From NCBI GenBank assembly GCA_021771115.1, contig JAETPP010000009.1:1-37789 (forward strand): DNA of 37,789 nt, given 5' to 3'. A model generated the notes under the pieces. The model worked only from the letters and a program-made list of their open reading frames with translations. It ran no database searches and had not been told where the DNA came from. This stretch comes from Bacillota bacterium. Its GTDB lineage: Bacteria > Bacillota > Clostridia > Oscillospirales > Acutalibacteraceae. Made by a program: the position numbers and the translations under genes. Positions 1 to 37,789 of this stretch are shown one piece after another. Each line of letters begins with the position of its first letter. The first letter of the stretch is position 1.

Positions 1-56
1 CGGTTCGGTCGGGTCAGAACGGTCTCCACTGGAGACCTTCCCCTCCACCGGAGACC
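1..56. repeat. Class A repeat fragment at the left edge
   Basis: The first ~56 bases are the reverse complement of part of the repeat at 4365-4632: the paired 'ggtctcc...ggagacc' and 'ggtcgggtcagaacgg' blocks match in inverted orientation. The copy is cut by the window edge. No coding signal is seen here. Confidence 0.6.
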
Positions 57-77
57 AGCGCCCCTGATGGTTCCCGG

Positions 78-98
78 AAGCTGCGAAGCAGCTTTTTT
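78..98 (+). terminator. Rho-independent terminator
   Basis: A 7-bp stem (AAGCTGC / GCAGCTT) with a GAA loop is followed directly by a run of T. It probably ends a gene to the left of the window. Confidence 0.65.
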
Positions 99-150
99 AC
101 ACTCTTCCTCCTTCCGCTTCTTACAGTTAGAGGGTTTATCGACAGTCTGA

Positions 151-180
151 AGCGCCGGTGATTTTTCACCGGCGCTTTTT
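151..180 (+). terminator. Strong rho-independent terminator
   Basis: A perfect 11-bp stem (AGCGCCGGTGA / TCACCGGCGCT) with a four-base loop and a five-T tail. It is the second terminator in tandem after the one at 78-98, so upstream transcription is probably stopped before the RpiR gene. Confidence 0.85.
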
Positions 181-207
181 CCGTAGAGCGGGGAATAGGT
201 TGGTGCA

Positions 208-742
208 ATGAGGAATTAGGAATGAGCAATTAGCAATGAGTAATTAAGGCGGCCTTGCTGCCGCAAGGCAATAAAAAATGCTAAATTATTGTTTAGCGCA
301 CTAATCACCCCTACCACTGTCATCCTGAGGAACGCAGTGACGAAGGATCTCGACTAGCAGTAACCGGCGCATTCAGAGAAATTTGTAGCCGCTGGCGGAG
401 AGATAGCCGAGATTCTTCACCGCTGTCTCACCTGTCGGCTCGGTCGGTTCGCACCAGCGTTCCACCGGAACGCGCTCACCGGTTCAGAATGACAATGAGA
501 GGAAAAGACTGGTTCCGCTGCCGGTCGGGCCGCAAGCTTACAAATGCCGTCCACTGCCTTCACGAGTGGCTGCGGCGCCTCGCCGTTAAATTCCAATTTA
601 TCGCACTAACCGCCTCTATCCACTGTCATCCTGAGGAAAAAAGGCGCTTTGCACCTTCTTGACGAAGGATCTCGACCCGTACAAACCAGCGCAAAAGCCC
701 TTGCCCTAATTGCTAATTGCTCATTGCCAATTCCCCATTGTC
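208..742. repeat. Composite dispersed repeat, class B copy 1
   Basis: This ~535-bp non-coding stretch has AT-rich inverted flanks (208-246 'aggaatgagcaattagcaat' type; its inverse at 703-742). The core carries 'CTGTCATCCTGAGG..GAAGGATCTCGA' blocks at about 315 and 625. Its central part (about 278-598) is clearly homologous to 16392-16681, including 'accggcgcat', 'gaatgacaatgagagg' and 'cttcacgagtggc' in the same order. Copy 1 has an extra ~50 bp near 425-480 containing 'gtcggctcggtcggtt', which resembles class A repeat sequence, suggesting nesting. No gene is supported in it. Confidence 0.75.
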
Positions 743-802
743 CTTCTCCAGCATCCAGAATCCAGCATCCAGTATCTAAATTTTGACGCTCTCAAAAATA
801 AT

Positions 803-861
803 CCTGCAAAAATTCTTTTTATTTTTGGGAATATTCCGGTATTTCACTTGATTTTTGCAGG
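803..861. promoter_or_regulatory. Inverted-repeat operator candidate upstream of the RpiR gene
   Basis: A perfect 11-bp inverted repeat, CCTGCAAAAAT (803-813) and ATTTTTGCAGG (851-861), brackets a 10-bp perfect palindrome GGAATATTCC (828-837). The right arm overlaps the -35 box of the predicted promoter. This is where an autoregulatory RpiR dimer or tetramer could bind, but binding is inferred only. Confidence 0.5.
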
Positions 862-876
862 CGGAAGGCTTAAAAT
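848..876 (+). promoter_or_regulatory. Sigma-70 promoter of the RpiR-BaiN operon
   Basis: -35 TTGATT (848-853), 17-bp spacer, -10 TAAAAT (871-876). The start codon at 932 is preceded by AAAGGAGAGG. Confidence 0.6.
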
Positions 877-931
877 GAATTGAATATGCAAATCTGGGAA
901 ACCGCAAGGGTGAAAAGGAGAGGGTTATACC

Positions 932-1804
932 ATGAACAGCCAGCTTTCCGAGAGGATCCGGATGAAAAGCCCGGAGTTCTCAAAAGGGCAGAGGGCGATT
1001 GCCAGATATATTGAAGAGCACGCGGACAAGGTCGCTTTTATGACGGCTTCCCGGCTGGGAAAGACCGTGGGGGTCAGCGAATCCACCGTGGTGCGGTTTG
1101 CCACGGAGATCGGGTATTCGGGATATCCGGCTTTGCAGCAGGCCATGCAGGAAATGATCCGCAGTAAAATGACCAGCGTGCAGCGGCTGGAGATGACCTC
1201 TGCCAATATCGGCCCCACGGAGCTTTTGGACGCCGTGCTGGAGCAGGATATCGATATTCTGAAACGCACCAAGGAAAATATGGACCGGGAGGCTTTTTAC
1301 CGGGCGGCGGACGCCCTGACGAAGGCAAAGCGCGTCTACGTGCTGGGGGCGGGCAGCTCTTTGGCCCTGGCCACCTTCCTGGCCCATTACCTGCGCCTGG
1401 TGTTCGGCACAGTGCAGCTGGTGGAGGCCGTAAGCGAGGCCAGCATCCTGCAGCAGATCGTCCGGGTCGGAGAAGGGGACGCCATCATCGTCATCAGCTT
1501 TCCCCGGTATTCCAAAAAGGCGGTGAAGGCGCTGCAATACGCTTCCGATAAAGGGGCGGTCACGGTGGGCATTACAGACAGCCCCCTGTCCCCTCTGGCC
1601 CAGTATGCCACCCACCTGCTGCTGGCCCGCAGCGATATGGTCTCCTTTGTGGATTCGCTGGTGGGGCCCTTGAGCGTGATAAACGCCCTGATAGTCTCCG
1701 TTGCCATTCGGAAAAAGGACGAGGTGGCGGATACCCTGCGGCAGATCGAAAGCATTTGGGACGAGTACGGAGTTTACGAAAAGGTGGATGAGAAAAGCAG
1801 TTGA
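932..1804 (+). CDS. MurR/RpiR family transcriptional regulator
   Basis: 290 aa, the usual length for this family. Residues ~1-75 form the RpiR-type helix-turn-helix ('KGQRAIARYIEEH', 'VGVSESTVVRFATEIGYSGYP'). Residues ~125-260 form a SIS sugar-phosphate-binding domain ('VLGAGSSLALA', 'VISFPRYSKKAVKAL', 'ITDSPLSPLA'). Such proteins sense phosphosugars and regulate sugar or amino-sugar catabolism; the ligand here is unknown because no sugar-catabolic gene is adjacent. The start is an ATG with a strong AAGGAGAGG site. Its stop overlaps the TTG start of the flavoprotein gene (TTGA), so the two are probably translationally coupled. An inverted repeat in the promoter suggests autoregulation. Confidence 0.9.
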   Translation: MNSQLSERIRMKSPEFSKGQRAIARYIEEHADKVAFMTASRLGKTVGVSESTVVRFATEIGYSGYPALQQAMQEMIRSKMTSVQRLEMTSANIGPTELLDAVLEQDIDILKRTKENMDREAFYRAADALTKAKRVYVLGAGSSLALATFLAHYLRLVFGTVQLVEAVSEASILQQIVRVGEGDAIIVISFPRYSKKAVKALQYASDKGAVTVGITDSPLSPLAQYATHLLLARSDMVSFVDSLVGPLSVINALIVSVAIRKKDEVADTLRQIESIWDEYGVYEKVDEKSS

Positions 1805-3039
1805 GCGCGCAAAACGAGTATGATGTGATCGTTGTGGGCGGCGGACCCGCCGGACAGATGGCGGCCGGTACCGCGGCTGCCCGGGGCCGCCGGGTGGCTC
1901 TGCTGGAAAAGAACCGGCAGCTGGGAAGAAAGCTCAGGATCACCGGCAAGGGCCGGTGCAACGTGACAAACCATTGCTCCGTGGAGGAGGCCGTGGCCGC
2001 TTCTCCCAGAGGGGGAAAGTTCCTCTATGGCGCGTTTTCCGCCTTTCCTCCCGAAGCGGTGATGGATTTTTTTGAAGAGCTGGGCGTTCCGCTGAAAACC
2101 GAACGCGGCCGCCGGGTGTTCCCCGTGTCCGACAAGGCGGAGGATATCGCCGGGGCTTTGGAACGGTTTCTTTCCCAAACGGGCGTCCAGGTGATCCAGG
2201 AGCCCGTTTCCGCTGTGCTGGCGGAGCGGGGAGCCGTACAGGGCGTGGGCACGCCTGCCGGAGAATACCAGGCGGGCTCTGTGCTGCTGGCCTGCGGCGG
2301 GGCCTCTTACCCCGGCACAGGCTCCAATGGGGACGGCGCCCGCCTGGCGGCGGCCTTAGGCCATACGGTCAGCCCCCTTGTCCCTTCTCTGGTGCCCCTG
2401 GTGGAGCGGGGCGGGTACTGCTCCCGGCTGATGGGACTTTCTCTGCGCAACTGCGGGCTGAAGGTCACAGAGCGGGGAAAGAAAAAGCCGGTGTATGAGG
2501 ATTTCGGCGAGCTGCTTTTTACCCATTTCGGGCTTTCCGGCCCCACGGTTTTAAGCGCCTCCGCCCATATGCACCCGATGGAGCCGGGAAAATACACGGT
2601 ACACATCGACCTGAAGCCGGCCTTGGACCAGCAGAAGCTGGACGCCCGCCTGCTGCGGGATCTGGAAAAGAATAAAAACAAAATGTTTTTGAACTCCCTG
2701 GAAGAGCTGCTGCCCCAAAAGCTGATCCCCGTGGCGGTGGAGCGCTCCGGCATTCCGGGAGAGACCCGGTGCCATTCCGTCACAAAGGAGCAACGCCGGG
2801 CGCTCTGTGCGCTTTTGAAGGGCTTCACCGTGGAGATCGAAGGCTTTCGGCCCATCGGGGAGGCCATCGTCACCTCCGGCGGCGTGAGCCTTCGGGAGGT
2901 CGACCCCCGCACCATGGGTTCCAAGCTTGTGAAGGGCCTTTTCTTTGCCGGGGAGATCCTGGACTGCGACGCCTACACCGGAGGCTATAACCTGCAGATC
3001 GCCTTTTCCACCGGGCATTTAGCGGGAAGCTTTTTATAG
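1801..3039 (+). CDS. NAD(P)/FAD-dependent oxidoreductase, BaiN/HI0933 family
   Basis: 412 aa. The N-terminus has the FAD-binding Rossmann motif 'VVGGGPAGQMAA' followed by the family signature 'LGRKLRITGKGRCNVTN'. The C-terminus has 'TSGGVSLREVDPRTM' and 'GLFFAGEILDCDAYTGGYN', both typical of the HI0933/YhiN/BaiN flavoprotein family. Some members have been linked to bile-acid intermediate reduction, but for most the substrate is unknown, so no specific reaction is claimed. Translation starts at TTG, whose TGA overlap with the RpiR stop explains the weak start. In many clostridia this family is encoded directly upstream of cmk, plsC and ispH; here an islet of about 2.8 kb lies between. Confidence 0.88.
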   Translation: MSAQNEYDVIVVGGGPAGQMAAGTAAARGRRVALLEKNRQLGRKLRITGKGRCNVTNHCSVEEAVAASPRGGKFLYGAFSAFPPEAVMDFFEELGVPLKTERGRRVFPVSDKAEDIAGALERFLSQTGVQVIQEPVSAVLAERGAVQGVGTPAGEYQAGSVLLACGGASYPGTGSNGDGARLAAALGHTVSPLVPSLVPLVERGGYCSRLMGLSLRNCGLKVTERGKKKPVYEDFGELLFTHFGLSGPTVLSASAHMHPMEPGKYTVHIDLKPALDQQKLDARLLRDLEKNKNKMFLNSLEELLPQKLIPVAVERSGIPGETRCHSVTKEQRRALCALLKGFTVEIEGFRPIGEAIVTSGGVSLREVDPRTMGSKLVKGLFFAGEILDCDAYTGGYNLQIAFSTGHLAGSFL

Positions 3040-3043
3040 CCGT

Positions 3044-3319
3044 TCAGCAGGACGAAAGAAGCCCCTGCCGGGCAGAAGAAAAAGCGCAGGCGTTGTTGAT
3101 CCACAAAGCCAGATTCGCCACATCCTGACCCAGCCAGGAAATTTCATCATAAAGATCGGAAATAGCCTGCTTTACCGTCTCTTCGGAATAGCGCTCGGAA
3201 AGCTCTCCGCTGTCCTGGGCCTTTTCCAGACTTTCCAGTTTTATAAGGGCGGATTCAAAGAGAAGAACATTGGAGCGGAAGTCCTGCAGCAGCTCTGTAA
3301 GCCGTTTTTGGTTTTCCAT
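3044..3319 (-). CDS. Small helical protein of unknown function
   Basis: 91 aa, not recognised. It is rich in Leu, Glu and Ser and looks mainly alpha-helical ('LLQDFRSNVLLFESALIKLESLEKA', 'VKQAISDLYDEISWLGQDVANLALW'), with no signal peptide or membrane span. The start ATG at 3319 has a GAGGTG site eight bases upstream and a good promoter (3339-3367). It is divergent from the XRE gene at 3410 and shares the inverted-repeat control region, so the XRE protein may control it. The 3' end lies only four bases from the 3' end of the convergent flavoprotein gene. Confidence 0.7.
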   Translation of the reverse strand: MENQKRLTELLQDFRSNVLLFESALIKLESLEKAQDSGELSERYSEETVKQAISDLYDEISWLGQDVANLALWINNACAFSSARQGLLSSC

Positions 3320-3338
3320 GATTTATCACCTCGGATAC

Positions 3339-3367
3339 AATATACCACAGATTGGAGTGGAAGTCAA
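3339..3367 (-). promoter_or_regulatory. Sigma-70 promoter for the 91-aa gene
   Basis: Read on the minus strand: -35 TTGACT (3362-3367), 17-bp spacer, -10 TATATT (3339-3344). The -35 box lies inside the inverted repeat 3352-3375. Confidence 0.65.
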
Positions 3368-3375
3368 TACTCCAA
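3352..3375. promoter_or_regulatory. Operator-like inverted repeat between divergent genes
   Basis: A perfect 7-bp inverted repeat, TTGGAGT (3352-3358) and ACTCCAA (3369-3375), with a 10-bp spacer. It covers the -35 of the leftward gene and lies just upstream of a TATAAA box (3383-3388) for the rightward XRE gene. It is a natural candidate operator for that XRE protein. Confidence 0.5.
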
Positions 3376-3409
3376 AATAAAGTATAAAATTTTGTAAGGG
3401 AGCACCCAA

Positions 3410-3625
3410 ATGAAATATGAGAGGTTAAAAGAATTACGCTTGGAATCGAGACTAACGCAAACACAAATTGGGGCGGTTTTGGGAGTGGATCAGCGGACTT
3501 ACAGCAGCTATGAATTGGGGCTTCGTGGTTTGTCTACAGAAGTTTTGATTGCTCTTGCGGATTACTATGATGTGAGTATAGATTACATTGTAGGAAGAAC
3601 GGATAAGAAAACTTGGGAAAAATGA
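3410..3625 (+). CDS. XRE-family helix-turn-helix repressor
   Basis: 71 aa, essentially one HTH_3 domain: 'RLKELRLESRLTQTQIGAVLGVDQRTYSSYELG' then 'LIALADYYDVSIDYIVGRTD'. This is a minimal Cro/CI-like DNA-binding protein without a sensory domain. The start ATG follows a GGGAG site about ten bases upstream. Being divergent from the 91-aa gene with a shared operator-like repeat, it probably represses itself and that neighbour. It is followed by a long hairpin and repeat sequence. Confidence 0.88.
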   Translation: MKYERLKELRLESRLTQTQIGAVLGVDQRTYSSYELGLRGLSTEVLIALADYYDVSIDYIVGRTDKKTWEK

Positions 3626-3668
3626 GCGGTGAAAATTGACGGAGGTTTGTGCAAAGAAGAACCCCTCC

Positions 3669-3709
3669 GTCATAAGGAAGACAAATTGAAAATTTGTCTT
3701 CCTTATGAC
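3669..3709. terminator. Long perfect hairpin after the XRE gene
   Basis: A 19-bp perfect stem (3669-3687 and 3691-3709) with a GAA loop. There is no T tract directly after it, so termination is uncertain; it may instead be an arm of the adjacent class A repeat. Confidence 0.5.
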
Positions 3710-3915
3710 ACCTCCCCTTTCAGGGGAGGCAAGGGTTTAGTGCTTACCTTTGGCTCTCACGAAAGGCTTTTTTATCGTTAGGGCAGTAAGCTAAAGAGAT
3801 AGCAGCCATTCTTGGCTCCCCTGAAAGGGGAGCTGTCAGCCGATAGGCTGACTGAGGGGTTCCGTGCGGCAAGCGAGAAAGCAGTCACGGCTCTGCCGTG
3901 ACTGAGGGGTTACAC
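3705..3915. repeat. Class A palindromic repeat copy
   Basis: Contains 'CTCCCCTTTCAGGGGAG', its inverse 'CTCCCCTGAAAGGGGAG' near 3817-3833, 'GTCAGCCGATAGGCTGAC' (3836-3853), and a terminal 'GTCACGGCTCTGCCGTGAC' block (3885-3903) followed by TGAGGGGTT. The same blocks recur at 4365-4632 and 22625-23040. This fills the gap between the XRE and DUF559 genes, and no gene is supported in it. Confidence 0.75.
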
Positions 3916-3964
3916 CGAACCGCGAATCCCAATAAAAAATGAAATTGCGCAGGAGGACAAGGCC

Positions 3965-4342
3965 ATGCCGAAGAAAGACTATTCCTTTACCGGGTATCAG
4001 CCGCTGCTGGAAAAGAAGGCCCGGTCTCTGCGCAAGGCCATGACAGACCAGGAAAGGCGGCTTTGGTATTGCTTTCTCCGGGAGTATCCTGTAAAATTTT
4101 ACAGGCAGAGAGCGATAGATCGTTTTATTGTGGATTTCTATTGCAGTAAAGCGCGGCTGGTTATTGAGTTAGACGGAAGCCAGCACTATACAGCGGAAGG
4201 ACAGCAGTATGATTCACTGCGAACAGAGGTGTTGGAAAGATACGATCTGGAAGTGCTTCGTTTTTCCAATTTAGATATTTCGGATCGTTTTGAAGGGGTA
4301 TGTACTTTCATTGATCGAAGGGTAAAAGAAAGAATGAAATGA
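3965..4342 (+). CDS. DUF559 domain protein (Vsr-like endonuclease fold)
   Basis: 125 aa. The sequence matches the DUF559 family, which has the PD-(D/E)XK fold of very-short-patch-repair-type endonucleases: 'MTDQERRLWYCFLRE', 'FYRQRAIDRFIVDFYCSKARLVIELDGSQH' (candidate active-site Asp and Glu), then 'YDSLRTEVLERYDLEVLRFSN'. It is full length for this short family. The ATG has an AGGAGG site ten bases upstream. Repeat copies flank it closely on both sides. The family is scattered across genomes; no restriction-modification partner is visible, so its cellular role is unknown. Confidence 0.88.
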   Translation: MPKKDYSFTGYQPLLEKKARSLRKAMTDQERRLWYCFLREYPVKFYRQRAIDRFIVDFYCSKARLVIELDGSQHYTAEGQQYDSLRTEVLERYDLEVLRFSNLDISDRFEGVCTFIDRRVKERMK

Positions 4343-4364
4343 GCTTTTCCGGCAGCGGAAAGGT

Positions 4365-4632
4365 GATAAGACGCAAGTTTTATGCGGTTTTCAACCGAGC
4401 TTGAACCCTTCCACCATGCTGACGCATGGTCCCCCTCCCCTTTCAGGGGAGGCAAGAGTTTAGTGCTTACCCTTGGCTCCCCTGAAAGGGGTGAGCACGC
4501 CCCGGTGGGGGGAAGGTCTCCAGAGGAGACCGTTCTGACCCGACCGAAGCGACAGCTGAGACCGTTGACGCGAACCGACCGAGCCGACAGGCGAGAAAGC
4601 TGTCACGGCTCTGCCGTGACTGAGGGGTTGTA
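4365..4632. repeat. Class A palindromic repeat copy
   Basis: The left part (about 4374-4436, 'cttccaccatgctgacgcat') is homologous, in inverted orientation, to 22904-22960. It is followed by 'CTCCCCTTTCAGGGGAG', 'CCCCTGAAAGGGG', 'ggtctcc..ggagacc' and the terminal 'TGTCACGGCTCTGCCGTGAC' block. A 92-codon open frame across it (4382-4660) is an artefact of the repeat. This fills the DUF559-nucleotidyltransferase gap. Confidence 0.75.
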
Positions 4633-4722
4633 CTTCCTCATATTCAGGAAAGAAAAATAAGCTCTAAAAACTTAGAGCAAACGAAGAATCCCCCAGGCAA
4701 AAGACTGAAAAGGAGAAAGAAA

Positions 4723-5133
4723 ATGGCGGAAAACAGGTTGTTTCGGGAAGATATTCTGAGGCTTTTACAGGAGCTGGATTTTTTGGGAGAGGACTGCTGG
4801 CTGACCTCCGGGGCGGCGCTGGCGCTGTACGGGGTGAAGGAGAGCACCCGGGATATCGACCTGATCTGCACCACGGCCTTGGCGGACAAACTGGAAAAGA
4901 AAGGCGTTCCCTTTCGCCGGGACGGGCTGGACGGCACCCGGATCTTTGCGGTGAGCGGTCAAATAGAGGTGCTGGAAAACTGGCACACGGATGAGGTCGT
5001 AGAGCTCTGCGGAGTACGGGCCGCCAGCCTGCCCAGCATCCGCAGGCAGAAGGAGGCTCTGGGCAGGGAAAAGGATATTTCCGATATCCGGCTGATCGAT
5101 GGGTTTTTGGAAAGGGACCGGGCTCATGATTAA
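4723..5133 (+). CDS. Nucleotidyltransferase-fold protein
   Basis: 136 aa. Residues ~22-50 show the minimal nucleotidyltransferase signature: 'WLTSGAALALYGVKESTRDIDLI', the SG...DxD pattern shared by AbiEii-like and related orphan nucleotidyltransferases. The rest ('IRRQKEALGREKDISDIRLID') resembles the C-terminal helix of such proteins. No adjacent AbiEi-type antitoxin gene is present, so toxin function is not claimed. The ATG follows AAAGGAGAAAG. Its 3' end overlaps the GNAT start by 8 bp, suggesting co-expression. Confidence 0.75.
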   Translation: MAENRLFREDILRLLQELDFLGEDCWLTSGAALALYGVKESTRDIDLICTTALADKLEKKGVPFRRDGLDGTRIFAVSGQIEVLENWHTDEVVELCGVRAASLPSIRRQKEALGREKDISDIRLIDGFLERDRAHD

Positions 5134-5689
5134 ACTGGAAACAGAGCGGCTGATCCTGCGGGATCACATCCCGGAGGACCGGGAAGACTATATCCGGCTG
5201 AAAAGCGACCCGCAAACCATGTATTATTTGCAGGATATCCGGCTTCACTCCCGGCAGGAGGGGGAAAAGGATTTTGAAGAGGTTTTGGCGGACGCGGCTT
5301 CTCCGGAACGGCGCTTTGTATTTCTCCGGGCAGAGTTGAAGGAAACGGGAGAGCTGCTCGGCAGCGTGGGCTACACGGTGAAAAGCCGGACGCCCCTGGG
5401 AAAGCTGGTGGAGGCGGGGTACTTTTACCTTCCGGAATTCTGGGGGCGGGGATACGGCGCGGAGGCCTTTGCCCGGGTGCTGGAATTTGCCTTTTCGGAG
5501 GATAACGTATACCGGGTGACCACCGGCTGCCTGCGGGAAAACAAGGGTTCAGAAGGGATCATGCGGAAATGTGGTATGATATTGGAGGCGGAGCGCCCGA
5601 ATTGGGAATGGCACGATGGAGCCATGAAGACCCGTGTGGAATACCGGCTTCTGCGGGAGGAATTTCAGGGCAGAAAAGGCAGTGTGTAA
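5126..5689 (+). CDS. GNAT-family N-acetyltransferase (RimJ/RimL type)
   Basis: 187 aa. The N-terminus 'LETERLILRDHIPEDREDYIRLKSDP' is typical of Acetyltransf_3 proteins. The acetyl-CoA-binding region is 'GYFYLPEFWGRGYGAEAFARVLEFAF', followed by 'NKGSEGIMRKCGM'. It should transfer acetyl from acetyl-CoA to an amino group; the substrate is unknown. I place the start at 5126 because AAAGGGA lies at the right distance and the family N-terminus begins there; an upstream in-frame start at 5099 would add nine unlikely residues inside the previous gene. Confidence 0.88.
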   Translation: MIKLETERLILRDHIPEDREDYIRLKSDPQTMYYLQDIRLHSRQEGEKDFEEVLADAASPERRFVFLRAELKETGELLGSVGYTVKSRTPLGKLVEAGYFYLPEFWGRGYGAEAFARVLEFAFSEDNVYRVTTGCLRENKGSEGIMRKCGMILEAERPNWEWHDGAMKTRVEYRLLREEFQGRKGSV

Positions 5690-5715
5690 AAGTTCTGTAA
5701 GACAGAACTTTTTAA
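5689..5715 (+). terminator. Hairpin with short T tract after the GNAT gene
   Basis: A 9-bp stem (AAAGTTCTG / CAGAACTTT) with a five-base loop, overlapping the GNAT stop codon and followed by TT. The AT-rich stem makes it a weak-to-moderate terminator. Confidence 0.55.
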
Positions 5716-5730
5716 GTTATAGCGAATAAA

Positions 5731-5811
5731 AGGAGAGTTACCAATATGTTTTCAGTAGCATTAGGCGGTCCTTTCGGGGCAGCTCCGGACTACCGAGTGC
5801 TTTTTAGATAA
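5731..5811 (+). pseudogene. Decayed duplicate of the cmk translation-start region, or leader ORF
   Basis: The segment AAAGGAGAGTT..ATATGTTTTCAGTA and about 35 further bases closely match the true cmk start at 5821-5875. It has its own ribosome-binding site and encodes a 21-residue ORF (5746-5811), MFSVALGGPFGAAPDYRVLF plus one Arg, versus MFAVALDGPSGAGKSS for Cmk. The P-loop lysine and serine are lost and the frame ends at TAA. It could be a relic of a duplication or recombination event, or a short translated leader. Confidence 0.7.
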
Positions 5812-5838
5812 AACGGAGAAAAAGGAGAGTTGGTAAAT

Positions 5839-6501
5839 ATGTTTGCAGTAGCATTAGACGGCCCTTCCGGAGCGGGAAAGAGCTCCATTGCGAAGGCGGC
5901 GGCGAAGGAGCTGGGCTTTGTGTATGTGGATACCGGGGCCTTGTATCGCACCATTGGGCTGTATCTTCTGGAGCACGGCATCGACCCGAAGGACGGGGCG
6001 CGGGTAGAGCCTGTCCTTCCGGAAATTCATGTGGAGCTTCAGCACGATCCGGAGGGGCAGAAAATGTTCCTTTGCGGCAGAGAGGTCACGGGGCTCATCC
6101 GCACGCCGGAGGTTTCCATGGCGGCCTCCCATTGCTCCGCCCACCCGGCGGTGCGGGCGTTTCTTCTGGAGCTTCAGCGGGAGCTGGCCCAGAAAAGCAA
6201 TGTGCTGATGGACGGTCGGGATATCGGCACCGTGGTGCTGCCCGACGCGGGGCTGAAGGTGTTTCTCACCGCTTCCCCGGAGGAACGGGCCCGGCGCAGG
6301 GTAAAGCAGCTGCGGGAAAGCGGGCAGGAGGCGGAATATGAGGAAATACTCCGGGATATTCAGCAGCGGGACTATCAGGACACCCACCGGGAAGCCGCCC
6401 CCTTAAAGCAGGCGGAGGACGCGGTTTTCCTGGATACCACGGAGCTTTCCTTTGAAGAGGTCGTGAAGCAGCTTGTAAAGCTGGTACAGGAGCGGCAATA
6501 A
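5839..6501 (+). CDS. cmk: (d)CMP kinase
   Basis: 220 aa. It phosphorylates CMP and dCMP with ATP for pyrimidine nucleotide salvage and synthesis. The P-loop 'GPSGAGKSS' is at residues 8-16, followed by 'VDTGALYRTI' and the NMP-binding region 'DGRDIGTVVLPDAGLKVFLTAS' with 'RARRRVKQLRE' in the LID. Length is normal. I choose ATG 5839, nine bases after AAAGGAGAG, rather than an in-frame TTG at 5830. It begins the cmk-plsC-ispH/S1 cluster, a widely conserved clostridial gene order. A damaged copy of its first ~45 bases lies directly upstream. Confidence 0.95.
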   Translation: MFAVALDGPSGAGKSSIAKAAAKELGFVYVDTGALYRTIGLYLLEHGIDPKDGARVEPVLPEIHVELQHDPEGQKMFLCGREVTGLIRTPEVSMAASHCSAHPAVRAFLLELQRELAQKSNVLMDGRDIGTVVLPDAGLKVFLTASPEERARRRVKQLRESGQEAEYEEILRDIQQRDYQDTHREAAPLKQAEDAVFLDTTELSFEEVVKQLVKLVQERQ

Positions 6502-6584
6502 AGAGCGAAAATGACCGGAAAGGCCGCGATGGCTTTTGGGCTTTGAATAGATCACTATCGAGAAACGGGAGGGGTTTGCAGGCT

Positions 6585-7268
6585 ATGGCAAAAGAAAAAC
6601 GTGGGGCAAAACGGAAGGGCTGGTTTTACGCGCTGGGGCAATTTCTGCTGCGGCTGTTCTACATTCCGGTGTACCGCATTCGGGTGACCGGCAGGGAAAA
6701 TATCCCGAAAGAGGGGCCGGTGCTGCTTTGCAGCAACCATGTGACCATGAAGGATCCGGTCATTTTGGGGATATCCCAGCGCCGCCAGGTGTTTTATATG
6801 GCCAAGGAAGAGCTGTTTCGAAACGGGTTTATCGGCGGCGTGCTTCGGGGGCTGGGGGCGTTCCCGGTCAAGCGGGGCAGCGGCGGCACGGACGCCCTGG
6901 AGGACGCTTACGCCCTTTTGGAGGAAAACGCCGTGGTGGGCGTGTTCATTGAGGGCACCCGCTCCAAAACCGGAGAGCTGCAAAGGCCCAAAACAGGGGC
7001 GGCGCTGCTGCATTACCGGACGAAGGCTCCGGTGGTGCCGGTGTGCATTACCGGCAGCGAAGGCGGAAGGCCCATTCCCTTCCGGCGGACTGAGATCCGC
7101 TTTGGAAAGCCCATTCCGGCCGAGGAGCTGCACATTCCGGATGAATCCAGCATGCAGCTGAGAAAGGCCAGCCGGATCATCATGGAGCGGATCGCTGCTC
7201 TGCGGGCGGATTCCCGGAAAGCCCTGGGGCTTCCCGAGCCTCAGCCGGAAGAAAAGGGGGAAGGCTGA
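6585..7268 (+). CDS. plsC: 1-acyl-sn-glycerol-3-phosphate acyltransferase
   Basis: 227 aa. It makes phosphatidic acid by acylating lysophosphatidic acid at the membrane. The catalytic HX4D motif is 'NHVTMKD' (H52, D57), the substrate-binding motif is 'FIEGTRSKTGE', and 'KAPVVPVCITG' is the fourth conserved block. A hydrophobic segment near residues 14-30 can associate with the membrane. The start is set at ATG 6585 behind GGGAGGGG; an in-frame TTG at 6543 would add 14 residues. One base separates its stop from the ispH-S1 TTG start, so the genes are likely co-translated. Confidence 0.92.
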   Translation: MAKEKRGAKRKGWFYALGQFLLRLFYIPVYRIRVTGRENIPKEGPVLLCSNHVTMKDPVILGISQRRQVFYMAKEELFRNGFIGGVLRGLGAFPVKRGSGGTDALEDAYALLEENAVVGVFIEGTRSKTGELQRPKTGAALLHYRTKAPVVPVCITGSEGGRPIPFRRTEIRFGKPIPAEELHIPDESSMQLRKASRIIMERIAALRADSRKALGLPEPQPEEKGEG

Positions 7269-7269
7269 T

Positions 7270-9348
7270 TTGCCGGTAACGGTTGCTGAGACCGCCGGGT
7301 TCTGCTTCGGCGTGGACCGGGCGGTCGATACAGTTTATGAGCTTTTGAAAAAAGGGGAAAAGGCCGCCACCCTGGGGCCTATCATACACAACCCCCAAAT
7401 TGTGGCGGACCTGGAAAGCCGGGGGGTAAAAATCGTGGAAAGCCCCCGGGAGGCCCCCCCGGGCTACACGCTGGTGATCCGCTCCCACGGGGTGCCGGAA
7501 CGGGTGGAAGCGGAAATCAGGGCGCTGGGAAGATCCTTTGTGGACGCCACCTGCCCCTTTGTGAAAAAGATCCACAATCTGGCCCGGCAGGCCGGGGAAG
7601 AGGGAAAAACCTTCCTGCTGTTCGGCGACCGGAACCACCCGGAGGTCCGGGGGATCATCGGGCACTGCGCAGGAGAATACTTTGTTGTGAAAAACAGGGA
7701 AGAACTGGAAAAGCTGCTGGAAAATAATTCTGATTTAGAAAAAAAGCCGCTGGTGATCGCCGCTCAGACCACTTTTCACACAGAAGAATGGGAAAATTGT
7801 TTGGAAACTCTGAAAAAAGTATGTACAAACGCCGCAGTTTTTGCTACAATATGTAATGCAACTGCGAAGCGGCAAAAGGAAGCCAGGGCCCTTGCCATGA
7901 AGTGCGACCGAATGGTCGTGATCGGCGGCAGGGACAGCTCCAACACAGCGAAGCTGCGGGATATCTGCGCACAATACTGCGAAACGTATCTCGTGGAAAC
8001 CGCGGACGAGCTGCCGGCTTTTCCCACCGGGCTCCGCGTTGGCATCACCGCGGGGGCTTCCACGCCCGCAAGCATTATAAAGGAGGTACTTGTTACCATG
8101 GCAGAAGTGAACAGCAATGAGCAAAATTTTGAGGAGATGCTTGAGGAATCCCTCAAAAGCTTAAATACAGACGAAAAGGTACACGGTGTTGTCGTGGGGA
8201 TCTCTCCCACGGAAGTGTATGTGGACGTCGGAAGGAAGCAGGCAGGCTTTATCCCCGCGGCGGAGCTCTCCAACGATCCCGCCGTTCGCCCGGAAGATGT
8301 GGTGAAGCTGGGCGATGAGATGGAGCTTCTCATCATGAAGACCAACGACCAGGAAGGCACCATCATGCTTTCCAAGCGCCGCGTGGACGCCATGCGGGGC
8401 TGGGACGATATCGAGAAGGCCCAGGAATCCGGCGAGGTGCTGGAGGGCAAGGTCATTGAGGTGGTCAAGGGCGGCGTGATCGTTCTGAAGGACGCCATGC
8501 GCATCTTTGTTCCCGCTTCTCAGGCCACCGCTTCCAGAGGGGAAGAGCTGGAGCCCCTGAAGGGCCAGGAGGTCAAGTTCCGCATTATCGAAGTAAACCG
8601 CCAGCGCCGCCGGGCCGTGGGCTCTATCCGCAGCGTGCTCCGGGATGAGCGCAAGGCTCAGCAGGAGAAGTTCTGGGAGACCATTGAAGAGGGCCAGCAG
8701 TTTACCGGCAAGGTAAAGTCTTTGACCAGCTTCGGCGCTTTTGTGGATCTGGGCGGCGTGGACGGCATGGTCCACATTTCCGAGCTTTCCTGGAACCGGG
8801 TGCGCCATCCCAGCGAGGTGGTGAATGTAGGCGATACCGTAACGGTGTACATCAAGAGCCTGGATCGGGAGAACAACAAGATCTCTCTGGGCTACAAGCG
8901 CCCGGAGGACAACCCCTGGGTCAAGCTGGAGCAGGAGTATCCCGTAGGCACCGTATGTGAGGCCAAGGTCGTGGGCATGACCCAGTTCGGCGCATTCGCC
9001 AGCGTGATCCCCGGCATTGACGGCCTGATCCATATTTCCCAGATCGCCGATCACCGCATTGAAAAGCCCCAGGATGTTCTGAAGGTTGGAGATACCGTAA
9101 CGGTGAAGATCACCGAGATCGATTTTGACCGCCACCGGGTTTCCCTTTCCATCCGCGCTCTGCTGGAGGAGCAGCAGGCCGCCGCTGATGAGGCCGCTGC
9201 CGCCGCCCCTGCGGAGGAGGTAGTGTATGTGGCCGGTGAGGAAGCTCCCGCCGAGGCGGTACAGGAGCCGGTTTCTGAAGAGGCCGCGCCGGAGGAAGCC
9301 GCTGCGGAAGAGACCACAGCAGAAGAGGAAGCTCCCGCTGAGGAATGA
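7270..9348 (+). CDS. ispH: Fused IspH (HMBPP reductase) and S1-domain RNA-binding protein
   Basis: 692 aa. Residues ~1-272 are IspH, the last enzyme of the MEP isoprenoid pathway, which reduces HMBPP to IPP and DMAPP. The three [4Fe-4S] cysteines are C12, C95 and C195; H40, H73 and H123 and the 'GAST' motif are also present. Residues ~300-640 hold four S1 repeats (best: 'GKVKSLTSFGAFVDLGGVDGMVHISEL' and 'GAFASVIPGIDGLIHISQI'). The tail is a low-complexity Ala/Glu stretch. This fusion is known in clostridia. The start is TTG, right after plsC. An in-frame ATG at 8098 (residue 277) sits behind a perfect AAGGAGGT, so a free S1 protein may also be made. Confidence 0.94.
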   Translation: MPVTVAETAGFCFGVDRAVDTVYELLKKGEKAATLGPIIHNPQIVADLESRGVKIVESPREAPPGYTLVIRSHGVPERVEAEIRALGRSFVDATCPFVKKIHNLARQAGEEGKTFLLFGDRNHPEVRGIIGHCAGEYFVVKNREELEKLLENNSDLEKKPLVIAAQTTFHTEEWENCLETLKKVCTNAAVFATICNATAKRQKEARALAMKCDRMVVIGGRDSSNTAKLRDICAQYCETYLVETADELPAFPTGLRVGITAGASTPASIIKEVLVTMAEVNSNEQNFEEMLEESLKSLNTDEKVHGVVVGISPTEVYVDVGRKQAGFIPAAELSNDPAVRPEDVVKLGDEMELLIMKTNDQEGTIMLSKRRVDAMRGWDDIEKAQESGEVLEGKVIEVVKGGVIVLKDAMRIFVPASQATASRGEELEPLKGQEVKFRIIEVNRQRRRAVGSIRSVLRDERKAQQEKFWETIEEGQQFTGKVKSLTSFGAFVDLGGVDGMVHISELSWNRVRHPSEVVNVGDTVTVYIKSLDRENNKISLGYKRPEDNPWVKLEQEYPVGTVCEAKVVGMTQFGAFASVIPGIDGLIHISQIADHRIEKPQDVLKVGDTVTVKITEIDFDRHRVSLSIRALLEEQQAAADEAAAAAPAEEVVYVAGEEAPAEAVQEPVSEEAAPEEAAAEETTAEEEAPAEE
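8080..8100 (+). promoter_or_regulatory. Internal Shine-Dalgarno and in-frame ATG within ispH-S1
   Basis: AAGGAGGT (8080-8087) precedes an in-frame ATG (8098-8100) by ten bases, exactly at the IspH/S1 junction. The S1 part then begins MAEVNSNEQNFEEM, like a stand-alone ribosomal S1-type protein. The primary start of the fusion is a TTG, so the internal site may be the stronger one. Confidence 0.6.
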
Positions 9349-9372
9349 TCTGAAAACACAGCGCGGGGCGGA

Positions 9373-9419
9373 AAAAGGGCCGGAATAGAGAGTATTCCGG
9401 TACTCCCGCCGGGCCTTTT
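9373..9419 (+). terminator. Structured terminator-like region after ispH-S1
   Basis: An 8-bp stem CCGGAATA / TATTCCGG (9380-9387 and 9393-9400) is nested between AAAAGG and CCTTTT, forming an imperfect outer stem with a short T run. Termination is plausible but the structure is imperfect. Confidence 0.45.
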
Positions 9420-9568
9420 CAGACAGCACCGCAGGAAAAGCTGCGCTGCCTGAAAAGGAAGCCGGGGGAGTTTTCCTTTGATTGCCCTCCGCTTTACAGA
9501 AAAGTAAAAAATCTTGGCTGTTCGAAAGGTCCTTCCGAAGCGGGCGGCCAAATTGGAGGCAAAGACCC

Positions 9569-11947
9569 ATGAAGCGAGTAAAGAAACCTGTCTTTTTTGT
9601 CGTGCTGATTTTGATTGCCGCACTGGTGTATACGTCTCTGTTCGGCGTATACGGACAGAACGGCGATTTCAAAACCACGATGATCAAAGGGGCGGGAGAT
9701 ATCCGTTGGGGTATCGATATCCGCGGCGGTGTGGAGGCCACCTTCAGCCCGGCCGGAGAGGTAAAGGCCACCGGCGAGCAGCTGAGCGCCGCCAAGGAGA
9801 TCGTGGAGACCCGTATGGTGTCTCAGAACATCACAGACTATGAGCTGTATACCGATGAAGCCAACAACCGCATTATCGTGCGCTTCCCCTGGAAGAGCGA
9901 TGAAACGGATTTTGACCCGGAAAAGGCTATAAACGAGCTTTCCGCCACCGCCCTTTTGACCTTCCGGGAAGGCGGAGAGTATGCGGATATGGGGTACGAT
10001 GAAAACGGCAACCCCGTGTATAAGACCCCTGCCGGAACCACAGCGGAAAACATTATTTTAGAGGGCGCCGAGGTAGTCAGCGCCAAGCCCGCCGTGAACC
10101 AGAACCAGGAGACCGGCGCCACCCAGTACGTGGTGTCCCTGGAGCTCAGTGATGAGGGCGCTCAGAAATTCGCTGAGGCCACAGAGCGGCTGCAGGGCCA
10201 GACCATTTCTATCTGGATGGACGAGGTGCGGCTTTCCGCGCCTACGGTAAACGCCGTGATCTCTGACGGCAAGTGCGTGATTGAAGGCAACTTTACCAGT
10301 GAGTCCGCCACTCAGCTGGCGGCGCAGATCCAGGCGGGCGCTCTGCCCTTTGCCCTGGAGACCTCGAACTTCAACGCCCTGGCTCCCACCCTGGGTTCTC
10401 AGGCGCTGGACGCCATGCTGCTGGCGGGAATTATCGCCTTTATCGTCATCGCTGTTTTGATGATCGTGTGCTTCCGGCTGCCCGGTGTGGTGGCCGTGAT
10501 CAGCCTGGCGGGCCAGATGGGCCTGGTATTCGCGGCTGTTTCCGGGTTCTTCCCCGATATGAACTCCTTTACCATGACCCTGCCCGGCATTGCGGGTATC
10601 ATCCTTTCCATCGGCATTGGCGTGGACGCCAACGTGATCACCGCCAGCCGTGTCCGGGAAGAGCTGAGAAACGGCAAAACTCTGGACGGTGCTTTGCAGA
10701 AGGGCTTCCAGAGCAGCTTCTGGGCTATTTTTGACGGCAACATCACCACCGCCATTGTGGCGATCATGCTGATGGGCGTGTTCGGCCCCAGCAATATCCT
10801 GTCCATGATCTTTGGCGAGTCCACCACAGGCTCTATCTTCTCCTTCGGCTATACCCTGCTGATCGGCATTGTCGCCAACTTCATCATGGGCGTGCTTGCC
10901 ACCAGGCTGATGACCCTGTCCCTGGCGGGCTTCAAGTGCCTGCATAAGCGCTGGCTCTTCGGCGGCTCCAAGGAGGACGAACAGCCGGAGGCCGGGAAGA
11001 AAGCCCTGAAGATCGATTTCTATGGAAAGAAAAAGATCTATTTCATGATCTCCATCGTGCTCATTGCAGTGGGCGTGATCGCCAGCGTAGTGGTTGGCCC
11101 CAAGCTGGATATCCAGTTTGCCGGCGGCGCGATGATCCGCTATTCCGTGGAGGGAGAAGATGTTTCCCCCGATGAGATCCAGTCCATCGTGAAGGATAAG
11201 CTGAATAAGGACTGCTCCGTGGCGGTGAACCAGGATATCAATTCCGACGCGAAGCATGTGACTATTTCCTTCTCCGGCAACCAGAGCATGACGCCGGACG
11301 AGCAGACCGAGGTGGCCACCACCCTGAGCGAAGCCTTTGACGAGGCGAACTTCACCCTGCTAGAGTCCAACTCGGTAGACGCCACCATGGGCGCAAAGTT
11401 CTTCCAAAAATGTTTGGTGTGCTTTGCCATTACGGCAGTGCTGCTGCTGGTGTATATCGCCCTGCGCTTCCAGAAGATTGGCGGCCTTTCCGCAGGCGTT
11501 ACCGCCATTGTGGCCCTGCTCCACGATATTCTGATCTCCTTCTGTGTCTTTGTGATCTTCGGCATGGCCATAAACGATATCTTCATCGCCGTGGTCCTGA
11601 CGATCCTGGGTTATTCGCTGAACAGCACCATCGTCATTTACGACCGTGTCCGTGAAAACAAGCGGAAGATGGGCCCCCGGACAAGCTACACCGAGATCAT
11701 GAACGTCAGCCTGAACCAGACTCTGAGCCGCACGCTGCTCACCTCCATTACCACCTTCCTGGCTTTGCTGGTGGTGTGCGTTGTGGCAATGCTTTACGGG
11801 ATCAGCAGCGTGGTATCCTTCGCCCTGCCCATGATCGCGGGCGTTGTGGCCGGCTGCTTCTCCTCTCAGTGCATCGCGCCCTGCCTCTTCGGTTTTTGGC
11901 AGATCCGCAAGCGGGAAAAGATGAATACCGCGAAGGCAAAGAAATAA
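9569..11947 (+). CDS. secDF: Fused protein translocase subunit SecDF
   Basis: 792 aa. SecD and SecF are joined, as in many Firmicutes; the protein uses the ion gradient to pull exported proteins from the SecYEG channel. TM1 is near residues 6-26 ('PVFFVVLILIAALVYTSLF'). The SecD D1 motif is 'RWGIDIRGGVEATF' and the D4/D5 blocks are around 'IGIGVDANVITASRVREEL'. The SecF half begins after a charged linker near residue 480 ('IDFYGKKKIYFMISIVLIAVG', 'IQFAGGAMIRY', 'YSLNSTIVIYDRVREN'). I set the start at ATG 9569 behind TTGGAGGC; the in-frame upstream extension of 29 residues is basic and unlike the family. Confidence 0.94.
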   Translation: MKRVKKPVFFVVLILIAALVYTSLFGVYGQNGDFKTTMIKGAGDIRWGIDIRGGVEATFSPAGEVKATGEQLSAAKEIVETRMVSQNITDYELYTDEANNRIIVRFPWKSDETDFDPEKAINELSATALLTFREGGEYADMGYDENGNPVYKTPAGTTAENIILEGAEVVSAKPAVNQNQETGATQYVVSLELSDEGAQKFAEATERLQGQTISIWMDEVRLSAPTVNAVISDGKCVIEGNFTSESATQLAAQIQAGALPFALETSNFNALAPTLGSQALDAMLLAGIIAFIVIAVLMIVCFRLPGVVAVISLAGQMGLVFAAVSGFFPDMNSFTMTLPGIAGIILSIGIGVDANVITASRVREELRNGKTLDGALQKGFQSSFWAIFDGNITTAIVAIMLMGVFGPSNILSMIFGESTTGSIFSFGYTLLIGIVANFIMGVLATRLMTLSLAGFKCLHKRWLFGGSKEDEQPEAGKKALKIDFYGKKKIYFMISIVLIAVGVIASVVVGPKLDIQFAGGAMIRYSVEGEDVSPDEIQSIVKDKLNKDCSVAVNQDINSDAKHVTISFSGNQSMTPDEQTEVATTLSEAFDEANFTLLESNSVDATMGAKFFQKCLVCFAITAVLLLVYIALRFQKIGGLSAGVTAIVALLHDILISFCVFVIFGMAINDIFIAVVLTILGYSLNSTIVIYDRVRENKRKMGPRTSYTEIMNVSLNQTLSRTLLTSITTFLALLVVCVVAMLYGISSVVSFALPMIAGVVAGCFSSQCIAPCLFGFWQIRKREKMNTAKAKK

Positions 11948-11981
11948 AAAACTGAGAAATAAGAAACAGAGGCACACTTCT

Positions 11982-12016
11982 GAGGCACACTTCCTTTATA
12001 AGGAAGTGTGCCTCTG
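11982..12016 (+). terminator. Terminator hairpin after secDF
   Basis: A perfect 15-bp stem (11982-11996 and 12000-12014) with a TAT loop, then TGTTATATT. The first arm sequence GAGGCACACTTC also occurs once directly before (11969-11980), a direct duplication. Confidence 0.7.
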
Positions 12017-12190
12017 TTATATTCGGCTACGCCGAGTGATATTGCTTTGCAGTGATATTGCTTCGCAGTGGTATTCGGCTGCGCCGAGTTTATTAAAAAC
12101 TTTCCGCAGGAAAATACCACTGCAAACGAAGTTTGCAATACCACTTTCCGATAGGAAAATATCACTCCAAGCGCAGTTTGGAATATCACT
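12017..12190. repeat. Array of about eight mini-hairpins separated by AGTGRTAT / ATAYCACT
   Basis: Short palindromes follow one another: TCGGCTACGCCGA, TGCTTTGCA, TGCTTCGCA, TCGGCTGCGCCGA, TTTCCGCAGGAAA, TGCAAACGAAGTTTGCA, TTTCCGATAGGAAA and CCAAGCGCAGTTTGG. In the first half they are separated by AGTGATAT or AGTGGTAT; in the second half by the reverse complements ATACCACT or ATATCACT. The whole array can therefore fold back on itself. No protein is encoded. Confidence 0.75.
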
Positions 12191-12193
12191 GCC

Positions 12194-12676
12194 CTACCTT
12201 ATCACTCCGCAGGCGATCATTTTGCCCGCGTTGCCGGAGGGCTGAGAGGTAAAATTATCGGGAGAAGCGTGAAGAATGACAGTGCGGCCCAGAATATCCC
12301 GGATCGTGAAGCGGGAGGCAAGAAAAACCGACCAGGCATAACCATTTTTCGCAAAGAGCGGCGGCAGGTCTCCCATATGCTCCGGATGGGGAGAGGCGGA
12401 GGGGTTCAGGTGGCCGTCCGCATCGGCAAACTCCATTTCCTCCGTTCCCGTGCAGCTTTTCCCGCTGTGGATATGAAACCCGAAAATGCCCGAGGGATTT
12501 TCTTCCCGGGAGGGCAGGCCCCAAACCTCTGTTAAAACCAGTACGCCCGCCTGAGTCTGAAAAAATTTTACGCAGCCTAAAAGCCGGGGATGGTCCCGCC
12601 CGCCCCGAATTGCCGCCCAGGCGTTGGCCCGGCGGCCCAGCCTGTGGCAAAAGGCCTGTGTGTTGCTGTTGATCAT
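12194..12676 (-). CDS. sodC: Copper/zinc superoxide dismutase family protein
   Basis: 160 aa. All metal ligands align: H68 and H70 ('FGFHIHSGKSC'), H89 ('GHLNP'), H97, H100 and D103 ('HPEHMGDLP'), and H136 ('VILHASPD'). The disulfide cysteines C75 and C156 and the 'SQPSGNAG...IACGVI' ending are present. The active-site arginine of classical Cu/Zn SODs (in 'GNAGSRLACG') aligns with Met153, so dismutase rate may be altered. No signal peptide is visible, so it seems cytoplasmic, which is unusual for bacterial SodC but common for this clostridial type. The ATG at 12676 has a close GGTGAGG; no better start is visible. Confidence 0.85.
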   Translation of the reverse strand: MINSNTQAFCHRLGRRANAWAAIRGGRDHPRLLGCVKFFQTQAGVLVLTEVWGLPSREENPSGIFGFHIHSGKSCTGTEEMEFADADGHLNPSASPHPEHMGDLPPLFAKNGYAWSVFLASRFTIRDILGRTVILHASPDNFTSQPSGNAGKMIACGVIR

Positions 12677-12702
12677 TGCCTCACCATCTTTCCCAAATCT
12701 GG

Positions 12703-12725
12703 AGCCGGAGTCAAAGGCTCCGGCT
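12703..12725. other. Hairpin upstream of the SOD gene
   Basis: An 8-bp GC-rich stem AGCCGGAG / CTCCGGCT with a seven-base loop. It would lie in the SOD 5' leader on the minus strand; there is no T tract in that direction. Its role is unknown. Confidence 0.4.
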
Positions 12726-12892
12726 TCATTTTATGCGCGGCTTTTCCGCAATACTACCGCCGGACAATGCTGTTTTTCTATAAAAAAAGACTGTTTGGGA
12801 TTTTTTGGAGCAGCGGAAGGCTCATAATTTTTTCCGCCCGGCAAATTCTAAAAGGGAAGAAAATTCTGCGGGAAAGGAAAGTGAGCGCGGCA

Positions 12893-13195
12893 ATGAGCAA
12901 GAAAAAGAAACCGATCGCATATCACGAGCACGACACGCCGAAGGAGGGAATGTTTCCCGATCTGTCCAGCGTGGCTTCCGCCACGGAATGCACCGGCCTG
13001 ATGTACAAGGTACCGATGGACGGCGAAGAGTGGGAATCCTATCAGGAGCTTTCCTCCATGGAGATCCCAAGGGTGGAGGAAGAGGCGGAGGAGCTTTTGC
13101 AGCAGAGGCTGCACCACGCCGAAACCCCGAAGGAAACGGGAAAAGCAGTGGAAGAGACCGGAGGCGAATACAGCCCCAGGCACATGAAGAAATGA
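12893..13195 (+). CDS. Small acidic protein of unknown function
   Basis: 100 aa, not recognised. It begins with a lysine run (MSKKKKPIAYHEHDTP) followed by an acidic, glutamate-rich body ('VEEEAEELLQQRLHHAETPKETGKAVEE'), with no membrane span. It resembles short DUF-type proteins of clostridia in composition only. ATG 12893 is chosen with GGAAAGGAAA about a dozen bases upstream; an in-frame GTG at 12881 is too close to that site. A strong terminator follows the stop directly, which supports it being a real transcription unit. Confidence 0.6.
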   Translation: MSKKKKPIAYHEHDTPKEGMFPDLSSVASATECTGLMYKVPMDGEEWESYQELSSMEIPRVEEEAEELLQQRLHHAETPKETGKAVEETGGEYSPRHMKK

Positions 13196-13236
13196 AAAAA
13201 GGCGGGCAGGGAGAGAAGGCTCCCTGCCCGCCTTTT
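13196..13236 (+). terminator. Strong rho-independent terminator
   Basis: A perfect 13-bp GC-rich stem (13201-13213 and 13220-13232), preceded by A6 and followed by TTTT, starting directly after the stop codon of the 100-aa gene. Confidence 0.9.
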
Positions 13237-13303
13237 CGTTGACAAAGGATATAAGGGCAAGGTAAAATGAAGTATATGTAAATCGAGGCGAGAGCGGGTA
13301 GTG

Positions 13304-13572
13304 AGCTAAATTGGAATTTAGCGTGCTAGTTGTTAGTCGTTAGATGTTAGTTGTTAGAGAAGAACAAGGGTTCCAACCTGTTATCCTGACTCCCCTCCTG
13401 TGTCATCCTGAACGAAGTGAAGGATCTCGTCCTTTGTCATTTTTTGCGAAATTCAAGAACGAGATCCTTCGTCGCTACGCTCCTCAGGATGACAGACAGG
13501 GGCCGATGCTATTTTCTAACAACTAACTACTCACAACTAACAACTAGTTCGCTAAACTATAATTTACCCTTT
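13304..13572. repeat. Foldback repeat element, class B copy 2
   Basis: About 270 bp with inverted ends: 'gctaaattggaattta' plus 'ctagttgttagtcgttag' at the left, and 'taactactcacaactaacaa' plus 'cgctaaactataattta' at the right. Inside are two facing copies of the 'tgtcatcctgaacgaagtga...ggatctcg' block (about 13401-13430 and 13460-13493). This palindromic layout is typical of non-autonomous miniature elements. No gene is supported in it. Confidence 0.75.
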
Positions 13573-13657
13573 GTCCCCTTTGGGCGCTGTGAGAGAAAAA
13601 GTCCTTCCACAACCTTATACGATGGATGGAAAAACTTATAAATGGAGGTACATAACG

Positions 13658-14290
13658 ATGTCGATCAAAATCAAATGGCTGGGCCACTCCTGCTTTGCGG
13701 TGGAATGTGAGGGGTACAAGATCGTTTTAGACCCCTTTGAGCCGGGCAGTGTGCCGGGGCTTCTGCCGGTGGAGGAAGAGGCCGATCTGGTGCTGTGCAG
13801 CCACGAGCATTTCGACCACAACTACCGGGCGGGGGTAGTCGTTTCCGAGCAGCCCAGGGAAAATCCCTTCCGGGTGACGGCGCTTTCCTCCTATCACGAC
13901 GATCAGCAAGGGGCGCTCCGGGGCAAAAATACGATCTTCCTGTTGGAAGCCGAGAATATGAAAATCGCTCATTTTGGGGATATCGGCTGTATGCCCGAAG
14001 AACCGGTGCTCCAGAAGCTGCGGGGCGCGGACGCTGTGATGATCCCTGTGGGCGGGCACTACACGGTAGACGCCCCGGGGGCAAAGGCCATTCTGGATGA
14101 GGTAAGGCCCCGGGTGGTGATCCCCATGCACTACCGGTCGGAAGCATTCGGCTTCGATGTGCTGAGCACACTGGAGGATTTCTTAAAGCTATGCGGCCCC
14201 GGGGTTCGTTTCGGTGGTACCTCCCTGGAACTCACGCCGGAAACGCCCCGGCAGGTTGCGGTGCTTTCCTGCCCGGTGGAGGAAAAATAA
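13658..14290 (+). CDS. MBL-fold metallo-hydrolase
   Basis: 210 aa. The metallo-beta-lactamase fold motif is 'CSHEHFDHNY' (HxHxDH), preceded by 'WLGHSCFAVECEGYKIVLDPF' and followed by 'FGDIGCMPEE', 'VGGHYTVD' and 'VIPMHYRSE'. This arrangement fits the UPF0173/UlaG-like branch of MBL hydrolases; the substrate is unknown. I choose ATG 13658 with GGAGG nine bases upstream; the longer frame back to 13571 lies in repeat sequence. The next gene (GH29) starts one base after its stop, so the two form an operon, perhaps acting on sugar-derived compounds. Confidence 0.88.
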   Translation: MSIKIKWLGHSCFAVECEGYKIVLDPFEPGSVPGLLPVEEEADLVLCSHEHFDHNYRAGVVVSEQPRENPFRVTALSSYHDDQQGALRGKNTIFLLEAENMKIAHFGDIGCMPEEPVLQKLRGADAVMIPVGGHYTVDAPGAKAILDEVRPRVVIPMHYRSEAFGFDVLSTLEDFLKLCGPGVRFGGTSLELTPETPRQVAVLSCPVEEK

Positions 14291-14291
14291 A

Positions 14292-15719
14292 ATGAAGCTG
14301 AGCGCGAATCCATGGGCTGCTGTCATAAAGCCGGAAAAAAATTGGGCCGCGGACAACGGCGGCTTTCCCTTGCTGGATGAAGAGGTAAAGCGGTATCTCT
14401 CCGTGATCCCGTCGAAAAACCAGCTCCGGCAGGCGGAGCGCCCCTTTTACGCCTTTCTCCATTTTGGCATGAACACCGCCACCGGGCGGGAATGGGGCAG
14501 CGGGAAAGAAACCGCCGCAGATTTTACCATAGAAGCCATTGACTGCGCTCAGTGGGCGGAAACGGTGAAGGCCTCCGGCGCGGCGGGGATGATCCTGACC
14601 TGTAAGCATCACGACGGCTTTTGCCTTTGGGACACGGCCTATACGGACTTTTCCGTGATGAATTCTCCCTATGGGCAGGATATTGTCCGGCAGGCCGCTG
14701 ATGCCTGTAAGGCGGAGGGGCTTTCCTTCGGCGTGTATCTTTCCCCCTGGGACATGCACGAAAAAACCTACGGCACTCCCGCCTATAACGACTATTTCTG
14801 CAATCAGCTGACAGAGCTTCTCACCGGCTACGGCGAGATTTTTGAGGTGTGGTTCGACGGCGCGAAGGGGGAAGCTGCCGAAGCGTTTGACTATGACTGG
14901 AACCGGTACTATGAAACCGTCCGCAGGCTTCAGCCCGGGGCGAATATTGCGGTTTGCGGGCCGGATCTCCGCTGGGTGGGGAACGAAGCCGGAAAAACCA
15001 GGAAAGCGGAGTTTTCCGTGGTGCCGGAGTATTTGACCCGTGCCGAGACCGTGCAGAAGCATTCCCAGCACAGGGAAGAGGATGGAGAGGCCATGAAAGC
15101 GCTTGCCTCTTCCGATGAAGACCTGGGTTCCCGAGCTGTTTTGCGGCAGGCGGAAAAGCTTTGCTGGTACCCGGCCGAGGTGGATGTTTCTATCCGCAGG
15201 GGTTGGTTTTACCACGAAGAAGAGGACAGCACGGTAAAACCGGCGGAGGAGCTGTTTTCCATCTACCTGAATTCCGTGGGAAATAACTGCTGCCTGCTCT
15301 TAAATGTACCGCCGGACAGGCGCGGCAGGATCTGTGAGAAGGACGAAGGGGTTTTGCGGGAGCTGGGAGAAAAGGTCAGGTCGATCACCCGGTGGCCTGT
15401 GCTGGAAGAAGCGCCGGGAGAGCTGAGCCTCGATGAGCCGGTACTGTTCTTTTCCTTTGACGAAGCCCGTGACCTGGGGTACTGCGTTTTGGAGGAGGAG
15501 CTCGGAAAAAGCCAGCGGGTGGAAGCATTCGACCTGTATCTCAAGCTGCCGGAGGGCGGTGTAAAAAAGGCGTATTCCGGCACGGTGATCGGCGGGAAAA
15601 AAATCATTCCCCTTTCCGCAAAAGCCGTAGGAGCAGCCCTGGTGATCCGCCAGTCCCGGGGCGCGCCGGTGCTCAAGAAGATTGGTTTTTATGGAGCGGA
15701 AGGGAGAGATAGATCATGA
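14292..15719 (+). CDS. Alpha-L-fucosidase, glycoside hydrolase family 29
   Basis: 475 aa. The GH29 barrel is clear: 'FLHFGMNTATGREWGSG', 'ILTCKHHDGFCLWDTAYTDFSVMNSP' and 'SFGVYLSPWDMHEKTYG'. The catalytic nucleophile is probably D189 in 'FEVWFDGA'. The C-terminal part (after ~370) is a beta-sandwich-like region. There is no signal peptide, so it acts inside the cell on imported fucosylated oligosaccharides. The start is ATG 14292 with TGGAGGA eight bases upstream. Its stop overlaps the start of the YdeI-like gene (ATGA). Together with glgP and the GH13 enzyme it suggests host or dietary glycan use. Confidence 0.92.
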   Translation: MKLSANPWAAVIKPEKNWAADNGGFPLLDEEVKRYLSVIPSKNQLRQAERPFYAFLHFGMNTATGREWGSGKETAADFTIEAIDCAQWAETVKASGAAGMILTCKHHDGFCLWDTAYTDFSVMNSPYGQDIVRQAADACKAEGLSFGVYLSPWDMHEKTYGTPAYNDYFCNQLTELLTGYGEIFEVWFDGAKGEAAEAFDYDWNRYYETVRRLQPGANIAVCGPDLRWVGNEAGKTRKAEFSVVPEYLTRAETVQKHSQHREEDGEAMKALASSDEDLGSRAVLRQAEKLCWYPAEVDVSIRRGWFYHEEEDSTVKPAEELFSIYLNSVGNNCCLLLNVPPDRRGRICEKDEGVLRELGEKVRSITRWPVLEEAPGELSLDEPVLFFSFDEARDLGYCVLEEELGKSQRVEAFDLYLKLPEGGVKKAYSGTVIGGKKIIPLSAKAVGAALVIRQSRGAPVLKKIGFYGAEGRDRS

Positions 15720-16276
15720 GTGAGATCCTGAAATTTGCAAACAGAGAAGAATTCAGAAAGTGGCTTTCCGAGCATTGTTTGTCCAGCGACGGCGTGTGGC
15801 TTTTATTCGGCAAAGCCGGCGGGCCGAAAACCCTGAAAGCGGGAGAAGCGCTGGAGGAAGCGCTCTGCTTCGGCTGGATCGATGGGCAGATGCAAAGTAT
15901 CGATGAAAAAACCTACCGGAAATATTTTTCCATGCGCAGGGAGAAAAGCAAGTGGTCGGAAAAGAATAAGGCGCTGGTCAAAAGCCTGGAGGAACGGGGA
16001 CTTACGACCGAGTTCGGCAGAAAGAAAATAGAAGAAGCCCAAAAAAACGGCCAATGGTGCGCCCCAAGCCCTCTGGCGGTCACAGAAGAGCAAATAGCAC
16101 AGCTTTCCGCGCTGCTGGAGAGCTATGAGCCGGCCTTCACAAATTTCAAGGCCATGCCCCCATCGGTGAAGAAAACCTATACCCGGGCGTATTTTGACGC
16201 AAAAACAGACGCCGGGCGGGAAAAGCGGATCGCCTGGATGGTGGACAGGCTCAATAAAAATCTGAAACCGATGTAG
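15716..16276 (+). CDS. YdeI/OmpD-associated family protein
   Basis: 186 aa. It matches the YdeI family: N-terminal 'FANREEFRKWLSEHCLSSDGVWLLFGK', 'ALEEALCFGWIDGQMQSIDEKTYRKYFSMRREKSKWSEKN', and the C-terminal OmdA block 'FKAMPPSVKKTYTRAYFDAKTDAGREKRI'. Family members have been linked to bacteriocin or cationic peptide tolerance in some bacteria, but biochemical function is unknown. It overlaps the fucosidase stop by four bases (ATGA) and is probably translated with it. Confidence 0.87.
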   Translation: MSEILKFANREEFRKWLSEHCLSSDGVWLLFGKAGGPKTLKAGEALEEALCFGWIDGQMQSIDEKTYRKYFSMRREKSKWSEKNKALVKSLEERGLTTEFGRKKIEEAQKNGQWCAPSPLAVTEEQIAQLSALLESYEPAFTNFKAMPPSVKKTYTRAYFDAKTDAGREKRIAWMVDRLNKNLKPM

Positions 16277-16280
16277 GGGA

Positions 16281-16690
16281 TAGTTGTTAGTCGTGAGTGG
16301 TTAGTTGTTAGAAAGGGCAGTAAATTATTGTTTGCAGGCACTCGTGAAGCTGCTTACTGTAGGAGGAACGCTTCTAGCCCGACCGGAAGTGACTGACAAA
16401 TTATAGTTTAGCACACTAACGACCCCCACACACTGTCATCCTGAACAAAAGCAAAGCTTGCTTTGCTTTTGTTCAGGATCTCGGTTAGCACTAACCGGCG
16501 CATAAAGAGGAATTTGTAATCGCTGGCTGGGATATGGCCGAGATTCTTCGCCACCTTCGGTGACTCAGAATGACAATGAGAGGATGAGGCCGGTTTTACT
16601 TCCGGTCGGGCCGTACGTTTGCAAATGCCGCGCACTATCTTCACGAGTGGCCGCGGCGCCTCGCTGCTAAATTCCAATTTCCCGCGCCGT
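16281..16690. repeat. Composite dispersed repeat, class B copy 3
   Basis: Begins with 'gatagttgttagtcgtgagt' and carries 'caaattatagtttagcacac', 'CTGTCATCCTGAAC' and then a 31-bp region with the palindrome AACAAAAGCAAAGC / GCTTTGCTTTTGTT (about 16444-16475). The stretch 16392-16681 is homologous to 278-598. It ends in 'gctaaattccaattt', as copy 1 does. It fills the gap between the YdeI and TM2 genes; no gene is supported in it. Confidence 0.75.
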
Positions 16691-16710
16691 TTCTCCAAAA
16701 AACCGCATAC

Positions 16711-16752
16711 AAAAAAGCAAGGCAAGCCGAAAAGGGCCTGCCTTGCTTTTTT
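16711..16752 (-). terminator. Bidirectional-type terminator after the TM2 gene
   Basis: A 14-bp stem AAAAAAGCAAGGCA / TGCCTTGCTTTTTT with A and T tails on either side. On the minus strand it lies directly downstream of the TM2 gene. Confidence 0.88.
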
Positions 16753-16768
16753 CTTATGAAGTTTTTTG

Positions 16769-17200
16769 TCAAACATAGTAGGGATTTGGCTTAAAGAGCA
16801 GGGAAATGAAATCGATCAGTACGCCGATGCCGCAAAGGCCCAGGGTGAAAAGGTACAGGATCCCCATGCCGGTTTTTCCCTCATAGAATTTGTGAGCGCC
16901 GAAACCGCCCAGGAAGAAGCAGAGCAGTACCGCCACCCATTTGTTCCGGGCTTTTGCCTGCATATAGGCGTTCACGGTATTGGTGTTTACGTTTTGATTG
17001 GAGTTGTTGATCACAATGTTGGGAGTGGCGGCAGCGCCCATTTCCTCCACCTGCCTGCCGCACAGGGTGCAGACCACCGCGTCTGCCGGAATTTTTCCGC
17101 CGCAGTGCTTGCAGAATTTCTGAGCCGCCTCCGGCTGAGCGGCGGCCACAGGAGCCTGCGGGGCAGCCTGGTTTTGCTGTACATTTTGTTCTGTATCCAC
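16769..17200 (-). CDS. TM2-domain protein with N-terminal zinc ribbon
   Basis: 143 aa from a GTG at 17200. Residues ~24-48 hold a CxxC...CxxC zinc ribbon ('KFCKHCGGKIPADAVVCTLCG'). After a linker rich in Asn ('NNSNQNVNTNTV'), residues ~85-140 form the TM2 domain: two hydrophobic spans ('WVAVLLCFFLGGFGAHKFYEG' and 'MGILYLFTLGLCGIGVLIDFI') with the conserved FGAHKFY. Function is unknown; these are common small membrane proteins. GTG is chosen because GAGGAGG lies eight bases upstream; the longer ATG frame starts at 17260, downstream of the promoter but without a site. Confidence 0.88.
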   Translation of the reverse strand: MDTEQNVQQNQAAPQAPVAAAQPEAAQKFCKHCGGKIPADAVVCTLCGRQVEEMGAAATPNIVINNSNQNVNTNTVNAYMQAKARNKWVAVLLCFFLGGFGAHKFYEGKTGMGILYLFTLGLCGIGVLIDFISLLFKPNPYYV

Positions 17201-17281
17201 GAAAAATACCTCCTCGAAGTGTGCCAGACCATGGGTTTGAAGAAGCGAAGGGCTTTTCAAAAAAGGTCTGATTTTGTAGAA

Positions 17282-17310
17282 AGTATAGCACAGGAGGCAT
17301 CTGTTGTCAA
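17282..17310 (-). promoter_or_regulatory. Near-consensus sigma-70 promoter of the TM2 gene
   Basis: Read on the minus strand: -35 TTGACA (17305-17310), exactly 17-bp spacer, -10 TATACT (17282-17287). The region upstream is AT-rich ('aattataataatc'). Confidence 0.8.
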
Positions 17311-17383
17311 ATTATAATAATCAAAGATGATAATTTAATATCACAAGGTGCAAGCTATAATTGACAAAAAGGAGCGTGCGCCT

Positions 17384-17683
17384 GTGGTGATCCAGACAGA
17401 TAACCGAATCAAAAAGCTGAGAGTGCGGAGCGGCATGACCCAAACAGACCTGGCAAGGCTCATGTCCGTGACCCGCTCCAGCGTCAACGCTTGGGAAATG
17501 GGGATCTCGGCCCCCACCGCCGCAAAATTGGTGGAGCTTTCCCTGCTTTTCCATGTGTCTACCGATTATCTGTTGGGCCTGGAGCAGCGGGAGGTCATTG
17601 AGCTGGACAGCTTTACCGAGGAGCAAAAGGGCATTCTCTATTCTCTGGCCGCTTATTTTCAAAAGCAGAACGAGGCAGAATAA
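17384..17683 (+). CDS. XRE-family transcriptional regulator
   Basis: 99 aa from GTG 17384 (GTG 17387 is equally possible). The HTH is 'RIKKLRVRSGMTQTDLARLMSVTRSSVNAWEMGISAPTAAKLVELSLLFHVSTDYLLGLE'. A short C-terminal helix ('FTEEQKGILYSLAAYFQKQNE') resembles other clostridial stand-alone XRE proteins. An AAAAAGGAG site lies nine bases before the GTG; an upstream in-frame GTG at 17348 has none. It is divergent from the TM2 gene and could regulate it. A strong terminator follows. Confidence 0.88.
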   Translation: MVIQTDNRIKKLRVRSGMTQTDLARLMSVTRSSVNAWEMGISAPTAAKLVELSLLFHVSTDYLLGLEQREVIELDSFTEEQKGILYSLAAYFQKQNEAE

Positions 17684-17687
17684 GAAA

Positions 17688-17723
17688 CGCTCCGGGAAGC
17701 CTATGCTTCCCGGAGCGCTTTTT
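17688..17723 (+). terminator. Strong rho-independent terminator
   Basis: A 13-bp perfect stem CGCTCCGGGAAGC / GCTTCCCGGAGCG with a CTAT loop and CTTTTT tail. It ends the XRE transcript and separates it from convergent luxS. Confidence 0.9.
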
Positions 17724-17760
17724 AGCGCCTGTACTTCGGCTTTGTGAGAACAAGCTCTGG

Positions 17761-18222
17761 TTACTCCAAATACTGCAAGCGTTCCGGCGTCCAGTTTTTC
17801 AGCACCTGAAGCATGTCCTCCGCCACGGCCTTTGCGCCGGGCAGATCGTGCTCCTGATAGTTGCCGCATTCTGAGCGGCGGCTGCCGGGGATCTCTCCGG
17901 TAAATTCCCGGAGAAAGGCAAAGCTTTCCTGTACCAGGGAAATGGCGTCCTGCCGGGAGACTGTGTCCCGCAGAAGCAGGTAAAAGCCGGTGCGGCAGCC
18001 CATGGGGCCCACATAGATCACCTGCTCGGAAAACCGGCTGTTCCGGGCGTAGGTGGCGAACAGGTGCTCAAAGGTGTGCAGAGCGCCGTTTGTGAGGTAA
18101 TCTCCCCCGTTGGGCTTTTTCATGCGGATATCGTAAGTAACAACGTCGCCGTCAATGCGGGAAAGGTACATTCCTTTTTCCAGCTTGTCGTGATTTACGG
18201 TAAAGCTTGCGATGGTTTTCAT
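17761..18222 (-). CDS. luxS: S-ribosylhomocysteine lyase (LuxS)
   Basis: 153 aa, full length. It cleaves S-ribosylhomocysteine to homocysteine and DPD, the precursor of autoinducer-2, in the activated methyl cycle. Metal ligands H49 and H53 are in 'HTFEHLFATY' and C119 is in 'SECGNYQEHDL'; the catalytic cysteine is C76 in 'GPMGCRTGFYLLL'. ATG 18222 follows AAAGAGG by about eight bases. No riboswitch or methyl-cycle partner (pfs) is adjacent. It is a single-gene unit, downstream of the terminator that ends the decarboxylase operon. Confidence 0.96.
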   Translation of the reverse strand: MKTIASFTVNHDKLEKGMYLSRIDGDVVTYDIRMKKPNGGDYLTNGALHTFEHLFATYARNSRFSEQVIYVGPMGCRTGFYLLLRDTVSRQDAISLVQESFAFLREFTGEIPGSRRSECGNYQEHDLPGAKAVAEDMLQVLKNWTPERLQYLE

Positions 18223-18264
18223 GGGTTAGCCTCTTTTCCTTTGTTTTGGGAAGGAGAAAAATAA

Positions 18265-18300
18265 GCAAAGGGCCCGGCTCTGCGGAAAGAGCCGGGCCTC
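18265..18300 (-). terminator. Terminator of the oxaloacetate decarboxylase operon
   Basis: A 10-bp GC-rich stem GGCCCGGCTC / GAGCCGGGCC (18271-18280, 18289-18298) with an eight-base loop, followed on the minus strand by CTTTGCTTATTTTT. It lies between oadA and luxS. Confidence 0.75.
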
Positions 18301-18316
18301 GCTTGTCAAGCTTCTA

Positions 18317-19759
18317 TCAGAAATTTCCGCCGGTCAGATCCTCTACCACCAGGGTGCGGGGAGCGTTGTCGTCCGCCTTGGCGGGAGCGGCCGCAGGGGC
18401 AGGTTTCTCCGCGCTGTGGTCTCCGTCTCTCCACTGCAGGAACTTTTCCGCTACCTGAGGGAACAGGGCCAGGCTCAGCACATCCTCTTCGCTGTGCGCC
18501 AGTCCCTTTTCGGTATATTCAGCCCGCAGCTTTTCCATTTCCGGCTCCAGCAGGTCGGCGGGCCGGCAGGTGATGACCTCGGCGTCGCCGATGGCCTTTT
18601 TACGGACTTCCTCATTGACCTTGCCGGGAAGCTGGCCGTATTCGCCGCGCAGCAGGCCTTTCGACTCCTTGGTGATCATCTTATAGCGCTCGCCGGAAAG
18701 CACGTTCAGCACCGCCTGAGAGCCTACGATCTGGCTGGTGGGGGTCACCAGCGGCGGGAAGCCGAAGTCCTCGCGGACCCGGGGCACCTCCGCCAGCACA
18801 TCATAATACTTATCCTCGGCGTTTGCCTGCTTCAGCTGAGAGATCAGGTTAGAAAGCATGCCGCCGGGCACCTGATACAGCAGGGTGTTGGTATCCACCT
18901 TCAGCACCTTGGGGTTTACATCCAGCTTTTCCGCAACGGCGCGGAAATGAGCGGCGGCCTCGGAAAGCTTTGTGAGATCCAGTCCGGAATCCCGGCTGGT
19001 GCCCTGCAGGGTGGCCACCATGGATTCCGTGGCGGGCTGAGAGGTGCCGTTTGCCAGGGGGCTCAGGGCACAGTCTACAATATCCACACCGGCCTGGGCC
19101 GCCATGAGGTTGGTCATATCGCCGGTGCCGGTGGTGTTGTGGGTGTGCAGATGAATGGGAACGCCCACGTTTTCCTTCAGCTTCTTTACCAGGGAATAGG
19201 CGTCGTAGGGCAGCAGCAGGTTTGCCATGTCCTGGATGCAAACGGTGTCCGCGCCCATCTTTTCCAGCTGCATCGCGAGCTTTACGAAGTAGTCCTCATC
19301 GTGAACGGGGCTCTTGGTGTAGCTGATGGCCACCTCCGCCATGCCGCCGTATTCCTTCACGTACTTTACAGCGGCCTCCACATTCCGGGGGTCGTTCAGG
19401 GCGTCGAAAATACGGACGATATCAATGCCGTTTTCAATGGACTTTTTGCAGAAGGCCTCTACCACATCGTCCGCATAGTGGCGGTAACCTAAGAGGTTTT
19501 GGCCGCGGAGCAGCATTTGCAGTTTGGTATTGGGCAGGCCCTTTTTCAGGGTGCGCAGGCGCTCCCAGGGATCTTCGTTCAAAAAGCGCATGCACACGTC
19601 AAAGGTAGCGCCGCCCCAGCATTCCAGGGACCAGTAGCCGATGCTGTCAAGCAAGGGCAGCACGGGAACCATGTCCTCCAGCTTCATCCGGGTGGCCGCC
19701 TGAGACTGGTGGGCGTCGCGCAGGATGGTATCTGTAATTTTTAAGGGATTCTTAGCCAT
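18317..19759 (-). CDS. oadA: Oxaloacetate decarboxylase, carboxyltransferase (alpha) subunit
   Basis: 480 aa. It transfers the carboxyl group from oxaloacetate to biotin, giving pyruvate. The N-terminal barrel has the conserved 'ITDTILRDAHQSQAATRM' start, 'DIVRIFDALND', 'IHLHTHNTTGTGDM' (metal-binding His pair) and 'LANGTSQPATESM', all typical of the 5S/pyruvate-carboxylase type rather than the acyl-CoA carboxyltransferase type. The C-terminal PYC/OADA domain follows. The usual C-terminal biotin domain is absent and replaced by a short Ala/Pro tail, because biotin is carried by the separate protein at 21065-21427. It is last in the four-gene minus-strand operon. Confidence 0.94.
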   Translation of the reverse strand: MAKNPLKITDTILRDAHQSQAATRMKLEDMVPVLPLLDSIGYWSLECWGGATFDVCMRFLNEDPWERLRTLKKGLPNTKLQMLLRGQNLLGYRHYADDVVEAFCKKSIENGIDIVRIFDALNDPRNVEAAVKYVKEYGGMAEVAISYTKSPVHDEDYFVKLAMQLEKMGADTVCIQDMANLLLPYDAYSLVKKLKENVGVPIHLHTHNTTGTGDMTNLMAAQAGVDIVDCALSPLANGTSQPATESMVATLQGTSRDSGLDLTKLSEAAAHFRAVAEKLDVNPKVLKVDTNTLLYQVPGGMLSNLISQLKQANAEDKYYDVLAEVPRVREDFGFPPLVTPTSQIVGSQAVLNVLSGERYKMITKESKGLLRGEYGQLPGKVNEEVRKKAIGDAEVITCRPADLLEPEMEKLRAEYTEKGLAHSEEDVLSLALFPQVAEKFLQWRDGDHSAEKPAPAAAPAKADDNAPRTLVVEDLTGGNF

Positions 19760-19854
19760 ATCACAATATCCTTTCTATTCGGAGGCCTTGCGGCTTTTAT
19801 ATGGGGAAAAGCCCAAAGCCTCCAAAAGATCGAAACACGATTTTCACAATCGGA

Positions 19855-21027
19855 TCAGTGAGCGCCGAACAGGGCAAGCAACACGCCTGCGGCCACCGCG
19901 GAGCCGATCACACCGGCCACGTTGGGGCCCATGGCGTGCATCAGCAGGAAGTTAGAGGGATCCTCCTTCTGGCCCACCACCTGAGAAACACGGGCCGCCA
20001 TGGGAACGGCGGAAACACCGGCGGAGCCAATGAGGGGATTGACCTTTTCTTTCGAGAACACATTCATCAGCTTGGCAAGGAGCACGCCGCCGGCGGTGCC
20101 GAAGCCAAAGGCGATCACGCCCATAGCCAAAATCTCCAGGGTCTGGAGGTTCAGGAAGTTGGCCGCCGTTGCGGTAGCGCCTACGGAAATGCCCAGGAAG
20201 ATGGTGACAATGTTCATCAGCTCGTTCTGAACAGTCTTATTCAGGCGCTCTACCACGCCGCACTCACGCATCAGGTTGCCCAGCATCAGGCAGCCCACCA
20301 GGGGAGCGGCGGAGGGCAGCACAAAGGAAACGAAGATGGTGACTACGATGGGGAACAGGATCTTTTCCGTTCTGGAAACGGGGCGAAGCTGCTTCATTCT
20401 GATCTTCCGCTCCTCCGGCGTGGTGAGCAGCTTCATAATGGGAGGCTGGATCACCGGCACCAGCGCCATGTACGAGTACGCCGCCACAGCGATGGGGCCA
20501 AGCAGGTGAGGGGCAAGCTGTGCGGTGGTGTAAATGGCGGTGGGGCCGTCCGCGCCGCCGATGATGCCGATGGAACCGGCCTCAGCGCCGGTAAAGCCCA
20601 GCAGCTGCGCGCCGATAAAGGTGATAAAGATGCCCAGCTGAGCGGCAGCGCCCAGCAGCAGGGTCTTGGGGTTGGCAATGAGAGGGGCAAAGTCTGTACC
20701 GGCGCCCACGCCGATAAAGATCAAGCAGGGGTAAATGCCCAGCTTGACGCCCAGATACAAATAGTCCAGCAGGCCGCCGTGGCCTGTACCCAGAGAAGCC
20801 CAATCGATCACGCCGTTTGCAAAATACTCGGCGTGGTACATCCCAGCGCCGGGCAGGTTTGTCAGCAGCATGCCGAAGGCGATGGGCAGAAGCAGCAGAG
20901 GTTCAAATTTTTTGACAATGGCAAGATACAGCAGAACACAGGAAATGGCGATCATCACCAGGCACAGCGGGTCCTTGGCGATGAAGTTGAAACCCGTGCT
21001 CTCCAGAAAGCTTATAATTGCATCCAT
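19855..21027 (-). CDS. oadB: Na+-translocating decarboxylase beta subunit
   Basis: 390 aa, a highly hydrophobic membrane protein with about nine to eleven spans. It decarboxylates carboxybiotin and couples this to sodium export. Family motifs are '[16 protein letters not shown]', '[16 protein letters not shown]', '[17 protein letters not shown]' and '[18 protein letters not shown]...ATAANFL'; '[13 protein letters not shown]' is also conserved. ATG 21027 follows AAAGGAG. It lies between the biotin carrier and oadA genes, and all are transcribed leftward. Confidence 0.94.
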
Positions 21028-21064
21028 GGATTACACTCCTTTATTGTATGTGGTGGAAGGCTTC

Positions 21065-21427
21065 TCAGGCAATGGTGCAAAGGAGTGCGCCCGTCTCTAC
21101 AGAAGCGCCCTTGGAGGTGGATACGGCGGTCACGGTGCCGTCCTTGGGAGCCATGATCTCATTTTCCATCTTCATGGCTTCCAAAATCATCAGCACATCG
21201 CCGGACTTCACAGCCTGGCCGGCGGTGACCTTTACGTCCAGAATGGTGCCGGGCATGGGGGCGGTGATCTGCTCCCCAGCTCCGGAACTGGCGGGAGCGG
21301 GGGCAGGAGCGGCAGGGGCAGGAGCAGCGGCGGGGGCCGGTGCTGCGGGGGCGGCGGCTCCGCCCTTTACTTCTTCTACGGTGACCTCATACGCGGTGCC
21401 GTTTACATTTACATTATACTTTCTCAT
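21065..21427 (-). CDS. Biotin carrier subunit of the decarboxylase
   Basis: 120 aa. The C-terminal 70 residues form a biotinyl domain with the biotin-accepting lysine K86 in 'EAMKMENEI'. A flexible Ala/Pro linker (about residues 24-48) joins it to an N-terminal segment ('KYNVNVNGTAYEVTVEEV'). It shuttles the carboxyl group from OadA to OadB. This is the gcdC/mmdC-like separate carrier found when OadA lacks its own biotin domain. It starts at ATG 21427 with an AGAGAGG site. Confidence 0.93.
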   Translation of the reverse strand: MRKYNVNVNGTAYEVTVEEVKGGAAAPAAPAPAAAPAPAAPAPAPASSGAGEQITAPMPGTILDVKVTAGQAVKSGDVLMILEAMKMENEIMAPKDGTVTAVSTSKGASVETGALLCTIA

Positions 21428-21484
21428 AATAGAATTTCCTCTCTTTCCATTTCTTTCAAAAGTGATTTCCCAAAGGCTGTGTTC

Positions 21485-21766
21485 TCACAGCTTGCGGATC
21501 GAATGGATCTTCAGATGGTTCACATCCGTGCCCATGTCCTCCGCGATGGCGGCGGCAACAGCGGCTACCAGCTTCTGCTTATCGCCGGGGGCGGCTGTGC
21601 CTTGAGGAACACCGGGGGCCGGTACGGCGGCAGGCACCGCTTTTCTCTCCGTGACCTTCATCATGAGGAAGCCCATGAGCTTGATGATGAGGATCAGGCA
21701 GATCAGCACAACAAATACGGTGATAAGGCCCATCAAAACAACCTGCAGGGTATTCGGTTCACCCAT
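21485..21766 (-). CDS. oadG: Decarboxylase gamma/delta-type membrane anchor subunit (OadG)
   Basis: 93 aa from ATG 21766, behind GGGAGGTC. One strong membrane span near residues 10-33 ('VVLMGLITVFVVLICLILIIKLM') is followed by a cytoplasmic tail with 'AVAAAIAEDMGTDVNHLKIHSIRKL', as in the OadG_1 family. It assembles the decarboxylase at the membrane. A longer in-frame extension to 21949 crosses the promoter and lacks family similarity, so it is not used. It is the first gene of the operon. Confidence 0.88.
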   Translation of the reverse strand: MGEPNTLQVVLMGLITVFVVLICLILIIKLMGFLMMKVTERKAVPAAVPAPGVPQGTAAPGDKQKLVAAVAAAIAEDMGTDVNHLKIHSIRKL

Positions 21767-21871
21767 ACTTTTGACCTCCCTTCGCTGTGAGATTATGGAA
21801 AAAAGTACTTGGCACAAAATACAGGATCTTGAAAAAATACCATTCTTCCCTATTTTATCAAAATCAGGTAC

Positions 21872-21900
21872 ATCATACCATGAAAGGCGCTTTTTGACAA
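21872..21900 (-). promoter_or_regulatory. Sigma-70 promoter of the oad operon
   Basis: Read on the minus strand: -35 TTGTCA (21895-21900), 17-bp spacer, -10 TATGAT (21872-21877), about 100 bases before the oadG ATG. Confidence 0.75.
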
Positions 21901-22013
21901 TGGGTTTTCCGCCGCTTTTGGAAAATTTTTTGCGCCGCGGCTGCGGCAAAGAGCAGGTTCTTTTTCCTGTTGCGGGAAAACTTTCCTCCTTTTGTCAAAA
22001 AGCCGCTATCGGC

Positions 22014-22042
22014 TTGACAATAAAGTATTTTATATATAAAAT
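22014..22042 (+). promoter_or_regulatory. Sigma-70 promoter of the SHOCT gene
   Basis: -35 TTGACA (22014-22019), 17-bp spacer, -10 TAAAAT (22037-22042). The spacer is very AT-rich. Confidence 0.7.
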
Positions 22043-22102
22043 ATTGATAGAAAGCAAAGCAGAAAACTAAGTTGAATAGGGCGTTATGCCGGGGAGGACT
22101 TT

Positions 22103-22564
22103 ATGATAGGCGCTATCATCGCTTTCCTTATTTGGGGCGTTATCTGGGGTGCGGCCACCCAGGCGATCGTGTATAATAAAGGCTATGAGGAAAATTGGTT
22201 CTGGTGGGGCTTTTTCTTCGGCATTATCGCCCTGCTTGTAGCCCTTGCAAAGCCTCAGCTTTATTCGGCGGGCCCCCTTTCCCCGCAGCTTGCCCAGGAG
22301 GCCGAGGAGCGGCGCACACTGGAAATGGGCGGCTGGAAATGCACCTGCGGCCGGGCAAATCCCTCCTACACCGGCACCTGCGCCTGCGGAAGAAGCAAGC
22401 AGGAGGTACTGGCGGCGTCTGCGGAAAAAGCGGCCGTGCCTGCCGAGAAAGAGGAACAAGAGGCCCGCACCTTGGATCTGATCAAGGAATACAAAGGATT
22501 GCTTGACGCCGGTGTGATCACCCAGGAGGAATTCGAGAAGAAGAAAAAAGAACTTCTGGGGTAA
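22103..22564 (+). CDS. Membrane protein with CxCG zinc-binding motifs and C-terminal SHOCT domain
   Basis: 153 aa. Residues ~1-50 contain two hydrophobic spans ('IGAIIAFLIWGVIWGAATQ' and 'FWWGFFFGIIALLVALA'). Residues ~74-93 hold paired CxCG motifs ('WKCTCGRANPSYTGTCACGR') that could bind zinc. The last 35 residues form a SHOCT domain ('LIKEYKGLLDAGVITQEEFEKKKKELL'), a short oligomerisation helix pair seen at the ends of many clostridial proteins. Function is unknown. ATG 22103 follows GGGGAGGA by seven bases. It is monocistronic, with its own promoter and terminator. Confidence 0.85.
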   Translation: MIGAIIAFLIWGVIWGAATQAIVYNKGYEENWFWWGFFFGIIALLVALAKPQLYSAGPLSPQLAQEAEERRTLEMGGWKCTCGRANPSYTGTCACGRSKQEVLAASAEKAAVPAEKEEQEARTLDLIKEYKGLLDAGVITQEEFEKKKKELLG

Positions 22565-22577
22565 AATACAGACCTGT

Positions 22578-22612
22578 AAAAAACACGCCCGCAGCTTGCA
22601 GGCGTGTTTTTT
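22578..22612 (+). terminator. Rho-independent terminator
   Basis: A 12-bp stem AAAAAACACGCC / GGCGTGTTTTTT around an 11-base loop, directly after the SHOCT gene. Confidence 0.88.
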
Positions 22613-22624
22613 CAGATGCTGAAG

Positions 22625-23040
22625 GGGAGAAATCATAAGCTGGAAAAAGAAGGCCTTCCCTTGCTTCGCAAGGGGAAACAGTCTGCTACGCAGCCTGCGT
22701 GGCATGCGTTAGCATGACGGAAGGGATAGTCACACGCAGAAAGCGGCAGAAACTCTTGCCTCCCCTGAAAGGGGTGAGCGCGCCCCAGTGGGGGGAAGGT
22801 CTCCGGTGGAGGCCGTTGACGCGAACCGGTCTACGCTTTCGCTTCGGTCGGTGCTGGGCGTGCCCCACTGGGGCACAGCACCCGAGCCGACAGGCGAGAC
22901 GGGGGACCATGCGTTAGCATGGTGGAAGGGTTTTAGCTCGGTTGCGATTTGTATCAGAGCTACGTTTATCAACTTGTCACACGGGAAACCCCTCAGTCAG
23001 CCTATGGCTGACAGCTCCCCTTTCAGGGGAGCCAAGAGTG
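22625..23040. repeat. Class A palindromic repeat copy, largest
   Basis: Contains 'CCTTCCCTTGCTTCGCAAGG', 'CCCCTGAAAGGGG', 'gccccagtggggggaaggtc', 'GTGCCCCACTGGGGCAC', 'accatgcgttagcatggtgg', 'GTCAGCCTATGGCTGAC' and 'CTCCCCTTTCAGGGGAG'. The same blocks make up the copies at 1-56, 3705-3915 and 4365-4632. It fills the gap between the SHOCT and XRE genes; short open frames in it are repeat artefacts. Confidence 0.75.
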
Positions 23041-23108
23041 AGTACTGGTTTTAAGTTGCTTATTTCTCTTAAGCTTGTCAGTCTGTCCCTATTTCCTCGG
23101 CGGGATAT

Positions 23109-23149
23109 AACAGTAACTCCCCCTTGTTTTGCAAGGGGGAGTTACTGTT
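23109..23149 (-). terminator. 18-bp hairpin overlapping the XRE stop codon
   Basis: A perfect 18-bp stem (23109-23126 and 23132-23149) with a five-base loop. The last two codons and stop of the minus-strand XRE gene lie in one arm. On the minus strand it is followed by ATATCCC, without a T tract. Confidence 0.6.
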
Positions 23150-23489
23150 TCGTGTGAGGATTTTTATCAGATTCTTTTGATTCCATAAGTGTCCAAAGAA
23201 AGTGCCAAACAGCTTGCTGACTTTTGTAGGAAGCGTTTTCTATAAATTCTGTCACGCAATCGTGAAGGAGCTTTTCCATATTTCCCGTGAAAAGATAATC
23301 CAAACTTACGGAAAACAGCTTACTGATTTTAAGATAGTTTTTGGGGGTAAGGCTGCTGGTTCCATATTCCACGCGGGCGATTTGCTTGCCGGTGATCCCT
23401 AACTGTTCACCCAGCTCATCCTGTGTCATTCCATGCAGCTTTCTCAAATCTGCTATTCTTTTGCCAATCGCAAGCAGATCATATTCCAT
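23142..23489 (-). CDS. XRE-family transcriptional regulator
   Basis: 115 aa. The HTH is 'IGKRIADLRKLHGMTQDELGEQLGITGKQIARVEYGTSSLTPKNYLKISKLFSVSLDYLF'. The C-terminal ~40 residues ('LLHDCVTEFIENASYKSQQAVWHFLWTLM') look helical and may mediate dimerisation. This is a stand-alone regulator without a visible target gene. Its 3' end is within a long hairpin. It is one of three XRE genes in 1.5 kb (with 23861 and 24317). Confidence 0.87.
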   Translation of the reverse strand: MEYDLLAIGKRIADLRKLHGMTQDELGEQLGITGKQIARVEYGTSSLTPKNYLKISKLFSVSLDYLFTGNMEKLLHDCVTEFIENASYKSQQAVWHFLWTLMESKESDKNPHTKQ

Positions 23490-23860
23490 AAGCCCACCAC
23501 CCGATGGACTAATTATAGGTCATTTCCTCGGCGGCCAAAACCGCATATGATGCGAAAATTCGACATGAAATGCGGAATGATCGGAGTTGCCGACCCAAAA
23601 AGGGAAGGCATAAAAACGCCTGAAAATGGCTTTCTTAAGGGAAATTTGCCATAGGGAGAAGAAAACCGCAGCAAAGTGATGCAAAGGGAGAAGAAAAAGC
23701 AGGTTCCAATTAAGAACCGGTTTTGGCAAAGTTCGACAAAAGCTCCACCTTGACAGGCCAAAAGGGAGAGCTTTATACTTTAAGTGATATTTTTCGTCGT
23801 GCTTTTTTCCGCTCTCCGGAAATTCGGGAAAAAGTGCCAAACAGTTTCCGGATGATAGTT
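23490..23860. other. Gene-free stretch between two XRE genes
   Basis: No convincing gene. A plus-strand promoter-like pair, TTGACA (23750-23755) and TATACT (23774-23779) with an 18-bp spacer, points toward the 3' end of the convergent XRE gene. It could make a short antisense or small RNA, but no clear terminator is visible. Open frames here lack ribosome-binding sites and family resemblance. Confidence 0.4.
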
Positions 23861-24196
23861 TCAGTACGGCTTTACAACAGAAGCGGGCGCATCCGTTTCT
23901 TCCATTTCTTTCAGTAAAACCAGAACCGCTTTTTTCACTCTGGTATTTTTGATACGCTTGATCTCAAAATACAGCTCATCGTCTGTAGGCGGAAGCGGTT
24001 CCCGCATGTTGGTGCGGCCGATCAGGTAATCTACTGTTACGTTCAGCTTCTCCGAAAGATCCTTCAGAGTAGAAAAATTCGGTTCCCGAACGCCGTTTTC
24101 ATATTGGCCGTAGGTAGAAGGGTTTAAGCCAAGAAACTCTGCCATTTTTTCTATGGTAAGGCCCTTCTCGTTTCGCAGAGCCCGCAAATTCATCAT
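23861..24196 (-). CDS. XRE-family transcriptional regulator
   Basis: 111 aa. The HTH is 'NLRALRNEKGLTIEKMAEFLGLNPSTYGQYENGVREPNFSTLKDLSEKLNVTVDYLIGRTN'. The C-terminus ('DELYFEIKRIKNTRVKKAVLVLLKEME') is helical. ATG 24196 lies nine bases after GGGAGG; a second ATG follows directly. It is divergent from the XRE gene at 24317, and the intervening 120 bases contain an operator-like inverted repeat, so the two may cross-regulate. Confidence 0.88.
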   Translation of the reverse strand: MMNLRALRNEKGLTIEKMAEFLGLNPSTYGQYENGVREPNFSTLKDLSEKLNVTVDYLIGRTNMREPLPPTDDELYFEIKRIKNTRVKKAVLVLLKEMEETDAPASVVKPY

Positions 24197-24270
24197 GAGC
24201 TCGTTCCTCCCTGTACTCTGCCAAAATTACTACTTGGTATCGTACAGGTTATTTTCTCACCCATCAAACA

Positions 24271-24295
24271 CAATATGAGCGATAAGTTCATATTG
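24271..24295. promoter_or_regulatory. Operator-like inverted repeat between divergent XRE genes
   Basis: Perfect 8-bp arms CAATATGA and TCATATTG separated by nine bases. It lies 22 bases before the ATG of the rightward XRE gene, just upstream of its ribosome-binding site, a position suited to autorepression. Confidence 0.5.
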
Positions 24296-24316
24296 AAATA
24301 TTTGGAGGCGATTTCC

Positions 24317-24640
24317 ATGAAAAATCTATTTTTAAGCAATTCACACGTTCAAAAAGAGCTGCGGATGCAGCTCCCCATCGCCCTTCGGACTCTGCGGGTC
24401 AATGCGGGGCTGAAGCAGGAAACGGTGGCGGAATTTCTTCAGATCTCCCGCCCCACCTATTCGTATTATGAAATAGGGACTACCGCGCCCAATGTTTTTA
24501 CCCTGTATCTGCTTTGCCAATTTTACGATGTTCCCATCGACGCCTTTTTTCTGCCGGGGGCGGTTAAAAGCCTTCATCCGGGGCAGGTGCGGGTGCGGAA
24601 ATACCTGAAAGCCCCCCTCCCGGAGAAGGAAGCGGGTTGA
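24317..24640 (+). CDS. XRE-family transcriptional regulator
   Basis: 107 aa. The HTH is 'LPIALRTLRVNAGLKQETVAEFLQISRPTYSYYEIGTTAPNVFTLYLLCQFYDVPIDAFFLPG'. The C-terminus is short and basic ('VRVRKYLKAPLP'). ATG 24317 is chosen because TTGGAGGCG lies six to seven bases upstream; an in-frame ATG at 24275 overlaps the inverted repeat and has no site. It is divergent from the 23861 XRE gene. Confidence 0.86.
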   Translation: MKNLFLSNSHVQKELRMQLPIALRTLRVNAGLKQETVAEFLQISRPTYSYYEIGTTAPNVFTLYLLCQFYDVPIDAFFLPGAVKSLHPGQVRVRKYLKAPLPEKEAG

Positions 24641-24673
24641 AAAATAACAGGCGGAAAACAGGGGATCTAAAGA

Positions 24674-24745
24674 GGGCGTATTCACACAAGCAAAGGCCGC
24701 GCGTTTTCGGAAAAAGCGCGCAGGTGTGCCTGTGTGGATACGCCC
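24674..24745. terminator. Large hairpin between convergent XRE gene and dut
   Basis: Outer arms GGGCGTAT / ATACGCCC, then CACACA / TGTGTG after one mismatch, with an inner GCGCG / CGCGC pairing. It can serve both convergent transcripts, although T tracts are poor. Confidence 0.6.
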
Positions 24746-24766
24746 TAACAGCAGATCTCTATCGTA

Positions 24767-25213
24767 TCAAAGCCCCGTGCTGCCAAAGCCGCCGGCGCCA
24801 CGCTGGGTTTCGGAGAGCTCCTGCACCTCTTCCACCTGGGGCAGGCATACCGGCAGAACGATCAGCTGGGCAATGCGCTCGCCGGGGCGCACCGTGTAGG
24901 CAGTCTGGCTGGAATTGCGCAGGCCCACGTGGATCTCTCCCCGGTAGTCGCTGTCGATGACGCCCACGCCGTTGGTGACGGTGATGCCGTGCTTTACCCC
25001 CAGGCCGCTGCGGGTAAAGATCATGCCTGCGCAGCCCTCGGGCACCTCTGCCGCAAGGCCGGTGGGCAAAATCACCAGCGCCCCGGGCTCTATGGTAAAT
25101 TCCCCGGCAATGCAGGCGCACAGGTCATAGCCCGCGCTGCCCGGCGTTTTCCGTTCCGGGAGGACCGCTTCCTCCCGCAGCCGTTTGATTTTCAGCTTCT
25201 GCCCTTCTTTCAT
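24767..25213 (-). CDS. dut: dUTP diphosphatase
   Basis: 148 aa. It hydrolyses dUTP to dUMP and PPi, keeping uracil out of DNA. The five trimeric dUTPase motifs are present in order: 'GSAGYDL', 'FTRSGLGVKHGI', 'GVIDSDYRGEI', 'GERIAQLIVLP' and the C-terminal 'RGAGGFGSTG'. I choose ATG 25213 with GAGGAG upstream; an in-frame GTG at 25222 overlaps that site. Gene order with the U32 peptidase on the same strand is co-directional, with about 145 bases between them. Confidence 0.95.
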   Translation of the reverse strand: MKEGQKLKIKRLREEAVLPERKTPGSAGYDLCACIAGEFTIEPGALVILPTGLAAEVPEGCAGMIFTRSGLGVKHGITVTNGVGVIDSDYRGEIHVGLRNSSQTAYTVRPGERIAQLIVLPVCLPQVEEVQELSETQRGAGGFGSTGL

Positions 25214-25358
25214 GGCAAACACTCCTCTTCTCTGATCCGCGGCGACGCCTGTTTCAAAACGCCGCGTCTGTATTTTTCTATTTTTCCTATTGGCAAGCTT
25301 TGGAAATCACCTGCTTGTTTCAGCCGGTAATTCACACTTTCCACAGAGTTTTCCACCG

Positions 25359-27437
25359 TTATTCCACTCCCTCGGAAAACATGCGCCGGGTGCAGTCAAA
25401 GCCTGGAGTTTCCTGTCGAAAAAAGGTTTTTAATACCTGCCCGCATTCCACAGGGTTTTCCACAGTAAACCGCAGAACGCCGAAATCCGCAAAGGCGTCC
25501 GCCCGGTTTCCCAGCCAAAGGGGAACGCTGTTCAAAACCTCGGAATACCTGGCTTGTCCCGTGCCGGTACACACCACCGGAAAGCGCTTTTTCAGCCGGT
25601 CCGTCAGAAAGCCGGGGGTTTTGCAGTGCAGGCAGCCCTTGGGGGAATTGGCCAGCGGGCAGTTGCGGGTCAGCATCAACGCCTGCCTGCCGTAAACCAT
25701 CACGCCTCTTGGCAGCGTTCCGCCCAGGGCGGCGGCTTCTTTCCCGGAAAGCTCAAAGGAAAGCTCCGCCGAGGAAAGGCCCAGCCTTTGGAACTGCTCC
25801 AGGGCGGCGGTGTTGAACACATTCAGGGAAAAGGAGCCGTGCAGTGTGGCCCCAAGCTCTTTTCCCAGCCACAGGCCGCCCAAATTTCCCACGATAAATT
25901 CCTGAAATCCATCCTCCATTCTGGCAGCCATCAGGGCTTTTACCCTTTCCTCCGCCCCGAAAAACGCTCTGGGCTGTTCCAGCAGAATGCGGGAAAAGCC
26001 CTTCTCCCGCAGGCGCGAAAGGATTTCAGGGGCCGTATCCAGCGGCAGCGCGATGCTTTCACATCCCAGCGCCTCCGGGCCGATCTGCTCCGGGCTTCGG
26101 AAATAAGCCCGTACCGGAAGCTTTTTTCTTTTTTCCGTTTCCTGCCGGGGGGAGGGCCGATAGGGAGTGTTACAAAATGGAATGGGACGCTGCTCTCCCC
26201 GTTTGGAAAGGAGCTTCTCCAAAGCCTGCCTGCGCAGCAAGTTCAGCTGGGAAACGCCCGCCCTTACGCCGTCCTCCGGCACGGTGAGGCGCTTTACGAA
26301 AAAGGGCGTGCCCCCTGTTTTTTTGAGCTGGCTTTCGCACCGCTCTCCGGAAAGGGGAGGAAGCTCCTCCGCCGGAGCGGAAAGCTCCGCCTTGCTTTCC
26401 CCGCCCTCCTCGTCCCGGGCGGTGAGGGAAAGCAGGTTTCCCCGCTGCTCCAGGGTGAGGCTTACCGGAACGCTTTGCCGTTCTCCCCGGTACAGGCCCC
26501 GCAGGGAGGAAAACACCTTTGCCGTGGCGTCCGTCACATCCTCCTTGGTGCGCACGCCGAACATTTCCCTGCCCCGCCGCCCGGTGAGATATCCCTCCGT
26601 AAAGCCGGAGCGGGAAAATACCGCCTCCAGGTTCCGGGTCAGCTCCTCCGGAACGGGGTCCCCATCCGCCGCCCTCCGGCAGGCGGAAACCGCGGCGGCC
26701 ACGTATTCCGGCCGCTTCATTCTGCCCTCGATCTTCGCGGAGCAGACCCCCGCCCGCTCCAGCTCGGAAAGCCTTTGCAGAAAGGAAAGATCCTTTAAGG
26801 ACAGATCGTGCCCCGTGCCGCCGGGCGCGGCAAAGGGCAGGCGGCAGGGCTGGGCGCACATTCCTCTGTTCCCGCTTCTTCCGCCCAGCACGGCGCTGAA
26901 GTAGCACTGCCCGGAAAGGGACATGCACAGCGCCCCGTGGGCAAAGCTTTCCAGCTCCACCGGGCAGCGCTCCCCGATCTCCCGGATCTCCGAAAGGGAC
27001 AGCTCCCTGGCCAGCACCACCCGCCGGGCGCCCAGCTCATAGAGAAGCTTTGCGCCGCCGGGCGTGTGCAGGCTCATCTGCGTGGAAGCGTGAAGGGGCA
27101 GTTCGGACGCTCTTTCCCGCAGCAGGGAGAAAAGCCCCATATCCTGAACCAGAACAGCGTCCACACCCATTTCACACAGGGCGGAAACCAGCGTCAGCGC
27201 CTCCGGAAGCTCCCGGTCCTTCAAAAGAGTATTTACCGTCACATGGACGCGCACTCCTCTGGCATGGCAGAAGGAAACCGCTTCCGAAAGCTCCTCCAGG
27301 GTAAAGTTTTTCGCATGGGCCCTGGCCCCAAAGGCGGGGCCGCCCAAGTATACGGCGTCTGCTCCGGCAAAAACCGCCGCCCGCAGCGCCTCCGGTCCCC
27401 CCGCGGGGGCCAATACCTCTATGGCCTTCTCTCTCAT
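25359..27437 (-). CDS. U32 family peptidase / RlhA-type 23S rRNA hydroxylation protein
   Basis: 692 aa, a long U32-DUF3656 architecture. The N-terminal U32 domain has 'LAPAGGPEALRAAVFAGADAVYLG', 'VHVTVNTLLKDREL', 'DAVLVQDMGLF', 'LHASTQMSLHTPGGAKLL' and 'FAHGALCMSLSGQCYFSAVLGGRSGNRGMCAQPCRLPF', where the cysteines likely bind an iron-sulfur cluster. The E. coli relative RlhA (YdcP) is needed for hydroxylation of 23S rRNA C2501; older naming as collagenase-like peptidase is doubtful. It overlaps the zapA-like gene stop by four bases (ATGA), so they are co-translated. Confidence 0.9.
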   Translation of the reverse strand: MREKAIEVLAPAGGPEALRAAVFAGADAVYLGGPAFGARAHAKNFTLEELSEAVSFCHARGVRVHVTVNTLLKDRELPEALTLVSALCEMGVDAVLVQDMGLFSLLRERASELPLHASTQMSLHTPGGAKLLYELGARRVVLARELSLSEIREIGERCPVELESFAHGALCMSLSGQCYFSAVLGGRSGNRGMCAQPCRLPFAAPGGTGHDLSLKDLSFLQRLSELERAGVCSAKIEGRMKRPEYVAAAVSACRRAADGDPVPEELTRNLEAVFSRSGFTEGYLTGRRGREMFGVRTKEDVTDATAKVFSSLRGLYRGERQSVPVSLTLEQRGNLLSLTARDEEGGESKAELSAPAEELPPLSGERCESQLKKTGGTPFFVKRLTVPEDGVRAGVSQLNLLRRQALEKLLSKRGEQRPIPFCNTPYRPSPRQETEKRKKLPVRAYFRSPEQIGPEALGCESIALPLDTAPEILSRLREKGFSRILLEQPRAFFGAEERVKALMAARMEDGFQEFIVGNLGGLWLGKELGATLHGSFSLNVFNTAALEQFQRLGLSSAELSFELSGKEAAALGGTLPRGVMVYGRQALMLTRNCPLANSPKGCLHCKTPGFLTDRLKKRFPVVCTGTGQARYSEVLNSVPLWLGNRADAFADFGVLRFTVENPVECGQVLKTFFRQETPGFDCTRRMFSEGVE

Positions 27438-28309
27438 GATTTTTCAAAAAAGCTGATGAAGCCCTCCTGCTCGTATTCTTCCTCATACCGCATGGGGTTT
27501 TTCCGTTTTTTGCCCCCCGCCGGCTGAGCGGAGCCGGGTTTTCTTTCCTCGCCCTGCTCCCGGACCTCTTTTTCCAGCAGATCAAGGGCGGGGGAGGACG
27601 CCCGTTTTTTGGCTTCGCTGGCTTCCTTTCGGCTTTCTTCCAATTCCAGCCGCAGCTGGTCCACCATCTTCTTCGCCTCTTCCACCGCCCGCTTTGCGGC
27701 GGCAATGGCGTTCTGCTTTTCCTGCTCCGCCTTTTCCGCCAGGGCGGCCCGCTCCTCCGCCTTTTTGCGCAGCGTTTCATTGCGCTCCTCCAAGGCGGTG
27801 ATCTTCTGAGCGGCGTCCCCGGTATTGTCGTTTTCCGAGCCGGGCTGTGCGGCCGCTTCCCGCAGGGCGGCGTTTTCGTCCGTCAGCCTGGCGGCCTGCT
27901 CCTCCAGCTCCTTGATCCGGCCGGCGGTCTCCGCCAAAGCGGTATTTTCCGTTTCCAGCTTTTGAAGCCTTTCCCGCAGGGCAGAATCCGCCGGGGAATC
28001 TCCTTCTGCAGGCCCCTTCTTCAGCAGCTCTTCCTTTTCCTCCTGCCAGATCTCCGCCTCTACCTCCAGCTCGTCCACCCGCTCCTGCAGGGAAAAGGCC
28101 CGGCTCCCGTTTTTCTTGGCGTCGTCGCAATAGCTCAGCGCCGCGGTAAGGGCGGCCGCCTCCCTGGTGATATAGGGAGAAGCTTCCAGAATATTCCGCA
28201 TCAGCCCGCCGACCTCATCGGCCAGAGACTGCATGTATTCTTCGCTTTCCTGGGTGATAAGGCCGCATACCACGCCGTTTATCTCCAGCCTGATCCGTCT
28301 TTTTTCCAC
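27434..28309 (-). CDS. zapA: ZapA-like cell division protein with long coiled coil
   Basis: 291 aa from GTG 28309. Residues ~3-75 match ZapA ('RIRLEINGVVCGLITQESEEYMQSLADEVGGLMRNI...REAAALTAALSYCDDA'), an FtsZ-ring stabiliser of usually ~100 residues. Residues ~75-245 are a continuous Glu/Ala/Lys-rich coiled coil, and the tail is basic ('PAGGKKRKNPMRYEEEYEQEG'). The extended form may cross-link FtsZ filaments over a longer distance; this is inference. An AAAGGA site lies a little far from the GTG. Confidence 0.8.
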   Translation of the reverse strand: MEKRRIRLEINGVVCGLITQESEEYMQSLADEVGGLMRNILEASPYITREAAALTAALSYCDDAKKNGSRAFSLQERVDELEVEAEIWQEEKEELLKKGPAEGDSPADSALRERLQKLETENTALAETAGRIKELEEQAARLTDENAALREAAAQPGSENDNTGDAAQKITALEERNETLRKKAEERAALAEKAEQEKQNAIAAAKRAVEEAKKMVDQLRLELEESRKEASEAKKRASSPALDLLEKEVREQGEERKPGSAQPAGGKKRKNPMRYEEEYEQEGFISFFEKS

Positions 28310-28655
28310 AGCAGATCCATTCCTTTCCCGCTGGTATTTTATCCATTATAATGCAAAATTCCGATTTCGGAAAGCCCTTTTTCCCTTTTCTCCGAAAATT
28401 CCTGAAATTTCCTGCCCGAAAAGGATTTTACAGAAAATTGCCGAACTGTTTTATTACGTATTGTCCTTTTCTTCCGGTTGTGATATTCTATACTGTAGCG
28501 GAAGGCGCCGCGCGCGGAGGGGGCCAGGCTGCTTTTCTCTCTTTCTTACGATTGATTTTTGGGAAATTTTAGTGTATAATGCCTATATTATGTAGGGAAA
28601 CCCCTTCTTCCTATTTCTCGTTTCAGGATTTTTATACAATAATGGAGGCTTTTTT
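28310..28655. other. Divergent intergenic region zapA / glgP
   Basis: 346 bases without a gene. Toward zapA there is a TATAAT box (28345-28350, minus strand) with only a poor -35. Toward glgP there is a good promoter at 28552-28580. A GC-rich GGCGCCGCGCGCGG patch lies near 28503-28517. No riboswitch was recognised. Confidence 0.5.
28552..28580 (+). promoter_or_regulatory. Sigma-70 promoter of glgP
   Basis: -35 TTGATT (28552-28557), 17-bp spacer, -10 TATAAT (28575-28580), about 75 bases before the ATG. Confidence 0.75.
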
Positions 28656-31088
28656 ATGAATTACAAAATGTCCGTTCCCCAAATCAAAGAGGCCATCCAG
28701 GATAAGCTGTCCCACGCCTTCGGCGTTTCTCCGGAAAACGCCACCAATGAGGAATACTACAAGTCCGTGGTGCTCATTGTCAGGGAGCTGCTTACCAAGG
28801 GCCGTGCCGAGTTTGTTTCAAACGCGGAAAAAACGGAAACCAAGCAGGTCTATTATCTCTGTATGGAGTTTTTGCTGGGCCGTTCCCTGCGCAACAGCCT
28901 GTTCAACCTGGGGCTGGAGGAAAATTTCAAAAAGGCCCTGTCTGATTTTGATATCAAATTGGATCAGCTCTATGAAAAGGAGCCTGACGCCGGTCTGGGA
29001 AACGGCGGTTTAGGCCGCCTTGCCGCCTGCTTCTTAGACGGCCTTGCCACTCAGGGCTTTCCCGCCATGGGCTACTCCCTGCGGTATGAATACGGCATCT
29101 TCCGGCAGAAGCTGGTAGACGGCTGGCAGACTGAGCTGCCCGATTTCTGGCTGCCCGGCGGCTCCGTCTGGCTGCAGGAGATCCCGGAAAGCTCGGTGGA
29201 GGTCCGGTTTGACGGCCACATCGAGGAGCAGTGGCATGAGCAGTATCATTCCGTCCGCCACAGAGACTATACCTCCGTCACCGCCGTGCCCTACGACCTG
29301 TGCGTGGCGGGCATGGACGGCAAAGGCGTCAGCCTTCTGCGGATCTGGAAGGCGGAAAACAACAAGTTTGATATGAGCCTCTTCAACGGCGGCAACTATA
29401 TGCGGGCCATGGAGCAGCAGGCCATGGCGGAAGTGATCACCAAGGTGCTGTATCCCGAGGACAACCACACCGACGGCAAGCTTCTGCGCCTTTCTCAGCA
29501 GTACTTCCTGGTGTCCGCCTCCATTCAGGATATCATCCGCCGCCATCTGTTCGCCCACAGCAGCCTGGACGATCTGCCGAAGCTGGCGGCGATCCATCTG
29601 AACGATACCCACCCGGTGCTTGCCATCCCGGAAATGATGCGGGTCATGCTGGACGAATGCGGCTACGGCTGGGACGCGGCCTGGGATATCGTGAAGCGCA
29701 CCATTGCCTATACCAACCACACCGTGATGAGCGAGGCGCTGGAATCCTGGAGCTGCGACCTGTTCCGCATGCGCCTGCCCCGGATCTACCAGATCGTGGA
29801 GGAGATCGACCGCCGCTTCTGGGAGGAAATGCGGAGAAAGGGCGTGGACGAGGCAAAAATTTACCGCATGGCCCCCATCAGCGACGGCTATGTGAAAATG
29901 GCGAATCTGGCTGTGATCGGCTCTCACAATGTCAACGGCGTGTCCGCCTTGCACAGCGAGATCCTGAAGGACAGCGTGTTCCACGATTTCTATGAGGAAA
30001 TGCCCCAGAAATTTACAAACGTCACCAACGGCATCGCCCACCGCCGCTGGCTGAACCAATCGAACCCTGAGCTTGCCTCCCTTATCACGGAGCTGATCGG
30101 CAAGGATTATCTGTACGACGCGGATAAGCTTTCCGCCCTGCTGAAATATCAGGATGACGCCGCCGTGCTGGAGCGCCTGCGGAAGATCAAGCATTCCAAT
30201 AAGGAGCGGCTTGCCCACTACCTGAAAAAAACGCAGGGAGAAACGGTGGATCCCGATTCCATCTTCGATGTGCAGGTAAAGCGCCTCCACGAGTATAAGC
30301 GCCAGCACATGAACGCCCTGAATATCCTTGCCACCTATCAGTGGCTGCGGGAAAATCCCAACGCCGAGTTCACGCCCCACACCTATTTCTTCGGCGCAAA
30401 GGCCGCCCCCGGCTACTACTTTGCCAAGCAGATCATCCAGTTCATTGCCGCCCTGGCAAAAAAGATCAATTCCGATGAGCGGGTCAACAAAAAGCTGAAG
30501 GTCGTCTTTGTGGAAAACTACTGCGTGACCTGGGCGGAGCTCTTGACTCCCGCCGCTGAGATCAGCGAACAGATCTCTCTGGCAGGCACAGAGGCTTCCG
30601 GCACCAGCAACATGAAGTTCATGATAAACGGCGCTGTGACTCTAGGCACGCTGGACGGCGCCAACGTGGAGATCCACGAGGCCGTGGGCGACGACAACAT
30701 TCTGCTGTTCGGCATGACAGCCTCTCAGGTGGAGGAATTAAAGCGCTCCGGCTATAACCCCATGTTCCAGTATCAGAACGATCCCATCATCCACCGGGCC
30801 ATGGATGAGCTGCTTTCCGGCATTGACGGCCAGCAGTTCCAGGATATCTACAACGCCCTCTTAAATCAGGACCGCTATATGGCCCTGGCGGATTTCGAAT
30901 CCTACCGCGCTGCCCAGCAAAAAGCGGAACGGCTTTACGGCGACCAGAAGGCCTGGAACCGCATGTCTCTCATCAACACCGCCAGCGCGGGCCGCTTCGC
31001 CGCGGACCGGGCCATTCGGGACTATGCCGGAAACATCTGGCACGCGTCTCCCGTGCCGCCCATGAAAAATTCCGGCGCAAAGAAGTAA
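28656..31088 (+). CDS. glgP: Glycogen/maltodextrin phosphorylase
   Basis: 810 aa, full length for GT35. It releases glucose-1-phosphate from alpha-1,4-glucans with phosphate. The PLP-binding lysine is K654 in 'EASGTSNMKFMINGAVTLGTLDGANVEI'. Also conserved are 'GLGNGGLGRLAACFLDG', 'RYEYGIF', 'HLNDTHPVLAIPEMMR', 'TNHTVMSEALESW' and 'VQVKRLHEYKRQ'. ATG 28656 follows ATGGAGGC. Just downstream and co-directional is a GH13 enzyme, which can open branched or cyclic glucans for the phosphorylase. Confidence 0.96.
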   Translation: MNYKMSVPQIKEAIQDKLSHAFGVSPENATNEEYYKSVVLIVRELLTKGRAEFVSNAEKTETKQVYYLCMEFLLGRSLRNSLFNLGLEENFKKALSDFDIKLDQLYEKEPDAGLGNGGLGRLAACFLDGLATQGFPAMGYSLRYEYGIFRQKLVDGWQTELPDFWLPGGSVWLQEIPESSVEVRFDGHIEEQWHEQYHSVRHRDYTSVTAVPYDLCVAGMDGKGVSLLRIWKAENNKFDMSLFNGGNYMRAMEQQAMAEVITKVLYPEDNHTDGKLLRLSQQYFLVSASIQDIIRRHLFAHSSLDDLPKLAAIHLNDTHPVLAIPEMMRVMLDECGYGWDAAWDIVKRTIAYTNHTVMSEALESWSCDLFRMRLPRIYQIVEEIDRRFWEEMRRKGVDEAKIYRMAPISDGYVKMANLAVIGSHNVNGVSALHSEILKDSVFHDFYEEMPQKFTNVTNGIAHRRWLNQSNPELASLITELIGKDYLYDADKLSALLKYQDDAAVLERLRKIKHSNKERLAHYLKKTQGETVDPDSIFDVQVKRLHEYKRQHMNALNILATYQWLRENPNAEFTPHTYFFGAKAAPGYYFAKQIIQFIAALAKKINSDERVNKKLKVVFVENYCVTWAELLTPAAEISEQISLAGTEASGTSNMKFMINGAVTLGTLDGANVEIHEAVGDDNILLFGMTASQVEELKRSGYNPMFQYQNDPIIHRAMDELLSGIDGQQFQDIYNALLNQDRYMALADFESYRAAQQKAERLYGDQKAWNRMSLINTASAGRFAADRAIRDYAGNIWHASPVPPMKNSGAKK

Positions 31089-31144
31089 TGGCTTTTCCCT
31101 GCTTTTTGGGGGAAGCTTCGAACATTTTATGATTCCCTGCAAAA

Positions 31145-31170
31145 AAGGGCCGCTGAAAACAGCGGCCCTT
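31145..31170 (+). other. GC-rich hairpin between glgP and the GH13 gene
   Basis: An 11-bp stem AAGGGCCGCTG / CAGCGGCCCTT with an AAAA loop. No T tract follows (TTGACC), so it is unlikely to terminate fully; the GAGGAGG site of the GH13 gene starts seven bases later. It may protect mRNA 3' ends or tune expression of the second gene. Confidence 0.6.
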
Positions 31171-31193
31171 GACCATGAGGAGGTTTTCTGTCC

Positions 31194-33077
31194 ATGTTTC
31201 ATTCCAGAGATCCCATGTATAAGGACCCGGTGGGGGCTGTGGAGGAAGGTGTTCCCGTCCATTTCCGCATCACACTGCCCAGGGAGCTTTCCGCCTCCGC
31301 GGCCCAGCTGGTCATGGAACAGGAGGGCGTCGGTACCCAGCGCCTGGATATGTTCTGGTGCGGTATGAACGGCGAGGACAGAGAGTGGTGGGAGTGCCAT
31401 TATACCCCTTCCGCCCCCGGCCTCTATTTCTATCATTTTGAGGCCCGCACCTGCCGGGGCAGCCTGCGCCTTGCCCGGGGGTTTTCCGGCGAAGCCGTCA
31501 GCGGCGGCATGTCCCGCTGGCAGATGACCGTCTATTCTCAAAAGCTTTCCACCCCGGAATGGCTCGAGGGCGGGATCTTTTATCAAATCTTTCCCGATCG
31601 CTTTGCCCGCTCCGGCACCCCGAAGGAAAGCCTGCCCGCCGGGCGCACCCTGCATGAGGATTGGTACGAGCAGCCGGTTTGGAAGCCCAACGAGCAGGGC
31701 AAGGTGACAAATTCGGATTTCTTCGGCGGCGACCTGAAGGGGATCCGGGAAAAGCTGCCCTACCTCAAAAAGCTGGGCGTCACCTGCATTTACTGCAATC
31801 CCATTTTTGAATCCCACTCCAACCACCGGTACGATACGGCGGATTATTCCAGGATCGATCCCCTGCTGGGAACGGAGCAGGATTTTTCCGAGCTTTGCGA
31901 GGCTGCCAAAGGCCTTGGCATCCGGATCATCCTCGATGGGGTGTTCAGCCACACCGGCAGCGACAGCGTGTATTTTAACCGGGAAGGGCGCTACCCCGAG
32001 CCGGGGGCCTATCAGTCTCAGGAATCTCCTTATTCCTCCTGGTATTCCTTCCACAGCTGGCCCGAAGCTTATGACTGCTGGTGGAATTTTGACACCCTGC
32101 CCAATGTGCGGGAGACCGACTCCTCCTATGACGGCTATGTAAACGGAGAAAACGGCATTGTCCGCAAATGGCTTCGGGCCGGGGCCTCCGGCTGGCGGCT
32201 GGATGTTGCCGATGAGCTGCCCGATGCATTTATCGACCACCTTGCCGAGGCTGCAAAGGCGGAAAAGAAAGACGCTCTGGTGCTGGGTGAGGTGTGGGAG
32301 GACGCTTCCAACAAGTCCGCTTACGGCGTGCGCCGCCGGTATCTTCTGGGCGGCCAGCTGGACGCGGTGATGAATTATCCCTTCCGGGACGCCATTTTCG
32401 GCTTCCTTTTGGGAAGCGATCCCCGGCATTTTGCCGAGATCGTGGAAAATCTGGTGGAGAATTATCCGGCCCAGTGCCTGCACCTTATGATGAACCACAT
32501 CGGCACCCACGATACCGAGCGGGCCCTCACCGTGCTGGGGGGCGAGCCCTCCGGCGGACGGGGCAGGGAATGGCAAAGCGCCCAGCACCTTTCCCCGGAG
32601 CAGCGGGCGCTGGGAAAGCAGCGCCTGAAGCTTGCCTCTCTGATCCAGTATTTCCTGCCGGGCGTGCCCTGCCTGTATTACGGAGACGAGGCGGGCATGG
32701 AGGGCTACCGGGACCCCTTCAACCGGGCCTGCTATCCCTGGGGCCGGGAGGATCAGGAGCTTTTGCACTGGTACGAGACCCTGGGCGCCCTTCGCACCGG
32801 GCAAAAGGATATTTTGAGCCGCGGGGGCTACCGCACCGTACTGGCGGACGGAAACCTGCTGGCCTTTGAGCGCTTTGCCGCCGTGGGAGAAAAGCGGGAA
32901 AGCCTGCTCCTGCTCATAAACCGCAGCGACTGCTCTCAAAGCATCCCCCCGCTGCCCCTGCCGGAGGAACCGGGCAGCCCACTGCTCGGCGAACCCCTGA
33001 AGCCCTTGGGCGTTCTTCCTCCCTTCGGATTCTCCCTCACAAGGTTTTCCCAGCCCCTGCAACCAGAAAGCGAATGA
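31194..33077 (+). CDS. Alpha-glycosidase, GH13 (neopullulanase/cyclomaltodextrinase type)
   Basis: 627 aa. Residues ~1-115 form an N-terminal beta domain of the CBM34 kind. The GH13 barrel starts at 'GGIFYQIFPDRFA'. Catalytic residues are D337 ('GWRLDVADE'), E366 ('LGEVWED') and D440 ('NHIGTHDTER'); 'DGVFSHTG' is conserved region I. The C-terminus is a short beta domain. No signal peptide is present, so it acts on maltodextrins inside the cell, debranching or linearising them for GlgP. ATG 31194 follows GAGGAGG by about ten bases. Confidence 0.93.
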   Translation: MFHSRDPMYKDPVGAVEEGVPVHFRITLPRELSASAAQLVMEQEGVGTQRLDMFWCGMNGEDREWWECHYTPSAPGLYFYHFEARTCRGSLRLARGFSGEAVSGGMSRWQMTVYSQKLSTPEWLEGGIFYQIFPDRFARSGTPKESLPAGRTLHEDWYEQPVWKPNEQGKVTNSDFFGGDLKGIREKLPYLKKLGVTCIYCNPIFESHSNHRYDTADYSRIDPLLGTEQDFSELCEAAKGLGIRIILDGVFSHTGSDSVYFNREGRYPEPGAYQSQESPYSSWYSFHSWPEAYDCWWNFDTLPNVRETDSSYDGYVNGENGIVRKWLRAGASGWRLDVADELPDAFIDHLAEAAKAEKKDALVLGEVWEDASNKSAYGVRRRYLLGGQLDAVMNYPFRDAIFGFLLGSDPRHFAEIVENLVENYPAQCLHLMMNHIGTHDTERALTVLGGEPSGGRGREWQSAQHLSPEQRALGKQRLKLASLIQYFLPGVPCLYYGDEAGMEGYRDPFNRACYPWGREDQELLHWYETLGALRTGQKDILSRGGYRTVLADGNLLAFERFAAVGEKRESLLLLINRSDCSQSIPPLPLPEEPGSPLLGEPLKPLGVLPPFGFSLTRFSQPLQPESE

Positions 33078-33129
33078 GGTAGCAAAAGGACCATAAAAAA
33101 GCGATCCTTCGGAAGAAAGCAGAAATCTC

Positions 33130-33158
33130 TTGACATTTGAAAAAACACTGTTTATAAT
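33130..33158 (+). promoter_or_regulatory. Perfect-consensus sigma-70 promoter of the tRNA-Arg locus
   Basis: -35 TTGACA (33130-33135), 17-bp spacer, -10 TATAAT (33153-33158). Both boxes and the spacing are ideal, as expected for a stable RNA. No second promoter is seen between the tRNA fragment and the intact tRNA. Confidence 0.88.
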
Positions 33159-33169
33159 AATAAGGCTGT

Positions 33170-33190
33170 GAGGAAATGTTCCATTTCCTC
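33170..33190 (+). other. Stem-loop in the tRNA leader
   Basis: Perfect 8-bp stem GAGGAAAT / ATTTCCTC with a GTTCC loop, lying between the predicted transcription start and the tRNA-Arg fragment. Confidence 0.55.
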
Positions 33191-33196
33191 CCTTAT

Positions 33197-33243
<47 letters not shown>

Positions 33244-33297
33244 TTTTTCCTCTGCATATGCAAGCAAGTTGGATAAAAATTGAATACAAGTTTCTGT

Positions 33298-33374
33298 GCG
33301 CCGGTAGCTCAGCTGGATAGAGCGCTTGACTACGGATCAAGAGGTCGGGAGTTCGAATCTTCTCCGGCGCGCCA
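33298..33374 (+). tRNA. tRNA-Arg (anticodon ACG)
   Basis: 77 nt with CCA encoded. The acceptor stem GCGCCGG / CCGGCGC, D stem GCTC / GAGC, anticodon stem CTTGA / TCAAG with loop CTACGGA (anticodon ACG, normally edited to ICG), and T arm GGGAG-TTCGAAT-CTTCT (two G-U pairs) all form. It reads CGN arginine codons. The integrase gene begins just downstream on the opposite strand, so its 3' half is the likely attachment site of the element to the right. Confidence 0.95.
33340..33374 (+). other. Probable attachment site (att) of the integrative element
   Basis: Tyrosine integrases commonly recombine in the 3' half of tRNA genes and restore it. Here the integrase faces the tRNA end from 150 bases away and GC content changes at this point. 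The matching right-end repeat is not inside the window, so the boundaries are inferred. Confidence 0.5.
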
Positions 33375-33493
33375 GATTTTCAGGTTTGATGCGGATTTTT
33401 TGCGTTTTTGCGAATAATCCGCATCTTTTTTGTTTCATCCGCGCTTTTCGCTCTAAAAATCCATTCGCACATAAATATACAGCTGATATACAA

Positions 33494-33515
33494 ACCGTCA
33501 AAAGCGACCGTCAAA
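33494..33515. other. Direct repeat near att, possible integrase arm site
   Basis: ACCGTCAAA occurs at 33494-33502 and 33507-33515, a 13-bp period, between the tRNA and the integrase stop. Arm-type sites of tyrosine integrases often look like this; binding is unproven. Confidence 0.35.
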
Positions 33516-33522
33516 CGGTAGT

Positions 33523-35049
33523 CTATCCTGCAAGCAACGCAGTTAAGACAGTCTCCTGCAAAGCGGGGCTTTGCTTGCACATCTTGAGAAGCAGGTCTTT
33601 GATTTCTGGGCTATCTTTCGCAAGAATAGCCAATGTGGAAACCACGTCTTTCTCTTGCGCATTTTCTGGTGAAAATATTGCACTCAAGCCTTGCTCCTTC
33701 CTCCCGGAATAAAATTTGTCCTGAAAAGTTTCTACTAACCGCATTCGGGCCGGGGTCGTAGCATGGGCGTAGATTTTCAACAATACGTCCAGAGACTTAT
33801 GACCAGTCACAGCCTGTACGCTTTTGAAGTCGCCATCACAGTGCTCCACATAGTAGGTAGCCGATGAATGCCGGATATCATGAAATCGAAGCTGTGGATA
33901 ATCCTCTCCCATCTCCTCTCGTTGTTTTTTCTGCCATTTTTGAAACCATTTCATCATCAGCTTAGGCTCTATGGGATTACCGTTTTCTAAGCAGATCAGC
34001 AGCCCATAATCATGATATTGATCACCGAGCTTTTCCTTGTTGCGCTGGATCTGCTTCAACCGAGCTTCTATCTCATTTTTGAGGGGCTCAGTTGTTAGCA
34101 GCTCCCTAACGCTGGAAGATGTCTTTGGTCTCTTCAGTACAAGACAAGAGCCTTTTTCTATCTCGATTGTTGGAAAGACAAACAACACATCTGATGTTTT
34201 TGCCATTTTCAGAGATTCTTTTGAAACTCTTTGCAGTATCTTTGTGATGTGGATGCGGCTATTCTTAAGATCCAGCTCCTCCAAAGAGATTCCGACCGTT
34301 TCTCCGTTTCTGAGGGCGCCTACATATGCCAAATGTATGGCAAGCCGCAGCAGTGGTTGATCCGGCATACTGGCCAGTGCTTTTTTCATCAGCACATCAT
34401 CCCATATCTTGAATTGAATATCTTCGTTGCGTGGGGGAATGTATTCCGGTAACGGATCCTCCGTAATGAGGTTTCTTCGGAGCGCCAGCTTAAAAATCCC
34501 TCCTAAAAGCAGAGCTACATCATGAATAGTCGTGGGACCTAAACATTTACTCTCTTCATGCGGCTTTTCCATCTCTGCCTCAGATAGCAAACATATACCG
34601 CCTTTATATGCGCCTTTAGGTGTATGCTGCAGGGTTTCATAGAGCTCACGAATGTCTCCCTCAGTAACTGATTGAATAGTCTTTTCGCCCAGATGAGGCT
34701 TCACATGATTGGTAAGAAGACCAACATTCATGGTATAGGTTTTCGGTTGCCAGCTCTTAGCCCGACTTGGAATAAACTCTTTCATCACAAAATCCCATAA
34801 CTTGATGGGACGGATCACAGAAAGGTGATTTATCTTGCCGTTTGACTGCCGTATTTCCTCTAACTGAATTTCCACCTTCTTTCTTCTTTCTTCTGCCGCA
34901 TCCAAATTATTGAACGGCTCCCACATCTGACGCTTACTTTTGTGTTCGTCATATGGGAGTCCATTCTTTTCGTAGAACTCCTTGCTTAAACCTTTCGGAA
35001 TAGTGTAACTAACGTAGTATGTTTGATAGCGATGAACAATAGAAGCCAT
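33523..35049 (-). CDS. int: Tyrosine-type site-specific integrase
   Basis: 508 aa, longer than the usual ~390. The catalytic set is R247 ('AYVGALRNGE'), H390 and R393 ('LRFHDIRHSSATYY'), H417 ('VTGHKS') and nucleophile Y427 ('LLKIYAHAT'). The N-terminus is an arm-binding-like region followed by a core-binding domain (~80-190). About 80 residues after the tyrosine form an unusual C-terminal extension ('ILAKDSPEIKDLLLKMCKQSPALQETVLTALLAG'). It starts directly after the TAA of the xis-like gene (TAAATG), so they are co-translated. It should integrate and, with Xis, excise the element at tRNA-Arg. Confidence 0.93.
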   Translation of the reverse strand: MASIVHRYQTYYVSYTIPKGLSKEFYEKNGLPYDEHKSKRQMWEPFNNLDAAEERRKKVEIQLEEIRQSNGKINHLSVIRPIKLWDFVMKEFIPSRAKSWQPKTYTMNVGLLTNHVKPHLGEKTIQSVTEGDIRELYETLQHTPKGAYKGGICLLSEAEMEKPHEESKCLGPTTIHDVALLLGGIFKLALRRNLITEDPLPEYIPPRNEDIQFKIWDDVLMKKALASMPDQPLLRLAIHLAYVGALRNGETVGISLEELDLKNSRIHITKILQRVSKESLKMAKTSDVLFVFPTIEIEKGSCLVLKRPKTSSSVRELLTTEPLKNEIEARLKQIQRNKEKLGDQYHDYGLLICLENGNPIEPKLMMKWFQKWQKKQREEMGEDYPQLRFHDIRHSSATYYVEHCDGDFKSVQAVTGHKSLDVLLKIYAHATTPARMRLVETFQDKFYSGRKEQGLSAIFSPENAQEKDVVSTLAILAKDSPEIKDLLLKMCKQSPALQETVLTALLAG

Positions 35050-35253
35050 TTATCCTACCTCCTGGTGATTCAGCCAGCAGTCAAAGGATTCCTTGTTAAT
35101 CCGAAGCAGTTTTGGTCCGCAGCGTTTGACAACAAATTCCTTTGTTGTACTGCAAAAGCTATACGCACTGCGTTCTGTCATGTTCAAGATTTCGGCTACT
35201 TCAGAAACCAGGTATACCTTTTTAGCTGGACTTTGGTGTTGAGTTTCTTTCAC
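35050..35253 (-). CDS. xis: Excisionase-like helix-turn-helix protein
   Basis: 67 aa from GTG 35253. It has a MerR/HTH_17-like fold: 'KVYLVSEVAEILNMTERSAYSFCSTTKEFVVKRCGPKLLRINKESFDCWL', as in small excisionases. An AAGGAGG site lies about ten bases upstream, and a second copy of GGAAAGGAGGC lies 18 bases further up. Its stop adjoins the integrase ATG. The position next to int supports a role in directionality of recombination. Confidence 0.8.
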   Translation of the reverse strand: MKETQHQSPAKKVYLVSEVAEILNMTERSAYSFCSTTKEFVVKRCGPKLLRINKESFDCWLNHQEVG

Positions 35254-35639
35254 CCAACTTGCGCCTCCTTTCCTTAAGATGCCTCCTTTCCTGTAGTCTT
35301 GATAAATGGCTGAGACTTAGCAAAATTATTATACACCACAATCTGGCAGCATCCCATTCAAAAAATAAAAAAAGTTGTTCCATTCTGTAACAATCTGCCG
35401 GCTCGCTTCCTGCAGCCGCATTCGGTCCTGCGTTTTCTCCCTTGCCTCGCTCAGCAGATGCGTCATGGCAAAGGCAGGGGTATTCCTTCCGGCAGATCGC
35501 TATGCTGTTTTCAAGGTTCAATGAAAAGTGGGTTTTCCTGCCTTCTGCTATATAAAGAGCGGCAGTGTGCCAGAATTAGTGCAAGTGAATTTCAAGAATC
35601 GTTCGTCAGAACATGGCAAAAGAGCTAACAAAAAGACAG

Positions 35640-35674
35640 GAAACCAGAGGAAGACTTTTCTTCCCTCTGGTTTC
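35640..35674 (-). terminator. Second hairpin downstream of agrD
   Basis: An 11-bp stem GAAACCAGAGG / CCTCTGGTTTC with extra inner pairing AAG / CTT. On the minus strand it is followed by CTGTCTTTTTG, a fair terminator. Confidence 0.6.
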
Positions 35675-35756
35675 TTGGTAAAAGATTGTGAATTCTTTAC
35701 TCTGGCTCATGAGATTCCCCTATAACAGGAACAAACACATTGACGCAAAGCGAGGA

Positions 35757-35783
35757 AAAGCCAAGCATAGAAAACTTGGCTTT
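35757..35783 (-). terminator. Hairpin downstream of agrD
   Basis: A 9-bp stem AAAGCCAAG / CTTGGCTTT with a nine-base loop, 47 bases after the agrD stop. On the minus strand the tail is TTTTCC, so termination is probably partial. Confidence 0.6.
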
Positions 35784-35829
35784 CCCTTTCAAAATTTGAT
35801 TTCAGCCTCTTTATCAAAATGTGTTTGGT

Positions 35830-35949
35830 TTACCGTATCAAATTCTTCGGAAGGTTGGGTTCATAACCCATTCCGTTAGAAGCAGCTCCGGCTCCAAAGT
35901 TAGCAACCATTTCAATCAAAGAGGCCATGATATCCCAAAAGGTCTTCAT
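35830..35949 (-). CDS. agrD: AgrD-like cyclic peptide pheromone precursor, cysteine-free
   Basis: 39 aa. An amphipathic N-terminal helix (MKTFWDIMASLIEMVANF, residues 1-18) is followed by 'GAGAASNGMGY' and the charged-proline tail 'EPNLPKNLIR'. This is the AgrD plan: leader helix, ring-forming residue plus about four residues, then a tail like E-P-x-x-P-K-x-L. The ring residue is normally Cys; here Ser24 is the only candidate, implying a lactone. The precise C-terminal cut (after Gly28 or Tyr29) cannot be told. The start ATG 35949 lies eight bases after AAGGAG, which is made of the last codons of agrB. Too short for ordinary ORF calling. Confidence 0.75.
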   Translation of the reverse strand: MKTFWDIMASLIEMVANFGAGAASNGMGYEPNLPKNLIR

Positions 35950-35954
35950 TCATA

Positions 35955-36530
35955 TCACTCCTTTTTTCTTAATTTTTCAAATAGCATTAGACTGGCTACA
36001 GAAAATAGAGAGGCTGAACTTATTGATAAAATTGCGCGGTCTAGTGTGAAGACGTAGCAGAGGGTAATTACGATTGACTCGAACAGCGTAAGCTTCCGGG
36101 CAATCACTTTGTTTTTGCTGTAAGTTTTTTCTGAAAGGGGATGTTTATCATTGCGGATTGGAGAAAAAGCAAAAATGACAAAATCAGATAGCGCTAATAG
36201 CAAGAACCCGCAGACGGAAGGAACTTTAAGGAGAAGACAGCTTATGAGAAATGCCACAAAGTAACTCAAATTGCTCAATATGAAGCATCGTAAATATGTT
36301 GAAGCATGGAATCCGCCGGAAAAAAGCCTTATGCTAATGAAAATCAGTAAAAAGATAAACCCGGAGAAAAAGTGCCCGCTAAGCCCGGAAATTAATATGA
36401 TTGATAATACCCCAAGGAAGGTTGATAGGAACAACTCGCTTCCATAGACATATATGTCTCTTTGGTCAGGGTCAATATGGCAGTGACCAATAATGTTATT
36501 TGCAAAATGGAATGCGATGGAATAAAACAT
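35955..36530 (-). CDS. agrB: AgrB-like accessory gene regulator, pheromone-processing membrane protease
   Basis: 191 aa. The active-site pattern H-x6-C is present as H75 and C82 in 'IRLFSGGFHASTYLRCFILSN', exactly the AgrB signature. About six hydrophobic segments follow family topology, and 'FSPIRNDKHPLS' is the conserved post-catalytic loop. AgrB cleaves the AgrD tail and closes the peptide ring. Its ATG follows AAGGAG, which is buried in a long hairpin (36532-36575). Its last codons (AAAAAGGAG) form the agrD ribosome-binding site. Confidence 0.9.
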   Translation of the reverse strand: MFYSIAFHFANNIIGHCHIDPDQRDIYVYGSELFLSTFLGVLSIILISGLSGHFFSGFIFLLIFISIRLFSGGFHASTYLRCFILSNLSYFVAFLISCLLLKVPSVCGFLLLALSDFVIFAFSPIRNDKHPLSEKTYSKNKVIARKLTLFESIVITLCYVFTLDRAILSISSASLFSVASLMLFEKLRKKE

Positions 36531-36531
36531 A

Positions 36532-36575
36532 AAACCAGCTCCTTTGTTCTCATTATAGAGACAAGGAGCTGGTTT
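36532..36575 (-). promoter_or_regulatory. Long hairpin sequestering the agrB ribosome-binding site
   Basis: Arms 36532-36544 and 36063-type partner 36563-36575 pair over 13 bp (AAACCAGCTCCTT / AAGGAGCTGGTTT), and five more pairs form with two single-base bulges around an ATTATA loop. On the minus strand the AAGGAG of agrB lies in the 5' arm-partner side, directly before TTTTATG. The tail TTTTATGTTTT also resembles a terminator, so the element may act at either level between agrC and agrB. Confidence 0.7.
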
Positions 36576-36604
36576 AAAAGATTTTTTGATTGAATTGTAT
36601 GAGT

Positions 36605-37783
36605 TTATGTATCAAGCAATTGAAAACAAAGAGAAACCGTTGATATGAACAAACCATCTTCAAACTCATATAAAAGTGAGCCGCTATTCTTTTCGGCGGT
36701 CTCTCGGATATTTTTGATGCCTAAGCCATGTGGGGTCTTGTTGTCCGTTTTTGTAGAGTGTAAATCCGGATTATCCAAGAGTGGATTTTCAGATACTGTG
36801 TTTTTAACGGTAAAGAATGCAAAGTTCTCTTTCTGCTTAATTGTAACGATCACTTTTTTCTCTGTGTCCGTACAAATTGCCCTACAGGCTTCCAGCGCAT
36901 TATCGATCTGGTTTGACAATATGCCGCAAATATCAACAGGGTCCAAAGAAGTTGGTAAATGAAAGTCCGCAGCAAACTCGAAAGTAATCCCGTCTTGTTC
37001 TGCTTCAGCCGCTTTACAATTGATGATGGCATCGATGATATCATTGCCGGAATGACACAGGGCAATCTCCCGGAAAGGAACGGCCAATAGGGAATTGATA
37101 TATTTCGATAATTCGATATAATTTTGATTTTCTGCAAGATGTTGAATCATTCTCAGGTGATGATTAAAATCGTGTTGCCTCTTTGCGCTTTCAATTTTGT
37201 CGGCATGGATTGCTTGATAGTTTTTAGCCATAAGCACATTTTCTGTTTGCAGCATTTTCTGGGTCTGCTTATCATGTTCCGACTTTGTCAGAGCAGAAAA
37301 AAGCACGAGAATAGCAGTAATAAAGCAGAGGATAAAGAACCACGATGATATGACCGCAATTTGCATGGTAACAAGATCCGGCGTAATGATCGTGTTATAC
37401 AAAAGCTGCATAACGACATAGGCTGCTACGCTAAACGAGCAGAGAATATATTGCAACTTTTTGGATAGAGAGTTAAGACGAGCCAGTTGCTTTCGTACCA
37501 GAAGATAGATGATAACGTCGCTTAGCTTATCAAAGAGCAAATAAACAGATCTCCTCGGCCCAAGTGCTGTGAATACTGTGAATATTTCGTTAGGTACTCC
37601 ATAGCAGAATCCAACGAAAACAACTAAAATGTAATCGATTGTTTGAATCACCAAATAAGTAAGAATACAGGAAGTAAGGCGAACTACTAAAGACCCTTCT
37701 GAAGTGATTTTTGAAGCAATAAAAACCACAAAGGACATGGTAAGGAGCGGCGTTAAAAATGAAAAGACGGAGATGCTGTTCAT
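36605..37783 (-). CDS. agrC: AgrC-like GHKL sensor histidine kinase
   Basis: 392 aa as seen; the 5' end may continue beyond the window because the frame is open to the edge and only six bases precede the ATG. Residues ~5-165 hold about six membrane segments. The phospho-accepting His is H204 in 'SAKRQHDFNHHLRMIQ'. The GHKL ATP-binding domain has the N box 'LSNQIDNALEACRAI' and the G box 'HGLGIKNIRETAEKNSGSL'. This is the peptide-pheromone receptor kinase family (AgrC/HATPase_c_5). It sits upstream of agrB and agrD on the same strand; its partner response regulator is not in the window. Confidence 0.88.
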   Translation of the reverse strand: MNSISVFSFLTPLLTMSFVVFIASKITSEGSLVVRLTSCILTYLVIQTIDYILVVFVGFCYGVPNEIFTVFTALGPRRSVYLLFDKLSDVIIYLLVRKQLARLNSLSKKLQYILCSFSVAAYVVMQLLYNTIITPDLVTMQIAVISSWFFILCFITAILVLFSALTKSEHDKQTQKMLQTENVLMAKNYQAIHADKIESAKRQHDFNHHLRMIQHLAENQNYIELSKYINSLLAVPFREIALCHSGNDIIDAIINCKAAEAEQDGITFEFAADFHLPTSLDPVDICGILSNQIDNALEACRAICTDTEKKVIVTIKQKENFAFFTVKNTVSENPLLDNPDLHSTKTDNKTPHGLGIKNIRETAEKNSGSLLYEFEDGLFISTVSLCFQLLDT

Positions 37784-37789
37784 GGCAAC

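Follow-up and report, generated by a model that had tools for sequence, protein, structure and literature searches.

In some cases the cysteine of AgrD is replaced by serine (PMC4916163; here and below, statements attributed to published papers refer to excerpts of them). Serine rings are listed for C. difficile Agr2, S. pseudintermedius and GBAP, the first two being five-residue rings (PMC12312760). agr genes are found in phage phiCDHM1, and agr3 is possibly mobile (PMC3901668). The window (the whole stretch of 37,789 nucleotides that was analysed) carries an agr cassette sharing features with each of these systems. C. difficile agrB2D2C2A2 (AIP NSA[SSWVA]) is, like the window's system, a four-gene clostridial agr with a five-residue serine ring, both features being predictions for the window; the ring sequence and the residues ahead of the ring (NSA versus GAA) differ, and the excerpt does not describe the C. 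difficile locus as element-borne (PMC12312760). The S. pseudintermedius/intermedius AIP, RIPT[STGFF], has the serine lactone and five-residue ring predicted for the window, and Gly at position 3; it differs in its bulky FF ring end, an agr locus with RNAIII and a distant host (PMC12312760, PMC3673130). E. faecalis FsrD/GBAP, QN[SPNIFGQWM], is likewise a serine lactone made via an AgrB homologue, unlike the window in its nine-residue ring and in fsrD lying inside fsrB (PMC12312760, PMC3673130). The agr3 genes of phiCDHM1 and the NAP07/NAP08 agr3 locus show the arrangement agrC-agrB-agrD on mobile DNA or close to transposases and an integrase, as in the window; they differ in that the former are phage-borne, in that no AgrA was found and in the host, C. 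difficile (PMC3901668). Among the papers listed by full-text literature searches, none dealt with serine-type AgrD in the window's family or with agr circuits in conjugative elements; this argues only weakly that no such work exists. To the extent covered by these searches, three things are new: how broad the serine-only clade is, the ring pattern, and the presence on apparently conjugative elements of a cassette that includes a conserved uncharacterised gene.

The cassette at 35830-37783, with AgrB, an AgrC-type kinase and a 39-aa AgrD, is confirmed as real. The minus-strand order in the window is agrC (running to the contig end), agrB, agrD, a gene for a small HTH_17 protein and a tyrosine integrase gene; a tRNA-Arg gene lies on the plus strand. 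agrB (35955-36530, minus strand) encodes a membrane peptidase/cyclase matching PF04647 (114.5 bits for a cut-off of 23; E 5e-33). Its H75 and C82, already singled out in the preliminary description and which we take to be the catalytic pair, are invariant in all 16 aligned AgrBs. agrD (35830-35949, minus strand) begins 5 bases past the agrB stop, with AAGGAG 8 bases ahead of its ATG. Its product exceeds the curated TIGR04223 cut-off (27.2 bits versus 19) and, as first described, has no Cys and carries Ser24 at the ring position, 5 residues ahead of YEP; homologues have Ser at the same place. Leader, ring residue and P-x-x-P tail match the layout of the AgrD family (33 other distinct peptides); in ungapped comparison with these, the tail YEPNLPKNLIR has the P-x-x-P and little charge. 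A chance ORF is rejected on the curated model match and the conservation. The window genome (87.9% complete, 417 contigs, bin rated 5.6% contaminated) contains a single AgrD match (TIGR04223) and a single AgrB match. The possibility, raised earlier, of another AgrD, with Cys, elsewhere is rejected, as the 87.9% complete genome has just the one AgrD match. For AgrB, tblastn gave no match in phage and plasmid collections. Plasmid DNA likewise gave none, and viral contigs gave one pattern match and no relative. Among solved structures, one chance-level match was found for AgrB and none for AgrC.

agrC (36605-37789, minus strand) encodes a sensor kinase with a GHKL domain (PF14501, 6.4e-22), an H box (QHDFNHH), an N box and a G box. 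GHKL domain and H box lie inside the window; the sensor N-terminus lies beyond the contig end. The earlier identification of an AgrC kinase stands; the interval 36605-37783 is not the whole gene, because the reading frame continues unbroken to the final base of the contig and related AgrCs carry about 50 additional N-terminal residues in the alignment. The ATG at 37783 is not the true start. A LytTR search of the window genome gave three loci, one being contig C92 (L081). C92 starts with a 31-residue frame (MEMLYSSVEMIATCVENLIILL...) resembling an AgrC N-terminus, which scores above shuffles against 14 of 15 related AgrC N-termini (no more than 5 of 500 shuffles reached the same score). On the same strand, AgrA is encoded at 99-815 (receiver and LytTR domains, both over cut-off), followed by a gene (821-1345) for an uncharacterised conserved 174-aa protein. 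T4SS genes lie in the opposite direction: lysozyme/M23 protein, TraG/VirB4-like ATPase, VirD4-type coupling protein. C92 probably holds the N-terminus of the window AgrC together with AgrA, the conserved gene and the T4SS genes. This link is drawn from complementary gene pieces; the window contig (C12) and C92 show no overlap and, judged from relatives, about 20 AgrC residues are missing between them.

Every other genus locus whose AgrD is GAG-type (10/10) has the order conserved gene-AgrA-AgrC-AgrB(-AgrD), AgrC being irregular in one and the start of the conserved gene in another. The gene ahead of agrA (homologues in L044-L057) encodes a product of about 170 aa, found in 12 aligned loci. This product has no Pfam match (one protein) and no NCBIfam match over cut-off (two proteins). 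Its AlphaFold model is confident (mean pLDDT 87.8) and gave no PDB fold match at E <= 0.001.

The mechanism of AgrB has been worked out in S. aureus and is the basis for the lactone steps proposed here. AgrB would cut the 39-aa AgrD after Gly28 (or Tyr29), the peptide being held as a thioester on Cys82; Ser24 would attack this thioester, giving the lactone ring S-N-G-M-G. The trimmed peptide would be exported, then sensed by AgrC, which would phosphorylate the LytTR regulator AgrA encoded upstream. On sequence grounds, a module making an S-N-G-M-G lactone sensed by AgrC/AgrA is the most likely reading.

The predicted ring is S24-N-G-M-G28, followed by the tail YEPNLP. In the window's AgrB group (34 distinct peptides), the ring Ser is present in 34/34, with nearly invariant flanks (GAG and YxPxxP). 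Variation is greatest at ring positions 2 and 4 (3.4 and 3.3 bits). Gly occupies position 3 in 22 peptides, and 30 have S, G, A or C at position 5 (L069, ring SIWNS, counted one residue off). A fixed Ser with fixed flanks and variable positions 2 and 4 is as expected of a signal with conserved processing. The predicted ring pattern of the family is S-x-G-x-small; the glycine-rich ring, initially regarded as unusual, is a trait of the family. The lactone chemistry and the ring size are predictions. Taking the Tyr as the anchor gives a five-residue ring. The same spacing, between Cys and tail, is seen in 12 of the 20 Cys-type peptides sampled from the family; in the other 8, Cys is one place nearer the tail. 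Both this spacing and the C. perfringens ring, listed as five residues ([CLWFT], PMC12312760), argue against a six-residue ring, S-N-G-M-G-Y, cut after the conserved Tyr. Such a ring is considered unlikely; it would agree with the Tyr directly following the five ring residues in 33 of the 34 peptides and with the six-residue ring in print for C. acetobutylicum. It enters into consideration because the small ring ends (G/S/A/C) are unlike the AIPs listed in PMC12312760, which mostly finish in bulkier residues. In L143, two AgrD-like peptides occur in tandem after one agrB, with rings SEWDV and SEWNA, which differ in the last two residues.

A homologous peptide occurs in 10 of 60 genomes, the window's own included, with Ser at the ring place in all 11 other peptides. 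Conservation of the small ORF, which the preliminary description had left to be checked, is found: homologous Ser peptides adjoin agrB in relatives. In the genus, each of the 17 AgrB matches, spread over 10 of 29 genomes, adjoins a peptide whose ring place holds Ser (17/17): 11 with a GAG leader (the window's type), 1 GASSTS, 4 NxxSS (one of them, L077, beside a partial AgrB) and 1 atypical (L062). In 200 genomes of the window's family, the AgrD model gave 40 matches in 32 genomes; the 38 kept comprise 18 Ser and 20 Cys peptides, L030 and L184, with Ser at the ring place too and Cys one place nearer the tail, being counted as Cys by choice. Three of the 38, two from G171 and one from G106, showed no AgrB in the stretch examined. 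The two dropped are G214 (under cut-off, low-complexity frame) and G142, whose match contains a stop. Each carries Cys at the ring place, and including them brings the tally to 18 Ser and 22 Cys among 40.

In named genomes, the best 80 of 144 AgrB relatives, which lean to the window's clade, include 72 with an adjacent AgrD, and all 72 carry Ser, five residues ahead of a [Y/H/..][Q/E] tail; no adjacent AgrD was identified at the other 8. The AgrD search pattern let any residue stand at the ring place; where a peptide could also be read in a register shifted by three residues, the register before [Y/H]QP was chosen. At 7 of the 72 loci (L114, L125, L132, L147, L172, L175, L178), Cys directly follows the Ser, so that the nucleophile is ambiguous there. 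L172 carries a second AgrB, paired with a Cys AgrD. Hosts of the named-genome AgrB relatives include Oscillospiraceae, Lachnospiraceae and Ruminococcus. The genus, family and named-genome counts are not independent since many loci come from the same genomes. In a quick-method AgrB tree of 111 rows, the window's group (38 rows, SH-aLRT 99) has 37 Ser, 0 Cys and 1 unknown; L069, L140 and L182, which lacked a regex match, were labelled Ser by reading. Ser and Cys interchange at least 7 times over the tree.

Judged from these peptides, Ser is the rule in the window's genus and AgrB clade, and a cysteine-free AgrD is no rarity, contrary to the first impression. Serine-ring AgrDs appear as a few exceptions in reviews (PMC12312760, PMC4916163), whereas they are the rule in this large AgrB clade of gut Clostridia; if the lactones are made, much gut peptide signalling uses a little-studied chemistry. 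A decayed or linear AgrD, in a circuit that is dead or uses a different signal, would fit the lack of Cys and the incomplete AgrC in the window; it is very improbable, given that Ser and its flanks are kept across dozens of diverged loci, that it is the contig end, and no visible mutation, that truncates AgrC, and that the 87.9% complete genome gave no other AgrD.

The association of the serine-type agr module with an element, as first described, is borne out by the genes alongside it. The tyrosine integrase gene (33523-35049, minus strand; PF00589, 1.8e-16) is next to the gene for the small HTH_17 protein, excisionase-like by position (xis, 35050-35253, minus strand; HTH_17 E 0.00097, below the family cut-off). 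tRNA-Arg(acg) (33298-33374, plus strand; ARAGORN) is the probable integration site. G016, G009 and G007 have the same flank with an apparently single tRNA-Arg (overlapping BLAST matches). A truncated 5′ half of tRNA-Arg (33196-33244) lies just upstream of the intact one, in the window as in congener G015. An integrative conjugative element would have an integrase, a T4SS with a coupling protein and two ends; an integrase is encoded in the window, and VirB4-like and VirD4 proteins are encoded on C92. A search for the second end gave none, the tRNA 3′ end having one match in the genome.

Recombinase, ParB or T4SS matches were found near the cassette in 9 of 11 genus loci (the window counted with C92), and ParB in 5 of 11; the two others are G013 (5.5-kb contig, M23 match alone) and G015 (none). 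In the control, 10 evenly spaced 40-kb segments, all from G022, recombinase or T4SS matches turned up in 4/10 and ParB in 0/10. The stretches examined around the genus loci ranged from 5.5 to 40 kb, and the contrast is biased in favour because the tested loci themselves supplied some of the queries (serine recombinase, G010; ParB and second integrase, G022; sigma-like, G005). Such elements are common in these genomes anyway.

The int-xis-tRNA-Arg module (33298-35691) is 91% identical over 2365 bases to L226 17639-20000 in G015, where it closes a prophage-like region (tail and lysin genes, ORFs judged by eye); the element type is for this reason not certain. The identity ends at 35691, between xis and agrD, just past a hairpin (35649-35664) that is not above chance (2 terminator-like sites found versus 2.3 in shuffles). 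This end, in a bin fragmented into 417 contigs, would also be expected if the agr genes and the integrase had been joined by an assembly or binning error, which is improbable: int, xis and agr run in the same direction on one contig, and related cassettes adjoin other recombinases. The shared module points to module exchange, a junction error being less likely.

The reading adopted, with good confidence, is that an integrative and probably conjugative element carries an agr-type autoinducing-peptide circuit; the regulatory targets considered here are putative throughout. Control of the element's transfer is a plausible candidate role, and a cassette located on an element makes it possible to test directly whether agr signals govern how mobile DNA spreads. 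The circuit may instead be cargo acting on the host cell, not on the element, a reading that falls only slightly short of an even chance. Clostridial agr systems regulate host traits (sporulation, motility, virulence; PMC12312760), and the repeat search found no AgrA site at the cassette promoter: among 12 regions upstream of the cassette compared with shuffles, using a LytTR consensus, AgrA-type direct repeats fell below 0.05 in one (G031), C92 giving 0.095. The mobility genes at 9 of the 11 genus loci argue moderately against cargo, the queries being partly from those loci and the control at 4/10. The broadest proposal, tentative and rather doubtful, is a family of conjugative elements of the gut (Acutalibacter/Neglectibacter relatives) with its own serine-lactone pheromone, which would count carriers and time excision and transfer; the ring residues would have diversified so that each element mainly hears its own kind, and the gene ahead of agrA would be part of the switch.

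In G022, two loci (L067 and L075, at about 2.137 and 2.193 Mb of contig C1) have the same AgrD and AgrBs identical at just 72 of 197 positions, and one of the two AgrCs lies in two frames; this combination suggests that recombination has taken place inside the cassette. At the first G022 locus, a ParA-like start precedes the uncharacterised gene in frame.
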